Shown here piece after piece: positions 1 to 64,000 of a stretch of DNA of 64,000 nt (the first letter of the stretch is position 1; each line of letters starts with the position of its first letter). The stretch comes from Erythrobacter sp. BLCC-B19. GTDB taxonomy: Bacteria; Pseudomonadota; Alphaproteobacteria; Sphingomonadales; Sphingomonadaceae. The DNA lies in assembly GCF_028621955.1 (NCBI RefSeq), contig NZ_CP117516.1, positions 2,750,001 through 2,814,000 on the forward strand. Reading direction: 5' to 3'. Made by a program: the position numbers and the translations under genes. The notes below the pieces were generated by a model. The model was not told the origin of the DNA and did not search any database. It saw only the letters and a list, made by a program, of their open reading frames with translations.

Positions 1-411
1 TATGATGACCTCGCCAGTGTGCCGGTGGCGCCGTCAGTCAGCGTCGATTTCGCCGGTAATGCCGAGCTGCTGGCGCGCATCCACCACCATTTCGGCGATG
101 CGCTGGCGCAATCGGTGCTGGTGGGCGCGACCCATATCGAGGCGCGTTCGGTGTTCGGCGCAAACGCGCCGCTGCCCGGCCCCAAGCCGCAGCTGTTCTT
201 CGCTCCCGACCACGCGGTCGCCTTCTTCAAGGCCCATGGCCCTGTGGAGGGCGGCAAGCTGGTCGCCGCCGCCTGGCACGAATTCCTGAAGGCGGCAGAA
301 GGCACGATCACCATCGAACGCCACGCCGGGCTTGCCGCGGCGCGGGATGTGTTCACCACGATGGTCGCAGGCCAGATCGACCCGGCCAAGGGCATCGTGA
401 TCGAGCCCTAG
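1..411 (+). CDS. DUF2855-like protein, C-terminal part (5' end outside window)
   Basis: The reading frame is open from base 1 and ends at TAG 409-411, so the start lies upstream and only the last 136 residues are visible. The fragment contains a 'VGATHIEA' stretch and a later 'LPGPKPQLFFAPDHA' stretch, which I associate with the DUF2855 family of roughly 350-residue proteins of unknown function; this is recalled similarity, not a search. It ends facing the minus-strand amidohydrolase gene with a 28-base gap. No catalytic assignment can be made from the fragment. Confidence 0.6.
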   Translation, partial: YDDLASVPVAPSVSVDFAGNAELLARIHHHFGDALAQSVLVGATHIEARSVFGANAPLPGPKPQLFFAPDHAVAFFKAHGPVEGGKLVAAAWHEFLKAAEGTITIERHAGLAAARDVFTTMVAGQIDPAKGIVIEP

Positions 412-439
412 ACCGGATGCTTGCCGCAGCGGTGGCGGA

Positions 440-2206
440 TTACTCCGCCGCCTCGGCCAGCTCCACCCGCTGCGGCCCGCGGATCAGCCCGCCCGGTGTC
501 TGGCCGGTCCATTGTCCGTCGCGGAAGGTGACAGTGCCGCTCTTGATCGTGGCGACATAGCCGGTCGCCTTCTGCAGCAACCGCTTGCCGCCCGCAGGCA
601 GATCGAAAGCGAGCCACGGCTTGCCCAGCTTCAGCTTGTCCAAGTCGATCACGTTGAGATCGGCGAGATAGCCCGGCGCGATCACCCCGCGATCCTCAAG
701 CCCGTAGAGCCGCGCGGTATCGCGGCACTGGCGCTTGATCGCCTGTTCCAGCGTGATCGTTGCCCCGCGGCGGCGCGACTTCACCCAGTGTTCGAGCATG
801 AAGGTCGGCGATGCCGCATCGCAGATCGTCCCGCAATGCGCCCCGCCGTCCGACAGCGAATTGACCGTGTCGTCGGCGTGCTGGAGGGGGTGGAGGAAAT
901 CGAGATTGCCGTCCGCATAGTTGAGGATCGGCAGGTATATGAAGCCCTTGCCCTCGTCGCGGCACAGCAGGTCATAGGCATATTCCTGCGGCGCCACGCC
1001 CGCTGCTGCCGCGCGCGCGTTGATGCTGGCATCGGCGGCGGGTTCGTAGTCGAAATCGGGGTCCATCTCGTATTGCAGCGTCCAGCCCATGCTGATCGCC
1101 ATGACGACCCCGCCGATGTCCTTGGGCGCATCGGTGTAGTCATTGGGCTCGGCGAGCATCTGCGCCTTGAAGGCCGGATCGAGCAGCTTCGCGCGCTGCT
1201 CCTCCCACGGCAGGCCTTCAATCGCCATCCAGCTTGGGCGGAAGCGGAAGGGGTGGACCGTGCCCTGCCATGCCATCACGATCCCGTTCCCGCGCAGCGC
1301 GATCTGGGCGACGATGTTGGCGCCATTGTCATTCTCTGCGCGCATCTGGGCGATCTGTTCGTCGAGCGACAATTCCTTGGCGATGGATTGCAGCGCGGCG
1401 AAGGTGACAGGGATCTTGGCTTCGCGGCTGAGCTTGCCCATCCAGTCGAACTCGTTCCATTCGCGCTTCAAATCGCTTGCCATTTCGAACACCGCATGGC
1501 CGCCTGCGGCGGTCGCGCGGCCCATGGCGTGGCCGATCGCGATCAGTTCTTCGGGCGTCGCGGTGGTGCCGGGAACGAGCTCGCCATCCACCGACTTGTG
1601 CAGCACCGTGCGCGAGGTCGAGAAGCCCAGCGCGCCGGCCCGCACGCCTTCCTCCACGATGGCCGCCATCGCCGCAATGTCCGCTTCCGTCGGCACCGCG
1701 CCGGGTTGTTCGCGGTCGCCCAGCACATAGGCGCGCACCGCGCCGTGGGGGACGTGGGTGCCGACATCGACCGTGCGGGGGAGCTTTTCGAGCGCGTCGA
1801 GATATTCGGGGAAGGTCTCCCAGTCCCAGGTCATCCCCTCCGCGAGCGCGGTGCCGGGAATGTCCTCCACCCCTTCCATCAGGCTGATGAGCCATTCGTG
1901 ACGGTCCGGCTTGGCGGGCGCGAAGCCGACGCCGCAATTGCCCATCACGACCGTCGTGACCCCGTGCCAGCTGGAGGGCGCCATTTCCTGATCCCAGGTG
2001 GCCTGCCCGTCGTAATGGGTGTGAATGTCGACAAAGCCGGGGGCAACGATCATCCCGGTGGCATCGATTTCCTCGGCGGCACTGCCGGTGATCCGGCCCA
2101 CGCCCGCGATCAAGCCGTCCTTCACCGCGACATCGCCGACATAGGCGGCCGCCCCGGTGCCATCGACGATTGTCCCGCCCCGGATGATCAGGTCATATTG
2201 CGCCAT
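440..2206 (-). CDS. N-acyl-D-amino-acid deacylase-type amidohydrolase
   Basis: A 588-residue amidohydrolase of the D-aminoacylase/dihydroorotase-like superfamily, expected to hydrolyse N-acyl-D-amino acids or related amides in the cytoplasm. The N-terminus '[15 protein letters not shown]' is the typical small beta-sandwich start, followed by the metal-binding 'HTHYDGQ' near residue 62 and 'GNCGVGFAP' near residue 93. A 'LSDGGAH' segment near residue 450 fits the conserved aspartate late in the barrel. The length fits the long subgroup of this family. No signal peptide is visible. The start ATG at 2206 follows a GAGAGAG-type ribosome binding site. Substrate cannot be told from sequence. It is a single gene, convergent with the preceding gene. 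Confidence 0.85.
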
Positions 2207-2308
2207 TCTCTCTCTCCCTTATGGGGGCAAGGATGACGCAAACGGCGCAGCCCGACAAGGGGGCGGGCACCGTCGATAATGGCAGTCCGAAGGCAAGGGT
2301 AAGCAAGA

Positions 2309-3280
2309 ATGGGTCGCATGAAGGTCTTGAAGCTCGCTTTGGCAGGCATGGCGGCGATGGCCACCCCGCTGGCCGCGCAGGATGGCGGCGCGTGGCGTCT
2401 CGCGCCCGAAACCGATCTGTCAGCAATGCTCGATTGCTTCGAGAACGCCGGGCAGACGCTGGTGTCGGCCCATCGCGGCGGGCCGACCCCCGGCCTGCCG
2501 GAGAACGCGATCCCCACCATGGAGGCGCTGCTGATGGCCGCGCCCGCGATCATGGAGGTCGATGTCGGCCAGAGCACCGATGGCGTGCTGTTCCTGCTGC
2601 ACGACGACCGGCTCGATCGCACCACCACCGGCACGGGCGAGGCAGCCGCGCAGGATTGGGCGGCGCTGAGCGCTCTGAAACTCAAGGACAATTGGGGCTG
2701 GGTCACGCCCTATGCGATCCCGAAGCTGAGCGAGGCGCTGGCCTGGGCCAAGGGCCGCACCGTGATGCAGATCGACTTCAAGCGTTCGGCCAATGTAGAC
2801 AAGGTCGTCGCCGAAATCCGCGCGGCGGGCATGGCAGGCAGCGTCATCCTGATCGCCTATTCGGTCGAGCAGGCAGCAAGCCTGCACCGCGCCGCGCCGG
2901 AAATGCTGCTGTCGGTCTCGGTCGACGCGCCCGGCGATGTCGCGGCGCTGAAGGCGGCGGGCATCCCGGAGGATCGCATGGTCGCCTTCACCGGCACTCG
3001 CCTGCCGCGCCCTGAACTTTACCGCGAACTCGACAAACAGAACATCGAAGTGATCTTCGGCACGCTCGGTCGCCCGCCGCGGTCGATCGATGCGGTGATC
3101 GACCGCTATGGAATGGATGAACGCTACGCCGAACTGGGCAAGGAAGGCATCGACATCCTCGCCACCGACCGCCCGCGCGAAGCTGCGGCTGCTCTGGCCG
3201 AGGCGGGGCGCTTGCCCAAGCCGGGCCAGTGCGGGGTCAGCCGGGCTGCGCTCGAAGAGCCACAAGAAGCCCGCCAATAG
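2309..3280 (+). CDS. Exported glycerophosphodiester phosphodiesterase family protein
   Basis: A 323-residue protein with an N-terminal signal peptide (hydrophobic run about residues 4-18, then 'PLAAQ'), so probably periplasmic. The GDPD fold signatures are present: 'SAHRGG' then 'PENAIPTM' near residues 53-70, 'EVDVGQSTDG' and 'LHDDRLDRTTTGTG' near 85-112, and 'ATDRP' near residue 288. The family hydrolyses glycerophosphodiesters to glycerol 3-phosphate and an alcohol using a metal ion. Two in-frame ATGs exist (2309 and 2318); either leaves the signal peptide intact. It stands alone on the plus strand, divergent from the amidohydrolase and convergent with the SMI1-like gene. Confidence 0.85.
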   Translation: MGRMKVLKLALAGMAAMATPLAAQDGGAWRLAPETDLSAMLDCFENAGQTLVSAHRGGPTPGLPENAIPTMEALLMAAPAIMEVDVGQSTDGVLFLLHDDRLDRTTTGTGEAAAQDWAALSALKLKDNWGWVTPYAIPKLSEALAWAKGRTVMQIDFKRSANVDKVVAEIRAAGMAGSVILIAYSVEQAASLHRAAPEMLLSVSVDAPGDVAALKAAGIPEDRMVAFTGTRLPRPELYRELDKQNIEVIFGTLGRPPRSIDAVIDRYGMDERYAELGKEGIDILATDRPREAAAALAEAGRLPKPGQCGVSRAALEEPQEARQ

Positions 3281-3298
3281 GCCTCACGACCGGGGCGG

Positions 3299-3823
3299 CT
3301 ACGCGGGAGTTTCCAGCGCTTCAATGAACTGCTTGAATGTGAACCCGAGGCGCTGCACGCCATCGTCGGTCGGAAAGCTGTTGTCGTCTTCGTTCGGCAG
3401 CAATTCGTGATCCAGCCACACCACTTCGCCGCCCGGCACCGACAGGTCGAGAGCGAACTGGTTACCATCCCAATTGCCGCCAATCACAATCCAGCACGGC
3501 GGCACGTTCACGTTATCGCCGCCTGTCTCTTCCAGCCATTGGCGCAGGGTCATCACCTGGTAGTTGCGGATGGAGGTTTCGCTCCAGTCCGGTTCCAGCG
3601 ATGTAACGCAATAGAATTGCTCGATCGCGTGGCCGTCCCGAGTCACCAGCGGTGGCTGCTCGCACGCGGTCGGCGAGGTGAAGCCTCCATTGCGGAGCAT
3701 CAGGAAGGACTTGTAATCCTCGGGCAGGTTGGCGCCCGCTTGCTGCGCCACGTCTGCGAGGGTAACCGCATCAAGCGCGATCTGATCTCCCAGCAGGTAA
3801 TCAGCAACAGCCTCGGGCGTCAT
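3299..3823 (-). CDS. SMI1/KNR4-like domain protein
   Basis: A 174-residue cytoplasmic protein. The segment 'LPEDYKSFLMLRNGGF' near residue 32 and 'GNWDGNQFALDLS' near residue 110 are characteristic of the SMI1/KNR4 (SUKH) fold. SUKH proteins are often immunity proteins to secreted toxins or ligand-binding modules, but no toxin gene is near. The frame is open far upstream, but those residues overlap the hydrolase gene in another frame. I chose ATG 3823, which has GAGG eight bases upstream and lies 12 bases after the hydrolase stop. This makes it the last gene of a likely phaC-phaZ-SMI1 transcription unit. Role unknown. Confidence 0.75.
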   Translation of the reverse strand: MTPEAVADYLLGDQIALDAVTLADVAQQAGANLPEDYKSFLMLRNGGFTSPTACEQPPLVTRDGHAIEQFYCVTSLEPDWSETSIRNYQVMTLRQWLEETGGDNVNVPPCWIVIGGNWDGNQFALDLSVPGGEVVWLDHELLPNEDDNSFPTDDGVQRLGFTFKQFIEALETPA

Positions 3824-3834
3824 GTCTGGTCGCC

Positions 3835-4695
3835 TCAAGCCGCCGAGCGCTTGGATTCCTTCGCCGTCTCCGGCGCATCGAGGAATTCGCGGATAGCGGC
3901 CACGCTTTCGTCCGCATGGGTCAGCAAGAACAGGTGCCCGCCGCCTTCGAAGGTCTGAAGCCGCGAATTGGGGATCATCGCCTTCAGGATCCGGCCATTG
4001 ATCAGCGGGACGATCTGGTCGTCCTCGCCCATCATGATGAGGGTTTCCTTGGTCATGAAGGGAAGGGCAGGCAGGCTCGTCCAGCCGAGCATACACATCA
4101 GCTGATACATATAGCCGCGCGGGGAAGGGGGCTTGAGGCGGCCGATGTGGCTGTCCTTCTGGTGCGCGGCCCCATCCTTGTCGACCCCGCCATAGAGCGT
4201 GGCGAAGTGTTCGTTCATGAATTCAGGGTCGATGTAGCGGCGCGGATTGGCCATCTTGGTGAAGGCTGCCGGGTTGCCCGGCACCATCAGCATCCCCGGC
4301 GTGGTCGCGATCAGGGTCAGCCGCCGGGTGCGGCCCGGGTGCTGGAGCGCAAAGTGCTGCGCCATCGCGCCGCCCCACGACACGCCCATGACATCGACCT
4401 CGTCGAGACCGAACTTGTCGAGCAGCTGGGCCGCCGTCCAGCTCATGGTGAAGGGGTTGTAGGGCACCAGCGGATCGGGTGATTCGCCGACACCGGGCAT
4501 ATCGAACATGATAAAGCCGCGTTCGGGCAGGGCGGCGGCCAGCGGGGCCACGGCCTCGATATTCGCGCCGATGCCGTTGAAGAACAGAACCGGCAGATGG
4601 TCGGAAGGCATATCGAGCCGCCAGGCCGCAGTCCGTAGCGTCCGGCCGCCCACTTGCTCCATCGAGACGACCGCGTCGTCCATGGGATTTGTCAC
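3835..4695 (-). CDS. phaZ: PHA depolymerase-like alpha/beta hydrolase (PhaZ type)
   Basis: A 286-residue alpha/beta-hydrolase. 'FFNGIGAN' near residue 40 is the oxyanion-hole region typical of Pseudomonas-type intracellular medium-chain PHA depolymerases. 'GVSWGG' near residue 104 holds the nucleophile serine, 'GEDDQIVP' near residue 225 the acid, and 'GGGHLFLLTHAD' near residue 253 the histidine. It would release 3-hydroxyacids from intracellular polyester granules. The gene sits 133 bases downstream of phaC on the same strand, the phaC-phaZ order known from pseudomonads, which strengthens the call. No signal peptide is visible. An unrelated esterase activity cannot be excluded. Confidence 0.8.
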   Translation of the reverse strand: MTNPMDDAVVSMEQVGGRTLRTAAWRLDMPSDHLPVLFFNGIGANIEAVAPLAAALPERGFIMFDMPGVGESPDPLVPYNPFTMSWTAAQLLDKFGLDEVDVMGVSWGGAMAQHFALQHPGRTRRLTLIATTPGMLMVPGNPAAFTKMANPRRYIDPEFMNEHFATLYGGVDKDGAAHQKDSHIGRLKPPSPRGYMYQLMCMLGWTSLPALPFMTKETLIMMGEDDQIVPLINGRILKAMIPNSRLQTFEGGGHLFLLTHADESVAAIREFLDAPETAKESKRSAA

Positions 4696-4828
4696 CTATT
4701 CACGTCCTTTCATGCGCCCCCCGAAGGAAGGCGGGTTGGGCGCGCACACCGATCCCATAGCGCGCGCGCCCATAAGCTTGTGCGTCCTTGCCCCGGTGCC
4801 GGAAAGCCCCAGACGCGCTGCCGCCTTA

Positions 4829-6526
4829 TCAGACTTCTTCGACGACGTAGAGTCCCGGCGCCTTGTCGGTCGGTTTGTGGGTGGCATTGCCGAGCGAGGC
4901 GGGCGCCGGCTTTTTCTTGCCCGAGCGCTTCTGCACCCACTCCATCCACAGCGGCCACCAGCTGCCCTTGACCTCTTCGGTGCCCTGCAGCCACTCGTCG
5001 GCGGTGGCCGGGAGCTTGCCCGGCTTGGCCTGCACGAAGTACTTGGCCTTGGGGTTGCCCGGCGGGTTGAGGATCGCCTGCATGTGGCCGCTCTGCGAGA
5101 GCACGTAGGTCACGTCCTTCGATCCGAACAGCTGGGTCGAACGATAGGTCGCCTTCCACGGGGTAATGTGATCGGTCACCCCGCCAAGGATGAACAGATC
5201 GGCGGTCACCTTGCTGAGGTCGACCTTGTGCCCGGCCATTTCGACTTCGCCCTTCTTGGTGAAGGCGAGGGTTTCGAACAGGGTGAGGAAATCCCCCATC
5301 AGGCTGGAGGACAGGTTGGTCGCGTCCGCGTTCCAGAACAGCACGTCGAAGGCCGGTGGGTCTTGTCCCAGCAGGTAGTTGTTGATGACGTAGTTCCAGA
5401 TCAGGTCATTCGGTCGCAGCCATGCAAAGCCGCGCGCCAGATCGTCGGCCTTGATCACGCCCTGCTTCATCGCGCGCTGGCGGGCGAGGGCCATGCCGTT
5501 CTCGCTGACGAGTGATCCGGCTTCGATATCGGTCGGCTTGGGGTGCAGCACGCACACCATCAGCGTCAATGTGCCGAGGATCGGGTTGCCAGTCGCCGCC
5601 AGCTTGGAGGCGAGCACCGAGGCCGTCTGCCCGCCCGAACACCCGGCCGAGACGTTAACCTTCTTCGATCCGGTAATGTCCGCGACCACTTCCAGCGCCT
5701 TTTCGCAAGCCGCGATGTAATCCGCCATGCCCCAGTGGCCCTGATCCTTCGACGGGTTGCGCCACGAAATGACGAAGGTCTGGATGCCGTTGTCGACCTG
5801 CCATTTGATCACCGACTTGTCGGGCGAGAGGTCGTTGATGTACATCTTGTTGATCTGCGGCGGGATCGTCAGCTGAGGAATTTCATACACTTCCTCGGTG
5901 GTCGGCGCATAGTGCAGCACCTCCATGATCTCGTCGCGGTAAACCACGGCGCCCTTCGAGGTCGCGATGTTCTCGCCGATCTTGAACGGGCGCTTGTCGA
6001 CCTGGCTGACCATGCCCTTGTTGTGGACGAGGTCGTTATAGGCGTTCTGCAGCCCCTTGATGAGGCTGAGACCGCCCGAATTGATGATCTGCTTTTGCGC
6101 AGTGGGGTTGCCGATCAGCGAGTTGGTCGGGGCAAGGCCATCAAGGATGATGTTGGCGATGAAGTTCGCGCGGTTGCGCTCCAGCTCGTCAAGTTCGAGC
6201 TCCTCCAGCCAGTTCTTCATCCCCTTCTGCACGGCGAGGTAATATTGCGCGCCGGCGCGGAAGAAGGGGTTGTATTGCCACGCCGGATCCATGAACCGCT
6301 TGTCCTTGGGATCGGGGGCCAGCTCGCTTTTGCCGGTCATGATCTTGACCATGTCCTGCGCCATCGCGGTGGAGTGGCGGATGAACCGCGACGGATCGGA
6401 GGCCGTTTCGCGCAGCAGCAGCGCGACCGCGCTGACGAAATCCTCGCGCGCAAGGCCCACCAGCGGCCCCAATGCATTGGTCGACTGGGCGGCTTCGTTT
6501 TCGAGTCTGACTTCGCTGCGTGCCAT
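4829..6526 (-). CDS. phaC: Poly(3-hydroxyalkanoate) synthase, class II-like
   Basis: A 565-residue PHA synthase that polymerises (R)-3-hydroxyacyl-CoA on granule surfaces. The lipase-like box 'GCSGGQ' puts the nucleophile cysteine at residue 296, the same number as in Pseudomonas class II enzymes. 'GVTDHITPW' supplies the aspartate and 'SQSGHMQAILNPPGN' the histidine of the triad. Length matches class II (about 560). I chose ATG 6526 because AGGAGAAGGGG lies just upstream; longer in-frame starts read into low-quality sequence. It is first in the phaC-phaZ-SMI1 group and divergent from the GGDEF-EAL gene, sharing a 185-base intergenic region. Confidence 0.92.
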   Translation of the reverse strand: MARSEVRLENEAAQSTNALGPLVGLAREDFVSAVALLLRETASDPSRFIRHSTAMAQDMVKIMTGKSELAPDPKDKRFMDPAWQYNPFFRAGAQYYLAVQKGMKNWLEELELDELERNRANFIANIILDGLAPTNSLIGNPTAQKQIINSGGLSLIKGLQNAYNDLVHNKGMVSQVDKRPFKIGENIATSKGAVVYRDEIMEVLHYAPTTEEVYEIPQLTIPPQINKMYINDLSPDKSVIKWQVDNGIQTFVISWRNPSKDQGHWGMADYIAACEKALEVVADITGSKKVNVSAGCSGGQTASVLASKLAATGNPILGTLTLMVCVLHPKPTDIEAGSLVSENGMALARQRAMKQGVIKADDLARGFAWLRPNDLIWNYVINNYLLGQDPPAFDVLFWNADATNLSSSLMGDFLTLFETLAFTKKGEVEMAGHKVDLSKVTADLFILGGVTDHITPWKATYRSTQLFGSKDVTYVLSQSGHMQAILNPPGNPKAKYFVQAKPGKLPATADEWLQGTEEVKGSWWPLWMEWVQKRSGKKKPAPASLGNATHKPTDKAPGLYVVEEV

Positions 6527-6711
6527 CGAGATCCCCTTCTCCTGCTTCCCGCGCGCGCATCCGGTTGGCCCGGTGCTTCGATCCGCGCGATCTTTGCGGC
6601 CCGTTGTGCCGCCTCGGTTGCCAAGTTGCAAGCCGTCCCCGCCACGGCGCCGGAGCAATCCCTGAAAGAATTAAGGATGCAGATTAACGCTTTTCTTAGC
6701 GCTCTTCGGGC

Positions 6712-9441
6712 ATGGGATGGAGGATGGCTGGGGACCCAATTCGAAAGTTTGCAAGTGTCGATCCGCGTCCTGCGATGCGGCGCGATTTGCGTTCTGTTGC
6801 ATTGGCCAAGCAAAGCGAAAACGATCAACGCGCGCGGGGCGAGCGGCGGGGAGCCGAGCGACTGCGCACCAGCCAGCCCGGCGGGCTGAAACAGGCTATC
6901 GACGAGCCGGCCAGCGAGCAGAATTTCTTCCTTCCACGCCAGGCTGGCGGGATGACGGTGTTCCTGCTTTTCGCCTTCACCATGTCTGCCCTGGTGTTTC
7001 AGGGTCTGCCAACCCCGATCACCTGCGGGGCTGCCCTGGCATCAGCGGCGCTGTTCGCTTGCGGGACGCTGTTTGCAAGACTGGAGCGCGGCGCCGGTTC
7101 CAGCGCCGCCATGCGCGGCTTTGTCGTGATGGTGGGCATTGTTCTGCCTATGGCCTGCGCAGGCGTGGCTCTGGCGCGCTGGGTGGCAGAGGGGCTGCCG
7201 TGGCAATGGGCCATCGCGACGCTGGTGTGCATCAACGCTGCCGCCGCCGCGCTGTTCGATATGCGCATCATCTCGCTGTTCTTTTCCAAGATCGCCAGCT
7301 GGATGGGCTTTTCGCTGCTGGTTCCCGGCACGCTGACCTATGCCGCGCTGCTGGCTGCGGCGATCACGCTCTCGCTGATTGCGCGGCTTGAATGGAAGGC
7401 CGCCGAACGCCGCCGGCTTGCCCGCGAGGCGCGCGAACGGGTGGCGGCGCGGGCTGAGGATATTCTGCGCAGCTTCGAGGAAACCGGACAGGGCTGGTTC
7501 TGGGAGACCGACCGGCGCGGGCTCATCACCTATATCTCCCCCAAGGCCGCGATGGTGCTGGGCAAGTCGCCCGACGAGGTGATCGGCTGCCCCCTGAGCG
7601 AGATCGTCGATCCCTCGCAAGGGGCCGCCGATGCCGAACGCACGCTGGCCTTCCACCTTTCAGCGCGCTCGGCCTTTCACGATGTCGAGGTGCGCGCGGC
7701 GACCACCGGTGACGAACGCTGGTGGGCGCTGGCCGGCCGCCCGGTCTATGACAGCTTCAAGAACTTCTGCGGTTTCCGCGGCCACGGCACCGACCTCACC
7801 GAAAAGCGCCGCAGCGAACAGCAGGTCTCGCGCCTGGCCCATTACTGCTCGCTGACCGGGCTGGCCAACCGCGTGCAGATGAGCCAGGCGCTCGAACAGA
7901 TCCTCAGCGCCCCCAGCGGACGCGAGCGCGCCTGCGCGGTGCTGATGCTCGATCTCGACCGGTTCAAGCACGTCAACGATACGCTCGGCCACCCGGCGGG
8001 GGATGCGCTGCTCAAGCAGGTCGCCCAGCGGCTCGAACGGGCGATCGGGGCGAGCGGGCGCTGCGGGCGTCTGGGCGGCGATGAATTCCAGGTCATCGTC
8101 CCCGGCCATCAGGATCGCCACACACTGGGTCACATCGCGCAGGACATCATCAACGCCCTCTCGCAGCCCTATTCGCTTGAAGGGCAGAGCGTGGTGATCG
8201 GCGCCTCGGTCGGGATCGCGCTGGCGCCCGAGCATGGCGCATCGAGCGACGAATTGATCCGCAATGTCGACCTTGCGCTTTACGCCGCCAAGGACGCCGG
8301 GCGCGGGGTCTACCGGTTCTATGCCGAGGATCTTCACGCCGCAGCTGAAGAACGCGCCGAGCTGGAGCAGGATCTGCGCGAGGCGATCACCAAGGGCGAG
8401 CTTGAACTCTATTACCAGCCTGTGGTCTATGCTGCTGACGAGAAGATCGTGGGCTTCGAGGCGCTGATGCGCTGGAACCACCCCAAGCGCGGGTGGATCA
8501 GCCCGGCCAAATTCGTGCCCATCGCCGAGGATGCGGGCCTGATCGACCGCATCGGCCAGTGGGCCTTGCGCACCGCCTGCGCCGACCTTGCACGCTGGCC
8601 GCGCTCGATCCGCTGTGCGGTCAACGTCTCGGCCCTGCAATTTGCCAATCCCGACCTTCCCGCGATTGTCGCCAATGCGCTTGCGCATAGCGGGGTTGCG
8701 CCTTCGCGATTGGAGCTGGAGATCACCGAAAGCGTGTTCCTCAACGACAACGCGGGCACGGATGCGATGTTCAAGGCCTTGAAGCGCGTTGGCGTGCGGC
8801 TTGCTCTCGATGATTTCGGCACCGGCTATTCCTCGCTCGGCTATCTGAAGAAAGCGCCGTTCGACAAGATCAAGATCGACCGCAGCTTCGTGCAGGGCGC
8901 CACCGAAGAAGGCAGCCGCAACGGCGCGATCATCGCCTCGATCACGTCGCTGGCCGAAGCCCTGCACATGGACACCACGGCCGAAGGCGTGGAGACACTC
9001 GACGAGCTGGAACTGGTGCGTCTGCTGGGGTGCAGCCACGTTCAGGGCTACATCTACTTCAAGCCGATGAACGCCTCGGATGCGACCGCGCTGGTGTCGG
9101 GCAATCTGGTCGCCGAGGCAGACGGCCCGCAATGCGCCCGCGCCCCGCGCCAGAACCTGCTTCGCAAGGTGGTGGTGGTGCACAACGGCAACCGCCTCAA
9201 CGCAACGCTGCGCAACATCTCGGAAAGCGGCGCCATGATCGAGGGCTTGTGGAATATGCCCGCAGGCAGTGCGGTGCGGATCGAGTTTTCCGCCGACAAG
9301 TCGGTGACCGGGCAGGTGCGCTGGTCGCGCGAGAACCGGGTCGGGATCGAGTTTCATGCCCCGCTTCGTCGCCGGGCGGACGGCAGCTTTGCCGTGCTCA
9401 AAAGCCCGCACGGGCAGGCGGCGGCCAGGGGCGGCTGGTGA
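6712..9441 (+). CDS. Membrane PAS-GGDEF-EAL-PilZ cyclic-di-GMP signalling protein
   Basis: A 909-residue protein. About five to six hydrophobic segments lie between residues 80 and 225, followed by a PAS domain (about 245-360) with 'GWFWETDRRGLITYISP'. The GGDEF motif is intact at residues 455-459 and EAL at 583-585. The phosphodiesterase core residues are all present: 'VNVS', 'ELEITES', 'DDFGTGYSS', 'KIKID', 'AEGVE' and 'VQGY'. A C-terminal PilZ-like domain has 'NISESG' at residue 835. It could both make and degrade cyclic di-GMP and bind it. The start is uncertain: ATG 6712, 6724 or 6775 are all possible and none has a good ribosome binding site. The next gene is a paralog. Confidence 0.9.
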   Translation: MGWRMAGDPIRKFASVDPRPAMRRDLRSVALAKQSENDQRARGERRGAERLRTSQPGGLKQAIDEPASEQNFFLPRQAGGMTVFLLFAFTMSALVFQGLPTPITCGAALASAALFACGTLFARLERGAGSSAAMRGFVVMVGIVLPMACAGVALARWVAEGLPWQWAIATLVCINAAAAALFDMRIISLFFSKIASWMGFSLLVPGTLTYAALLAAAITLSLIARLEWKAAERRRLAREARERVAARAEDILRSFEETGQGWFWETDRRGLITYISPKAAMVLGKSPDEVIGCPLSEIVDPSQGAADAERTLAFHLSARSAFHDVEVRAATTGDERWWALAGRPVYDSFKNFCGFRGHGTDLTEKRRSEQQVSRLAHYCSLTGLANRVQMSQALEQILSAPSGRERACAVLMLDLDRFKHVNDTLGHPAGDALLKQVAQRLERAIGASGRCGRLGGDEFQVIVPGHQDRHTLGHIAQDIINALSQPYSLEGQSVVIGASVGIALAPEHGASSDELIRNVDLALYAAKDAGRGVYRFYAEDLHAAAEERAELEQDLREAITKGELELYYQPVVYAADEKIVGFEALMRWNHPKRGWISPAKFVPIAEDAGLIDRIGQWALRTACADLARWPRSIRCAVNVSALQFANPDLPAIVANALAHSGVAPSRLELEITESVFLNDNAGTDAMFKALKRVGVRLALDDFGTGYSSLGYLKKAPFDKIKIDRSFVQGATEEGSRNGAIIASITSLAEALHMDTTAEGVETLDELELVRLLGCSHVQGYIYFKPMNASDATALVSGNLVAEADGPQCARAPRQNLLRKVVVVHNGNRLNATLRNISESGAMIEGLWNMPAGSAVRIEFSADKSVTGQVRWSRENRVGIEFHAPLRRRADGSFAVLKSPHGQAAARGGW

Positions 9442-9588
9442 CGAGCTGCGCCTCGGCCCCATGGTTAATGCAGCCTTTGGCGAGCCTCTTAGCGAAAAAC
9501 TAACCATCGGGCTTTACGCCTTGTGCGGCAAGGCCATGCCGCAGGCGTCCTGCCTCGCGGCCTCAGGCTGAAGAGGTGTGCCCCACAG

Positions 9589-11754
9589 ATGTCCCTGAAG
9601 GGTCTCTTGTCGTCACGTAGCAATGGTACCGCGCGCGGTGCCCTGCCGCCTGCCGCCTCGGCCATGACCGATGGCGAACGGCTGGCCATGCTCGACGATC
9701 TGGAGCAATCGGGGCTGGGGTGGTTCTGGGCGAGCGATGTGAGCGGCCAGCTGACCTATCTCTCGGCGGCCATTGCTGCACGGCTCGATGTGCCGCTCGA
9801 CGCCCTGATCGGTCAGCCCTTGACCTCGATCTTCACGGCTGCCGACCGTGAAGGGCGTGCCAAGTCGCTGCCTTTGATGCTCGGCGCGCACAAGGGTTTT
9901 GTCGGGATGGCCGTGCGCGCGGTGCGCCAGCCAGAGGGTGCGGTGCTGCGCCTCTCGGGTCAGCCCGTGTTCGCCGCCGATGGCAGCTTCGCGGGCTTTC
10001 GCGGCACCGGCACCGACATCACCGAGGAGTTCTACCGCGAGGAAGAAACCGCGCGTCTGGCCCGTTACGATTCGCTCACCGGCCTCAGCAATCGCCACCG
10101 CATGGCGCATCAGATCGAAGCCACGCTGACCGCCTTCAAGGCCGCGCGTCGCAACTGCGCGGTGATGATGATCGACCTCGACCGCTTCAAGCACGTCAAC
10201 GACACGCTGGGCCATGCCGCAGGCGACGAGCTGCTCAAGCAGGTCGCCACGCGCCTGACCCGCGCGATCGACCGCGAATGCGAGATCGGGCGACTGGGCG
10301 GCGATGAGTTCCAGGTGATGATCCCCGATCTCGACGATCGCGGCGTTCTGGGCGAGATTGCGCAGAAGATCATCACGATGCTGCGCCAGCCCTACAGCCT
10401 TGAGGAAGGCCGCTGCGTGATCGGCGCCTCGGTCGGCATCGCCATCGCGCCGCATGACGGGGTCACTCGCGACGAAATCGTGCGCGCGGCTGACCTTGCG
10501 CTCTATGCCTCCAAGAATGGTGGGCGCGGGCAGTATCGCTTCTTCTCGGGCGAGCTTGAGAACGAGACGATCTTCCGCCGCCGGCTCGAACAGGATCTGG
10601 GCACGGCGCTGCGGGAGGAGCAGCTGTTCCTGCGTTTCGAGCCGATCGTGGCAACCGCGAACGGATCGGTCTGCGCGCTTGAGGCCCATGTGTGCTGGAA
10701 CCACGCCCAACGCGGGGTCATCGACGAGGAGGAATTCGCGCAGATCGTCGAAGGCTCGGCATCGCTCCCCGATGTCGGCCGCTGGGCGATTGCGGCAGTG
10801 TGCGAGCGAGCGGCAGCATGGCCCGAAACGGTGCGGGTGGCGGTCAATGTGCCGGTGGCGCTGTTTCTGGCCGACGACTTCCTCGAAACGGTCGCCGCCG
10901 CAATCGACAGCGCCGGCATCACTCCTGCCCGGCTGGAACTGGAAATCAGCGAGGCGGTGTTCTTTGGCGATACCAATATCGTCGACCGAACGCTGGCTGC
11001 GTTGTTCAAACTTGGTGTGCGCCTGACCCTCGACGAGTTTGGCAGTGGCTATTCGTCGCTCGCCTATCTGCGGCGCGCGCCCTTCGATGCGATCAAGATC
11101 GACGAGAAGCTCGTCGCCGAGGCCGAGCGTCACGACAGCCGCGAGCTCGGACTGGTGCGCGCGATCGTGGCGCTGGCGGGCGCGCTGCAGATGGATACGA
11201 TTGCCAATGGCATCGAAAGCGCAAGCCTGGTGGCGGCGCTGAGCGAATGTGGCGTGCGCTTTCTCGAAGGCCCGATCTTCAGCGAGCCGCTCGACGCCGA
11301 GGCGGTGACGCAGGAGATGGCGGGCGGGGCATGGAAGATCGATCCCGGCAGCGACCGCACCCGCCGCGCCCGGCGCCGCACCGTCTTCCGCAAGATCCAG
11401 GTGATCCACGACGACTATGCCTATGAGGTGACGCTGCGCAACCTGTCCAAGTCGGGCGCGCTGATTCAGGGTCTGGCTGACGTGCCCAAGGGCACGCAAT
11501 TCGTGGTCGACCTTGGCGGCGGCCAGCTCGCGGTGGCGACGGTGACGCGCTCCAATGGCGATGTGCAGGGGCTCGAGTTCGAGCAGTCGCTGATCGAGGA
11601 CGGATCGGGCGGTCTGTGCACCCGCAACCGGGTCTCGCCCTATGCGCTGGCAGCCGCCGGAACCCCGCTTGCCGCACTCGCTCCGGGCAAGCTGGCGGGG
11701 ATGGATCAGGGCGGGGCGATCCCCAAGTTCGGCTACGCCGCGCCCTCTGCCTAG
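9589..11754 (+). CDS. PAS-GGDEF-degenerate EAL-PilZ protein
   Basis: A 721-residue paralog of the preceding protein, without its membrane region. PAS is at about residues 45-150 ('GWFWASDVSGQLTYLS'), GGDEF intact at 237-241, EAL-like domain about 335-580, PilZ-like domain with 'NLSKSG' at residue 618. The EAL domain looks dead as a phosphodiesterase: EAL is EAH at 365-367, DDFGTG is DEFGSG at 482-487, AEGVE is ANGIE (N540), and the late VQGY glutamine is glutamate (E560). So it is probably a cyclase or a sensor with a regulatory EAL domain. I chose ATG 9589, preceded by GAAGAGG; a longer frame starting near 9523 lacks support. Confidence 0.88.
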   Translation: MSLKGLLSSRSNGTARGALPPAASAMTDGERLAMLDDLEQSGLGWFWASDVSGQLTYLSAAIAARLDVPLDALIGQPLTSIFTAADREGRAKSLPLMLGAHKGFVGMAVRAVRQPEGAVLRLSGQPVFAADGSFAGFRGTGTDITEEFYREEETARLARYDSLTGLSNRHRMAHQIEATLTAFKAARRNCAVMMIDLDRFKHVNDTLGHAAGDELLKQVATRLTRAIDRECEIGRLGGDEFQVMIPDLDDRGVLGEIAQKIITMLRQPYSLEEGRCVIGASVGIAIAPHDGVTRDEIVRAADLALYASKNGGRGQYRFFSGELENETIFRRRLEQDLGTALREEQLFLRFEPIVATANGSVCALEAHVCWNHAQRGVIDEEEFAQIVEGSASLPDVGRWAIAAVCERAAAWPETVRVAVNVPVALFLADDFLETVAAAIDSAGITPARLELEISEAVFFGDTNIVDRTLAALFKLGVRLTLDEFGSGYSSLAYLRRAPFDAIKIDEKLVAEAERHDSRELGLVRAIVALAGALQMDTIANGIESASLVAALSECGVRFLEGPIFSEPLDAEAVTQEMAGGAWKIDPGSDRTRRARRRTVFRKIQVIHDDYAYEVTLRNLSKSGALIQGLADVPKGTQFVVDLGGGQLAVATVTRSNGDVQGLEFEQSLIEDGSGGLCTRNRVSPYALAAAGTPLAALAPGKLAGMDQGGAIPKFGYAAPSA

Positions 11755-11809
11755 GTGTTGCGTTTTTGGCGAATGACATTGCCGTGACCGGGCGCTACAT
11801 CGCGCGGCG

Positions 11810-13627
11810 ATGACTGACCTCTCCCATATCCGCAATTTTTCGATCATTGCCCACATCGACCATGGCAAATCGACCCTCGCCGACCGGCTGATCCAGTTCA
11901 CCGGAGGCCTCTCCGCGCGCGAGATGTCCGAGCAAGTCCTTGATAACATGGACATTGAGAAGGAGCGCGGGATCACCATCAAGGCGCAGACCGTGCGCCT
12001 CAACTACACCGCCAAGAATGGCGAAACCTACCAGCTCAACCTGATGGACACCCCCGGCCACGTCGACTTCGCCTATGAAGTCAGCCGCAGCCTCGCTGCG
12101 TGCGAGGGCGCGCTGCTCGTCGTCGACGCAGCCCAAGGCGTCGAGGCCCAGACCCTCGCCAACGTCTACCAGTCGATCGAGCACGATCACGAAATCGTCC
12201 CTGTCATCAACAAGATCGACCTCCCCGCCGCCGAGCCCGAAAAGGTCAAGGCCGAGATCGAGGACATCATCGGCCTCGACGCCTCCAACGCCGTCCTCGC
12301 CTCCGCCAAATCGGGCATCGGCATCGAGGAAGTGCTCGAAGCCGTGGTCGAACGCATCCCCGCGCCCAAGGGCCAGATCGACGCCCCGCTGACCGCCAGC
12401 CTCGTGGACTCGTGGTACGACCCCTACCTCGGCGTCGTCATCCTCGTGCGCGTCATCAACGGCAAGCTCACCAAGGGGCTGAACATCAAGTTCATGCAGG
12501 GCGGCACCCAGCACCTCGTCGACCGCGTCGGCTGCTTCACCCCCAAGCGCACCGACCTTGCCGAACTCGGCCCGGGCGAGATCGGCTTCATCACCGCGCA
12601 GATCAAGGAAGTCGAACAGGCCCGCGTCGGCGACACCATCACCACGGTGAAGGGCGGGGCGACCGAGGCGCTCCCGGGCTACAAGGAAGTCCAGCCGGTC
12701 GTCTTCTGCGGCCTCTTCCCGGTCGACGCCGCCGATTTCGAAAAGCTGCGCGAAAGCATCGCCAAGCTGCGCCTCAACGACGCGAGCTTCTCCTTCGAGA
12801 TGGAGTCGAGCGCGGCACTGGGCTTCGGCTTCCGCTGCGGCTTCCTAGGCCTGTTGCACCTTGAAATCATTCAGGAACGCCTCAGCCGCGAATACGACCT
12901 CGACCTCATCACCACCGCCCCTTCCGTGGTCTACCGCATCCACCTCGGCCATTCGAAGACCGAGGACGCCAAGACCATCGACATCCACAACCCCGCCGAC
13001 TGGCCCGACACCAACCGGATCGAGTCGATCGAGGAGCCGTGGATCAAGGCGGTGATCTACACCCCCGACGAATACTTGGGCGCGATCCTCAAACTGTGCC
13101 AGGACCGCCGCGGCATCCAGACCGAACTCACTTACGTGGGCGGCCGCGCGCAGGTGTCCTATGAACTGCCGCTCAACGAAGTGGTGTTCGATTTCTACGA
13201 CCGCCTGAAGTCGATCTCGCGCGGCTACGCCAGCTTCGACTACGAACAGATCGGCACGCGCGAGGGCGACCTCGTGAAGATGAACATCCTCGTCAACAAC
13301 GAGCCGGTCGACGCCCTGTCCCTGATCGTCCACCGCGCCAACGCCGAAGAACGCGGCCGCGGGATGTGCGAGCGCCTCAAGGATCTCATCCCCCGCCACC
13401 TGTTCAAGATCCCGATCCAGGCCGCGATCGGCGGCAAGGTAATCGCGCGCGAGACCATTGCGGCGCTGCGCAAGGACGTGACGGCGAAGTGCTACGGCGG
13501 GGATATTACCCGGAAGAAGAAGCTGCTGGAGAAGCAGAAGAAGGGGAAGGCGCGGATGCGGGAATATGGGAATGTGTCCATTCCGCAGGAGGCGTTTATT
13601 GCCGCGCTGCGGATGGGGGAGGAATAA
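11810..13627 (+). CDS. lepA: Elongation factor 4 (LepA) GTPase
   Basis: A 605-residue translational GTPase that back-translocates or remodels stalled ribosomes. The G1 motif 'HIDHGKST' is near residue 16, switch II 'DTPGHVDF' near residue 77 and 'NKIDLP' near residue 131. The EF-G-like domains follow, and the LepA-specific C-terminus contains '[19 protein letters not shown]' near residue 560. Length is typical. Its stop is followed by a GC hairpin (13648-13664) and then the repeat that opens the accessory island. It has its own 55-base upstream gap and is probably monocistronic. Confidence 0.97.
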
Positions 13628-13647
13628 GGCCCAGCGCCTAGCGCAGA

Positions 13648-13664
13648 CGGTCGCAAAGCGACCG
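13648..13664. other. GC hairpin after lepA
   Basis: A perfect 7-bp stem (CGGTCGC / GCGACCG) with an AAA loop lies 21 bases after the lepA stop codon. There is no T-run, so it is not a classical intrinsic terminator, but it may stabilise the 3' end of the message. Confidence 0.45.
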
Positions 13665-13677
13665 GCAAGCTAGAAGC

Positions 13678-13750
13678 GAGAGGCCGCATTCCGGCCGGCG
13701 GGGCCGCGCAGCGGAACCCTTTCGACGTCATGGCCGCGGCTTTGCCGCGG
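13678..13750 (+). repeat. Imperfect inverted repeat, copy 1, with hairpin end
   Basis: This 73-base unit shares the ordered blocks GAGAGGCC, CCGGCCGGCGGG, GAACCC, TTCGACG and GCGGCTTTGCCGCGG with the reverse complement of 17201-17268. Its right end, 13733-13751, is itself an 8-bp hairpin with a TTT loop. Copy 1 lies between lepA and the AT-rich operon; copy 2 lies on the far side of the island in opposite orientation. It resembles a dispersed intergenic hairpin repeat more than insertion-sequence ends. Confidence 0.7.
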
Positions 13751-13764
13751 CTTATCATCAGCGC

Positions 13765-14838
13765 TCAAATAAGTTCGCCAATTGATTGAGATATCATTTT
13801 TTGGAGATCCAACGGTGCTCGCGAACTATGGACTAAATAGTCCGAAGAACTAATGATGAATTGTGAGACTCGCGGCTCTCGCTTAAGAATTTCAGAGATA
13901 TTTTTGTCGAGTTCTGGAAGCTGATCCGTAACTTCGCGTATACTTAATTCCCTTGCCACAAGAGCAGATGTCAGAAGATGCTTGGGTTCAGCTAAGGCAT
14001 GGCTAACAAATTTCTGAAGTCGGCCCCACTCTGGTAAATCTGCATTCTCAGACTCAAATTTTTTGCCGATCTCTTGTCTGATGCTAAAGGACTCTTGTCC
14101 ACCCCAAATGTAATATCGCAGCATCTGAACAAATTCTTCTGGCTTCGAGTCGGAGCGATATATACGGCGTACCTCCTTTGCTATGCTGCTCCATAAGATG
14201 AGCATGCCGCATATGAGATCGAAAAAGATTGCACGATGAGCGGGTTTCGCAGGGTCTATTTCCCCCCGAACAGCACGGAGTTCGCTAATTAGTCGGCGAA
14301 ATGTTTTGGCCGGATCACCCGATATAGGTATCAGGTGCCGTGAGCACTCAAACAAATTTTTTGACCAAGGCCAAGAGGTATATGCCTCTTGCTGCTGCTG
14401 CCATCTATCTGCCGTTGACTGATAAAAAATATCTTTATTAAAGCCCGGGCTTGAAAGAGCTATGAGATCTGAAAAGGTTTCTTCACTGTGCAAATCGACG
14501 CACATCTTTAAAGCGGCCAATCTGTGATTCTCTAGCGGACGTACCTTCAATAATATGATTGCAGACTCGATGCCTGTAAATGATGTCAAACCGCTAGCCC
14601 AAAGTGCTCGATTTATCGCACTCATTTTGCCTGATTTGCAGTCAAAAAGGGTGCGCCGCATTCCGCCGTCATCCAAAGGCTCCAATCCGACAACATCAAG
14701 ATCGGTAAGTGGCTCCGGCTCCTTCGTGAGATCAGATGGGCTATAAACGACCACTTCGGGGCACGGGACATGGCCAGCCGCCAAACATGCGCGGATAGCG
14801 AGCTGCTTCAGATATCGATCTTTGTCGCCCTTGTTCAT
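13765..14838 (-). CDS. PD-(D/E)XK nuclease-like protein of unknown function
   Basis: A 357-residue protein with no named family that I recognise. The N-terminal 75 residues look like a restriction-endonuclease fold: E28 in 'CPEVVV', D48 in 'TDLDVVG' and D66-x-K68 in 'FDCKSGK', the usual E...D...(D/E)xK arrangement. The remaining 280 residues are mostly helical with no recognised motif and no membrane segment. It is translated from an ATGA overlap (14835-14838) with the upstream 425-residue gene, so the two act together. Codon use is plainly AT-richer than in lepA or bamD, a sign of transfer. A DNA-cleaving role is inferred from the motif only. Confidence 0.75.
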   Translation of the reverse strand: MNKGDKDRYLKQLAIRACLAAGHVPCPEVVVYSPSDLTKEPEPLTDLDVVGLEPLDDGGMRRTLFDCKSGKMSAINRALWASGLTSFTGIESAIILLKVRPLENHRLAALKMCVDLHSEETFSDLIALSSPGFNKDIFYQSTADRWQQQQEAYTSWPWSKNLFECSRHLIPISGDPAKTFRRLISELRAVRGEIDPAKPAHRAIFFDLICGMLILWSSIAKEVRRIYRSDSKPEEFVQMLRYYIWGGQESFSIRQEIGKKFESENADLPEWGRLQKFVSHALAEPKHLLTSALVARELSIREVTDQLPELDKNISEILKREPRVSQFIISSSDYLVHSSRAPLDLQKMISQSIGELI

Positions 14839-16112
14839 GTGTCGAACTTTAGCATAAGTTGCGTGAATTCCTCAGCTGCCTCTGGGTCTGATATTTGTTT
14901 TTCCCGTGTTTTCAAATTTGACGCAGATATCAGCGACTGGATATAACTGTCATCCTTCGTAAGGGCGATCCTGGCTTCTTGGTCAACCTCCATCCCTGAC
15001 ACCTGCCCCGTGGCTAGCATTCTAATCGCTAGATCGATCGCTTGCTGGTTCTCTTCGGTCGCGTTGAGATGAAATTCAGAGCGCCCAAACCCAGTTGGCT
15101 TGAGTGTCCCAACGCGCATCTGGACTAGGTTCTGGTACTGCTTGTCTGCTTCGCTGTTCGAGCGAAGATAGCCAGTGTCACGTAATGACCTAAGGATCGC
15201 GAGTGGTGACCGAATAGCGATTTTTTCCGGTAGCAACTGGCCCTTCCTGACGGCTGAAATCAAAGCCATTGCTCGCTCATAGATTTCTCGGTTTGATGCA
15301 TTTAGTCGTGTTCCACCCGGGCTTGGAGTGAAAAGGAACGACTCTGACTTTTGGCCAAAATTGATTGTAGGGGGCTTTATCATTCCTTCGGCGGCTAGCT
15401 TCGTCATGAGCGCAATCTCAGTCGGGTTAATTGAAAATCCCCCGATTTCCTTTTGGCTAATGGCGAGTGACATTGGCCAACCTTGATTGCGACCAAGTTT
15501 TTCCAAGAGCTTTTGGAGATTGCTCGCGCCTGCTGATGCGGCGGCATCGGCAAGCCCCTCTAAGTTATCTACAAAATGGTAGGGGCTAATTAAAATCTCT
15601 CGCCCCCTAGCTCTTTGGCTTGATATGATACCAGACTTGGTACCCACCACTAATGTGCGATCAAAGAGCTCGCGCTGCATTCCGAGTGAATTGAAAACCG
15701 TATCTTTATTTTGGGGTGCCTTCGAAAGATGCGATAGGAGCTCTACAATTGCAACTTCTTGCTCATTAAAACTGAGTTCAGACGATGCATAATCTCCAAG
15801 GCCCGCATATACGTTTTCGAAAATCGGAATATCCGGAATAACGCTCTTTATAGTTTTGCCAGAAGATAAAATCGATACAAATCCTGCCTCTTCCAAAATT
15901 TCAAGAACAGGTCGCAATGCAAACGACGGGATACCTATGAAGTAATCCGAGACCTTTCTTAAAATCTCAAAGTCTATTGGTGCGAGGCCCTTGATATGTA
16001 GCGCAAGCGTTGCCGCCATTCCAATCATTTCGAGTTGATCAAACTCGGGGACCCGCGCGCCCGCCAAGCCGGCATGAAGATCGTATGCGTGCTCAACAAG
16101 GACTTGGGACAT
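14835..16112 (-). CDS. Winged-helix-like protein of unknown function, first gene of accessory operon
   Basis: A 425-residue soluble protein. Two segments look like winged helices: about residues 45-85 ('ILRKVSDYFIG...VLEILEEAGFVSIL') and about 115-178 ('NKDTVFNSLGMQRELFDRTL', then 'GIISSQRARG'). Such modules suggest DNA binding. The middle and C-terminal parts carry no motif I recognise. Base composition is low in GC: positions 15841-15900 contain 21 G+C in 60. ATG 16112 lies 38 bases after a strong-looking promoter. It is translationally coupled to the nuclease-like gene, so a recognition or regulator plus effector pair is plausible. Function is not established. Confidence 0.75.
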   Translation of the reverse strand: MSQVLVEHAYDLHAGLAGARVPEFDQLEMIGMAATLALHIKGLAPIDFEILRKVSDYFIGIPSFALRPVLEILEEAGFVSILSSGKTIKSVIPDIPIFENVYAGLGDYASSELSFNEQEVAIVELLSHLSKAPQNKDTVFNSLGMQRELFDRTLVVGTKSGIISSQRARGREILISPYHFVDNLEGLADAAASAGASNLQKLLEKLGRNQGWPMSLAISQKEIGGFSINPTEIALMTKLAAEGMIKPPTINFGQKSESFLFTPSPGGTRLNASNREIYERAMALISAVRKGQLLPEKIAIRSPLAILRSLRDTGYLRSNSEADKQYQNLVQMRVGTLKPTGFGRSEFHLNATEENQQAIDLAIRMLATGQVSGMEVDQEARIALTKDDSYIQSLISASNLKTREKQISDPEAAEEFTQLMLKFDT

Positions 16113-16149
16113 GTGCGGCCTTTACCGTCATGATGCAAATAATCGTTCT

Positions 16150-16177
16150 AAAATAAGATGTTCGGAGAGATTGTCAA
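16150..16177 (-). promoter_or_regulatory. Sigma-70-type promoter of the accessory operon
   Basis: On the minus strand TTGACA (16177-16172) is followed after 16 bases by TATTTT (16155-16150). The start codon of the 425-residue gene is 38 bases downstream. A perfect -35 box is uncommon in this GC-rich genome and suggests the island brought its own promoter. Confidence 0.6.
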
Positions 16178-16244
16178 ATGTGATGGCGTATCGTCTTCCA
16201 GCTTGGCTTCCGCGGCGTAAACGCCTGCTTTGGGCGCCTCGCCC

Positions 16245-17147
16245 TCACGGATCGAACGAGTCGTCCTTGAGGCTCCACACCGTCTTCGGCTCTGGCGCAG
16301 GCTTCTTCGCGCGCCAGCCTTCGGGCGGGCCGTCGGCAAAGTCGCCGTTTGGTTCGGCGGGGCGCTCGGGCGCGGGAAGTGCGGGCACTTCAACCGGGTC
16401 GTAGTAGGTGGTCGGGGTGTCGAGGCTCCCGCCCACGATCTTGCGCGTGCGCTCGTCGGCCCCGGCGGCGGCGAGGTCGCGGTCGCGTAGCTCGGCGAAG
16501 CGGGCGAAGGCGGCGAGGGTTTCGGCGCTGAGGACGGCGCGGCGCTTGGGGCGGTCGCGGGCGATGCGGGTGCGGATCTCCTCGATCTTGCGGTCGATGC
16601 TCGCGCGCACCTCGGCGGTGGAGACCTTGGGCTGTTCGGCCTCCCACTCCTTGCGCCACTGCTTCTTGAGCCGGTCGAGCTGCATCTGGCTGACCGCGTT
16701 CAATCCCTTGGGGGCGCCGCCTGCGGCAAAGCGTTCGGGCGCGCGGTTGCGCAGGATGAACATCAGCAGGGAATCGTTGCGCTTGATGCGGGTGCCGATG
16801 AACTTGCCGTAGGAATAGACCGGCTCCTCGGTGCCGTTGAGGGCGCGATCCATGGCGACGTCCTCGATCCGCTGGACGCCGAGCTGGAGCGCGGCTTCCC
16901 AGGCGGCGCGGAACTCCTCGGCGCCGGGCTGGCGGCGCAGGTAGTAGGCGCCGACGCTGCTCATGTCGACGGCGCGGGCGGCGGCCTCGACGCTGCCGAG
17001 ATCGGCGAGCGCCTCGATAAAGCTGCGCTGGCGTTCGGGGGTCCAGCCGTCGTGGCGCGCGCATTGGCGGGGCACGGGGGTGAAGGCGGGAAGCTCTCCG
17101 GCGGGGACGGGGAGGCGGGCGGAGCGGGGGTCTTTCTTGCGGGTCAT
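16245..17147 (-). CDS. Terminase-small-subunit-like HTH protein
   Basis: A 300-residue protein whose residues about 35-95 resemble the helix-turn-helix of phage terminase small subunits ('GSVEAAARAVDMSS' then 'GAEEFRAAWEAAL'). The C-terminal half is charged and proline-rich with no motif. Similar genes occur singly in sphingomonad chromosomes away from prophages, as I recall, so it may be domesticated. It is GC-rich, unlike the operon downstream. It runs in the same direction as that operon but is separated from it by 132 bases containing the operon promoter. The start ATG 17147 lacks a clear ribosome binding site. A hairpin (17161-17187) sits just upstream. Confidence 0.65.
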   Translation of the reverse strand: MTRKKDPRSARLPVPAGELPAFTPVPRQCARHDGWTPERQRSFIEALADLGSVEAAARAVDMSSVGAYYLRRQPGAEEFRAAWEAALQLGVQRIEDVAMDRALNGTEEPVYSYGKFIGTRIKRNDSLLMFILRNRAPERFAAGGAPKGLNAVSQMQLDRLKKQWRKEWEAEQPKVSTAEVRASIDRKIEEIRTRIARDRPKRRAVLSAETLAAFARFAELRDRDLAAAGADERTRKIVGGSLDTPTTYYDPVEVPALPAPERPAEPNGDFADGPPEGWRAKKPAPEPKTVWSLKDDSFDP

Positions 17148-17160
17148 GCGGGGAAGGGAT

Positions 17161-17187
17161 CACATTTTGCGCGAGTAGGAAAATGTG
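17161..17187. other. Inverted repeat upstream of the HTH gene
   Basis: CACATTTT (17161-17168) and AAAATGTG (17180-17187) form a perfect 8-bp inverted repeat around 11 bases, starting 13 bases before the start codon of the HTH gene. The position suits an operator or an RNA hairpin. The HTH protein itself could bind it, which is only a guess. Confidence 0.45.
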
Positions 17188-17200
17188 GGGTGCGGGCGCG

Positions 17201-17268
17201 CCGCGGCAAAGCCGCGTCGTCGAACGGGTTCGGCTGACGCCGACCCGCCGGCCGGGCTTTGGCCTCTC
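17201..17268 (-). repeat. Imperfect inverted repeat, copy 2
   Basis: Reverse complement of this 68-base segment matches copy 1 at 13678-13750 block by block, with 4-6 bases of difference in spacing. It contains a 6-bp hairpin with an AAA loop at 17202-17216. Together the copies bracket the nuclease-like operon and the HTH gene. Confidence 0.7.
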
Positions 17269-17292
17269 ATGCCCAAGCCAATGCTTGGGCAT
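17269..17292. other. Perfect 10-bp hairpin upstream of bamD
   Basis: ATGCCCAAGC and GCTTGGGCAT are complementary around a CAAT loop. It directly abuts repeat copy 2 and lies 54 bases before the bamD start. No T-run follows, so its role may be structural or regulatory. Confidence 0.5.
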
Positions 17293-17345
17293 AGGGCCTC
17301 AGCCTTCACTTGGCGTTCAGGGCTGCCCTCGTTATACGGCTCCCC

Positions 17346-18140
17346 ATGTCGATGAAGCTTCACACCCTTGCCGCGCGCGCTGCGCTTGCTGCTTTCACTC
17401 TTGCGGGCCTGTCGGCCTGTGCCGGCGGCGGGGAGGGCGAGGATGTCGCCTATGTCGCGCGCGATGTCGAATCGCTCTATGCCGAGGCGCAGCGGCGGCT
17501 CGACAAGGGCAACACGCTGCAGGCCGCGGCGCTGTTCGACGAGGTGGAGCGCCAGCACCCCTATTCGCCCTGGGCCCGCCGCGCGCAGCTGATGAGCGCC
17601 TTCAGCTATTACACCGCGCGCGATTACAACAAGGCGATCCAGAACGCGCAGCGGTTCCTGTCGATCCACCCGGGCAACAAGGATGCGCCTTACGCCTATT
17701 ACCTGATCGCACTGAGCTATTACGAGCAGATCAGCGACGTGAACCGCGACCAGAAGATCACCGAGCAGGCGCAGACCGCGCTGCGCGAGGTCAACCGGCG
17801 CTTCCCGCAGACCGAATATGCCGCCGACGCGCGTCTGAAGCTTGACCTTGTCGCCGATCACCTCGCGGGCAAGGAAATGGAGATCGGCCGCCACTATCAG
17901 CGCATGGGCCTGTGGCTTGCCGCCGATATGCGGTTCCGCAATGTGGTCGAGAAGTTCGATACCACCAGCCACACCCCCGAAGCGCTTTACCGCCTGTGCG
18001 AGAGCAGCCTGGCCCTGGGCGTGCCGCAGGAAGCGGTGAAATATGCCGCGGTGCTGGGCGCGAACTACCCCGGCAGCGAATGGTACGAGCGCGCCTTCAA
18101 GCTGGTCGGCAAGCACGCCGATGGGGTGAGCGCGAGCTGA
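17346..18140 (+). CDS. bamD: Outer membrane protein assembly factor BamD
   Basis: A 264-residue lipoprotein of the beta-barrel assembly machine, anchored in the inner leaflet of the outer membrane. The signal peptide ends at the lipobox 'LSAC' near residue 26. Five TPR-like repeats follow: 'ESLYAEAQRRLDKGNTLQAAALFDEVERQHP' region, 'RAQLMSAFSYYTARDYNKAI', 'PYAYYLIALSYY' and later units. Length matches BamD. ATG 17346 and ATG 17352 are both possible starts; an upstream TTG at 17310 would bury the signal peptide. bamD-recN-ligA is a common order in this group, here interrupted by four other genes. Confidence 0.93.
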   Translation: MSMKLHTLAARAALAAFTLAGLSACAGGGEGEDVAYVARDVESLYAEAQRRLDKGNTLQAAALFDEVERQHPYSPWARRAQLMSAFSYYTARDYNKAIQNAQRFLSIHPGNKDAPYAYYLIALSYYEQISDVNRDQKITEQAQTALREVNRRFPQTEYAADARLKLDLVADHLAGKEMEIGRHYQRMGLWLAADMRFRNVVEKFDTTSHTPEALYRLCESSLALGVPQEAVKYAAVLGANYPGSEWYERAFKLVGKHADGVSAS

Positions 18141-18258
18141 TCCGGTTCCTCTGGCCGCGTCGGCCCGCGCCCGGCTGACCGCCCGGCCACCACGTCGCCC
18201 GCTACGCAGCCACCCCGAGGCGAGCGGCCAGATTATCTTCAAATCTGCATGGGAAACA

Positions 18259-18277
18259 GGCACCCACGAAGGGTGCC
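18259..18277. other. Perfect 7-bp hairpin before the porin gene
   Basis: GGCACCC and GGGTGCC pair around ACGAA, 43 bases before the porin start. No T-run follows, so a leader hairpin is more likely than a terminator for bamD. Confidence 0.4.
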
Positions 18278-18319
18278 GCAAGCCCGCGGTGCCTGACCGG
18301 TCCGATCGGTGGGGTACCC

Positions 18320-19576
18320 ATGCCAATGCGGTTGAACCCAAGGCACGCGCGGGCGGTGGCGCTCGCCGCTGCTTTCTCGGCAGCACCGGCCCTGTGCGCC
18401 GAGGAGCCTCAACCCGCCGCCGAAATCCCGGCACCCGAAGCCCCGGCGTCCGGCGGCCATCCGGCGATCACATTGTCGGGCGAATACATCCTCGATGCCG
18501 TCGCCGTCGCGCGCGGCACCGCCACCGGGGTGCGCTATGTCGACCTTGCCACGCTCACCGCCGCGATCGATCTCGATGCTGCCGCGGGCTGGCGCGGCGG
18601 GACGCTGGTGGCAGAGGTGATTGCGGGCACCGGGCAGCGGCCCAACGACCTTGCCGGAACGCTCCAGGGCATCAACAACAGCGAAGTCCCGCAGGGCCGG
18701 GCCAAGCTCTACCAGTTCTACCTCGAACAGCAGCTTGGCGCCGCGCCGGTGACGCTGCGCGCCGGGTTCATCGACCTCAATGCCGAATTCTACAGCAACG
18801 AGGCCGCCGGATTGCTGATCGCACCTGCTTTCGGGATCGGGTCGGAACTCGCCGCGACCGGCCCCAATGGCCCGGCGATCTTCCCGTCGACCGCGCTCAC
18901 CGCATCGGTGCGCATTGCGCCCACGGACGAGACCTACGCCGCTCTGGCGGTGGTCAATGCCGAGGCGGGCGTGCTGGGCGATGTCGGCGGAATGGCGCCG
19001 CTGCTGGATCAGGGTGCGCTCCTGATCGGCGAGGGGGGGTGGGCTACGCCAGCGGGCAAGGTCGCGCTGGGGCTGTGGCGCTACACCGACCGGCAGGACG
19101 ACCTGCGCCTCACCGATGCGGCAGGCGATCCGCTGCGCCAGCGCGCGCAAGGCGCTTACGTGCTGCTCGAACGGCCGGTGGGCGGGCGGATCGGCCCCGA
19201 ACCCGATTCCCCGCGCAAGGCCGCGCTGTTCGTGCGCGCAGGGTTTTCCGATGGCAACACGACCCCCTATCGCGGCGGCTGGCAGGCCGGAATCCTCGTC
19301 AACCGCGTGCTGGCCGCAAGGCCCGACAGCCAGCTTTCGATCGGCGCTAACCAGGCCTATCTTTCGCGCAAGTTCCGGCTCAACGAGGCCGATGCCGGCA
19401 ACCCCCTGCGCCGCGCGGAAACCGGCATCGAGATCACCTATGCCGACGCGCTTGCCCCGTGGCTGACCGCGCAGGCCGACGCGCAATATGTACGCAATCC
19501 CGGCCATGCCCCGCAGGCGCGCGATGCCGTGATTTTCGGCCTGCGCTTAACTTTCGCCTTTTCGCACGAGTGGTGA
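18320..19576 (+). CDS. OprB-family carbohydrate porin
   Basis: A 418-residue outer membrane protein with a signal peptide (residues about 1-26, cleavage after 'ALCA'). It then has an Ala/Pro/Glu-rich linker and a body of alternating amphipathic strands, for example 'ITLSGEYILDAVAVARGT' and 'LYQFYLEQQLG'. The terminal '...LRLTFAFSHEW' ends in an aromatic residue, as outer membrane barrels do. OprB-type porins let sugars diffuse into the periplasm, but specificity here is unknown. It may be cotranscribed with the chemoreceptor 31 bases downstream. Confidence 0.82.
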   Translation: MPMRLNPRHARAVALAAAFSAAPALCAEEPQPAAEIPAPEAPASGGHPAITLSGEYILDAVAVARGTATGVRYVDLATLTAAIDLDAAAGWRGGTLVAEVIAGTGQRPNDLAGTLQGINNSEVPQGRAKLYQFYLEQQLGAAPVTLRAGFIDLNAEFYSNEAAGLLIAPAFGIGSELAATGPNGPAIFPSTALTASVRIAPTDETYAALAVVNAEAGVLGDVGGMAPLLDQGALLIGEGGWATPAGKVALGLWRYTDRQDDLRLTDAAGDPLRQRAQGAYVLLERPVGGRIGPEPDSPRKAALFVRAGFSDGNTTPYRGGWQAGILVNRVLAARPDSQLSIGANQAYLSRKFRLNEADAGNPLRRAETGIEITYADALAPWLTAQADAQYVRNPGHAPQARDAVIFGLRLTFAFSHEW

Positions 19577-19607
19577 GCGTCCCGCTTGCCCGGAGGACTT
19601 GTGACCC

Positions 19608-21374
19608 ATGACCATCAAGCGCCGCGCGATCCTGATCGGATCGATCTTCATCGCTCTCATCATGCTCCAGACCGGCGCTGCCGCCTGGAACGATTACCAG
19701 CGCGCGCGCACCGATGCCGAGGGCGAGGTGATCGTCTCGATGCTGCGCAACCACATGGTCGGCGACATGATGCACGATGCCGTGCGCGGTACGGTGTTCG
19801 CATCGCTTTATGGCGCGGCAAGCGAGAACCCGGCGGCGGTCAGGCAGGCGAGCGCCGACCTCGATGAATATGCCGCCAACTATCGCAAGATCATGGCCGA
19901 CAACCTGAAACTCGCCGCCGATCCGGACATCCGCACGTCGCTTGAGGCGACCAACCGCGATGTCGAGCTCTACCTTTCGACCGCGCGCAAGATGGTCGAT
20001 GCCGCCGCGCGCGGGCGGGGTGCGGCAGAAGCACAGTTTCCCGGATTCAACGCCAGTTTCGACCGGCTTGAGGCTTCGATGGAGAAAATCGGGCTTCAGT
20101 TCGAAGATGTGCTGGCCGCGCGCAATGCCGCCACACGGGCAAGCAGTCTGTGGTTGCTGGTGGTGCTGACGGTGGTGTCGTTTGCGGTGCTGGCCTGGAC
20201 GATGCGGGCGGTGCAGCGCACGGTGGTGCTGCGGCTCTATGCCCTGTCCGAAAGCTTCAAGACGATGACCGGGGGCGATTATGGCGTGCCGGTCGACGGG
20301 GTCGGGGTCGCTGACGAAATCGGAGAGATCGCCAGCGCCGCCGATGTCATGCGGCTGGCGGCGCTCGGGCGGCAGAACGCCGAGCGCGATCAGCAGGTGG
20401 TGGTCGCCGCGCTCGCCGGGGGCTTGCAGGATCTTGCCGCGCGCGACCTCACCCGCCGGATCGACACCCCCTGGGCGCCCGAATACGAAATGCTGCGCGA
20501 AAACTTCAACCGCACGGCTGCCGAGTTGGCGGCGGTGATGTCGCAGGTGGCCATCGCTGCCGAAGGCGTCTCGACCGGCGCGGACGAGATTCACAGCGCT
20601 TCGAGCGATCTGGCGCGGCGCAACGAATTGCAGGCGGCGCGGGTCGATCAGACCAGCAGCACGCTGGGCGAGGTTGCGGCCAATGTGCAATCGAGCGCGG
20701 CCAGCGCCAAGGAGGTGCAGCGCCTGATCGCCGAGGCGCGGCGCGAAGTCATCGAAGGCGATGCGATCGTGCGCGAGGCGGTGGACACGATGGCCTCGGT
20801 CGAACAGTCCTCGCAGGAGGTCGGCAACATCATCACCCTGATCGAGGGGATCGCCTTTCAGACCAATCTGCTCGCCCTGAACGCCGGGGTCGAGGCGGCG
20901 CGCGCGGGCGAGGCGGGCAAGGGCTTTGCCGTGGTCGCCAACGAGGTGCGCGCGCTCGCCCAGCGCTCGGCCGAGGCCGCCAACGAGATCACCGCGCTGA
21001 TCAAGGCGAGCGCCGATCAGGTCAGCCGCGGGGTCGCGCTGGTGGGCAAGACGGGCGATGCCTTTGGCTCGATCACCGCCAATGTCGGCACGATCGATAC
21101 CTATGTGCGCTCGATTGCAGAGGCCTCGCAGGGGCAGGCGGACAGTCTCCAGCAGGTGAGTGCAGCGGCGAGCGATATCGGCCGCACCACCCAGGCCAAC
21201 GCCGCGATGGTCGAGGAGGCGAGCGCGGCGGCGAGCAATCTTGCGCGGCAATCGAGCGATCTGCGCGCGCTGGTTGGCGCGTTCCGGATCGATGGTGCGG
21301 GCGGCAACGCAGGCGGCGACGCGCGTGATTGGGACGCCGGTGAGGCACGCATCCTGCGCTTGGGGATTGGCTAA
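19608..21374 (+). CDS. Methyl-accepting chemotaxis protein
   Basis: A 588-residue transmembrane chemoreceptor. TM1 is about residues 7-29 and TM2 about 178-198, enclosing a roughly 150-residue helical periplasmic sensor that lacks Cache or PAS signatures. A HAMP region and long coiled coil follow. The signalling hairpin tip is conserved ('[20 protein letters not shown]' near residue 425). No C-terminal CheR-docking pentapeptide is seen, and no other che gene is in the window. Position between the porin and recN suggests a recent insertion in the bamD-recN order. Its ligand is unknown; sensing of a porin-admitted solute is speculation. Confidence 0.93.
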
Positions 21375-21420
21375 GGACACCGCGTGACGCGGGCGCGGGT
21401 GTGCGCTATCTGTTCCGCCG

Positions 21421-23088
21421 ATGCTGACCCGCCTCTCGATCCGCAATATCGTCCTTATCGAAGCGCTCGACCTCGATTTCGCGCGCGGGCTCGGTGTGCT
21501 GACGGGGGAGACGGGGGCGGGCAAGTCGATCCTGCTCGATGCGCTGGGGCTGATTCTGGGCGACCGGGCGGAGACCAGCCTGGTGCGCGCAGGCGAGGAC
21601 AAGGCGAGCGTTGCTGCCAGTTTCGAATTCGCGTCTCTGCCTCGGGCCATCGCGGCGGCGCTCGATGAGGCCGAGATCGCGCTCGAACCCGGTGAGCCGC
21701 TGCTGATCCGGCGGCAGGTCAAGGCCGATGGCGGCTCCAAGGCCTTCATCAACGATCAACCGGTGAGCGTTGCGCTGCTGCGCGAACTTGCCCCGGCGCT
21801 GGTGGAACTGCACGGCCAGCATGATGACCGCGGCCTCGTCAACCCGCGCGGGCACCGGGCCTTGCTCGATCGCTATGCGGGCACCGATGTCGCCGGGCTG
21901 GAGCGCGCCTATGCCGAATGGGCGCGCACCGAGGCGCAATTGGCCGAGGCGCGCGATGCGGTGGAGCAGGCGAAGGCCGATCAGGATTTGCTGATCGCGC
22001 ATCTTGCGGAACTCACCGCGCTCGATCCGGTGGCGGGCGAGGAAGCGCGGCTCGCCCTGACGCGGGCGGATATGCAGAAGGGCGAGAAGCTGTCGGGCGA
22101 TCTCGAAGCGTTGCGGCATCTATGGGACGGCTCGGATTCGCCGCTCGCCTCGCTCCGCGTGGCGGCGCGCAAGCTTGACCGAATCGCCGAACAGCACCCG
22201 CTTCTCACCGAGGCACTGGCGGCGCTTGACCGCGCAGTGATCGAAGCGAGCGAGGCGGAGGACAAGCTGCGCCTTGCGGCTGAGGCGCTGGTGCATGATC
22301 CGCACGAATTGGAGCGTGCCGAAACCCGGCTGTTCGAACTGCGCGCCGCCGCGCGCAAGCACCGCTGCGAGGTCGATGACCTGCCCGAATTGATGCGCAC
22401 CATGCGCGCGCGTCTGGACGCGATCGAGGGCGGGGAGGCGCAGCTCGATGCGCTGGAGGCGGCGGCAAAGGAAGCGCGCGCGTCCTATGTGACACTCGCC
22501 GAAGCGGCCCATGGCGCGCGCGTGGCGGGGGCGGGCCGGCTCGATGCGGCGGTGGCCGCCGAGCTGGCGCCGCTGAAGCTCGATGCGGCCAGGTTCCGCA
22601 CCAGCGTGTCGCTGCTCCCCGAAGAACGCTGGGGCGCGGGCGGGATGGACGCGGTGGAGTTCCTGATCTCCACCAACCCCGGCGCGGATTTCGCGCCGCT
22701 CAACAAGATTGCGAGCGGCGGGGAGCTCTCCCGCTTCATCCTCGCATTGAAGGTCGCGCTGGCCGAGCAGGGCGGGGCGGCGACGATCATCTTCGACGAA
22801 ATCGACCGCGGCGTGGGCGGGGCGGTGGCTTCTGCGATTGGCGAGCGGCTGGCACGGCTGGCGGCGAACGAGGGGCAATTGCTGGCAGTCACCCACTCGC
22901 CGCAGGTCGCCGCGCGTGGTCAGCAGCACTACTTCATCGCCAAGGCGAGCACCGGGACGGTGACGAAGACCAGCGTGGTGCTGCTCGACCATGCCGGACG
23001 GCAGGAGGAAATCGCCCGGATGCTCTCAGGCGCCGAGGTAACGCCGGAGGCCCGCGCGCAGGCGGACCGGTTGCTTGAGGGGGTGTGA
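21421..23088 (+). CDS. recN: DNA repair protein RecN
   Basis: A 555-residue SMC-like ATPase for double-strand break repair. Walker A is 'GETGAGKS' near residue 31, the ABC signature 'SGGELSRFILALK' is near residue 435 and Walker B 'IIFDEIDRGVGG' near residue 460. The intervening 250 residues are coiled coil. Length is normal. The stop overlaps the next start by one base (TGATG at 23086-23090), so the following lipoprotein hydrolase is translationally coupled. No SOS box was recognised in the 46 bases upstream. Confidence 0.96.
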   Translation: MLTRLSIRNIVLIEALDLDFARGLGVLTGETGAGKSILLDALGLILGDRAETSLVRAGEDKASVAASFEFASLPRAIAAALDEAEIALEPGEPLLIRRQVKADGGSKAFINDQPVSVALLRELAPALVELHGQHDDRGLVNPRGHRALLDRYAGTDVAGLERAYAEWARTEAQLAEARDAVEQAKADQDLLIAHLAELTALDPVAGEEARLALTRADMQKGEKLSGDLEALRHLWDGSDSPLASLRVAARKLDRIAEQHPLLTEALAALDRAVIEASEAEDKLRLAAEALVHDPHELERAETRLFELRAAARKHRCEVDDLPELMRTMRARLDAIEGGEAQLDALEAAAKEARASYVTLAEAAHGARVAGAGRLDAAVAAELAPLKLDAARFRTSVSLLPEERWGAGGMDAVEFLISTNPGADFAPLNKIASGGELSRFILALKVALAEQGGAATIIFDEIDRGVGGAVASAIGERLARLAANEGQLLAVTHSPQVAARGQQHYFIAKASTGTVTKTSVVLLDHAGRQEEIARMLSGAEVTPEARAQADRLLEGV

Positions 23089-23984
23089 TGCGCCTTCTGC
23101 CGCTGTTCCTGCTCGCCGCCTGCACCCCGGCCATCTCCGCAACCGAGGAGGCTCCGCCGCCCGTGCAGCCCAATAATGCGACCTATGGCACCGACGCCAA
23201 TCTCACCGCCTCCAAGCCGGACGCGATCCTGCGCTATGCCGACCACGCCCGAGGCTTTGCCGAATTGCGGCTGCCCCCAGGAGACGGCCCGTTTCCGCTG
23301 GCGGTGATCTATCATGGCGGATGCTGGAAGACCGGTATCGCCTCGCAGGCCTACATGGCCCCGCTCGCCACGCGGTGGCAGGAGCAGGGCATCGCCACGC
23401 TCAATGTCGATTACCGCGAGGTGGGCGATGGCGGCGGGTGGCCGGGGTCGTTCGAGGACTGGGCGGCATCGGCCAGGCTGATCGACGAGATCGCAGCAAA
23501 GTATCCCATCGACCGCGCGCGCGTCACGCTGGTGGGCCATTCGGCAGGCGGTCTGCCCGCCGTGTGGCTGGCGAGCGCGAGCGGCGAGGGCGGGCCGGTC
23601 GGCACCCGCGCTCCCACCAGGGCGCGCGCCGCCATCGTGCTTGACGGGCCGGGCGATGTCGGGCCGGAGCAGCCTGCCTTCGACGCGCTGTGCCAGTTTG
23701 CGGCCGTCGCGCCGTTCATGGGCGATGCGCCCGCTGCCGCGCCGCAGCGCTACGGCGCAATTTCGCCCGCCGCCCATGCGCCGCAGCTCGCCGCCTTGCT
23801 GTTCGTGCAGGCGAAGCTCCCCGCCCCCTCCGCCGCCACGCAAGGCGCGCTGGCTGCGCGCGGGGCAGAGGTAACGGTGCGCGAGAACGCAGGCGCAAGC
23901 CACTTCGCCATCATCACCCCCGGCCATCCGATCTACACCGCCAACGAGGCGGCGATGCTGGCGGTGCTCAAGGGCACGGACTGA
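23088..23984 (+). CDS. Lipoprotein alpha/beta hydrolase 1
   Basis: A 298-residue alpha/beta hydrolase exported as a lipoprotein: a very short signal peptide ending in 'LLAAC' (Cys12). 'YHGGCWKTG' is the oxyanion region near residue 75, 'GHSAGG' near residue 149 carries the nucleophile serine, and 'ASHFAI' near residue 269 the histidine. This matches dienelactone-hydrolase or acetyl-esterase-like families; the substrate is unknown. I prefer ATG 23088, overlapping the recN stop, over GTG 23085. It is a diverged duplicate of the next gene. Confidence 0.82.
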   Translation: MRLLPLFLLAACTPAISATEEAPPPVQPNNATYGTDANLTASKPDAILRYADHARGFAELRLPPGDGPFPLAVIYHGGCWKTGIASQAYMAPLATRWQEQGIATLNVDYREVGDGGGWPGSFEDWAASARLIDEIAAKYPIDRARVTLVGHSAGGLPAVWLASASGEGGPVGTRAPTRARAAIVLDGPGDVGPEQPAFDALCQFAAVAPFMGDAPAAAPQRYGAISPAAHAPQLAALLFVQAKLPAPSAATQGALAARGAEVTVRENAGASHFAIITPGHPIYTANEAAMLAVLKGTD

Positions 23985-24042
23985 TCAGGTTGCCCGGCAT
24001 CGGGATGGCAGGTTATGGTGCCACCGCTCAAGGGGAGGGACG

Positions 24043-27091
<3,049 letters not shown>

Positions 27092-27173
27092 CGGGCGCAC
27101 GACAAACCGGCTGACGGCGCCGCGTGCCTGTGGCATGACACGGCCTTCTTGGCTGGGGGGCCGAGCAAGACCC

Positions 27174-27911
27174 ATGCGTATCGCCATCATCACGCCCTAT
27201 TGGCAGGAGCCGCGCGCCGTGATCGAACGCTGCATCGCCAGCGTCGCGGGGCAGACCATCGCGTGCGATCATCTTCTCGTGGCGGATGGTGCACCGCATG
27301 ACTGGCTCGACACAGCGCCCGTGCGGCACTTGCGGCTCGACCGCAATCACGGCGACTATGGCAATGTCGCGCGCGGGATCGGAGCCTTGCTTGCGGCGGG
27401 CGAGGGCTATGATGCGATCGGCTTTCTCGATGCCGATAACCGGATCGATCCCGACCATGCGGCGCTGTGCCTGGCGGCGGTGGGGACGCAGGGCGCTGGC
27501 GCCGATGTCGATGTCGTGATCGCCCGGCGCCGCTTCGAACTGCCCGATGGCACCGGCGTGGCGCTCGCCGATGATCCTGACCTGATCGACACCAACTGCC
27601 TGTTTCTGCTGCCCGGCGCCTATCCGGTGATTGCGCGTTGGGCGCTGGTTCCCGCACCCTTGGCCACAATCGGCGACCGGGTGTTCCACGCGGCGCTGGT
27701 CTCGGCCGGTTGCCGCATGGCCCACACTGCCCGCCAGAGTGTGACCTATGTCAGCCAGTGGGTGGCGCATTATGCCGCGAGCGGGGGAGCGGTGCCCGAT
27801 GATGCCCGTGCCATTGATCTGGATGCCATCGCCCTATGGGTCGCCGCGCTTTCTCCTGAAGAGCGCCGCGCGCTCGAAAGGCGCGTTGGCGCGCGGATCG
27901 CGCTGGCATAG
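27174..27911 (+). CDS. Glycosyltransferase family 2-like protein
   Basis: A 245-residue soluble protein with a GT-A nucleotide-sugar-binding fold. The N-terminus 'IAIITPYWQEPRAVIERCIASVAGQT' is followed by the metal-binding 'FLDADNRIDPDH' DXD-type motif near residue 82. It lacks the long C-terminal acceptor domain and membrane segments of many family 2 enzymes. The acceptor is unknown. ATG 27174 gives the canonical N-terminus; a longer start at 27135 adds 13 unrelated residues. No polysaccharide cluster is nearby. Confidence 0.72.
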   Translation: MRIAIITPYWQEPRAVIERCIASVAGQTIACDHLLVADGAPHDWLDTAPVRHLRLDRNHGDYGNVARGIGALLAAGEGYDAIGFLDADNRIDPDHAALCLAAVGTQGAGADVDVVIARRRFELPDGTGVALADDPDLIDTNCLFLLPGAYPVIARWALVPAPLATIGDRVFHAALVSAGCRMAHTARQSVTYVSQWVAHYAASGGAVPDDARAIDLDAIALWVAALSPEERRALERRVGARIALA

Positions 27912-27962
27912 TCCGATGCGGGGCGGCTATGTTGCGCGCGGAATGATCTGAGGGAATGGCGC

Positions 27963-28454
27963 GTGATCCTTGAAGAACTCCATCCGCAAGCCCTTCGCAT
28001 CGGCGCCTTGCTGCGTGCGCGCGGCGAGAAGGTGGCGGTGGCTGACGGGGCGACGGGCGGGTTGATTGCCGGCAGCCTGCTGACCGTGCCGGGCGCGCTC
28101 GACTTTTTCGTGGGCGGCGGGGTGGTCTATTCCTTCCGCGCGCGCGACGTGCTGTTTGCGCTCCCGCGGGAGGCCTACAAGGGGATGCGCGGCGCCTCGG
28201 CGGACTACGCGCTGCTGCAAGCCCGAGCGATACGGGACAATTTCGGCGCGCAATGGGGGTTGGCCGAGAGCGGATCTGTGGGCGGTTCCAGCCACCCTTC
28301 CGGCGCGCCTGCGGGCACCAGCGTTGCCGCGCTGGCAGGGCCGGGGGGCGAGCACACCCGGCTTCTGGAAACCGCCTCGGACGACCGGATCGCCAACATG
28401 GCCGCCTTCACCCGCAACGCGCTGGCCCTGCTGGAAGACGCCCTCGCACAATAA
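27963..28454 (+). CDS. CinA/PncC-family protein with altered catalytic residues
   Basis: A 163-residue relative of the CinA C-terminal domain, normally nicotinamide-nucleotide amidohydrolase. The canonical 'AESCTGG' is 'ADGATGG' here (near residue 28), so the usual serine is missing. The later 'YSNEAK' lysine position reads 'YSFRAR'. The 'GIAGP' loop is 'GSVGGSS'. The fold is probably kept ('GSLLTVPGALDFFVGGGVVYS') but the known activity is doubtful. The start is GTG 27963 with GAGGG upstream. It is on the same strand as the preceding glycosyltransferase-like gene. Confidence 0.72.
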   Translation: MILEELHPQALRIGALLRARGEKVAVADGATGGLIAGSLLTVPGALDFFVGGGVVYSFRARDVLFALPREAYKGMRGASADYALLQARAIRDNFGAQWGLAESGSVGGSSHPSGAPAGTSVAALAGPGGEHTRLLETASDDRIANMAAFTRNALALLEDALAQ

Positions 28455-28544
28455 ATTTCGCGTCCCCTGTCGAATCCCGCTTGGCAAGCCCGTCTGCGTA
28501 TCAGAGCCTCGCCATGTCGGCGGGGCCGAGGAAGGAGACGACCC

Positions 28545-28898
28545 ATGCAATTCATGCTGATGATCAACGAGGACGAGAGCGTCTACGCCGGCCCCGAGGG
28601 TGCCGCGCTGATGGAAGCGACGCTGGCCGGGCACATGAAGCTGGCCGAGGATCTGGCAGCGGCCAATATCTGGTTCTCGGGCGAGCGCTTGAAGCCTGCC
28701 GCCACTGCGACCACGATCCGCTGGGCCGATGGGGCCGAAACCCTGCATGACGGCCCCTTTGCCGAGACTCACGAGGAATTGGGCGGGTTCTACATCATCG
28801 ATGTCGCCAGTCTCGACGAGGCGCTTGCCTGGGCGCGGCGCATTCCGGTTCCCAAGGGCGGGATCGAGGTGCGCCCGGTCTGGCCGATGGAGGGGTGA
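28545..28898 (+). CDS. DGPF/YCII-domain protein
   Basis: A 117-residue protein of the YCII-related family with the 'DGPF' motif near residue 67 ('LHDGPFAETHEELGGFYII'). The domain is a ferredoxin-like dimer of unknown catalysis. Its stop overlaps the GTG start of the ECF sigma gene (28895-28898). DGPF genes next to ECF42 sigma genes are a known pairing, with DGPF proteins proposed as targets or partners of the sigma factor. ATG 28545 is preceded by GGAAGGAGACGACCC. Confidence 0.88.
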   Translation: MQFMLMINEDESVYAGPEGAALMEATLAGHMKLAEDLAAANIWFSGERLKPAATATTIRWADGAETLHDGPFAETHEELGGFYIIDVASLDEALAWARRIPVPKGGIEVRPVWPMEG

Positions 28899-30130
28899 AA
28901 GACCCCGCAGCCTTTGCCGCGCGCGAGCTGGCGCTGGCGATCATGGCGGCGCGGCCCCGGGTGGTGGCCGCGCTTGCCGCGCACTTGCGCGATCTCGATG
29001 CGGCAGAGGATGCCTTCAGCGCCGCTGCCGCGCGTGCGCTGGCCCTGCCCGAGCCCCCGCGCGATGTGCCCGCGTGGCTGTTCGTCGCCGCCAAGCGTCA
29101 GGCGCTCGACGGGTTGCGCCGCGCCGATGCCGCAGCGCGCACAGCCGAGGCGCTTGCACAGGTGTCCGATATGGCCGAGATTCTGCACCTTCCCGAACCG
29201 ATCCCGGACGAGCGGCTGCGGCTCTTGTTCATCTGCTGCCACCCCGCCATCGCCGCCGAGGCGCGCGCGGCGCTCGCCCTGAAGGTGATCTGCGGCTTGC
29301 CGGTGGCACAGATTGCCCGGCTGTTCGTGGTGAGCGAGCCGACCATGTTCCAGCGCATCACCCGCGCCAAGACCAAGGTGCGCGAGGCGGGGATCGCCTT
29401 CGAACTCCCGCCGCGCAAGGCGTGGCCCGAGCGGTTGGGCGCGGTGCTGCTGGCCTTGGAACTCGCCTTTACCGCCGCTTATGCCGATGCCGGCGGCGAG
29501 CTGTCGGCGGATCTGGGCGAGGATCTCGGCGCGGAGGTTGAGCACCTTGCGCTGCTGGTCGCCGAATTGCTGCCGCAGGAGCCCGAGGCGCTGGGGCTCG
29601 CCGCACTGGTGCTGCTCGCCCGCTCGCGCAAGGGGGCGCGGCTGGACGGGGAGGGCGCGATGGTGCCGCTCTCGCAGCAGGATGTGACCCGCTGGAGCTA
29701 TTCGCGGATCGAATATGCGCAAGGCTTGATGGAGCGTGCGCAGCGGATCGGACGTTCTGGGCCCTATCAGGTGATGGCGGCGATCCAGCTGACGCACACC
29801 CGCCGCGCTTTCGACGGGGTGGTCGATTGGTCGGCGGTGTTGCGGCTGTATGATGTGCTGCTGGTGCTGCGCCCTTCGCCGATGGTGGCGCTCTCTCGCG
29901 CGCTGGCGCTGGCGCAGATTCATGGGGCCGAGGCCGGGCTGGCGGCCCTCGATGCGCTGCCGGCCGACCGGCTCGCGCTGGCCCGGCCGTGGCACGTCGC
30001 ACGCGCCGATCTGCTGGCGAAGGCAGGCCGCCCCGAGGAGGCCGCCGCCGCGCTCGATGCGGCGCTCGCCCTCGGCCCGCCGCGCGCTGAACGCCTGTGG
30101 CTGGAGCAGCGCCGCGCGAGGCTAGGCTAG
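28895..30130 (+). CDS. ECF42-type RNA polymerase sigma factor with C-terminal extension
   Basis: A 411-residue sigma factor. Regions sigma2 and sigma4 occupy about residues 1-175; sigma4 has 'ALALKVICGLPVAQIARLFVVSEPTMFQRITRAK' as the HTH area. A long C-terminal extension of about 230 residues has TPR-like helices ('VALSRALALAQIHGAEAGLAALDAL'). This architecture matches the ECF42 group, regulated by its own C-terminal extension rather than a membrane anti-sigma factor; none is encoded here. The start GTG 28895 is in a GTGA overlap with the DGPF gene. Confidence 0.88.
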   Translation: MKDPAAFAARELALAIMAARPRVVAALAAHLRDLDAAEDAFSAAAARALALPEPPRDVPAWLFVAAKRQALDGLRRADAAARTAEALAQVSDMAEILHLPEPIPDERLRLLFICCHPAIAAEARAALALKVICGLPVAQIARLFVVSEPTMFQRITRAKTKVREAGIAFELPPRKAWPERLGAVLLALELAFTAAYADAGGELSADLGEDLGAEVEHLALLVAELLPQEPEALGLAALVLLARSRKGARLDGEGAMVPLSQQDVTRWSYSRIEYAQGLMERAQRIGRSGPYQVMAAIQLTHTRRAFDGVVDWSAVLRLYDVLLVLRPSPMVALSRALALAQIHGAEAGLAALDALPADRLALARPWHVARADLLAKAGRPEEAAAALDAALALGPPRAERLWLEQRRARLG

Positions 30131-30132
30131 GC

Positions 30133-30969
30133 CTATTCGGCAGGCTCGGCCACAGGCTGCGCGCCGCGCTGGCGGGTCGTCACCTCACGGAACGCCTCAC
30201 GGTAGCGCGGGTGCTCAGTGCCCATCCAGCGATCCCACCAGGTGAAATAGAAGCCGAAATTGTGGCCCGAGGAATGGTGCAGGTCGTGGTGCGTGGTGGT
30301 CGCGATCCAGTCGGTCCACGGATTGTCGACCCAGCCTGCGGGGAACAGCTCGCTGCCCGCGTGCGCCATCACGTTGCGGATCATCTGGTGCCAGATGAAG
30401 ATCAGGATCGCATAGCCGGCATAGGCAATGCCCAGCTGGCTGGTGACAAACAGGAACACCGGCACGAAGGCGACCTCGATCACCGCCTCGGTCATGGTGA
30501 AGCTATAGGCGGTCCACGGCGTGGGCGTGCGCGACTTGTGGTGGTGGAGGTGGGTGGCGCGGAACAGCCGCTTGGAGTGCATCGCCCGGTGCGCCCAGTA
30601 AAACCATGCGTCATGCGCCAGCACCATCAGCACGACCTGCCAGGCGATGGTCCACGCCGTCGCATTCTGGAGCTTGAGCAGGATCACCCCCGTCTCGCGC
30701 CCCACAAGAATCGCAAGGGTGACGACCGCATAGACCACCACCGTCCGCATCGATGACAGGATCTCGCGCTGGTAATCGGCGCGGTTCGCGCGCCGGCCCA
30801 CCTGAATACGGCGGATTTCGGCAAAGCCCCGGAAGACCAGCAGCAACACCGTCAACACCCCCGCCGCGATCAGGTAGCGGCTGAGATCGAAATAGATGCC
30901 GAACATGAAATGATCCGCCACCCGGTTGGTGGCATATTCGAGCGTGGCGGGATCGGCGGGAATGGTCAT
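30133..30969 (-). CDS. Sterol desaturase/fatty acid hydroxylase family membrane protein
   Basis: A 278-residue integral membrane di-iron oxygenase. The histidine boxes are 'HDAWFYWAHRAMH' near residue 118, 'HLHHH' near residue 140 and 'THHDLHHSSGHNFGFYF' near residue 228. Hydrophobic helices lie at about 30-48, 78-96, 105-125 and 160-190. It hydroxylates or desaturates a lipid; carotenoid 2-hydroxylase (CrtG) belongs to the same superfamily, so carotenoids are a possible substrate. It is convergent with the sigma factor gene, with only two bases between stop codons. No pathway partner is adjacent. Confidence 0.85.
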   Translation of the reverse strand: MTIPADPATLEYATNRVADHFMFGIYFDLSRYLIAAGVLTVLLLVFRGFAEIRRIQVGRRANRADYQREILSSMRTVVVYAVVTLAILVGRETGVILLKLQNATAWTIAWQVVLMVLAHDAWFYWAHRAMHSKRLFRATHLHHHKSRTPTPWTAYSFTMTEAVIEVAFVPVFLFVTSQLGIAYAGYAILIFIWHQMIRNVMAHAGSELFPAGWVDNPWTDWIATTTHHDLHHSSGHNFGFYFTWWDRWMGTEHPRYREAFREVTTRQRGAQPVAEPAE

Positions 30970-31038
30970 GTGCGAAAAGCCCTTGTCAGCGAAGGACTAT
31001 GCCATGCCAGCCGCCTTGGGCCTAGGCTCGTCGCGTAT

Positions 31039-31060
31039 GAAAAAGACCGAAGGATTTCGG
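31039..31060 (-). terminator. Weak intrinsic terminator after the AraC-type gene
   Basis: On the minus strand a 5-bp stem CCGAA/TTCGG with ATCC loop is followed by TCTTTTTC, beginning 17 bases after the stop of the AraC-family gene. The stem is short, so termination may be partial. Confidence 0.45.
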
Positions 31061-31076
31061 AAAGCGTCGCGCTTTT

Positions 31077-32147
31077 TCAGTTCTGACCGATGGCGGCGCG
31101 GCGGTAGTCAGTGGGGGTCTGCCCGGTCTCGGTGCGGAAGGCGCGGTTGAAGGGGGGCAGCGAGTTGTAGCCGAGGTCCATCGCCACCGTCAGCACCGGC
31201 AGATCGACCTTGTCGCGGTCGGCGAGAATCGCGCGCGCCTCGGCGATGCGGTAGCGGTTCAGGAAAGCCGAAAAGTTGCGATAGCCCAGCCGCTGGTTGA
31301 TCAGCGCGCGCAGGCGGTGTTCGGGCGCGCCGAGGCGCTCGGCAAGGCCGGCGATCGACAGGCCGGGGGTGCGATAGACCCCCGCCGCCATCAAGGCTTC
31401 GAGCTTCTGCTTCAGCACCACCTCGCTCGGTGACAGGGCGGGCAGCGGCCTTGCGGGTTCGCCTTCGGCCTCGCTGTCTTCCCCGGTGGGCGAGGGCTGG
31501 CTGCGGACCAGCAGTTCGGGCTCGGGGGCCAGCAGGGTCTTGCCCGCGAACAGCGTCACCGCAAGGATCAGCACTGCATTGACCAGCTGCACCACCGGAT
31601 CGCCCCCCATCGCGCTGCCGCGCCCGGTGATCAGTTCATAGCCGAGGATGCCCCCCGCCTGCGCCGCCACCAGCAGCGGCAGCCACAGGCGAAACATGCG
31701 GCGCTGTTCGACCAGATCGTCCTCGCGCTCCAGCAGGGCGACGCGGAACAGGTCGGCGACCAGCGCAAGGCCGGTGACGTGGATGACGATGAAGCCCACC
31801 TTCATCTCGGGCGCGAGGAGATAGCCCACCAGCCATGCCCCGATCAGCACCGCCAGCGCGCCCCATGTCGCCAGGCGCAGAGGATCGCGTTCAAGCACCC
31901 GGCGCGCGAACAGCCAGGTGAAGTAGGGCGTGAAGATCGACAGGAAATCGCCCAGCGGCAGCGAGGTCGGATCGCCATAGAAGAACTGCGAGGTCGAATT
32001 GGACAGGTAGCCGATCGAGCCGACCAGCAGCCCGGCGAGCGGCAGCTTGAGCCCGCGGCGGATCTCGCCTGCGAGCAGCAGCACCAGCAGCAGCAGGCTC
32101 GCCCCGCAGGCGACCAGCCGCACTGCGATGTCGATCCGCTCGATCAT
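31077..32147 (-). CDS. Membrane-anchored AraC-family transcriptional regulator
   Basis: A 356-residue protein. The N-terminal 215 residues contain about six to seven hydrophobic helices ('ASLLLLVLLLAGEI', 'WGALAVLIGAWLVGYLL' and others). An acidic linker follows, then a C-terminal AraC HTH domain of about 100 residues with 'SIAGLAERLGAPEHRLRALINQRLGYRNFSAFLNRYR' and 'VAMDLGYNSLPPFNRAFR'. Membrane-bound AraC regulators sense an unknown signal at the inner membrane. Its target may be the prmA/SDR genes upstream or a distant locus; no operator was recognised. Confidence 0.88.
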   Translation of the reverse strand: MIERIDIAVRLVACGASLLLLVLLLAGEIRRGLKLPLAGLLVGSIGYLSNSTSQFFYGDPTSLPLGDFLSIFTPYFTWLFARRVLERDPLRLATWGALAVLIGAWLVGYLLAPEMKVGFIVIHVTGLALVADLFRVALLEREDDLVEQRRMFRLWLPLLVAAQAGGILGYELITGRGSAMGGDPVVQLVNAVLILAVTLFAGKTLLAPEPELLVRSQPSPTGEDSEAEGEPARPLPALSPSEVVLKQKLEALMAAGVYRTPGLSIAGLAERLGAPEHRLRALINQRLGYRNFSAFLNRYRIAEARAILADRDKVDLPVLTVAMDLGYNSLPPFNRAFRTETGQTPTDYRRAAIGQN

Positions 32148-32151
32148 GGAG

Positions 32152-33090
32152 CTAGCGCACGCGCCCCCAATCCTTGCGCCGCCGCAGCCACAGGATGGCC
32201 CAGTCGCCGCGCTGGAGCCGGGCGGCCATGCGGAAGCCTGCCAGCTGCATCGCGCGCTTGACCGCAGCCTCCTGCTCGCCCGCCAGCAGACCGGCCAGCA
32301 GCAGGCTGCCGCCGGGCGTGACCGCCTTGCCGAAATCTTGCGCGAGGCTGACCAGTGGGCCGGCGAGGATGTTGGCGATCAGCAGATCGTATGGCCCGCG
32401 CACCTCAAGCAGCGGATCGTCCATCCCGTCGGCCACGATCATCACCGCCTCGCCCGCGCCCGGGCCCATCGGCACAGCGTTGAGCCGCGCATTCTCCTCC
32501 ACCACGCCGGTGCAGACCGGGTCGATATCGGTGAGGGTGCACTGCGCGCGCGGCCACAGCGCGAGCGCGGCAAAGCCGAGCAGCCCCGTGCCGGTGCCGA
32601 TATCGGCGACATTCCTCGCCACCACACCGCTCGCCTTCATGTGCCCCAGCATCTCGAGGCACCCGGCGGTGGTCTTGTGCTGCCCGGTGCCGAAGGCCTG
32701 ACTGGCAGGGATCACGAAGTCGATGAGATCGGGGGCGGCAGGGTAATCGGGCGTGTGGACATGGAACCGCCCGGCACGGATCGGCGGCGCGTTGTGCTGG
32801 CTGAGGGTCACCCAGTCTTCGGGCGGCAGTTCCTCGATGGTGATCTTGGGCGCGCGCCCCGCGAACAGCCCGGCGAGCGCGGCTTTCTCGGCCTTGCCCG
32901 GCTTTCGCGGATACCAGCCCTCCAGCACCCAGTCATCGGGCCTGTCCTCGGCGACTTCGCGGCCTGCGATGACGAGTTCGTAATCCCAGTCGTCGATTTC
33001 GTCATGCGCCAGCAGCGCCGCCTGCACGACGGGCTTGGGGGCGAAAGCCGACAGCTTCCATGTGGTGCTATCGGACAAAGCTTGCTCCAT
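32152..33090 (-). CDS. prmA: Ribosomal protein L11 methyltransferase
   Basis: A 312-residue SAM-dependent methyltransferase that trimethylates L11. Motif I is 'DIGTGTGLLG' near residue 163 and the NPPY-type loop is 'LLIANILAGPLVSLAQDF' near residue 230. An 'AFGTGQHKTT' signature near residue 130 is specific for PrmA. The start ATG 33090 lies inside the end of the upstream SDR gene (23-base overlap); no nearer in-frame ATG keeps the N-terminal substrate domain. The AraC-type gene starts only four bases after its stop, so these genes likely form one unit. Confidence 0.92.
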   Translation of the reverse strand: MEQALSDSTTWKLSAFAPKPVVQAALLAHDEIDDWDYELVIAGREVAEDRPDDWVLEGWYPRKPGKAEKAALAGLFAGRAPKITIEELPPEDWVTLSQHNAPPIRAGRFHVHTPDYPAAPDLIDFVIPASQAFGTGQHKTTAGCLEMLGHMKASGVVARNVADIGTGTGLLGFAALALWPRAQCTLTDIDPVCTGVVEENARLNAVPMGPGAGEAVMIVADGMDDPLLEVRGPYDLLIANILAGPLVSLAQDFGKAVTPGGSLLLAGLLAGEQEAAVKRAMQLAGFRMAARLQRGDWAILWLRRRKDWGRVR

Positions 33091-33793
33091 TGGCGTCGAT
33101 CACCGCGCCGGTCATGCTCGGCGGCGCATCGAGGGCGCAGAAGGCGATGATGCTCGCGATCTCCTCCGGTGTCGCCACCCGCCCCAGCGGTATGTCGGCG
33201 AGCAGCCCCGGCCCGCCGCGGCTGGCGAGGTAATCGCCTGCCATGCTGGTGTCGGTAAAGCCGGGGGTGACGGCAAAGCTGAGGATCCCGTCCTTGGCAT
33301 AGGCGCGCGCGATGGTCTTGTGCATCCCCACCATTCCGCTCTTGGCCGCCGCGTAATGCCAGTGCGCCGGGCTGTCCCCGCGATAGGCGGCGCGGCTGGC
33401 AACGTGAACGAGCCGTCCGGCAACCTTGCGCTCCTGCCAGTGCAGCACCGCAAAGCGCGACAATTGCGCCGCGCTAGTGAGGTTGACGCGCAGCGTGTCC
33501 TCCCAGGCATCGAGCCATTCGATGTCCGATCGGTCGAGCCGGTTGGCCTCGAACCGCCCGGCATTGTTCACCACGACGTCGATTTCCCCCCCTGCGAGGT
33601 CGAGCGCTTCGTCCCACAGGTTCTGCACGCTCAGCGGATCGCCGAAATCGGCGGCGATGATCGGCACGCTGCCTGCGGTGCTGGCCTGCGGGCGCGAGGC
33701 GTGGCCGATGACCTTTGCGCCCCGTGCGGCGAGGGCGGCGAGGGCGGCCCTACCGATTCCGCGGCTTGATCCGGTAACTAGAATGTGTCCCAT
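33068..33793 (-). CDS. SDR-family oxidoreductase
   Basis: A 241-residue short-chain dehydrogenase. The cofactor motif is 'GSSRGIGRA' at the N-terminus (TGxxxGxG), 'NNAG' lies near residue 81, the catalytic serine in 'VHVAS' near residue 131 and 'YAAAK' near residue 144. The tail 'GAVIDANG' is typical of classical SDRs. Substrate unknown. The first gene of a minus-strand group with prmA and the AraC gene, divergent from sdhC across 110 bases. Confidence 0.87.
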   Translation of the reverse strand: MGHILVTGSSRGIGRAALAALAARGAKVIGHASRPQASTAGSVPIIAADFGDPLSVQNLWDEALDLAGGEIDVVVNNAGRFEANRLDRSDIEWLDAWEDTLRVNLTSAAQLSRFAVLHWQERKVAGRLVHVASRAAYRGDSPAHWHYAAAKSGMVGMHKTIARAYAKDGILSFAVTPGFTDTSMAGDYLASRGGPGLLADIPLGRVATPEEIASIIAFCALDAPPSMTGAVIDANGASFVR

Positions 33794-33903
33794 GCAAGTC
33801 GCTATCCAAAACTTTGCAAGCTGTGTCCACCATGTCGCGGCTTGCCTCGCGCGACAGCCGCGCTAAGTGGGGTGGCACAAGACAGGGACACGACGGGATC
33901 ACC

Positions 33904-34284
33904 ATGAACCAAAGACCGCTATCGCCCCACCTCCAGATCTGGCGCTGGGGGCCGCATATGCTCGTTTCGATCCTCCACCGCGCGACCGGCGACGGCATGG
34001 CGCTGGTCGGCCTTGCCGTGCTGCTGTGGTGGCTCGGCGCGCTGGCGAGCGGGCCCGAGGCCTACGCGACTTTCCAGAGCGTGATGGGTTCGGTGCCCGG
34101 CATGATCGTTCTGGTCGGCCTCAGCTGGGCGTTCTTCACCCACATGATGAGCGGGCTTCGTCACTTCGTGCTCGATATCGGGGCGGGGTACGAGCTTGAT
34201 ACCAACCGGATGTGGTCGATCGCCGCGCCGGTGATCGCGATTGTCTGCACCGCGGCCTTCTGGGCCGTGATCATGCTCGGCTGA
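33904..34284 (+). CDS. sdhC: Succinate dehydrogenase cytochrome b556 subunit
   Basis: A 126-residue membrane subunit with three hydrophobic helices (about residues 28-46, 63-85 and 104-124). The motif 'RPLSPHLQIWRWGPHMLVSILHRATG' region near residue 4 includes the 'SILHR' quinone-site segment, and 'HMMSGLRHFVLD' near residue 78 carries the haem-ligand histidine. It anchors the SdhAB catalytic part and passes electrons to ubiquinone. ATG 33904 follows GGGATCACC. First gene of sdhCDA. Confidence 0.93.
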   Translation: MNQRPLSPHLQIWRWGPHMLVSILHRATGDGMALVGLAVLLWWLGALASGPEAYATFQSVMGSVPGMIVLVGLSWAFFTHMMSGLRHFVLDIGAGYELDTNRMWSIAAPVIAIVCTAAFWAVIMLG

Positions 34285-34297
34285 GGGGAGAGATACC

Positions 34298-34684
34298 ATG
34301 GGTAACGGAACTTCCATCGGCCGCGTGCGGGGTCTGGGCGCTGCGCACCACGGCGCGCATCACTGGCTGGTGCAGCGCTTCACCGCGATCGGCAATGTGG
34401 TGCTGATGAGCTGGCTGATCGTCAGCCTCGCGCTGCTGGGCGATTATGGCCACGCCAGCGTCGTCAAGTGGCTCTCCCAGCCGGTTTCGGCGACGGCGAT
34501 GATCCTGCTGGTGTTCAGCCTGTTCTGGCACGCGCGTCTGGGGCTTCAGGTGCTGATCGAGGACTATCTCCACGAGCCCGGCACCAAGTTCGCAGCACTC
34601 GCTGCGCTTAATCTTGCAACCATTGGCGGCGGCGCCTTCGGGATTTTCAGCGTTGCCGCGCTCGCATTCGGAGGTAACGCCTGA
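34298..34684 (+). CDS. sdhD: Succinate dehydrogenase membrane anchor subunit
   Basis: A 128-residue protein with three hydrophobic helices. '[15 protein letters not shown]' near residue 18 is the typical SdhD N-terminal region and '[17 protein letters not shown]' near residue 80 contains the haem-binding histidine and quinone-site tyrosine. Thirteen bases after sdhC, with GGGGAGAG as its ribosome binding site. The stop shares one base with the sdhA start (TGATG). Confidence 0.93.
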
Positions 34685-36552
34685 TGGCAACCGCAGCTCC
34701 CAAGGGAACGGCAAACGACGTGGGCGGCGCGCATCTGAAGGGCGCCTATACCATCGTCGATCACACCTATGACGTGGTGGTGGTGGGCGCGGGCGGAAGC
34801 GGCCTGCGCGCAACGATGGGCGCGGCGGAAGCCGGCCTGCGCACTGCCAACATCTCCAAGGTCTTCCCGACGCGCTCGCACACGGTCGCCGCGCAGGGCG
34901 GGATCGCCGCTTCGCTCGGCAACAACAGCCCCGACCACTGGACCTGGCACATGTATGACACCGTCAAGGGGTCGGACTGGCTGGGCGATCAGGACGCGAT
35001 CGAATATCTCGCGCGCGAGGCGCCTGCGGCGGTCTATGAACTCGAGCACGCGGGCGTGCCCTTCAGCCGCAATGCCGACGGCACGATCTACCAGCGGCCC
35101 TTCGGCGGGCATATGCAGAACATGGGCGCCGGCCCGCCGGTGCAGCGCACCTGCGCCGCGGCTGACCGCACCGGCCACGCCATGCTTCACGCGCTCTATC
35201 AGCAGAGCCTCAAGTATGACGCGGACTTCTTCATCGAGTATTTCGCGCTCGATCTTATCATGTCCGAGCGTGACGGCCAAAAGGTCTGCGTCGGCGTGAT
35301 GGCGATGTGCCTTGATGACGGCACGATCCACCGCTTCCGCGCGCAGTCGGTCGTTCTGGCGACCGGCGGCTATGGCCGCTGCTACTACACCGCCACCTCG
35401 GCCCACACCTGTACCGGCGACGGCGGCGGGATGGTGCTGCGGGCCGGCCTGCCGCTGCAGGACATGGAATTCGTGCAGTTCCACCCGACCGGCATCTACG
35501 GCGCGGGCGTGCTGATCACCGAAGGCGCGCGCGGGGAGGGTGGCTATCTCACCAACTCCGAAGGCGAACGCTTCATGGAGCGCTATGCCCCGAGCGCCAA
35601 GGACCTCGCCTCGCGCGACGTGGTGAGCCGTTCGATGGCGCTGGAAATGCGCGAAGGCCGCGGCGTCGGGCCGGAAGGCGATCACATCTACCTGCACCTC
35701 GATCACATCGATCCCAAGGTGCTGGCCGAACGCCTGCCGGGCATCACCGAGAGCGGCAAGATCTTCGCGGGTGTCGATCTCACCCGCCAGCCGCTGCCTG
35801 TCACCCCGACGGTGCATTACAACATGGGCGGCATTCCGTGTAACTATCACGGGCAGGTCGTCACCCTCGGGCCGGACGGCAATCCGGACACCGTCATCCC
35901 CGGCCTCTATGCCGTGGGCGAGGCGGCGTGCGTGTCGGTGCACGGGGCGAACCGCCTGGGCTCGAACTCGCTGATCGATCTCGTGGTGTTCGGCCGGGCG
36001 ACCGGCCACCACCTGCGCGACAATCTGACGCCCAATGCCAAGCAGCCCGAACTGCCGGCCGACAGCGCCGACTTTGCGCTGACCCGTCTGGATCACTTCC
36101 GCTATGCCGAGGGTGGCTCTCCCACCGCGCAGATCCGCGCGGAAATGCAGAAGGCGATGCAGAAGCACTGCGCCGTGTTCCGCGACCAGAAGCTGATGGA
36201 CGAGGGCGTGGCCAAGCTGGCCGAGCAGAACAAGCGGATGGAGGACATCCACGTCACCGACAAGTCGCTGATCTGGAACTCCGACCTGATCGAGACGCTC
36301 GAACTCGACAACCTCATGGCGCAGGCCAACGTGACGATCGCGTCCGCCGCCAACCGCAAGGAAAGCCGCGGCGCCCACGCACACGAGGACTACCCCGAGC
36401 GCAACGACAAGGAGTGGATGAAGCACACCATCGCCTGGTTCGACGGCTGGGGCGGTCGCGGCAGCAACATCCGCATCGATTACCGTCCGGTCCACGAATA
36501 TACGCTGACCGACGACATCAAGTACATCGAGCCCAAGGCGCGCGTTTATTGA
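34684..36552 (+). CDS. sdhA: Succinate dehydrogenase flavoprotein subunit
   Basis: A 622-residue FAD subunit oxidising succinate to fumarate. The dinucleotide-binding '[12 protein letters not shown]' is near residue 30, the FAD-linking histidine region '[11 protein letters not shown]' near residue 61, the substrate loop '[13 protein letters not shown]' near residue 262 and '[10 protein letters not shown]' near residue 421. C-terminal '[15 protein letters not shown]' is typical. Length fits. The stop overlaps a lipoprotein gene (TGATG), not sdhB, which is absent from the window. Confidence 0.97.
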
Positions 36553-37055
36553 TGCTTTGGCGGCTGGCAGGACTGGTGATTGCACCGGCCCTGCTGGCGG
36601 CGTGCTCGCTGGATGCCGATCGGGCGGGGGAGGATGCCCCTTCTCCGCCCGATGACGCCATCAACCTCGAAACCACCGATCTTGAGGGCGAGGCGCTCGC
36701 TGCGAAAGTCAGGCTGGACACCGGCCGGAGCGATCCGGTGCCGGAGAACCTGATTGGCGACTGGAAGTATTCGCACGACGAATGCGAGGAAGAGAGCGGT
36801 CCGCCCGAAAATCGCGATATCCGGGCATCGATCGCCTTCGAGGCAAACCGCACCTACTGGATGGATGTAGAGGGCTTTCCGTTTTCGGGCAGCTATCGCT
36901 ACGAAGGCGGCGATCATCCGAGCATCACGCTCGACAACTGGCTCAATTTCGCAGTGGTCGGCGATACCTTGCAGAACTGGAGCGAGGGCGATGCGGTCTA
37001 TCAATGCGGCCGCGTGTTCGTGCGCGCGCCAGCCTCGGGCAAGGCCGGGGGCTGA
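36552..37055 (+). CDS. Lipoprotein of unknown function coupled to sdhA
   Basis: A 167-residue predicted lipoprotein with lipobox 'LLAAC' (Cys18). The mature part has 'LIGDWKYSHDECEEESGPPENRDI' and 'GRVFVRAP' with three cysteines (36-ish in from the tail), suggesting a small compact periplasmic domain that might bind a ligand. I do not recognise a family. It begins at ATG 36552 inside the sdhA stop codon and its own stop overlaps the next start, so it is translated as part of the sdh operon. A role at the respiratory membrane is plausible but unproved. Confidence 0.75.
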   Translation: MLWRLAGLVIAPALLAACSLDADRAGEDAPSPPDDAINLETTDLEGEALAAKVRLDTGRSDPVPENLIGDWKYSHDECEEESGPPENRDIRASIAFEANRTYWMDVEGFPFSGSYRYEGGDHPSITLDNWLNFAVVGDTLQNWSEGDAVYQCGRVFVRAPASGKAGG

Positions 37056-37594
37056 TGCCGGACAGTGGACGGGTGACCAAGCGGCTGACCTGGTACTGGC
37101 AGGTCGAGGTCGCCAATGCCGCCTTGGTTCCGGCGGCGTTCTTCATTTTCGGCGCCTGGCTCGGCGCGCCGCTCGGGTGGCCGTCAATGGCCGCTCTGGT
37201 TCCGGTGATCGGGCTGCTGATCGTTGGCGGGCTCTATTGGCGCGGCAAGCTGCGGGCCTTGCAGGGTGAGCGGGCAGCGCTGGACAAGGCGCTGCGCCTC
37301 GCCGACCGCTGGGATCGCCCGCTCCTGGTGCTGACGCTGGCGGCGCTCGGTCTGGCTGCCGGAGGCTTCGTCATAGCCTGGCCGGGCGCAGGGCCGGGGG
37401 ATCGCTGGGGCGTGCTGATCGCCGCGCTCCTCGCGCTGGCGGAATATGTGAATTACTATCACCTCCAGCTGCAACACTTCGACAATTGGCCTGATTTCCA
37501 GCGACTTGTTACCGGCAAAGGCTTTCGGCCAGCCAAGATGGCCGTAGACCTCGCAGCATGGCGCAAGCAAAGGCAGTCGCGCTGCCGCCTATAA
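37055..37594 (+). CDS. Four-helix membrane protein of unknown function, sdh operon end
   Basis: A 179-residue protein with about four hydrophobic helices (about residues 16-36, 40-58, 87-107, 112-132). A conserved-looking tail follows: 'YYHLQLQHFDNWPDFQRL' and 'KGFRPAKMAVDLAAWR'. I recall similar uncharacterised proteins in sphingomonads. Its ATG overlaps the stop of the lipoprotein gene, so it is the last gene of the coupled sdhCDA set. Function unknown. Confidence 0.72.
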   Translation: MPDSGRVTKRLTWYWQVEVANAALVPAAFFIFGAWLGAPLGWPSMAALVPVIGLLIVGGLYWRGKLRALQGERAALDKALRLADRWDRPLLVLTLAALGLAAGGFVIAWPGAGPGDRWGVLIAALLALAEYVNYYHLQLQHFDNWPDFQRLVTGKGFRPAKMAVDLAAWRKQRQSRCRL

Positions 37595-37735
37595 GTCGCG
37601 GCAGATGTGTGGAACGCCACAGTCCTGTTGCGCGATGGGCGTTATTTCTTCTCCCCGTATCTTGTAATTGGCAGGATACTGATTGTCAGAGCGATCCGGA
37701 ATTTCATTGGATTGCCATGCGTTTGGGGGAAGATC

Positions 37736-38104
37736 ATGCGATATTTCATGCTACTGCCGCTCGCCCTGCTGGCCGCTTGCGATGGGGCCGCTCCGGCGCC
37801 CGATGCTGCTGAACCCAGCCCTGCCGCGCCCGAGACCGCCGCTGCCGAAGCGGGCCAACCGAGCCCCAAGATCGTGATGCGGGTGACAGAGCCGGCCGGT
37901 GAAGCCGAAGGGTCGGCGGAAACCTCGGGCGAGCAGCGGAGCCCTGCCTCGGCAGATGATGTGCAGGCGACGCTGAGCAAGCTGTCCTCGTCGCTGTCGC
38001 AGGAATCGCTTGCGCCCAACTGCTTCAAGATCGTGACCGTCGAATGCGAGGTCATCGACGGGCGCAGCGTCTGCGTCAGGACGATCACGATCGAGTGCTT
38101 CTGA
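37736..38104 (+). CDS. Small lipoprotein with cysteine-rich C-terminus
   Basis: A 122-residue predicted lipoprotein, lipobox 'LLAAC' at Cys16. The middle is Ala/Pro/Glu/Ser-rich and likely disordered. The last 25 residues carry four cysteines ('NCFKIVTVECEV', 'VCVRTITIECF'), possibly two disulfides in the periplasm. No family recognised. ATG 37736 is chosen for the GGGGGAAG ribosome binding site; longer frames lack a signal peptide at their start. It has its own 141-base leader. Confidence 0.65.
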   Translation: MRYFMLLPLALLAACDGAAPAPDAAEPSPAAPETAAAEAGQPSPKIVMRVTEPAGEAEGSAETSGEQRSPASADDVQATLSKLSSSLSQESLAPNCFKIVTVECEVIDGRSVCVRTITIECF

Positions 38105-38152
38105 TCGCGCAAGGCGGTGTCCTCTTGCGGGGGCGGCGCGGCAAACCGTGAC

Positions 38153-38181
38153 TGGCGGGAGCGGGCCGACAGCTCCCGCCA
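38153..38181. other. Strong 10-bp hairpin between lipoprotein and peptidase genes
   Basis: TGGCGGGAGC and GCTCCCGCCA pair around a nine-base loop, 49 bases after the lipoprotein stop. There is no T-run, so it may be a factor-dependent terminator or mRNA end stabiliser. Confidence 0.45.
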
Positions 38182-38251
38182 ATCACCTGCGATCACAGGC
38201 GGCGAATGGCGGCTTGACGCGCCGCTGCCGCGAATGCAGCTTGCCGTCTTG

Positions 38252-39286
38252 ATGAACAGGGGCCGGATCATCGCTGGAGCCTTGGCGGCGCTGCTCGCTG
38301 CGCCTGCCCTGTCCCAGTCCGCCGCCCAATCTGCTCCGACCAATCCCCACCAGCCGCCGCCCCATGTCGCGCCCTGGCCCGATCTCGGCAGCGGGGAGAG
38401 CCGGGACGACCGGCGCAAGTCCTTCGCGCTTTCACCCGAACTCCAGCGCGGGGTTCCGGTGGCGACGATCCGCGCGCAGCAGCGGCGGCTCGATGCTGCG
38501 CTGGCCGCCTTGCCGCGCCATGTGCCGGGCGTGCCCGAGGCCTATGTCGTCACCGTCGCTCTCGACAGCGATCCCGTCTTCGCCCGCGAGGCGCGGGAGG
38601 CGGCCAAGGTGCTTTCCGCGCGCTACGGTGCCGAGGGACGCACGCTGACGCTTGCCGGGCCGGACGGGACGCGCGACGACGCGCCCCACGGCTCGATCAC
38701 CGCATTGCTGCTGGCGCTCAGCCATATCGGCACGCTGATGGACGGCGCTGAGGATGTGCTGGTGCTCTACACCACCAGCCACGGGGCCGATATCGGGCTG
38801 GCCTATCACTATGGCGACAGCGGCTATGGCATTCTTTCGCCGGTAACGCTCAAGGCCGCACTGGCCGAGGCCGGGATCAAGCGGCGGGTGCTGATCCTGT
38901 CGGCCTGCTATTCGGGCGTGTTCGTGCCCTTCCTCGCCAGCCCCGACACCGCGATCCTCACCGCGGCGGCGAGCAACCGCACCTCCTTTGGCTGCCTCGC
39001 CGAGAATGACTGGACGTTCTTTGGCGACGCGCTCATCAACCGCGCCCTGCGCCAGCCGGTGGGCCTCGAAGAAGCCGCGCGCACGGCGGGGCGATCGGTG
39101 GCCGAGTGGGAGACCAAGGCGCGCTTCCTCGCCTCGCTGCCGCAGGTCAATATCGGCATGAATGCGCGCAGCTGGCTACCGCAGATCGAGGCCGCGATGC
39201 CGCGCCAGGCGAGCGCGCCGGTGGGCCGCCCGGCCTTCGACGAGGCCGCAATAATGGCCAAGGCGCCGCCCGCCGCGCCGAAATAG
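38252..39286 (+). CDS. Exported C13-family (caspase-fold) peptidase
   Basis: A 344-residue protein with a signal peptide (about residues 1-24, 'LAAPALSQS'), so likely periplasmic. The caspase/legumain-fold catalytic pair is visible: His in 'YTTSHGADIGLAY' near residue 178 and Cys in 'LILSACYSGVFVPFL' near residue 221. The second half has 'RTSFGCLAENDWTFFGDAL', typical of bacterial C13 peptidases. Legumain-type specificity cannot be inferred. ATG 38252 and the upstream ATG 38234 are both possible. The thioesterase gene follows after 15 bases. Confidence 0.83.
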   Translation: MNRGRIIAGALAALLAAPALSQSAAQSAPTNPHQPPPHVAPWPDLGSGESRDDRRKSFALSPELQRGVPVATIRAQQRRLDAALAALPRHVPGVPEAYVVTVALDSDPVFAREAREAAKVLSARYGAEGRTLTLAGPDGTRDDAPHGSITALLLALSHIGTLMDGAEDVLVLYTTSHGADIGLAYHYGDSGYGILSPVTLKAALAEAGIKRRVLILSACYSGVFVPFLASPDTAILTAAASNRTSFGCLAENDWTFFGDALINRALRQPVGLEEAARTAGRSVAEWETKARFLASLPQVNIGMNARSWLPQIEAAMPRQASAPVGRPAFDEAAIMAKAPPAAPK

Positions 39287-39301
39287 ACAAGGACTGCCTC
39301 C

Positions 39302-39685
39302 ATGAACCCCGCCGACGCCATGCCGTTCTCAAAGCTGATGGGTGTGCAGATCACCGCCGCCAGCGCCGATGCGGTCGAGGGCGAGATCACGGTGCGTGAT
39401 GATTTGTGCACGGCGGGCGGGATAATGCATGGCGGGGCGATCATGGCCTTTGCCGATGCGCTGGGCGCAGTGGGCGCGGTCGCCTGCCTGCCCGACGGTG
39501 CCAAGGGCACGACCACGATCGAGAGCAAGACCAATTTCCTGGGTGCAGCACCCGTCGGCAGCCTTGTGCGGGGCGTGGCAAGGCCGCTCAAGACCGGGCG
39601 GCGGATGTCGGTGTGGCAGACCACCATCACCGCTGCCGATGGGAAGGCGGTGGCCGTGGTGATCCAGACGCAGCTGGTGCTCTAG
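39302..39685 (+). CDS. PaaI-type hotdog thioesterase
   Basis: A 127-residue hotdog-fold acyl-CoA thioesterase. The signature 'GGIMHGGAIMAFADALGAVGA' region near residue 39 holds the substrate loop and catalytic acid; 'TTTIESKTNFLGAAPVGS' near residue 69 forms the second strand pair. It would hydrolyse short aryl- or acyl-CoAs in the cytoplasm. It ends convergently with the minus-strand cyclophilin fusion gene, the two stop codons sharing a CTAG at 39682-39685. Confidence 0.88.
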   Translation: MNPADAMPFSKLMGVQITAASADAVEGEITVRDDLCTAGGIMHGGAIMAFADALGAVGAVACLPDGAKGTTTIESKTNFLGAAPVGSLVRGVARPLKTGRRMSVWQTTITAADGKAVAVVIQTQLVL

Positions 39686-41277
39686 GGCGCTGGCGCAGCC
39701 CGCCGCGCGGTGATGATCCGCACCGGCTCGGCCAGCATCTGCCCCTTCATCAGCCCCTCGCCCTGTTCGGGATCGCGCGGCGCGGCGTGGATGGCAGCGA
39801 CGATGTCCATGCCCGCCGTGACATGGCCAAACACCGCATAGCCATCGCGCCAGGTCGGGTCGGAGGACGAGGGGTCGGCATCAAGGCCGGTCTGATCCTC
39901 GATCATGATGAAGAAGTCGCCGTCCGCTGTCCCCGCGCCAAGGCTCGCCATCGCGACTGCGCCGTGGGTGTGCGAGAGGCCGGTGAGGTTGGTCGGCTCA
40001 TGCGCGATCGGCGCGCGCACCCGCTTGGGATCGCCGCGCGCGCCGCCCTGCAGCACGCCTGAGGGGGAATAGGCGCTCGCGACATCCATCGCGCGGTAAA
40101 AGGTCGTCCCGTCCAGCCGCTTTTCATCGACATAGCGCAGGAAATTGCCCGCGGTGATGGGCGCGCGTTCGGTTTCCAGCGCGATGGTGATGGGGCCAAG
40201 GCTGGTTTCGAGCACCACGCTGACTGACGCGGCTTCGGGGAAGGGGCGGACGGCGGGGCGCGCCGAGCGGGTCGGGCCGAAGTCCTGCGCGGTGAGCGGC
40301 GCGGGGCCGGCGGGCGGGGGCTTCAGCTCGAACTTCATCAGCAGCGTGCGCTGGCAGCCTGCGCCGGGCCGGGTCTCGCAATTGCGGAAATTGTCGTCCG
40401 AGGCGAGGTAGAGGAAGGTGTGGCCCGGCTCCTCGCGCAGCGCCAGCCCTTCGAAATTGTCGAGGGTGAGCGGCGGGGTCAGCACGGCGAGGGTGGCCGC
40501 GCTGTTATCGGGCGCAAGCGCGACAATCGCCGCGCGGTTGCCCTGGCTGGCCTGATAGCTGCGGAAGAGGACAAAGCAGCTGCCATCCTTGCGGCACGCG
40601 GCATCGGTGGGCACGCCGCCAGCCTCGGCGATGCCTTCGGGCGCTGCCAGGGCGAAGGACACAGCGCCGCTGTCGGTGATCCGCAGGCAGTTGGGGCGCG
40701 CAGGGTCGGCCCATTCGCCGCAAGCCAGCAGCCCGCCATCATAGGCGGCGAGCGTTTCGATCCCCTCATTGGGCGCGGCTCCGGCGAGAAGCGCAGCCGC
40801 GCGGCTGTCCTCGCCCGTCGCAGGCCCGGCAAGGTCGGCATAGCGCCAGATGCGGTGTTCCTGCTCGAAGGCGACCAGCCATTCGCCCGAGGCAAGCCGG
40901 GTGATCGCCTCGGCATCGCCGCGCTCCTTCGAGCCGAGCTTGCCGCCTTTGGCATCGCGCAAGGGGGCAAGGCTGATCGACGAGACATCGACCAGCCGCG
41001 ATCCCTGATCATCGGGGGTCATCACCACACGGCGGCCATCATCGGTCACGGCGTAAAGCTGGCCGTCATGCCAGGTGAGGCTGGAGATGCCGCCGATCTG
41101 AGCCTTGTCGGGCGCAATCGCCACGCCCCCGCGGAAGATCAGCTCACCCACTTCGCCTTCGCTCTGGCCCGGGGCGAATTCCACCGGTTCGGTCGCGGGG
41201 AAGAATTCCTCCTGCGCGGCCAGCGGCGCGGCAAGCAGCAGGGCGAGGGCGGTGGCAAGGGCGCGCTTCCATGTCAT
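39682..41277 (-). CDS. Phytase-like esterase domain fused to a cyclophilin-type peptidyl-prolyl isomerase
   Basis: A 531-residue exported protein (signal peptide residues about 1-21, 'APLAAQ'). Residues about 45-350 look like the 'esterase-like activity of phytase' beta-propeller domain ('ISSLTWHDGQLYAVTDDGR', 'NFEGLAL'). Residues about 370-525 are a cyclophilin ('TSLGPITIALETERAPITAGNFLRYVDEKR' region, 'FYRAMD', 'GAVAMAS', 'GYAVFGHVTAGMD'). Classical active-site residues are only partly kept: 'FYR' is seen, but the FFI.. region reads 'FFIMIED'. This pairing in one chain is unusual. ATG 41277 gives the signal peptide; it is divergent from blaI across the operator. Confidence 0.8.
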   Translation of the reverse strand: MTWKRALATALALLLAAPLAAQEEFFPATEPVEFAPGQSEGEVGELIFRGGVAIAPDKAQIGGISSLTWHDGQLYAVTDDGRRVVMTPDDQGSRLVDVSSISLAPLRDAKGGKLGSKERGDAEAITRLASGEWLVAFEQEHRIWRYADLAGPATGEDSRAAALLAGAAPNEGIETLAAYDGGLLACGEWADPARPNCLRITDSGAVSFALAAPEGIAEAGGVPTDAACRKDGSCFVLFRSYQASQGNRAAIVALAPDNSAATLAVLTPPLTLDNFEGLALREEPGHTFLYLASDDNFRNCETRPGAGCQRTLLMKFELKPPPAGPAPLTAQDFGPTRSARPAVRPFPEAASVSVVLETSLGPITIALETERAPITAGNFLRYVDEKRLDGTTFYRAMDVASAYSPSGVLQGGARGDPKRVRAPIAHEPTNLTGLSHTHGAVAMASLGAGTADGDFFIMIEDQTGLDADPSSSDPTWRDGYAVFGHVTAGMDIVAAIHAAPRDPEQGEGLMKGQMLAEPVRIITARRAAPAP

Positions 41278-41347
41278 TCGTCCGGGTGTATCGCCGCTTG
41301 AACGAAGCGCAAGCCGTGGCGGGCCCTGTTCAGCCGCGCGCAAGGTT

Positions 41348-41378
41348 TACAGGCGTAGTCGTGATGACTACAGGTGTA
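41348..41378. promoter_or_regulatory. BlaI-type operator
   Basis: TACAGGCGTA (41348-41357) and TACAGGTGTA (41369-41378) flank GTAGTC-GTGAT-GACTAC, a palindrome. BlaI/MecI operators contain TACA/TGTA half-sites. It lies 25 bases before the blaI GTG start and 71 bases from the divergent fusion gene, so BlaI could control both. Confidence 0.7.
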
Positions 41379-41402
41379 ATCAGCAGCGAGGGAGACGCTT
41401 TC

Positions 41403-41804
41403 GTGAACGCGCCCGACGAAGACCAGAACCCGCGCCCCGGTGAGCGCATCACCGAGGCCGAACACGCGGTGATGGAAGTGCTGTGGGATCGCCCGCGCCA
41501 GACCGCTGCCGAAGTGTGCGAGGATGTCTGCGCCACGCGCGGCTGGAGCCTCGCCACGGTCAAGACCCTGCTCTCGCGCCTTGTCCAGAAAGGCGCGCTG
41601 GAAGCCGAGCCCGATGGGCGGCGGTTCCTCTACACCCCGCTGATCGCGCGCGAGGATTATGTCGGCGGCGAATCGCGCCGTTTGGTCGAACGCCTGTTCG
41701 GCGGCAGCGCGGTCTCGCTGGTCGCGCATCTCGCCGAGACCGAGGCCTTGAACGATGATGACCTCGCCGAGATCGAGGCCTTGCTCAAGGCGCTGCGGTC
41801 ATGA
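41403..41804 (+). CDS. blaI: BlaI/MecI/CopY-family repressor
   Basis: A 133-residue winged-helix repressor, the usual length. 'ITEAEHAVMEVLWDRPRQTAAEV' region near residue 16 and 'ATVKTLLSRLVQKGALEAEPDGRRFLYTPL' near residue 45 form the HTH and wing. The family is inactivated by cleavage in the C-terminal helical part. I chose GTG 41403 because GAGGGAGA lies seven bases upstream; the first ATG at 41364 is inside the operator. The stop overlaps the M56 gene start (ATGA), as in blaI-blaR1 pairs. Confidence 0.88.
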   Translation: MNAPDEDQNPRPGERITEAEHAVMEVLWDRPRQTAAEVCEDVCATRGWSLATVKTLLSRLVQKGALEAEPDGRRFLYTPLIAREDYVGGESRRLVERLFGGSAVSLVAHLAETEALNDDDLAEIEALLKALRS

Positions 41805-43513
41805 GCGCGGTGCTGATCGAAACGCTCGCCTGGACCGGCGTGCTGATCGCTGCCGTGCTGGTGCTGCGCCGCCCGGTGTCCCGCCATTTCGGCCCCGAGG
41901 CGGCCTATGCCCTGTGGGCGCTGCCGTTGCTGCGGCTGATCGTGCCGCCGGTGACGCTGCCTGCATGGATGGCGCCCAATCCCGAGGCGGCGCCCGCAGC
42001 GCTCGCAAATGCAGGGCCAATGGCTGATGCGTCTGCGACTGCGAGCGATCCTGCGCTGTGGCAGGTGGCAGCAACGGCGCCTGACACCGCGCTGCCCGCG
42101 CCGCTGCCCATTTCGGCGGAAGCTGCAACCGCGCCCTCTGCCGGGTTCGACCTTATCGCCGCTTTGTCGGATATTCCCGTGATCGAAGGTCTGCTGGCGA
42201 TCTGGCTGGTCGGCACGGCGGTGTTCCTTGCCCTGCGGTTTTCCGCCTACTTCACCTTGCGCGATCTGCTGCTGGCCGAGGGGCGCGAGCTGGGACGGGC
42301 GCGGGGCTTCCTTGGCCTGCCCGTGCGGCTGATCGAGACCCCTGCGACCGATGCCCCCCTGGCAATGGGCGTGCTCGACCCGGTGATTGCGCTGCCTCCC
42401 GGCTTTCTGGCGCTGCATGATCGGGCCGCGCGCGATCTCGCTCTGGCGCATGAACTGGCGCACCATCGGGGCGGGGATCTGCTGGTCAATATCTGCGTCC
42501 AGCCGCTGTTCGCGCTGCACTGGTTCAATCCGCTCGCCCGCTATGGCTGGCTGGCGCTGCGGCGCGATCAGGAGGCGGCCTGCGATGCGCGGGTGATGGC
42601 CCATCGCTCAGCCCATGAACGGGCCGCCTATGGCGCGCTCATCGCCCGCTTTGCCGCTGCGCCCGGCAGTGCCCACCACGCCGCTCTCACCGCGCCGATG
42701 GCGTGCCCGGTGCTGGGCGAGAAATCGATCATTCACCGTCTGAGGAGCCTTGCCATGTCCGATCTTTCCCCCCGTCGCCGTCTGGCGGGCCGCGCGCTGC
42801 TCGGCGCTGGCCTGCTGGCCCTGCCGCTGACCGCCTCGATCAGCTACGCCGCGAGCGAGGCAGAGCCTGCGCCGGTGGAAGCGCCCGAAGCGCCCGAACC
42901 GCCCGCACCCCCGTCCGCGCCGGAGGCTCCGGAGCCGCCGGCCGCGCCAGAAGCGCCTGAGCCGCCGACTGTCGTCATCATCAAGGAAGACGGCACGACC
43001 ACGACCTCCACCAACACCGAAGTCACTGAACAGGTGTGGCGCGATGCAGATGGCAAGGAGCATCGCATCCGCATGGTGTTCCGCGCTACGCCCGATGGCG
43101 AAGCGATTGCCCGCAAGTTCGAAGGCATCGAATCCGCCGACAAGGCCGAGCGCGCGGAAATGTTCGCAGCGCTTCAGGAAGGCCTCGCCGAAGCCGAACG
43201 GGTGCGCGCCGACTTGCCCCGCATCATGGCCGAAGCCTTCGCTGCCGCTGACGCCGCCAGCGCCCAGAGCCAGCGCGTGATCGTCAAGCGCGAATGCAAG
43301 CCGGGCAGCGACGAGGTGTCGGAGACCACCACCAAGGACGGCGTGCAGATCGTCAGCATCTGTCAAGCGCGCATCTATGCCTCGGCCCGCAAGGGACTGG
43401 AGGAAGCCCGCGCCGAGATCGCCCGCGACAAGGACATCCCCGAGGATACCCGCAAGATGATCCTGCGCACGCTCGACAATCAGATCGCCCGCTGGAGCGA
43501 AAAGGAAGGCTGA
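41801..43513 (+). CDS. M56-family (BlaR1-like) membrane metallopeptidase with atypical C-terminus
   Basis: A 570-residue integral membrane protein. The N-terminal part has about three hydrophobic helices and the zinc motif 'HELAH' at residues 217-221, with 'ACDARVM' near residue 260. A further membrane segment lies near residue 330. Instead of the penicillin-binding sensor of BlaR1 there is a Pro/Glu/Ala-rich linker ('EAPEPPAPPSAPEAPEPP') and a charged region of about 190 residues. It probably cleaves BlaI upon an unknown signal. Its start is coupled to blaI by ATGA. Confidence 0.87.
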   Translation: MSAVLIETLAWTGVLIAAVLVLRRPVSRHFGPEAAYALWALPLLRLIVPPVTLPAWMAPNPEAAPAALANAGPMADASATASDPALWQVAATAPDTALPAPLPISAEAATAPSAGFDLIAALSDIPVIEGLLAIWLVGTAVFLALRFSAYFTLRDLLLAEGRELGRARGFLGLPVRLIETPATDAPLAMGVLDPVIALPPGFLALHDRAARDLALAHELAHHRGGDLLVNICVQPLFALHWFNPLARYGWLALRRDQEAACDARVMAHRSAHERAAYGALIARFAAAPGSAHHAALTAPMACPVLGEKSIIHRLRSLAMSDLSPRRRLAGRALLGAGLLALPLTASISYAASEAEPAPVEAPEAPEPPAPPSAPEAPEPPAAPEAPEPPTVVIIKEDGTTTTSTNTEVTEQVWRDADGKEHRIRMVFRATPDGEAIARKFEGIESADKAERAEMFAALQEGLAEAERVRADLPRIMAEAFAAADAASAQSQRVIVKRECKPGSDEVSETTTKDGVQIVSICQARIYASARKGLEEARAEIARDKDIPEDTRKMILRTLDNQIARWSEKEG

Positions 43514-43550
43514 CCCAGAGGCCCAAACAGGGGGAGGGGGCGGCGGGTCG

Positions 43551-44057
43551 TTACTGGCTCGCCGCCTTCGGCCGGGCCGGGTAGGCGCAGCCGCGTCCCA
43601 GCCCCAGACCTTTCAGGAATGCGCGTCTTGCCATCCCCGCAGTATAGGCAGCGCGCAGGGCGCGGTCGTTATCGGCCGCGCCCGTCACTTCGCGCAGGAT
43701 GCCGCGAAACGGGATCACCGAGCCGACGATGCTCTGCCCGATCCGCCCTTCGCTGATGCGGTCGCCGCCGTCGTCCTCGGCGATGTCGTAATCCGCGCCC
43801 AGCTCCATATCGAGTGCGGCGATTTCAGCGACGATGGCGTTGCACTTGCCAAGGCCTTCGGTCGCATAGGGATTGAGCACCGCCTTTTGCAGCACCTCCG
43901 GTATGTCGCGTCCGTCGATATTGAGATCGCGCAGCGGGGTCTTGGCGACTTCCTCGGCGTCGGGCTCGGGCATGGCCTGTGCATGGACGGGCAGGGCCGG
44001 AGCCGCAGCAAGGACAAGCAGGGCAGCAAGGGGGAGGGGGCACTTCATGTCAGTCAT
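43551..44057 (-). CDS. Exported protein of unknown function downstream of ypfJ
   Basis: A 168-residue protein with a signal peptide (about residues 4-25, 'PALPVHAQA'). The mature part has 'LGKCNAIVAEIAALDMELG' near residue 72 and 'IPFRGILREVTGA' near residue 110, ending 'RAFLKGLGLGRGCAYPA'. I recall similar hypothetical proteins in sphingomonads. The start ATG 44057 shares its last base with the preceding TAA (TAATG), so it is coupled to the metalloprotease gene. Function unknown. Confidence 0.72.
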   Translation of the reverse strand: MTDMKCPLPLAALLVLAAAPALPVHAQAMPEPDAEEVAKTPLRDLNIDGRDIPEVLQKAVLNPYATEGLGKCNAIVAEIAALDMELGADYDIAEDDGGDRISEGRIGQSIVGSVIPFRGILREVTGAADNDRALRAAYTAGMARRAFLKGLGLGRGCAYPARPKAASQ

Positions 44058-44938
44058 TATCCTTCGAAAAAGGCATTGCAGGCGGCAAGATCGGTGCTCT
44101 CCAGCCCGAGCCTCAATGCTTCCATCCGCTGGCGGCTGGTGCCGTGGGTGAAGCTTTCGGGGTTCACACGCTGCCCGGCATTGCGCTGCAGGGTATCGTC
44201 GCCGATCGCGCTGGCGGCCTTGAGGCCTTCCTCCAGATCGCCCGGCTCGATCAGATTGCGGTTCTGGCCCGCCCACATTCCGGCATAGCAATCGGCCTGC
44301 AATTCCATCGCCACCTGCAGGCGGTTGGCGGCGGCAGGGTTGCGCTGCTGGGCCTCGCGCACCTTGGGCGAAAGGCCGGTGATGGTCTGGATGTGGTGGC
44401 CATATTCATGCGCGATCACATAGAGCCGCGCAAAATCGCCGCCGGTGCCTGCCATCTGGGCGAGCTGGTCGTAGAAGCTGGTGTCGATATAGATGCCCTT
44501 GTCTGCGGGGCAGTAGAACGGCCCCACGGCTGACGTCGCGCTGCCGCAGCCCTTGGTGTCGACCCGTCCGCCCTGATAAAGGTCTAGCACGGGCTGTTCG
44601 AACCTGAGGCCCGAGCGCGCAAAGGCAGCTGCCCAGGTTTCATCGAGGCTGGTGAGCGCGTTGCACGCCTCCTGCGCGTAATCGCTGCTGGTGCAGATCT
44701 GCTGCTCGCTGAGCGTCTGCCCGCTGTCGCCGCCTTGCGAGGCAGGCGCGCTCTGCTGCTGGACGGACTGGACAAGCCCGATGGTCTGCGCAGGATCAAG
44801 CCCGAACACCACCGCGCCGATCAGGGCAATCACCAGAGTCCCGCAGCCCACGCCGCCCGCACGGCCCATCCCCCCGCCGCCGCCGCCATCGCTGGAGCGG
44901 ACATTGATCCTCGAGGTATCGAACGGCCCCAGGCGCAT
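44057..44938 (-). CDS. ypfJ: Neutral zinc metallopeptidase, YpfJ family
   Basis: A 293-residue membrane-anchored metallopeptidase. A glycine-rich N-terminus with one TM helix near residues 30-50 is followed by the catalytic 'HEYGHH' near residue 195 (HExxH). The region 'LDYYQGGRVDTKGCG' and 'AFCPADKGIYIDTSFY' equivalent, read here as 'GGRVDTKGCGSATSAVGPFYCPADKG', is characteristic. Function in the family is unclear. It is divergent from the 3-hydroxybutyrate dehydrogenase gene. Confidence 0.88.
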   Translation of the reverse strand: MRLGPFDTSRINVRSSDGGGGGGMGRAGGVGCGTLVIALIGAVVFGLDPAQTIGLVQSVQQQSAPASQGGDSGQTLSEQQICTSSDYAQEACNALTSLDETWAAAFARSGLRFEQPVLDLYQGGRVDTKGCGSATSAVGPFYCPADKGIYIDTSFYDQLAQMAGTGGDFARLYVIAHEYGHHIQTITGLSPKVREAQQRNPAAANRLQVAMELQADCYAGMWAGQNRNLIEPGDLEEGLKAASAIGDDTLQRNAGQRVNPESFTHGTSRQRMEALRLGLESTDLAACNAFFEG

Positions 44939-45059
44939 CGGCTAAATCTCCCTCACCCCAACGAACGCAATGACATTCGCTCAAGCAATTTGCTGGACAG
45001 CCGCAGTTTGGACGGCAAAAGCGAACACCAATAGGCCAAACGTGCAGGAGATGCGGCGA

Positions 45060-45808
45060 ATGCTCAAGGACAAGCGCGCCCTTGTCACCGGATCGACCTC
45101 GGGAATCGGCCTCGCCGTGGCGCGCGCGCTGGCGGCTGAAGGCGCCGAGGTGATTCTCAACGGGCTGGGCGATGCGGATGAAATTGCCAAGCTGTGCGAG
45201 GAACTTGGCGCTGGCTACAACGGTGCCAATCTGATGGATCCGGCGGCGATCGCTGCCATGATGGCGGACGTCGGCCCGGTCGATATCCTCGTCAACAATG
45301 CCGGGATGCAGCACGTCGCCCCGGTCGAGGATTTCCCGCCCGAAAAATGGGACGCGATCATCGGTCTCAACCTGTCGGCGGCGTTTCATACCACGCGGGC
45401 AGCCGTGCCGGGGATGAAGGCGAAGGGCTGGGGGCGGATCATCAACACAGCCAGCGCGCACTCGCTCGCCGCATCGCCGTTCAAGAGCGCCTATGTCGCG
45501 GCAAAGCACGGGCTGGCGGGTTTTACGAAGACCATTGCGCTCGAACTCGCGACCCACGGGATCACCGCCAACTGCATCTCGCCGGGCTATGTCTGGACGC
45601 CGCTGGTCGAAAACCAGATCCCCGACACGATGGCCGCGCGCGGCATGACGCGCGAGCAGGTGATGAACGACATCCTCCTCGCCAAGCAGCCGACCAAGCA
45701 GTTCATCGGCCCCGATGATGTCGCCGCGCTCGCGGTGTTCCTGTGCGGCGATGCGGCGCGCGGGATCACGGGGGCAAATTACACCATCGACGGAGGCTGG
45801 ACGGCCGA

Positions 45809-45812
<4 letters not shown>
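45060..45812 (+). CDS. bdhA: D-3-hydroxybutyrate dehydrogenase (SDR)
   Basis: A 250-residue short-chain dehydrogenase that oxidises 3-hydroxybutyrate to acetoacetate with NAD+. The cofactor motif is 'GSTSGIG' near residue 9, 'NNAG' near 80, catalytic serine in 'NTASAHSL', and 'YVAAK' near residue 151. 'HSLAASPFKSAYVAAKHG' and 'CISPGYVWTPLV' are typical of 3-hydroxybutyrate dehydrogenases. I chose ATG 45060 because AGGAG lies nine bases upstream. It could process monomers released by the PhaZ-like enzyme at 3.8 kb, which are not neighbours. Confidence 0.9.
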
Positions 45813-48860
<3,048 letters not shown>

Positions 48861-48869
48861 GGCCTCGAT

Positions 48870-50048
48870 ATGACCCCCGCCGCTAGAATACAGGCGGCGA
48901 TCGAGCTGCTCGATACCATTATCGCGTCCGCCCGCAGCAAGGGCGCGCCCGCTGACCGCATCATCGCCGACTACTTCCGCGCGCGCCGCTATGCCGGGTC
49001 GAAGGATCGGCGGGCGGTGCGCGATCTGGTCTATCGCGCAATCCGCCTGTGCGGGCCGGTGCCTGCCAGCGGGCGGGCGGCGATGCTGGCGGTGGCGGGA
49101 CAGGACGAAGCGCTGGCCGCGCTGTTCGACGGATCGCCCCATGGCCCCGCACCCCGCGCGGAGAACGAGGAAGCCGCCAATTCCGGCCTTGCCCCCAAGT
49201 GGCTCGCCGCCGCCTTGCGCGCCTCAGGCCTCGGCGGGCGCGAGATCGCCGCGCTGCTGGGCCGCGCGCCGCTCGATGTGCGGGTCAATGCGCTGAAGGC
49301 CGACCGCGAAGGGCTGGCGCTCCCCGAAGCGGGCGAGCCGCTCGCCAGCGCGCAAGGCCTGCGGTTTGCGACCGGCACTCCGGTCGAACAATGGGAGGCT
49401 TACGAACAAGGTCTCATCGAAGTGCAGGATCTGGGCAGCCAGCTGATCGTCGAGGCGCTGCCGGTGGCGGCGGGCGACACGATCATCGACCTGTGCGCAG
49501 GCGGCGGGGGCAAGACGCTGGCGCTGGCCGCCCGTCTGGGCAATGCTGCGAGCCTTGTCGCGGCCGACACCGACAAGCGCCGCCTCGGCAACCTCGCGCC
49601 TCGCGCCGCGCGGGCGGGCGCGGCGGTGGATCATACCGTGCTGCTCGATCCCGGCCGCGAGATGCGCGCCCTCCAACCATGGGCGAACAAGGCCGATCAC
49701 GTGCTGGTCGATGCGCCGTGTTCAGGCAGCGGGACATGGCGTAGGAGCCCCGAGGGGCGCTGGCGGCTCGATCCGGCAGAACTCGCGCGGCTCAACGCCT
49801 TGCAGGATCACGTGCTCGATCTGGCCGCGCAGCTGACGCGCTCTGGCGGCACCATTGCCTTTGTCACCTGTTCGGTGCTCGATGCCGAAGGGGCCGACCG
49901 CATTGCCGCCTTCCTGGCCCGCCATCCGGGCTGGCGCGCGGAGCCGCTCACCCTCCCGCTCGGTCGTCCGCGCGGCGCGGGTATCCGGCTCGATCCGCTC
50001 CACGATGGCACCGATGGTTTTTTCATCGCCTGCTTGCGTTCACCATGA
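48870..50048 (+). CDS. rsmB: RsmB-like rRNA cytosine-C5 methyltransferase
   Basis: A 392-residue SAM-dependent RNA methyltransferase. An NusB-like N-terminal domain ('AGSKDRRAVRDLVYRAIR') precedes a Rossmann core with 'DLCAGGGGKTLALA' near residue 208. The two catalytic cysteines are in 'DAPCSGSGTWRR' near residue 284 and 'VTCSVLD' near residue 332. This is the RsmB/NOP fold that methylates C967 of 16S rRNA; exact target by homology only. It overlaps no gene but follows guaB closely. Confidence 0.9.
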   Translation: MTPAARIQAAIELLDTIIASARSKGAPADRIIADYFRARRYAGSKDRRAVRDLVYRAIRLCGPVPASGRAAMLAVAGQDEALAALFDGSPHGPAPRAENEEAANSGLAPKWLAAALRASGLGGREIAALLGRAPLDVRVNALKADREGLALPEAGEPLASAQGLRFATGTPVEQWEAYEQGLIEVQDLGSQLIVEALPVAAGDTIIDLCAGGGGKTLALAARLGNAASLVAADTDKRRLGNLAPRAARAGAAVDHTVLLDPGREMRALQPWANKADHVLVDAPCSGSGTWRRSPEGRWRLDPAELARLNALQDHVLDLAAQLTRSGGTIAFVTCSVLDAEGADRIAAFLARHPGWRAEPLTLPLGRPRGAGIRLDPLHDGTDGFFIACLRSP

Positions 50049-50110
50049 TAGCCTCGCATGATATGGTCCAGCCTCTCGGTTCCCGGTCTCATGCACTGAA
50101 GGAGCTTTTC

Positions 50111-50611
50111 ATGCGTTTCGCGCCCGCTGCTGCTGCCCTGTCCCTGTGCCTCGCCATCACGGCGAGCATCTCGCACGCGGGCGATGTCGGCACACCCGAT
50201 CCGCAGGCAGCGGCGCTGATCGCGCAAGGGCAAGCGGCGCTGGCTGCAGGCGATGCGCAGGCCGCGATCGACGCGTTCGAAGCCGCACTCGCGGTCGATC
50301 CGGCCTATACGCCGATCTTCATCAACCTCGCCGATGCGGCGCGCCAGCAAGGCCTGCAAGGCAAGGCGATCCGCTATTACCGCGAAGCGTTGAGCCGCGA
50401 TCCGGGCAATGTTGCCGCGATCTCGGGCGAAGGCGCCGCGCTGGTGGAAAAGGGCGCGCTCGAAAAGGCGAAGAAGAACCTCGCCAAGCTGCAATCGCTG
50501 TGCGGGGATGATTGCCCCGAAACGGTCGCGCTGCAATCGAGCATCGCGCGCGGGCCGTCCCCGCGCCTCGCCATCGAAAGCAAGGCCGAGGACGCGCCGG
50601 CTTCGAACTGA
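50111..50611 (+). CDS. Exported TPR-repeat protein
   Basis: A 166-residue protein with a signal peptide (about residues 1-24, 'ASISHAG'). Three TPR-like units follow: 'ALIAQGQAALAAGDAQAAIDAFEAALAVDP', 'IFINLADAARQQGLQGKAI' and 'VAAISGEGAALVEKGALEKAKKNL'. It probably scaffolds a periplasmic protein interaction. ATG 50111 has GAAGGAGC upstream. It ends convergently, five bases from rppH. Confidence 0.8.
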   Translation: MRFAPAAAALSLCLAITASISHAGDVGTPDPQAAALIAQGQAALAAGDAQAAIDAFEAALAVDPAYTPIFINLADAARQQGLQGKAIRYYREALSRDPGNVAAISGEGAALVEKGALEKAKKNLAKLQSLCGDDCPETVALQSSIARGPSPRLAIESKAEDAPASN

Positions 50612-50615
50612 CGGT

Positions 50616-51098
50616 TCAGATCAGGTCGCGGAACTCCGCCAGCACCTCTTCATAGACAGCGCGTTTGAAGGGCACGATCAGCTCGGGCAGCTGTTCGGGG
50701 TCGATCCAGCGCCATTCATTGAATTCGGGCGGATCGTGGGCTTCGAGGTCGATGTCGGCATCCGCGCCGAGGAACCGGCCGAGGAACCAGTATTGTTCCT
50801 GCCCGCGATACTTGCCCTTCCATACCCGCCCGAGCAGTTCGGGCGGCAAGTCGTAACGGATCGGGCGCGAGGTCTGGCCGATCACGTCGACCATGTGGGC
50901 GGGAACGCCCACTTCCTCCTCCAGCTCGCGCAGGGCGGCGGCGCGAATGTCCTCGCCCTTGTCGATCCCGCCTTGCGGCATCTGCCAGAAGCCGTGCGCG
51001 GAAGGGTCGATCCGCTGGCCGACGAAGACCTTGCCCTCGGCGTTCACCAGCATGAAGCCCGCGCAGGGGCGGTAGGGGAGGCTTTCGGGGTCGATCAC
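50616..51098 (-). CDS. rppH: RNA pyrophosphohydrolase
   Basis: A 160-residue Nudix hydrolase that removes pyrophosphate from 5' triphosphorylated RNA, marking mRNA for decay. The Nudix box 'GGIDKGEDIRAAALRELEEEVG' (within GxxxxxExxxxxxxREUxEExGU) is near residue 46. 'YRPCAGFMLVN' and 'FWQMPQGG' are RppH hallmarks. I chose GTG 51098, which gives the usual short N-terminus and forms a GTGA overlap with the esterase gene stop. Confidence 0.9.
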   Translation of the reverse strand: MIDPESLPYRPCAGFMLVNAEGKVFVGQRIDPSAHGFWQMPQGGIDKGEDIRAAALRELEEEVGVPAHMVDVIGQTSRPIRYDLPPELLGRVWKGKYRGQEQYWFLGRFLGADADIDLEAHDPPEFNEWRWIDPEQLPELIVPFKRAVYEEVLAEFRDLI

Positions 51099-52045
51099 GC
51101 CGGGTTCTCCAGCATGAAGCGCATCGCCGCGATCACGCGTTCGAGATCGGCTTGGGTGCTCGGCACCATCTGGCGCAGGTTGGTGAAGCTGTGCGTCACC
51201 CCGCGCATTTCGATGAACACGCAGTCGCGCCCCGCATCGACCAGCGCCTTGGCATAGGCGCGGCCCGAATCGCGGATCGGATCGAGGCTGGCGGTGACGA
51301 CGATTGTGGGCGGGGCATTGCTGTGATCGCCCAGGATCGGGAAGCCGCGCGGGTCTGCGCGGTCGGCGCCATAGGCCGCATCGAAGAATGCCATGGTGTC
51401 GGCGGTGAGGAGGAAGCCTTCGCTGAAGGCTGCCATGCTCTCCGAACCATTGGCGTCGGCCACCAGCGGGAAGATCGGCACTTGCAGGAGGACGGGGACA
51501 GCGGCCGGGTTTGCGCCCAGCAGCTGGCTCACCACCACCGTGGCATTGCCGCCCGCCGAATCGCCGATGGTGATGATCCCGGAGGCGGTCAGGCCCAGTT
51601 CGTCGGGGCTGCCTGCCACCCAGCGCGTCGCCGCCTCGCAATCGAGGATCGCGGCGGGGAAGGGCGCTTCAGGGGCGCGCGCGTAATGCACCGCCACCAG
51701 CGGCAGATCGATCAGCGCGGCAATCTCGGTGCAGAGCGCGTGGTGGGTTTCGAGGTCGCCAATCACGAAGCCCCCGCCGTGGTAGAAGGTGATGACGGGG
51801 GTGGGCTGCTCGCGGCTCTCGCGCGCGTCGTAGAGGCGCAGGGGAATGTCGCCATTCGGGCCGGGGCAGGCAAGGTCGCGGATCACCGGCAGCGCCCGCG
51901 CGGGACGGTCGGCGATGCCGTGCATCTTCACATAGGAATCGCGCGCCTCTTCGAGCGTCATGTCGGCCATCTTCGGCCCGTTCACCTGCGCCATCATGTC
52001 GAGGAAGGCCTTCATGTCGGGGCGGATATAGGGCGCGTCGGTCAT
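51095..52045 (-). CDS. HSL-family alpha/beta hydrolase (esterase)
   Basis: A 316-residue hydrolase of the hormone-sensitive-lipase group. 'FYHGGGFVIGD' (HGGG oxyanion motif) is near residue 82, 'GDSAGGNA' near residue 154 holds the nucleophile serine, 'SLDPIRD' near 250 the aspartate and 'GVTHSF' near 280 the histidine. It would act on short acyl esters. ATG 52045 follows GGGAGAG. It overlaps rppH downstream. Confidence 0.9.
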   Translation of the reverse strand: MTDAPYIRPDMKAFLDMMAQVNGPKMADMTLEEARDSYVKMHGIADRPARALPVIRDLACPGPNGDIPLRLYDARESREQPTPVITFYHGGGFVIGDLETHHALCTEIAALIDLPLVAVHYARAPEAPFPAAILDCEAATRWVAGSPDELGLTASGIITIGDSAGGNATVVVSQLLGANPAAVPVLLQVPIFPLVADANGSESMAAFSEGFLLTADTMAFFDAAYGADRADPRGFPILGDHSNAPPTIVVTASLDPIRDSGRAYAKALVDAGRDCVFIEMRGVTHSFTNLRQMVPSTQADLERVIAAMRFMLENPA

Positions 52046-52140
52046 CGTGGTTCTCTCCCGTGTCTTTGGCGGTGCGATAGGCGAGCAGGCGGGCGATTTC
52101 CACTCGCTTGAATGCGAGCGCCGCGCTAGCCTGAAACGCG

Positions 52141-53097
52141 ATGGACAATCTGACACATAGCCTGGTCGGCGCGGTGCTGGGGCAGGCGGGGCTGAAGCGC
52201 ACCACCGGCCTTGCCATGCCGGCGCTGATCATCGGCGCGAACCTGCCCGATGTGGACGCGGCGTGCTTCTTCTGGCTGGAGGGCACCGAGCACCTGGCCT
52301 TCCGCAGAGGCATCACCCACGGCCCGCCCGCGCTGGTGCTGCTGCCTTTGGTGCTGGCGGGGCTGTTGTGGGCCTTCGACCGCTGGCAGACCAAGCGCGG
52401 CACCCGGCCCGAGGGGCGGCTGCCGGTGCGCTTCGGCTGGCTCTACGCGATGGCGTTCATCGGGTGTCTCAGCCACCCCTTCTTCGACTGGCTCAACGTC
52501 TACGGCATCCGCCTGCTGGAGCCGTTCTCCTCGCAATGGTTCTACGGCGATACGCTGTTCATCGTCGACCCGTGGCTGTGGGCGATGCTGGTCGCGAGCG
52601 TGTGGGTCTCGCGGCGGCGGGAGAAGGCGGGGGCGGCGAAGTGGGCGCGGCCTGCGCGGGTAGGGATTGTGGCGGTGCTGGCCTATATCGGGGTCAATTG
52701 GGCGATTACGCAGCATGTCGTCCGCGAGACGCAAGAGTCGCTGGGACTAAGCGAGGGCGTTATCGCCAACCCTCGACCTATCATCTTTTTTGATCGCGAA
52801 GTCCTGATCCGCGACAATGGCGTGTGGTGGCTCACTCTAGAAAGCTCAACGAACCAGATCGGGGAATTTCCCAACAAGTTGAGCGTGGTGCCGTGCCGAA
52901 TCCCTGACCTGTCACAGGAGCGGCTCACGAATTCGGAACTTGATGCCTTTCTCATATGGTTAAGGGCTCCCCTACCAGAGCGCGCCGAGGACGGCTCGGT
53001 GATCCTTCGCGATGCGCGCTTTATCGACCCGCGGGTGGGGGACAGGTTCAGCCTCGCGCTCCCGGATGTGCGGTGCGAGGAACTTCCCAGCCCCTAA
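52141..53097 (+). CDS. DUF457-like membrane-bound metal-dependent hydrolase
   Basis: A 318-residue membrane protein of the YdjM/DUF457 group. 'MDNLTHSLVGAVLGQAGLKR', 'IIGANLPDVDA', 'RRGITHGP' and 'CLSHPFFDWLN' are the conserved His/Asp motifs. Four to five membrane helices follow in the N-terminal 220 residues; the C-terminal 100 residues form a soluble tail. The latter has lower GC codons than the N-terminus. Function is unknown. Divergent from the esterase gene; the inverted-repeat element follows directly after its stop. Confidence 0.82.
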   Translation: MDNLTHSLVGAVLGQAGLKRTTGLAMPALIIGANLPDVDAACFFWLEGTEHLAFRRGITHGPPALVLLPLVLAGLLWAFDRWQTKRGTRPEGRLPVRFGWLYAMAFIGCLSHPFFDWLNVYGIRLLEPFSSQWFYGDTLFIVDPWLWAMLVASVWVSRRREKAGAAKWARPARVGIVAVLAYIGVNWAITQHVVRETQESLGLSEGVIANPRPIIFFDREVLIRDNGVWWLTLESSTNQIGEFPNKLSVVPCRIPDLSQERLTNSELDAFLIWLRAPLPERAEDGSVILRDARFIDPRVGDRFSLALPDVRCEELPSP

Positions 53098-53098
53098 T

Positions 53099-53186
53099 TC
53101 GTCATTGCGAGCGAAGCGAAGCAACCCATGGACCGAACCGTTCGGCCATGGATTGCCACGGCGACTGCGTCGCCTCGCAATGACGA
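53099..53186. repeat. 88-bp palindromic intergenic repeat (REP/MITE-like)
   Basis: Perfect 13-bp terminal inverted repeats: TCGTCATTGCGAG (53099-53111) and CTCGCAATGACGA (53174-53186). Inner arms 'CCATGG' and similar also pair, so the element can fold into a long hairpin. The CGTCATTGCGAGCG start is a sequence type found dispersed in many bacterial genomes. It lies between the DUF457-like gene and phr and has no open reading frame of its own. Confidence 0.8.
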
Positions 53187-53203
53187 GAGAAAATCAGAAC
53201 CCA

Positions 53204-54595
53204 ATGCCCCATCCCCAAATCCTATGGCTGCGGCGCGATCTGCGCCTTGCCGATAATCCTGCGCTCTACCACGCCGCCAAGGCTGGCCCTGTGATCGCGG
53301 TCTATGTCCTCGATGACGAGAGCCCCAAGCACCACGCCTATGGCGGTGCCTCGCGCTGGTGGCTGCATCATTCGCTGGCGAGCCTTGCCGAGAGCCTTGA
53401 GGCCAAGGGCAGCAAGCTGATCCTGCGGCGCGGAGAGGCGGTCGCGCAACTCAACAAGCTTGCGGCAGAGGTCGGCGCGGCCACCATTCACGCAAATTGC
53501 CACTACGAACCGTGGTGGCTGAACGCTGAGCGCAAGCTGGCCAAGAGCCTCGACCTGCAATTGCACCACGGCAACTACCTCATGCCGCCGGGCAGCATCA
53601 CCACCGGTACGGGCGGGCAGTACAAGATCTACACCCCCTTCAGCCGCGCCGTCCGCGCCGAATTTCCGCCGCGCTCCGAAGTCCCCGCGCCCGAACGCCT
53701 TGAAGCCCCCGCCAGCTGGCCCGCCTCGGACGATTTGGCGTCATGGAACCTCCTCCCGACCAAACCCGATTGGGCTGGGGGAATGCGCGACTTCTGGCAG
53801 GTGGGCGAGAACGCCGCCCACGCGCGCCTCGCCGCATGGGAAGCGGACGTCGACGACTATGACGACAAGCGGAACCTGCCGAGTGTCGACAAGGTCTCGA
53901 GACTCTCCCCGCACCTGCATTTCGGCGAGATTTCGCCGATCCAGATCTGGCACCGCTTCAAGGATCGCCAAACCAAAGGCTGGGAAACCTTCGAAGGCGA
54001 GCTGATCTGGCGCGATTATTCGCAGAACGCGATTTACCAGTTCCCTGCCTACGCCACCCAGAACTACCGCGAGGACTTCGACCGCTTCCCCTGGCGCCAT
54101 CCCGCGACCGATCCGGCCGCCGCGCGCGACCTGAAGGCATGGCAGCAAGGCCGCACCGGCTACCCCATCGTCGATGCCGGGATGCGCCAGCTGTGGCAGA
54201 CCGGCTGGATGCACAACCGCGTGCGGATGATCACCGCGAGTTTCCTCATCAAGCATCTGCTGATCGACTGGCGCGAGGGCGAAAAGTGGTTCTGGGATAC
54301 GCTGTGCGATGCCGACTACGCCTCCAACGCCACCAACTGGCAGTGGACCGCCGGGACAGGGGTGGACAGCAATATGTTCAGCCGGATCATGGCGCCGCTC
54401 AGCCAGTCGGAAAAGTTCGACGCCGCCCGCTATATCCGCACCTATGTGCCGGAATTGAAGGGGCTGGAGGAGCCCTATGTCCACGACCCCGAAGAATTCG
54501 GACGCCGCCCGGCGGGGTACCCGCGCAAGATCGTGCCCCACAAGGCCGCACGCGAGCGGGCACTGGCGGCGCTGAAGACGATCAAGGCGGGCTGA
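53204..54595 (+). CDS. phr: Deoxyribodipyrimidine photolyase
   Basis: A 463-residue flavoprotein that reverses UV cyclobutane dimers using blue light. The N-terminal antenna domain starts 'ILWLRRDLRLADNPAL'. FAD-binding region motifs are 'WMHNRVRMI' near residue 345 and 'ATNWQWTAGTGVD' near residue 383, with 'GYPIVDAGMRQLWQTGW' before them. Length matches CPD photolyases. ATG 53204 is preferred; ATG 53180, which lies inside the 88-bp repeat, would add eight residues and has GACGAGAGA after it. Confidence 0.95.
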   Translation: MPHPQILWLRRDLRLADNPALYHAAKAGPVIAVYVLDDESPKHHAYGGASRWWLHHSLASLAESLEAKGSKLILRRGEAVAQLNKLAAEVGAATIHANCHYEPWWLNAERKLAKSLDLQLHHGNYLMPPGSITTGTGGQYKIYTPFSRAVRAEFPPRSEVPAPERLEAPASWPASDDLASWNLLPTKPDWAGGMRDFWQVGENAAHARLAAWEADVDDYDDKRNLPSVDKVSRLSPHLHFGEISPIQIWHRFKDRQTKGWETFEGELIWRDYSQNAIYQFPAYATQNYREDFDRFPWRHPATDPAAARDLKAWQQGRTGYPIVDAGMRQLWQTGWMHNRVRMITASFLIKHLLIDWREGEKWFWDTLCDADYASNATNWQWTAGTGVDSNMFSRIMAPLSQSEKFDAARYIRTYVPELKGLEEPYVHDPEEFGRRPAGYPRKIVPHKAARERALAALKTIKAG

Positions 54596-54663
54596 CGGGG
54601 ACTTGCCCGTGCCGCCCGCGAAGGCCTATGCAGCCTCTCAGCGAATAGAGAGAGGGTGAGATC

Positions 54664-55851
54664 ATGGGTGTTTTCAGGGTTGCGGTGTCGCGTGCCGCGC
54701 TGGCTGTGCTGCTCGTTGCGACCGGGGCTCAGGCCGAGGAGCATGGCCCGGCCACTCCGGATGCCCGCATGACCCAGCCACCCGCGCGCGATCCGGCCGA
54801 TCTGGCGGTGCTGTTCTGGAGCGATGCGCAGCGCGCCGAGCGGTTCCGCGCGATGGAACAGTGGTTTGCCGGTCACGAAGTCGCTGCTGCGGCGACCCCG
54901 CGCGCGCTGCCACAGGGCGCGCCGCTGCCTGATGCGCTGCGGGCAGAGATCTCCGCACTGATCAAGGCGACGGACACCGCCGGGGTCATGGTGCTGGCAG
55001 ATGGCAAGGTGGTGCACGAGGAATATGGCCTCGGTATGGGACCGCAGGATCGCTGGACGAGCTTCTCGGTCGCCAAGAGCTTCACCTCGACCTTGCTGGG
55101 CGCGGCGGTGAAGGACGGACATATCGCCAGCCTCGATGATCCGGTGACGAAGTATATCCCCGGCCTTGCCGGCAGCGCCTACGAAGGGGTTACGGTGCGC
55201 CAGCTCGCGACCATGACCAGCGGGGTGAAGTGGAACGAGGACTACACCGATCCCAATTCGGACGTCGCCCAGATGAACCGCTTCGTGGTCGAGTATGGCC
55301 CGGAAGCGATCGTCGCGCAGATGAAGGCGCTCCCGCGCGAGGCCGAGCCGGGCAAGAAGTGGGTCTACAAGACCGGCGAGACCAACCTGATCGGCCTGCT
55401 GGTCGAGAACGCCGTCGGCAAGCCGCTGGCGGAATATGCCAAGGCCAAGATCGTCGATCCGGCCGGGTTTGCGGGCGATCTGTTCTGGATGGTCGATCCG
55501 CGCGGTGGGAATATCGGCGGATGCTGCCTTTCGATCCGTCTCGCCGATTACGCCCGCATGGGGCAGTTCGCGCTCGAGGGCGGCAAGGGCGTGGTGCCCA
55601 ATGGCTGGTTCGCCGAGGCGACCGACAGCGCCGTCGATTTCGGCGACAGCGGCTTCGGTTATGGCTACCAGTGGTGGACCTATCCGCAAGGCACCTATGG
55701 CGCGCAGGGCATCTTCGGGCAGGGGATCACCCTGTTCCCCGACAAGCAGGTGGTGGTCGCCTATATCGGCAACTGGGCGACCGCAAGCGGTGGCCCGGAG
55801 CGTGGGCAGATGCTTGATCTCAGCCGGAAAATTGCGGCTGCGGTCAAATAG
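54664..55851 (+). CDS. Exported beta-lactamase-fold serine hydrolase
   Basis: A 395-residue exported hydrolase with a signal peptide ('RAALAVLLVATGAQAEE'). The class C beta-lactamase fold is shown by 'SFSVAKSFTSTLLGAAVKDG' near residue 137, where SVAK is the SxxK motif. 'YKTGETNLIG' near residue 238 may be the YxN-type element, less clear. Penicillin resistance is not implied; many family members are esterases or peptidases. ATG 54664 follows GAGAGGG. It is monocistronic. Confidence 0.85.
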   Translation: MGVFRVAVSRAALAVLLVATGAQAEEHGPATPDARMTQPPARDPADLAVLFWSDAQRAERFRAMEQWFAGHEVAAAATPRALPQGAPLPDALRAEISALIKATDTAGVMVLADGKVVHEEYGLGMGPQDRWTSFSVAKSFTSTLLGAAVKDGHIASLDDPVTKYIPGLAGSAYEGVTVRQLATMTSGVKWNEDYTDPNSDVAQMNRFVVEYGPEAIVAQMKALPREAEPGKKWVYKTGETNLIGLLVENAVGKPLAEYAKAKIVDPAGFAGDLFWMVDPRGGNIGGCCLSIRLADYARMGQFALEGGKGVVPNGWFAEATDSAVDFGDSGFGYGYQWWTYPQGTYGAQGIFGQGITLFPDKQVVVAYIGNWATASGGPERGQMLDLSRKIAAAVK

Positions 55852-55869
55852 ACCGCAGGCCGGGCGGCC

Positions 55870-56223
55870 TTAGCCCATCTGGCGATAGACGCCGGTGTTG
55901 CTGTAGCGCTGGAGGATGTTGTCGTGGACGATCGGGCTGAGCAGCTCGGTAAAGGCGCATCCCACAACGCAATTGTCCCACCACACCACCTCGGCGCGGA
56001 GCGATTCGAGGCCGGGCAGGGTCAGCCAGCACATCTGGCCTTCGTGCATCCGGTTGATCGAGGCCGCCGAAAAGCCCGAGATCGACAGGTCATGCACCAC
56101 GCTCTGGAACGCCCGTCCGCCCGAGGCGCGCAGCGTTGCGGGGATGGTGAGGCGCGTGCGCGGGCCGCAGCGATCTTCCTGCGCGGCGGTGCGATAGGAG
56201 TCGGAGCTCGACGGCATAGTCAT
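55870..56223 (-). CDS. PilZ-domain protein
   Basis: A 117-residue cytoplasmic PilZ protein, predicted to bind cyclic di-GMP. The RxxxR motif is in 'RCGPRTRL' near residue 20 and the D/NxSxxG motif is 'DLSISG' near residue 46. It resembles the PilZ modules of the two GGDEF-EAL proteins at 6.7-11.8 kb and may share the same signal. ATG 56223 or 56217 are both in frame. It is convergent with the serine hydrolase. Confidence 0.85.
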   Translation of the reverse strand: MTMPSSSDSYRTAAQEDRCGPRTRLTIPATLRASGGRAFQSVVHDLSISGFSAASINRMHEGQMCWLTLPGLESLRAEVVWWDNCVVGCAFTELLSPIVHDNILQRYSNTGVYRQMG

Positions 56224-56351
56224 TAACCCTGTGCTGGCGTCAGCGGTCTCGCGGCGGAATGGTTCACCGCTGTCATTGCGCCAGATTTCGTTAAGCGCGA
56301 CTTTCGAGCATTGGTTAACGGCCGGGTAGGGAGACCGCCCGAGAAACGCGG

Positions 56352-57074
56352 TCAGTCGATCCGTTCGCGGTGCAGCGCCGGGAAACCTTCGGTCAGCAGC
56401 GCCACGAGCCGCTCGGCGACGACTTCGGGTGCCTTTACCGTCTGCGGGTCTTCGCCCGGATAGGCACGCGCGCGCATCTCGGTGCGGGTCGCGCCGGGGT
56501 CGATGATCGCCACGCGCAGCGGGCTGAGGCGTTCGACTTCTGCCGCATAGGTCGCCAGCAGATTGTCGAAGGCCGCCTTGGTGGCGCTGTATGCCCCCCA
56601 ATAGGGCCGGGGCGCTGCGCCGACGCTGCTGGTGAGGCCGATGATCTTGCCCGCCTTGGCATGGCGCAGCAGCGGATCGAACCCTGCGATCAGCGCCTGG
56701 GTCGCGACCACATTGGTCAGCAGCGCCTGGTTGAACTGCTTGGGCTCCATCTGCGAGGCCGGGGTCAGCTCGGGCAGATAGGCAGCGGCTAGCACCATGA
56801 TGTCGAGCGTGTCCCACCGTCCGGCGATCGCAGCGGCGAGGCGGCTGACGGCGTCGGGTTCGATCAGATCGACCGGCGCGATGGTCGAGGTGCCGCCCAG
56901 AGCGTGGATCTCATCCTCGATCGCTTCCAGCGCCTTGACCTTGCGCGCCACCAGAATGACGTGCGCGCCTGCCGCAGCCAGCGCCTTGGCGGTGGCGGCA
57001 CCGATCCCGCGGCTGGCACCGGTCACAAGCGCGGTCTGGCCGGCGAGCGGCTTGGCGGTGGAGGTGTCGGTCAT
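56352..57074 (-). CDS. SDR-family oxidoreductase downstream of purF
   Basis: A 240-residue short-chain dehydrogenase. The cofactor motif 'GASRGIGAA' is near residue 19 and the catalytic pair 'SSVG' and 'YSATK' near residues 148 and 163. 'LAAAYLPEL' replaces the usual NNAG segment. Substrate unknown. It starts six bases after the purF stop, so it is probably cotranscribed. A 128-base gap separates it from the PilZ gene. Confidence 0.86.
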   Translation of the reverse strand: MTDTSTAKPLAGQTALVTGASRGIGAATAKALAAAGAHVILVARKVKALEAIEDEIHALGGTSTIAPVDLIEPDAVSRLAAAIAGRWDTLDIMVLAAAYLPELTPASQMEPKQFNQALLTNVVATQALIAGFDPLLRHAKAGKIIGLTSSVGAAPRPYWGAYSATKAAFDNLLATYAAEVERLSPLRVAIIDPGATRTEMRARAYPGEDPQTVKAPEVVAERLVALLTEGFPALHRERID

Positions 57075-57080
57075 AATGGG

Positions 57081-58568
57081 TCAGGCAGCCTTGGGATCAG
57101 CGAAGGGAAGCTCGGCGGTCTTGGCTTCCGCGAGCGCGAGGTCGGTAAGCGAGGTCGGGTATTCGCCGGTGAAGCAGGCGTCGCAGAACTGCGGGCAGGC
57201 CTTGTCGCGGCCCTGCTTCCCGACCGCGCGGTAGAGCCCGTCGATCGAGATGAAGGCGAGGCTGTCGGCCTTGATGAATTCCCGCATCGGCTCCAGCTCC
57301 ATGCGCGCCGCGAGGAGCTTCGAGCGTTCCGGCGTGTCGACCCCGTAGAAGCAGGAATGGGCCGTCGGCGGGCTGGCGACGCGGAAGTGGACTTCCCGCG
57401 CGCCTGCCTCGCGCATCATCTCGACGATCTTGAGGCTGGTGGTGCCGCGCACGATCGAATCGTCGATCAGCACGATGCGCTTGCCTTCAACCAGCGCGCG
57501 GTTGGCGTTGTGCTTGCGCTTGACGCTCGAATGGCGCGCGCCATCACCCGGTTGGATGAAGGTGCGCCCGACATAATGCGAGCGGATGATGCCGAGTTCG
57601 AACGGCAGGCCTGAAGCCTGCGCAAAGCCGAGCGCGGCAGGCACCCCGCTGTCGGGCACGGGAACGACGAGATCAGCCTCGCACGGTGCTTCGATGGCAA
57701 GCTGGGTGCCGATGGCCTTGCGCGCCTCATAGACCGAGCGGCCCGCGAACACGGAGTCAGGGCGGCTGAAATAGACGTGCTCGAAGATGCAGGGGCGCGG
57801 GGCTGGGTTGCCGAAGGGACGAACCGAGCGGATCTCACCGGCAAAGTCGACCAGCACCAGCTCGCCCGGTTCGATCTCGCGGATCACTTCCGCGCCGACC
57901 ACGTCGAAGGCGACCGTTTCGGAGGCGAACAGGATCGCATCGCCCATCCGCCCCATCACCAGCGGGCGGATGCCGAGCGGATCGCGGCAGGCGATCATGC
58001 CTTCGGGGGTCATCACGATCAGCGCATAGGCACCCTCGACCAGCCGCAGCGCGTCCACCAGCCGGTCGGCAATGGTGGGATAGCGCGAGGTGGCGACGAG
58101 GTGGATGATCACCTCGGTGTCCGAAGTTGACTGGAAGATTGACCCCTTGGTGACAAGGTCGGTGCGCAGCATCATGGCGTTCGAGATGTTGCCATTATGC
58201 GCCACCGCAAAACCGCCGCTCGCCAGTTCAGCGTAAAGCGGCTGGACGTTGCGCAGACCCGATCCGCCCGTGGTCGAATAGCGCACGTGACCTGCTGCCA
58301 TGTGGCCGGGCAGGGCGGCGATGGCATCGGAGCTGGAGAAATTCTCGGCCACATGGCCAAGCCCGCGGCTGGCGTAGAATTCCTTGCCGTCATAGCTGAC
58401 GATCCCGGCCGCTTCCTGCCCGCGGTGCTGGAGGGCGTGGAGGCCCAATGCCGTGGTCGCGGAAGCATCATTGGCGCGGATCACGCCGAAAATCCCGCAT
58501 TCCTCGCGCAGCTTGTCGCCATCGGCATCGAGGAAGGGGTGGGTCACATTGAGCGGTGTCATCGGCAT
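57081..58568 (-). CDS. purF: Amidophosphoribosyltransferase
   Basis: A 495-residue enzyme for the first step of purine synthesis, converting PRPP and glutamine to phosphoribosylamine. A propeptide of about 23 residues precedes the catalytic cysteine in 'CGIFGV' (Cys24), as in Bacillus-type PurF. The PRPP loop is 'IVLIDDSIVRGTTS' near residue 367. Cysteines in 'PRPCIFE', 'HSCFYG' and 'CPQFCDACF' fit an iron-sulfur cluster. ATG 58568 or 58562 are both possible; the longer open frame to 58658 is not needed. Confidence 0.96.
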   Translation of the reverse strand: MPMTPLNVTHPFLDADGDKLREECGIFGVIRANDASATTALGLHALQHRGQEAAGIVSYDGKEFYASRGLGHVAENFSSSDAIAALPGHMAAGHVRYSTTGGSGLRNVQPLYAELASGGFAVAHNGNISNAMMLRTDLVTKGSIFQSTSDTEVIIHLVATSRYPTIADRLVDALRLVEGAYALIVMTPEGMIACRDPLGIRPLVMGRMGDAILFASETVAFDVVGAEVIREIEPGELVLVDFAGEIRSVRPFGNPAPRPCIFEHVYFSRPDSVFAGRSVYEARKAIGTQLAIEAPCEADLVVPVPDSGVPAALGFAQASGLPFELGIIRSHYVGRTFIQPGDGARHSSVKRKHNANRALVEGKRIVLIDDSIVRGTTSLKIVEMMREAGAREVHFRVASPPTAHSCFYGVDTPERSKLLAARMELEPMREFIKADSLAFISIDGLYRAVGKQGRDKACPQFCDACFTGEYPTSLTDLALAEAKTAELPFADPKAA

Positions 58569-58786
58569 CACCAGACAGTTCCGTGAAATGGGCCCCTGCG
58601 GCGCAACGCCCCAATGGCGATGTGACGGATCAATTACAAGGGGAAGCGATGTTGCCATGCGCGCCTTTTTGGCGACCGGTCTGTGACAGCGGGGCTGGCG
58701 CGGCCTGATGCGGCGGGGATTGCCGGGGCGTGCGGGCGGCCTTACAGGCGCAAGGAACCTAAGTTTCAGGGCGCCTTACACCTCTC

Positions 58787-60040
58787 ATGCTTTCCCCCTT
58801 CGAATGGATGATCGCCAAGCGCTACCTCTGGCCGGGCAAGGGCGAGGCGTTCATTGCGCTGGTCGCCGGGATTTCGGTCGGCGTGGTGATGCTCTCGGTC
58901 GCGATGCTGGTGATCGTGATGAGCGTGATGAACGGCTTTCGCGGCGAATTGCTCGACAAGATCACCGGGCTGAATGGCCATGCGGTGGTGCAGGGCTATG
59001 ACGGGCGGATCGAGCAGTGGCGCGGGGTCATGGATGATCTCGTGAAGACCCCGGGCGTCACGGCGGCCTCGCCGATGATCGAAAAGCCGCTGCTGATCAG
59101 CTACAAGGGCAGTGTCGAGGCGATCTTTCTGCGCGGCCAGACCGACACGGATCTGAAGACGGTCGGCGACAAGGTGCTGCTCGGCGACATTGCCAGCCTC
59201 TATGCTCCGCCCGGTGAGGATGGCTTGCGCAGCGTCGCCATCGGCAGCCGGCTGGCACAGAACCTCGGCATCCGGGTGGGCGACAGCATCACCATCATCA
59301 ACCCGGCCGGGCGCACCACGCCATTCGGCACCACCATTCGCCAGCTCCCTTACAAGGTCGGCGCGATCTTCGAGGTCGGGATCTACACCTTCGACGAGAA
59401 ATTCGTGATGCTCCCGCTCGCCGAGGCGCAGAGCCTGCTGCTGATGGGCGATTCGGTGGCGCAGATTGAAGTGACCGTCGATGATCCGGACAAGGTCGGC
59501 GAAATCCTCGCGCCCGCCGCCGAGCGCCTGTCGGGCCGCGCGGTGATCGCCGACTGGAAATCGATGAACGCGGCGCTGTTTGAAGCCTTGCAGGTCGAGC
59601 GCGTGGCGATGTTCTTTGCCCTGTCTTTCATGGTTCTGGTCGCGGCCTTCAACATTCTCTCCAGCCTTGTGATGCTGGTGCGCGCCAAGACCCGCGACAT
59701 TGCGATCATGCGCACAATGGGCGCAACGCGGCGCTCGATGCTCAAGATCTTCGTCACCACCGGCACCACGGTGGGTGCGATCGGGACGGTATCGGGGCTG
59801 GTGCTGGGCGCGGTGGTGCTGTTCTTCCGCGAGCCGATTGTCGCCTTCATCGCCTTTGCCACCGGCCAGCAGATCTGGGATCCGGAGGTGCGGTTCCTCT
59901 CCACACTGCCCTCGCGCACTGATCCGTGGGAGGTGGCAGGGATCGTCGCCCTTGCCTTGGGGATGAGCTTCCTTGCGACGCTCTACCCGGCCTTGAAGGC
60001 GGCCAATACCGATCCCGTGCAGGTGCTGCGTTATGAATAG
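58787..60040 (+). CDS. lolC: Lipoprotein-releasing ABC transporter permease LolC/E
   Basis: A 417-residue permease that extracts outer membrane lipoproteins from the inner membrane. One TM helix near residues 18-44 is followed by a large periplasmic domain and three C-terminal helices ('[22 protein letters not shown]', '[21 protein letters not shown]', '[21 protein letters not shown]'). A '[14 protein letters not shown]' coupling motif lies near residue 302. It overlaps the ATPase gene by eight bases. Whether it is LolC, LolE or LolF-like is not decided. Confidence 0.93.
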
Positions 60041-60713
60041 TGGTGCCCCCATCGTCAGCCTCAAGGGGCTGAAGCGCGCCTTTCAGCAGGGCGATACGCG
60101 CATCGAAGTGCTGCGCGGGGTCGAACTCGACATCATGCCGGGGGAAATCGTGGCGCTGCTCGGGCCTTCGGGATCGGGCAAGTCGACCATGTTGCAAGCC
60201 GTGGGTCTGCTGGAGGGGGGCTTCGAAGGCTCGATCAGCATTGCCGGCCAACGCGCCGAGAGCATGACATCGGACGAACGCACCCGGCTCAGGCGCGAGC
60301 ATCTCGGCTTTGTCTACCAGTTCCACCACCTGCTGCCCGATTTCAACGCGCGGGAAAATGTGGTGATGCCGCAGATGATCCTCGGCACCAGCCGTGAGGA
60401 CGCGCAAGCACGCGCCGATGCCTTGCTCGCCAGCCTCGGCCTGGGCGAGCGGCTGACCCACCGGCCCAGCCAGCTTTCGGGCGGCGAGCAGCAGCGCGTT
60501 GCTGTCGCCCGCGCGCTCGCCAACCGTCCGACGCTGGTGCTGGCCGACGAGCCGACCGGGAACCTTGACGAGAACACCTCCGACGCCGTGCTCGAACAAT
60601 TCCTCGCGCTGGTGCGCGGCGAGGGCAGCGCGGCGCTGGTGGCGACCCACAATGAACGCCTTGCTGCGAGGATGGACCGGGTCGTGCGGCTCAAGGATGG
60701 CGTCCTGGTCTGA
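60033..60713 (+). CDS. lolD: Lipoprotein-releasing ABC transporter ATPase LolD
   Basis: A 226-residue ATPase. Walker A 'GPSGSGKST' is near residue 45, the signature 'LSGGEQQR' near residue 148 and Walker B '[12 protein letters not shown]' near residue 169. It powers LolC/E. The several lipoproteins encoded in this window would be substrates for sorting. The start overlaps the permease gene by eight bases. Confidence 0.95.
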
Positions 60714-60765
60714 CGGCTGGGCCATTTGCGGCCCTGCTGCGATGGACGGTTGATCCGCTGCCGCG

Positions 60766-60785
60766 CTCGTGCGAACCAGCACGAG
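60766..60785. other. 7-bp hairpin after lolD
   Basis: CTCGTGC and GCACGAG pair around GAACCA, 52 bases after the lolD stop and 20 bases before the next start. No T-run follows. Confidence 0.4.
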
Positions 60786-60804
60786 GACGTTGAGGGGGGA
60801 TGCC

Positions 60805-61038
60805 ATGTCCGGACTTGATTGGGATGCCGAGGCGACGCTGCACGAGCGCGATGACGATGGCTCGGAGCTGCAATACAACTTCACCGAGCTCAAGACAGGC
60901 GCCTTGCGCGATGTCGTGGCCGAAGTTGCGGCGATGGATAGCGCCCAGCGGGCACGGCTGGTGATCGCGGTCGCGGGCGGACAATCACTCGGGGTGAGCG
61001 AAATTCTCGCACTTGCAAAACAGGAAGGCCTCGCATGA
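60805..61038 (+). CDS. Small soluble protein of unknown function upstream of glutathione peroxidase
   Basis: A 77-residue acidic protein with no recognised family. It contains 'FTELKTGALRDVVAEVAAMD' near residue 24 and ends in a helix. It has GAGGGGGATGCC before ATG 60805, and its stop overlaps the glutathione peroxidase start (ATGA 61035-61038), so both are translated together. The tight coupling supports a real gene. Confidence 0.65.
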   Translation: MSGLDWDAEATLHERDDDGSELQYNFTELKTGALRDVVAEVAAMDSAQRARLVIAVAGGQSLGVSEILALAKQEGLA

Positions 61039-61514
61039 CCACGATTGCCGATTTCACCGTCACCACCAACAAGGGCGAACCGCTCGACCTGTCGGCAAAG
61101 CTCGGCACCGTGCTGCTGGTGGTCAACACCGCCAGCAAGTGCGGGTTTACTCCGCAATACGACGGGCTTGAGGCGCTGTATCAGCGCTTCAAGGACAAGG
61201 GCTTCGAAGTGCTCGGCTTTCCCTGCAACCAGTTCGGCGGGCAGGAGCCGGGCAATGCCGAGGAGATCGAGCAGTTCTGCAAGATCAATTTCGGCGTCAC
61301 CTTCCCGCTGATGGCCAAGATCGACGTCAACGGCGCCGATGCCTCGCCGCTGTTCGATTGGATGAAGTCCGAGAAGAAGGGCTTGATGGGCACCACCGCG
61401 ATCAAGTGGAACTTCACCAAGTTCCTGATCGACCGCAAGGGCAACGTGGTGAAACGCTATGCGCCGACCGACAAGCCCGAGGCGATTGCCAAGGACATCG
61501 AGAAGCTGCTCTGA
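61035..61514 (+). CDS. Glutathione peroxidase (cysteine type)
   Basis: A 159-residue thioredoxin-fold peroxidase reducing hydroperoxides. The catalytic cysteine is in 'NTASKCGFTPQY' (Cys36), 'GFPCNQFGGQEPG' near residue 61 carries a second cysteine and a conserved glutamine, and 'KWNFTKFL' near residue 123 holds the tryptophan/asparagine. Bacterial members may use thioredoxin rather than glutathione. It is coupled to the 77-residue gene. Confidence 0.92.
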   Translation: MTTIADFTVTTNKGEPLDLSAKLGTVLLVVNTASKCGFTPQYDGLEALYQRFKDKGFEVLGFPCNQFGGQEPGNAEEIEQFCKINFGVTFPLMAKIDVNGADASPLFDWMKSEKKGLMGTTAIKWNFTKFLIDRKGNVVKRYAPTDKPEAIAKDIEKLL

Positions 61515-61588
61515 CTTATCCTTCGCCTGTGGAGAATTAACGGGCGGCGCGCTTTCGGGAATCGGCGCAAATTCCTACATTGCGCTCC

Positions 61589-64000
61589 ATGCCCTTCGCC
61601 CCCTTCGTTCCCTTGCGTGTGCTGTCGTCCTATTCGATGCTCGAAGGGGCGATCGATCCCAAGGACATCGCCAAGCTGGCGAAGGAGCGCGGCTTTCCGG
61701 CGATCGCGATCTGCGACAGGAATGGCCTTTACGGGATCATGGCTTTCGCCGCCGCGTGCAAGGGCGAAGGGGTGCAGCCGATCATCGGCACGCTGCTGGG
61801 CGTGGCGCGGGATGAGGCGCGAACACTCGTCGACTACCTGCCTTTGTTTGCGCAGGACAATGCAGGCTATGACAACCTGTGCCACCTCGTCTCGGCCGCG
61901 CATCTTGATCGTCCGCTCGAACGCGATCCGCACGTCACGCTCGCCGAATTGGAAGGCCGCACTGACGGCTTGATCGCGCTCACCGGAGCGGGCGAGGGCG
62001 GGCTGACGCGGCTGCTGGCGGAGGGGCAGCAGGACGCCGCCGAAAGGCTTGCCGACCGTTTGCAGGCGCTGTTCCCGAGCCGGCTCTATATCGAACTGGC
62101 GCGCGCGGGCGATTCCGTCTGCGAGCGGGCTGAGGATGCGCTGATCGACCTCGCCTATGCCCGCGATCTCCCGCTGGTCGCCACCAACCCCGCGAACTTT
62201 GCCGAACCCCATATGCACAAGGCGCATGACGCCATGTTGTGCATCGCCAACTCCACCCAGATCGATGCGGATGATCGCCCGCGCTCCAATCCGCAGGCCT
62301 TCGTCAAGCAGGCGAGCATGATGGAGGAGGCCTTCGCCGATCTCCCCGAGGCGACCGCCAACACGCTTGTGATCGCCCAGCGCTGCGCCTTCGCGCCGCC
62401 GTACCGCAAGCCGATCCTGCCGAGCCTTGCGGGCGATCTGGCAGGCGAGGCGCGGATGCTGGCGGAGGATTCGCGGGCCGGGCTGGAAGCGCGCCTTGCC
62501 GCCTATCCCGATCTCACCGAAGACGAGCGCCGCGTCTATTTCGACCGCCTCGAATTCGAGATCGACGTGATCGTGAAGATGGGCTTTCCCGGCTACTTCC
62601 TGATCGTTGCCGACTTCATCAAGTGGGCCAAGGACAATGGCATCCCGGTAGGGCCGGGGCGCGGCTCGGGCGCGGGCTCGGCGGTCGCATGGGCACTCAC
62701 CATCACCGATCTTGACCCGATCAAACTGGGCCTGCTGTTCGAACGCTTCCTCAACCCGGAACGCGTGTCGATGCCCGACTTCGATATCGACTTCTGCGAA
62801 ACCCGCCGCGGCGAGGTCATCCGCTACGTCCAGCGCAAGTACGGCGGCGATCACGTTGCGCAGATCATCACCTTCGGCAAATTGAAGGCCCGCGCGGTGC
62901 TGCGCGATTGCGGGCGCATCTTGCAGATGAGCTACGGTCAGGTCGATCGGCTGTGCAAGATGGTGCCCAACCATCCGACCGACCCATGGACCCTGCCGCG
63001 CTCGCTTAACGGTGCGGCCGATTTCAAGCGCGAGTATGACAACGACAAGGAGGTGAAACGCCTCGTCGACCTAGCGATGCAGCTGGAAGGCCTGCCGCGC
63101 AATTCATCGACCCACGCGGCGGGCGTGGTGATCGGTGATAGGCCGCTGGCGCAGCTGGTGCCGCTCTACCGCGACCCGCGTTCCGATATGCCGGTGACGC
63201 AGTTCGACATGAAGTATGTCGAAAGCTCTGGCCTTGTGAAGTTCGACTTCCTCGGCCTCAAGACCCTGTCGGTGCTGCGCAAGGCCACCGACTTGCTTGA
63301 AGCGCGCGGCATTTCCATCGATCTGGGCGCGCTGCCGCTCGATGATGCCGAGGTGTATCATCTCATGCAGGCGGGCAACACCGTGGGGGTGTTCCAGCTC
63401 GAATCCGAAGGGATGCGCCGCACACTCAAGGCGGTGAAGCCGACCAACTTCGGCGACATCATCGCGCTCGTCTCGCTCTATCGCCCCGGCCCGATGGACA
63501 ACATCCCACTGTTCGGCCAGCGCAAGGCGGGGCAGGTGCCGATCGAATATCCGCACCCCAAGCTCGAAGGCATCCTTGCCGAGACCTACGGCATCTTCGT
63601 CTATCAGGAACAGGTCATGCAGGCCGCTCAGGTGCTTGCCGGTTACTCGCTCGGCGACGCAGACTTGCTGCGCCGCGCGATGGGCAAGAAGGTGCAGGCT
63701 GAGATGGACGCCCAGCGCGGGCGCTTTGTCGAAGGCTGCAAGGCGGTTTCCGACATCGAACCCAAGCGCGCCAATGAACTGTTCGACTTGATCGACAAGT
63801 TTGCAGGCTACGGCTTCAACAAGTCGCACGCCGCAGCTTACGCGCTGCTTGCCTACCAGACCGCGTGGATGAAGGCGCATTACCCGGAAGAATTCTACGC
63901 TGCCTCGATGTGCTTCGATATGCACCAGTCGGAAAAGCTGAATGTCTTCGTCGATGATGCTCGCCGCTACCCCAACGGACAGGGCGGCGTGCAGGTGCTT
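61589..64000 (+). CDS. dnaE: DNA polymerase III alpha subunit, N-terminal part (runs off the window)
   Basis: The first 804 codons of the replicative polymerase are present in frame to base 64000; the family is about 1150 residues. The PHP domain begins 'FVPLRVLSSYSMLEGAI', where the two histidines usual in 'HLRVHS' are replaced. The polymerase core has 'GRGSGAGSAVAW' near residue 360 and the metal-binding aspartates in 'PDFDIDFCETRRGEVIRYV' region near residue 398. 'FVYQEQVM' and 'NKSHAAAYALLAYQTAW' follow. The 3' end, with beta-binding and OB domains, lies outside. Confidence 0.96.
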   Translation, partial: MPFAPFVPLRVLSSYSMLEGAIDPKDIAKLAKERGFPAIAICDRNGLYGIMAFAAACKGEGVQPIIGTLLGVARDEARTLVDYLPLFAQDNAGYDNLCHLVSAAHLDRPLERDPHVTLAELEGRTDGLIALTGAGEGGLTRLLAEGQQDAAERLADRLQALFPSRLYIELARAGDSVCERAEDALIDLAYARDLPLVATNPANFAEPHMHKAHDAMLCIANSTQIDADDRPRSNPQAFVKQASMMEEAFADLPEATANTLVIAQRCAFAPPYRKPILPSLAGDLAGEARMLAEDSRAGLEARLAAYPDLTEDERRVYFDRLEFEIDVIVKMGFPGYFLIVADFIKWAKDNGIPVGPGRGSGAGSAVAWALTITDLDPIKLGLLFERFLNPERVSMPDFDIDFCETRRGEVIRYVQRKYGGDHVAQIITFGKLKARAVLRDCGRILQMSYGQVDRLCKMVPNHPTDPWTLPRSLNGAADFKREYDNDKEVKRLVDLAMQLEGLPRNSSTHAAGVVIGDRPLAQLVPLYRDPRSDMPVTQFDMKYVESSGLVKFDFLGLKTLSVLRKATDLLEARGISIDLGALPLDDAEVYHLMQAGNTVGVFQLESEGMRRTLKAVKPTNFGDIIALVSLYRPGPMDNIPLFGQRKAGQVPIEYPHPKLEGILAETYGIFVYQEQVMQAAQVLAGYSLGDADLLRRAMGKKVQAEMDAQRGRFVEGCKAVSDIEPKRANELFDLIDKFAGYGFNKSHAAAYALLAYQTAWMKAHYPEEFYAASMCFDMHQSEKLNVFVDDARRYPNGQGGVQVL

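Follow-up and report, generated by a model that had tools for sequence, protein, structure and literature searches.

Next to lepA in the genome of Erythrobacter sp. BLCC-B19 lie two coupled genes that raise a double question: how did they come to be there, and what do their products do together? The window analysed here is the whole 64,000-nucleotide stretch of DNA that holds them. A sequence-only reading of it had taken the pair for a winged-helix-like protein followed by a nuclease-like one, had suggested that they form an undescribed defence or mobile-element module in an imported island, and had proposed structure prediction and a search for co-occurring homologues as checks. Both reading frames of that pair, which we call P2 and P1 in order of transcription, were found again in the ORF list on the minus strand at 13765-16112. 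The main features of the locus are the following.

14835 to 16112, minus strand: P2, first gene of the operon, 425 amino acids, predicted tandem winged-helix protein (ORF, structure model, 42-member alignment).
13765 to 14838, minus strand: P1, second gene of the operon, 357 amino acids, predicted PD-(D/E)XK nuclease-fold protein (ORF, structure model, 44-member alignment).
14835 to 14838, minus strand: ATGA overlap, in which the TGA stop of P2 and the ATG start of P1 have 4 bases in common.
16150 to 16177, minus strand: sigma-70-like promoter TTGACA-16-TATTTT, 10 of 12 matches.
16245 to 17147, minus strand: GC-rich ORF of 300 amino acids, within the same insert, separating the pair from bamD.
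13678 to 13708 (left arm) and 17238 to 17268 (right arm), no strand: inverted repeat bounding the insert.

The ATGA coupling is as the sequence-only reading had described it, and so is the perfect -35 element of the promoter, read from 16177 down to 16150. Promoter-like sites in the stretch numbered five against 2.7 +/- 1.7 in shuffles, a count not above chance, so this motif alone proves little. The base composition is more telling. With a G+C content of 47.4%, the pair lies far below the window mean of 66.7% (sd 1.9, lowest 62.2%; 1140 overlapping stretches of 2348 bases outside the pair), and its third-position G+C (0.45 in P1, 0.49 in P2) confirms that it is much AT-richer than lepA (0.89) and bamD (0.84); the count of 21 G+C among the 60 bases of 15841-15900 was likewise reproduced. 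These two genes had been placed on either side of the pair, which is right for the adjoining lepA but not for bamD, set apart by the 300-aa ORF, for which comparison with Pfam yielded nothing credible (best E 0.11).

The 3.5-kb insert is enclosed by nested inverted repeats, one of 31 nt (81%) and one of 17 nt (100%), located at 13678-13751 and 17200-17268. In one relative, G318, bamD directly follows lepA, with a similar palindrome between them that carries no cargo. A search of 41 genomes of the genus gave 30 lepA loci, 29 of them from relatives, and pair-like DNA was absent from all 29 within the 1.5 kb examined on each side of lepA; 13 of these relatives had DNA resembling 13628-13764 at lepA, one of them twice. 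Among 298 sampled genomes of the family, P1 occurred in the window's own and in no other. Given the low G+C, the absence from the lepA loci of relatives, the lepA-bamD junction of G318 and the inverted repeats at its bounds, the pair is a horizontally acquired insert, as the notion of an imported island had implied. No tRNA gene that could have served as insertion site was found in the window. We also considered that the flanking palindrome might be a dispersed repeat, and discarded this because the window contains a single copy of its left arm even when up to 3 mismatches are allowed.

The structure model of P1 (pLDDT 94.7, pTM 0.93) consists of a PD-(D/E)XK nuclease domain and a helical C-terminal domain.

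14449 to 14838, minus strand: predicted nuclease domain of P1, approximately residues 1-130.
14635 to 14757, minus strand: predicted active-site residues E28, D46/D48, D66 and K68, from their conservation and a related motif in 11 of 11 clade II proteins.
13771 to 14412, minus strand: predicted all-helical C-terminal domain of P1, residues 143-356, from the secondary structure of the model.

The modelled nuclease core has the alpha-beta-beta-beta-alpha-beta order of the superfamily and runs from residue 8 to 118, spanning the segment 28-68 in which E28, D48 and D66-x-K68 had been recognised as marks of a restriction-endonuclease fold. Conservation among the P1 homologues of clade I, the set to which the window pair belongs, agrees with this assignment: D46, D48 and D66 are present in 44 of 44 sequences, K68 in 43 (R in the remaining one) and E28 in 41 (D in the other three), and the acidic residues and the (D/E)xK element stand at the ends of core strands, as in PD-(D/E)XK enzymes. 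The motif [TS]DxD...[DE]xK...[RK]..[WF]..G is found in all 44 clade I proteins, R being allowed for K, and in all 11 of the divergent clade II described below. P1 is, on this basis, a predicted metal-dependent PD-(D/E)XK nuclease that would cut DNA or RNA. Its helical domain, in which H201 and G247 are invariant across the 44-member alignment, is a candidate partner-binding part and might contact P2.

Fold comparison of P1 covered mainly residues 2-135. Among known systems, those closest to P1 are the CARF-PD-(D/E)XK nucleases of type III CRISPR (Card1, Can2 and Cdn1) and the AF1548 and VC1899 folds. Card1, Can2 and Cdn1 have a CARF domain before the nuclease, whereas the core of P1 starts at about residue 4-8, which leaves it without a preceding CARF. 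P1 further differs from them in the all-helical domain after the core, a part hardly probed by the structure searches, and in having P2 as its partner in place of a cyclic nucleotide system.

P2 was modelled with lower confidence than P1 (pLDDT 82.3, pTM 0.72). The winged-helix character read from its sequence stands in the model, although the units number about four, in tandem, and not two.

15834 to 16049, minus strand: predicted winged-helix-like unit 1 of P2, residues 22-93, model secondary structure, by eye.
15588 to 15764, minus strand: predicted winged-helix unit 2, residues 117-175, model.
15333 to 15563, minus strand: predicted winged-helix-like unit 3, residues 184-260, model, by eye.
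15066 to 15299, minus strand: predicted winged-helix-like unit 4, residues 272-349, model and alignment, by eye.

A conserved stretch, REIYERAMAL..AVRKGQ, lies within unit 4 in the 42-member alignment. Tandem winged helices are best known in transcription and in condensin-type complexes, and they also mediate protein-protein contacts. P2 is acidic (pI 5.5), which hardly favours plain DNA binding, and the DNA-recognition role given to it in the sequence-only reading is a putative one. The Walker A motif is absent from the 42 clade I and 11 clade II P2 proteins and from the 44 P1 proteins, so that the module reads as one without a motor ATPase. Like RPC62/RPC3, TFIIIC, ESCRT-II, the C-terminus of SelB and ScpB, P2 has several winged helices in a row, and its best Foldseek matches were TFIIIC TauB (E 7.5e-4) and an RNA polymerase III subunit (E 1.2e-3); TM-scores with such proteins are low (about 0.1-0.3), only single units superposing well. 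Sequence searches brought out no clear relation to them, the best match being a MarR protein over one unit (E 0.015). One further match of the P2 model, in G472 (E 2.1e-4 over 54 residues of a 122-aa frame), was set aside as a generic winged helix in a genome without a P1 match.

Neither protein had been recognised as a named family, and comparison of the window pair with Pfam, NCBIfam, PHROGs and PADLOC bore this out, with no credible match. Against PADLOC-DB 2.0.0 (2023, 5027 models) P1 matched nothing and P2 just Cas5_IIIf at E 0.05; a clade II pair, L081, gave just ZorB at E 0.055 for its P1. Known families were rejected as candidates in the wider sets too: the best Pfam match of the 44 P1 members was unrelated (E 0.013), with Mrr_cat at E 0.13 in one; that of the 42 P2 members was the winged-helix family TrmB (E 0.0096, in 2 members); and that of five clade II pairs was again unrelated (E 0.0045), with Mrr_cat at E 0.017 in one P1. 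Sequence searches of the PDB with P1 and P2 returned nothing or weak profile matches. The nuclease effector LmuA of Lamassu differs in its setting, the P1-P2 pair having no SMC partner, and its structural match to P1 was weak and below the level of evidence. In the open literature searched, we found neither a description of the pair nor a mention of six accession numbers of its members, and the plasmid records seen annotate the module genes merely as 'hypothetical protein'.

Homologues of both genes do recur together. Among plasmids, tblastn found P2 in 9 records and P1 in 6, all 6 within those 9. Forty-eight clade I loci were fetched: 7 from plasmids (L002-L008), 38 from a scan with a P2 alignment in which each of 84,980 species was represented by one genome, and 3 from viral contigs (two scans). 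In 48 of 48, P1 immediately follows P2 on the same strand, and some of these loci are near defence genes; near-duplicates are included (L037/L038 on one contig, L009/L010, L017/L018, L003/L024, L041/L048), and the set tests mainly whether P1 follows P2, since its loci were retrieved by P2 matches (4 of the 7 plasmid records being P1 matches as well). Start-stop distances range from -8 to +44, and a 4-base overlap occurs in 16 of 49 loci, window included, with starts assigned by script. The identity matrices of P1 and P2 are strongly correlated (Mantel r 0.904, n=42; none of 5000 permutations reached this value), as expected under joint inheritance; shared host descent also contributes to the correlation. 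By record title the hosts include Proteobacteria, a cyanobacterium, Bacteroidota, Firmicutes, an acidobacterium, Chloroflexi, Verrucomicrobia, Myxococcus, Fimbriimonadaceae and actinobacterial plasmids, which we take to be about ten phyla. The window P2 is 58-60% identical to copies from Siccirubricoccus, from Falsigemmobacter and from a Nevskiaceae MAG, and 52% identical even to one from a cyanobacterium, but only 43-44% to Sphingomonas or Erythrobacter copies.

In the reverse direction, a P1 profile was run against 385 genomes of the class, where one further genome matched, and against 398 of the phylum, where six further ones did. One of them, G756, is clade I and has both genes; the rest (G387, G959, G886, G904, G958 and G746) gave weak P1 matches over the nuclease core only, and in 6 of 6 a gene of 416-425 amino acids lies directly upstream. 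When alignments of these six genome pairs together with five plasmid pairs were compared with clade I as profiles, both proteins matched (P2, E 2.6e-16, 98.7%; P1, E 1.6e-18, 99.1%), which identifies the six weak-match pairs as relatives of P2 and P1; the single proteins of L081 also matched clade I (P2, E 1.4e-6; P1, E 2.4e-9). Plasmid hosts of this clade II are Mesorhizobium, Vibrio, Rubrobacter, Rhodococcus and Streptomyces. Nine viral contigs, found by the clade II alignment, all have the P2-P1 order and represent 7 distinct ones, L126/L127 and L129/L130 being near-identical; one viral scan that used the actinobacterial P2, and two that each used an individual clade II P2 protein, had yielded no homologue.

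Several of these copies reside in phages. L118 is a Mu-like prophage whose terminase is 88% identical to that of Shewanella phage vB_SspS_MuM16-1, and in the viral contigs L126-L130 the pair is carried by P2-like phages. In L128 it occupies, with opposite orientation, the position between a P2-type baseplate spike gene and the tail completion gene (both by search), an arrangement that L129 and L130 resemble by their sequences; in L126/L127, which are one element, it abuts the tail completion gene. The corresponding gpS-gpV gap can be compared in annotated Yersinia phages: in vB_YenM_201.16 it is empty (73 bases), in vB_YenM_56.17 it is occupied by a regulator, a small ORF and a retron-type reverse transcriptase, and in vB_YenM_31.17 by one hypothetical gene. 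It is a variable cargo slot, which may hold further unknown defence genes. P2-like prophages carry defence hotspots, and in these and their P4 satellites cassettes of ~1-5 kb, PARIS among them, sit between conserved phage genes; the module likewise fills a slot between phage genes, whereas passages on the gpA-gpQ and psu-int slots describe no pair of winged-helix and PD-(D/E)XK proteins (PMC9122126). Clade I pairs adjoin an integrase-like gene in two related prophage-type contigs, for instance at the prophage end in L010, and in L049 stand between portal-like and head-like genes, named by reading their sequences. A gene pair in a cargo slot may equally have a toxin-antitoxin or regulatory function. 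The 50,697 annotated phage records searched contained no homologue of either clade, and comparison with viral models gave partial nuclease-like matches only, none at E <= 0.001.

The neighbours of the module vary from locus to locus, and defence genes are among them. The pair sits between HsdS and HsdM in L031, about 1.4 kb downstream of HsdR in L033, 3.7 kb from HsdM in L018 and near a type IIG-like enzyme in L046, and in L044 it adjoins AbiL-type genes, beyond which lies a SIR2-Argonaute gene. Ten neighbours were picked as defence-like, of which eight matched PADLOC. The two without a match, both large, are a 1522-aa protein in L039 (12573-17138) and a 571-aa protein, SIR2-like by eye, in L026 (15741-17453). 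An unselected batch of neighbours was compared with PADLOC as well. It was drawn from the two ORFs of 100 aa or more closest to the pair on either side; 149 of these measured 100-900 aa, and 146 were used (11 ORFs above 900 aa dropped; duplicate loci L009, L017, L024, L038 and L048 left out). The control consisted of 146 ORFs, out of 191, taken from 20 randomly chosen chromosomal stretches in 12 genomes, all from the window's class and almost all from its family. At E 1e-8 the neighbours matched 298 models and the random ORFs 42; PADLOC models overlap, so these are not protein counts, the ORF caller takes in false ORFs, and the control is chromosomal. By this model count, with a control unmatched for mobile DNA, proximity to defence genes or prophage slots is above chance. 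Control models were, among the matches listed, mostly reverse transcriptases with one matching ORF each. Against Pfam the neighbours gave, among 99 families, phage integrase (4), AAA_21 (4) and the YhcG nuclease (2). Several chromosomal copies adjoin housekeeping genes instead of lying in a defence island: lepA in the window and, by reading, a glnS-like gene in L022 and an rpoB-like gene in L036.

The gene pairing, the predicted fold of P1, the conservation of its active-site residues, the mobility of the pair, its defence neighbours and its prophage-slot contexts lead us to regard it as probably a compact, horizontally spread module for defence or for conflict between mobile elements, with P1 as nuclease effector and P2 as sensing or binding partner. 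That copies recur close to defence genes and within cargo slots of prophages also supports the original suggestion of an undescribed module of this type. From the sequences and models we infer a two-component nuclease defence that would do without an ATPase. P2 would recognise a sign of an invading phage or plasmid, either nucleic acid or protein, and would bind P1, probably through the helical C-terminal domain, so as to keep it inactive or steer its cleavage; P1 would then cleave nucleic acid as a metal-dependent PD-(D/E)XK nuclease. The binding of the two proteins, the trigger of P2, the substrate of P1 and protection against phages all belong to this proposed scheme.

A toxin-antitoxin system, with P1 as nuclease toxin and P2 as antitoxin and autorepressor, kept on plasmids and prophages by post-segregational killing, would account for the antitoxin-first gene order with ATGA coupling, the modelled winged-helix partner and the occurrence on such elements. 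We nevertheless consider it unlikely. On the V. parahaemolyticus plasmid NZ_CP047989 an IS lies inside the P2 match while P1 matches just as it does on three sister plasmids, and in L039 and L047 P2 is split over two frames beside an apparently intact P1; these are three records, in which the IS can silence P1 and the split frames may be assembly errors. P2 is, besides, both larger and better conserved than P1 (mean pairwise identity 0.40 against 0.29), as typical antitoxins are not, and the pair is not restricted to plasmids.

Still less probable is a restriction-like pair without its own methylase, of type IV or accessory type I style, in which P2 would read a DNA mark or sequence and P1 would cut. 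Restriction-modification genes occur near the pair in few loci only, with no linkage to a cognate methyltransferase; no PADLOC model, methylases included, matched more than 4 of the 146 near neighbours among the matches listed; and the motor ATPase is missing. Such a pair is in any case a sub-case of the defence module, not its opposite. That the genes serve repair, recombination or gene regulation of mobile elements, acting on replication or transfer intermediates, is very improbable given their sporadic distribution (1 of 298 family genomes), their presence in unrelated elements and on chromosomes, and neighbour lists in which no replication gene recurs.

To return to the defence module, its effector is of a known kind and its pairing new within the databases and literature searched, and it is probably a nuclease defence. 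A broader version, to which we give rather less than even credence, is that the two deep clades form a widespread, undescribed immune system without an ATPase. In it a tandem winged-helix scaffold would sense a conserved feature of foreign replication or packaging and license a Card1-like nuclease; plasmids and phages of the P2-like and Mu-like kinds would carry the system to keep out rivals, and chromosomes would use it as well. If the defence reading is true, the pair would be an uncatalogued system of one nuclease and one sensor, without ATPase, in less than 2.4 kb; it would unite 'hypothetical protein' loci from some ten phyla, mobilizable and conjugative plasmids and the variable slot of P2-like phages, and tandem winged helices would serve as a bacterial immune sensor.

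On plasmids of unrelated lineages, the module lies beside a mobF relaxase gene both in clade I (L003, 7926-10375) and in clade II (L088, 5605-8224), with P2 reaching into the end of the relaxase gene in L003.
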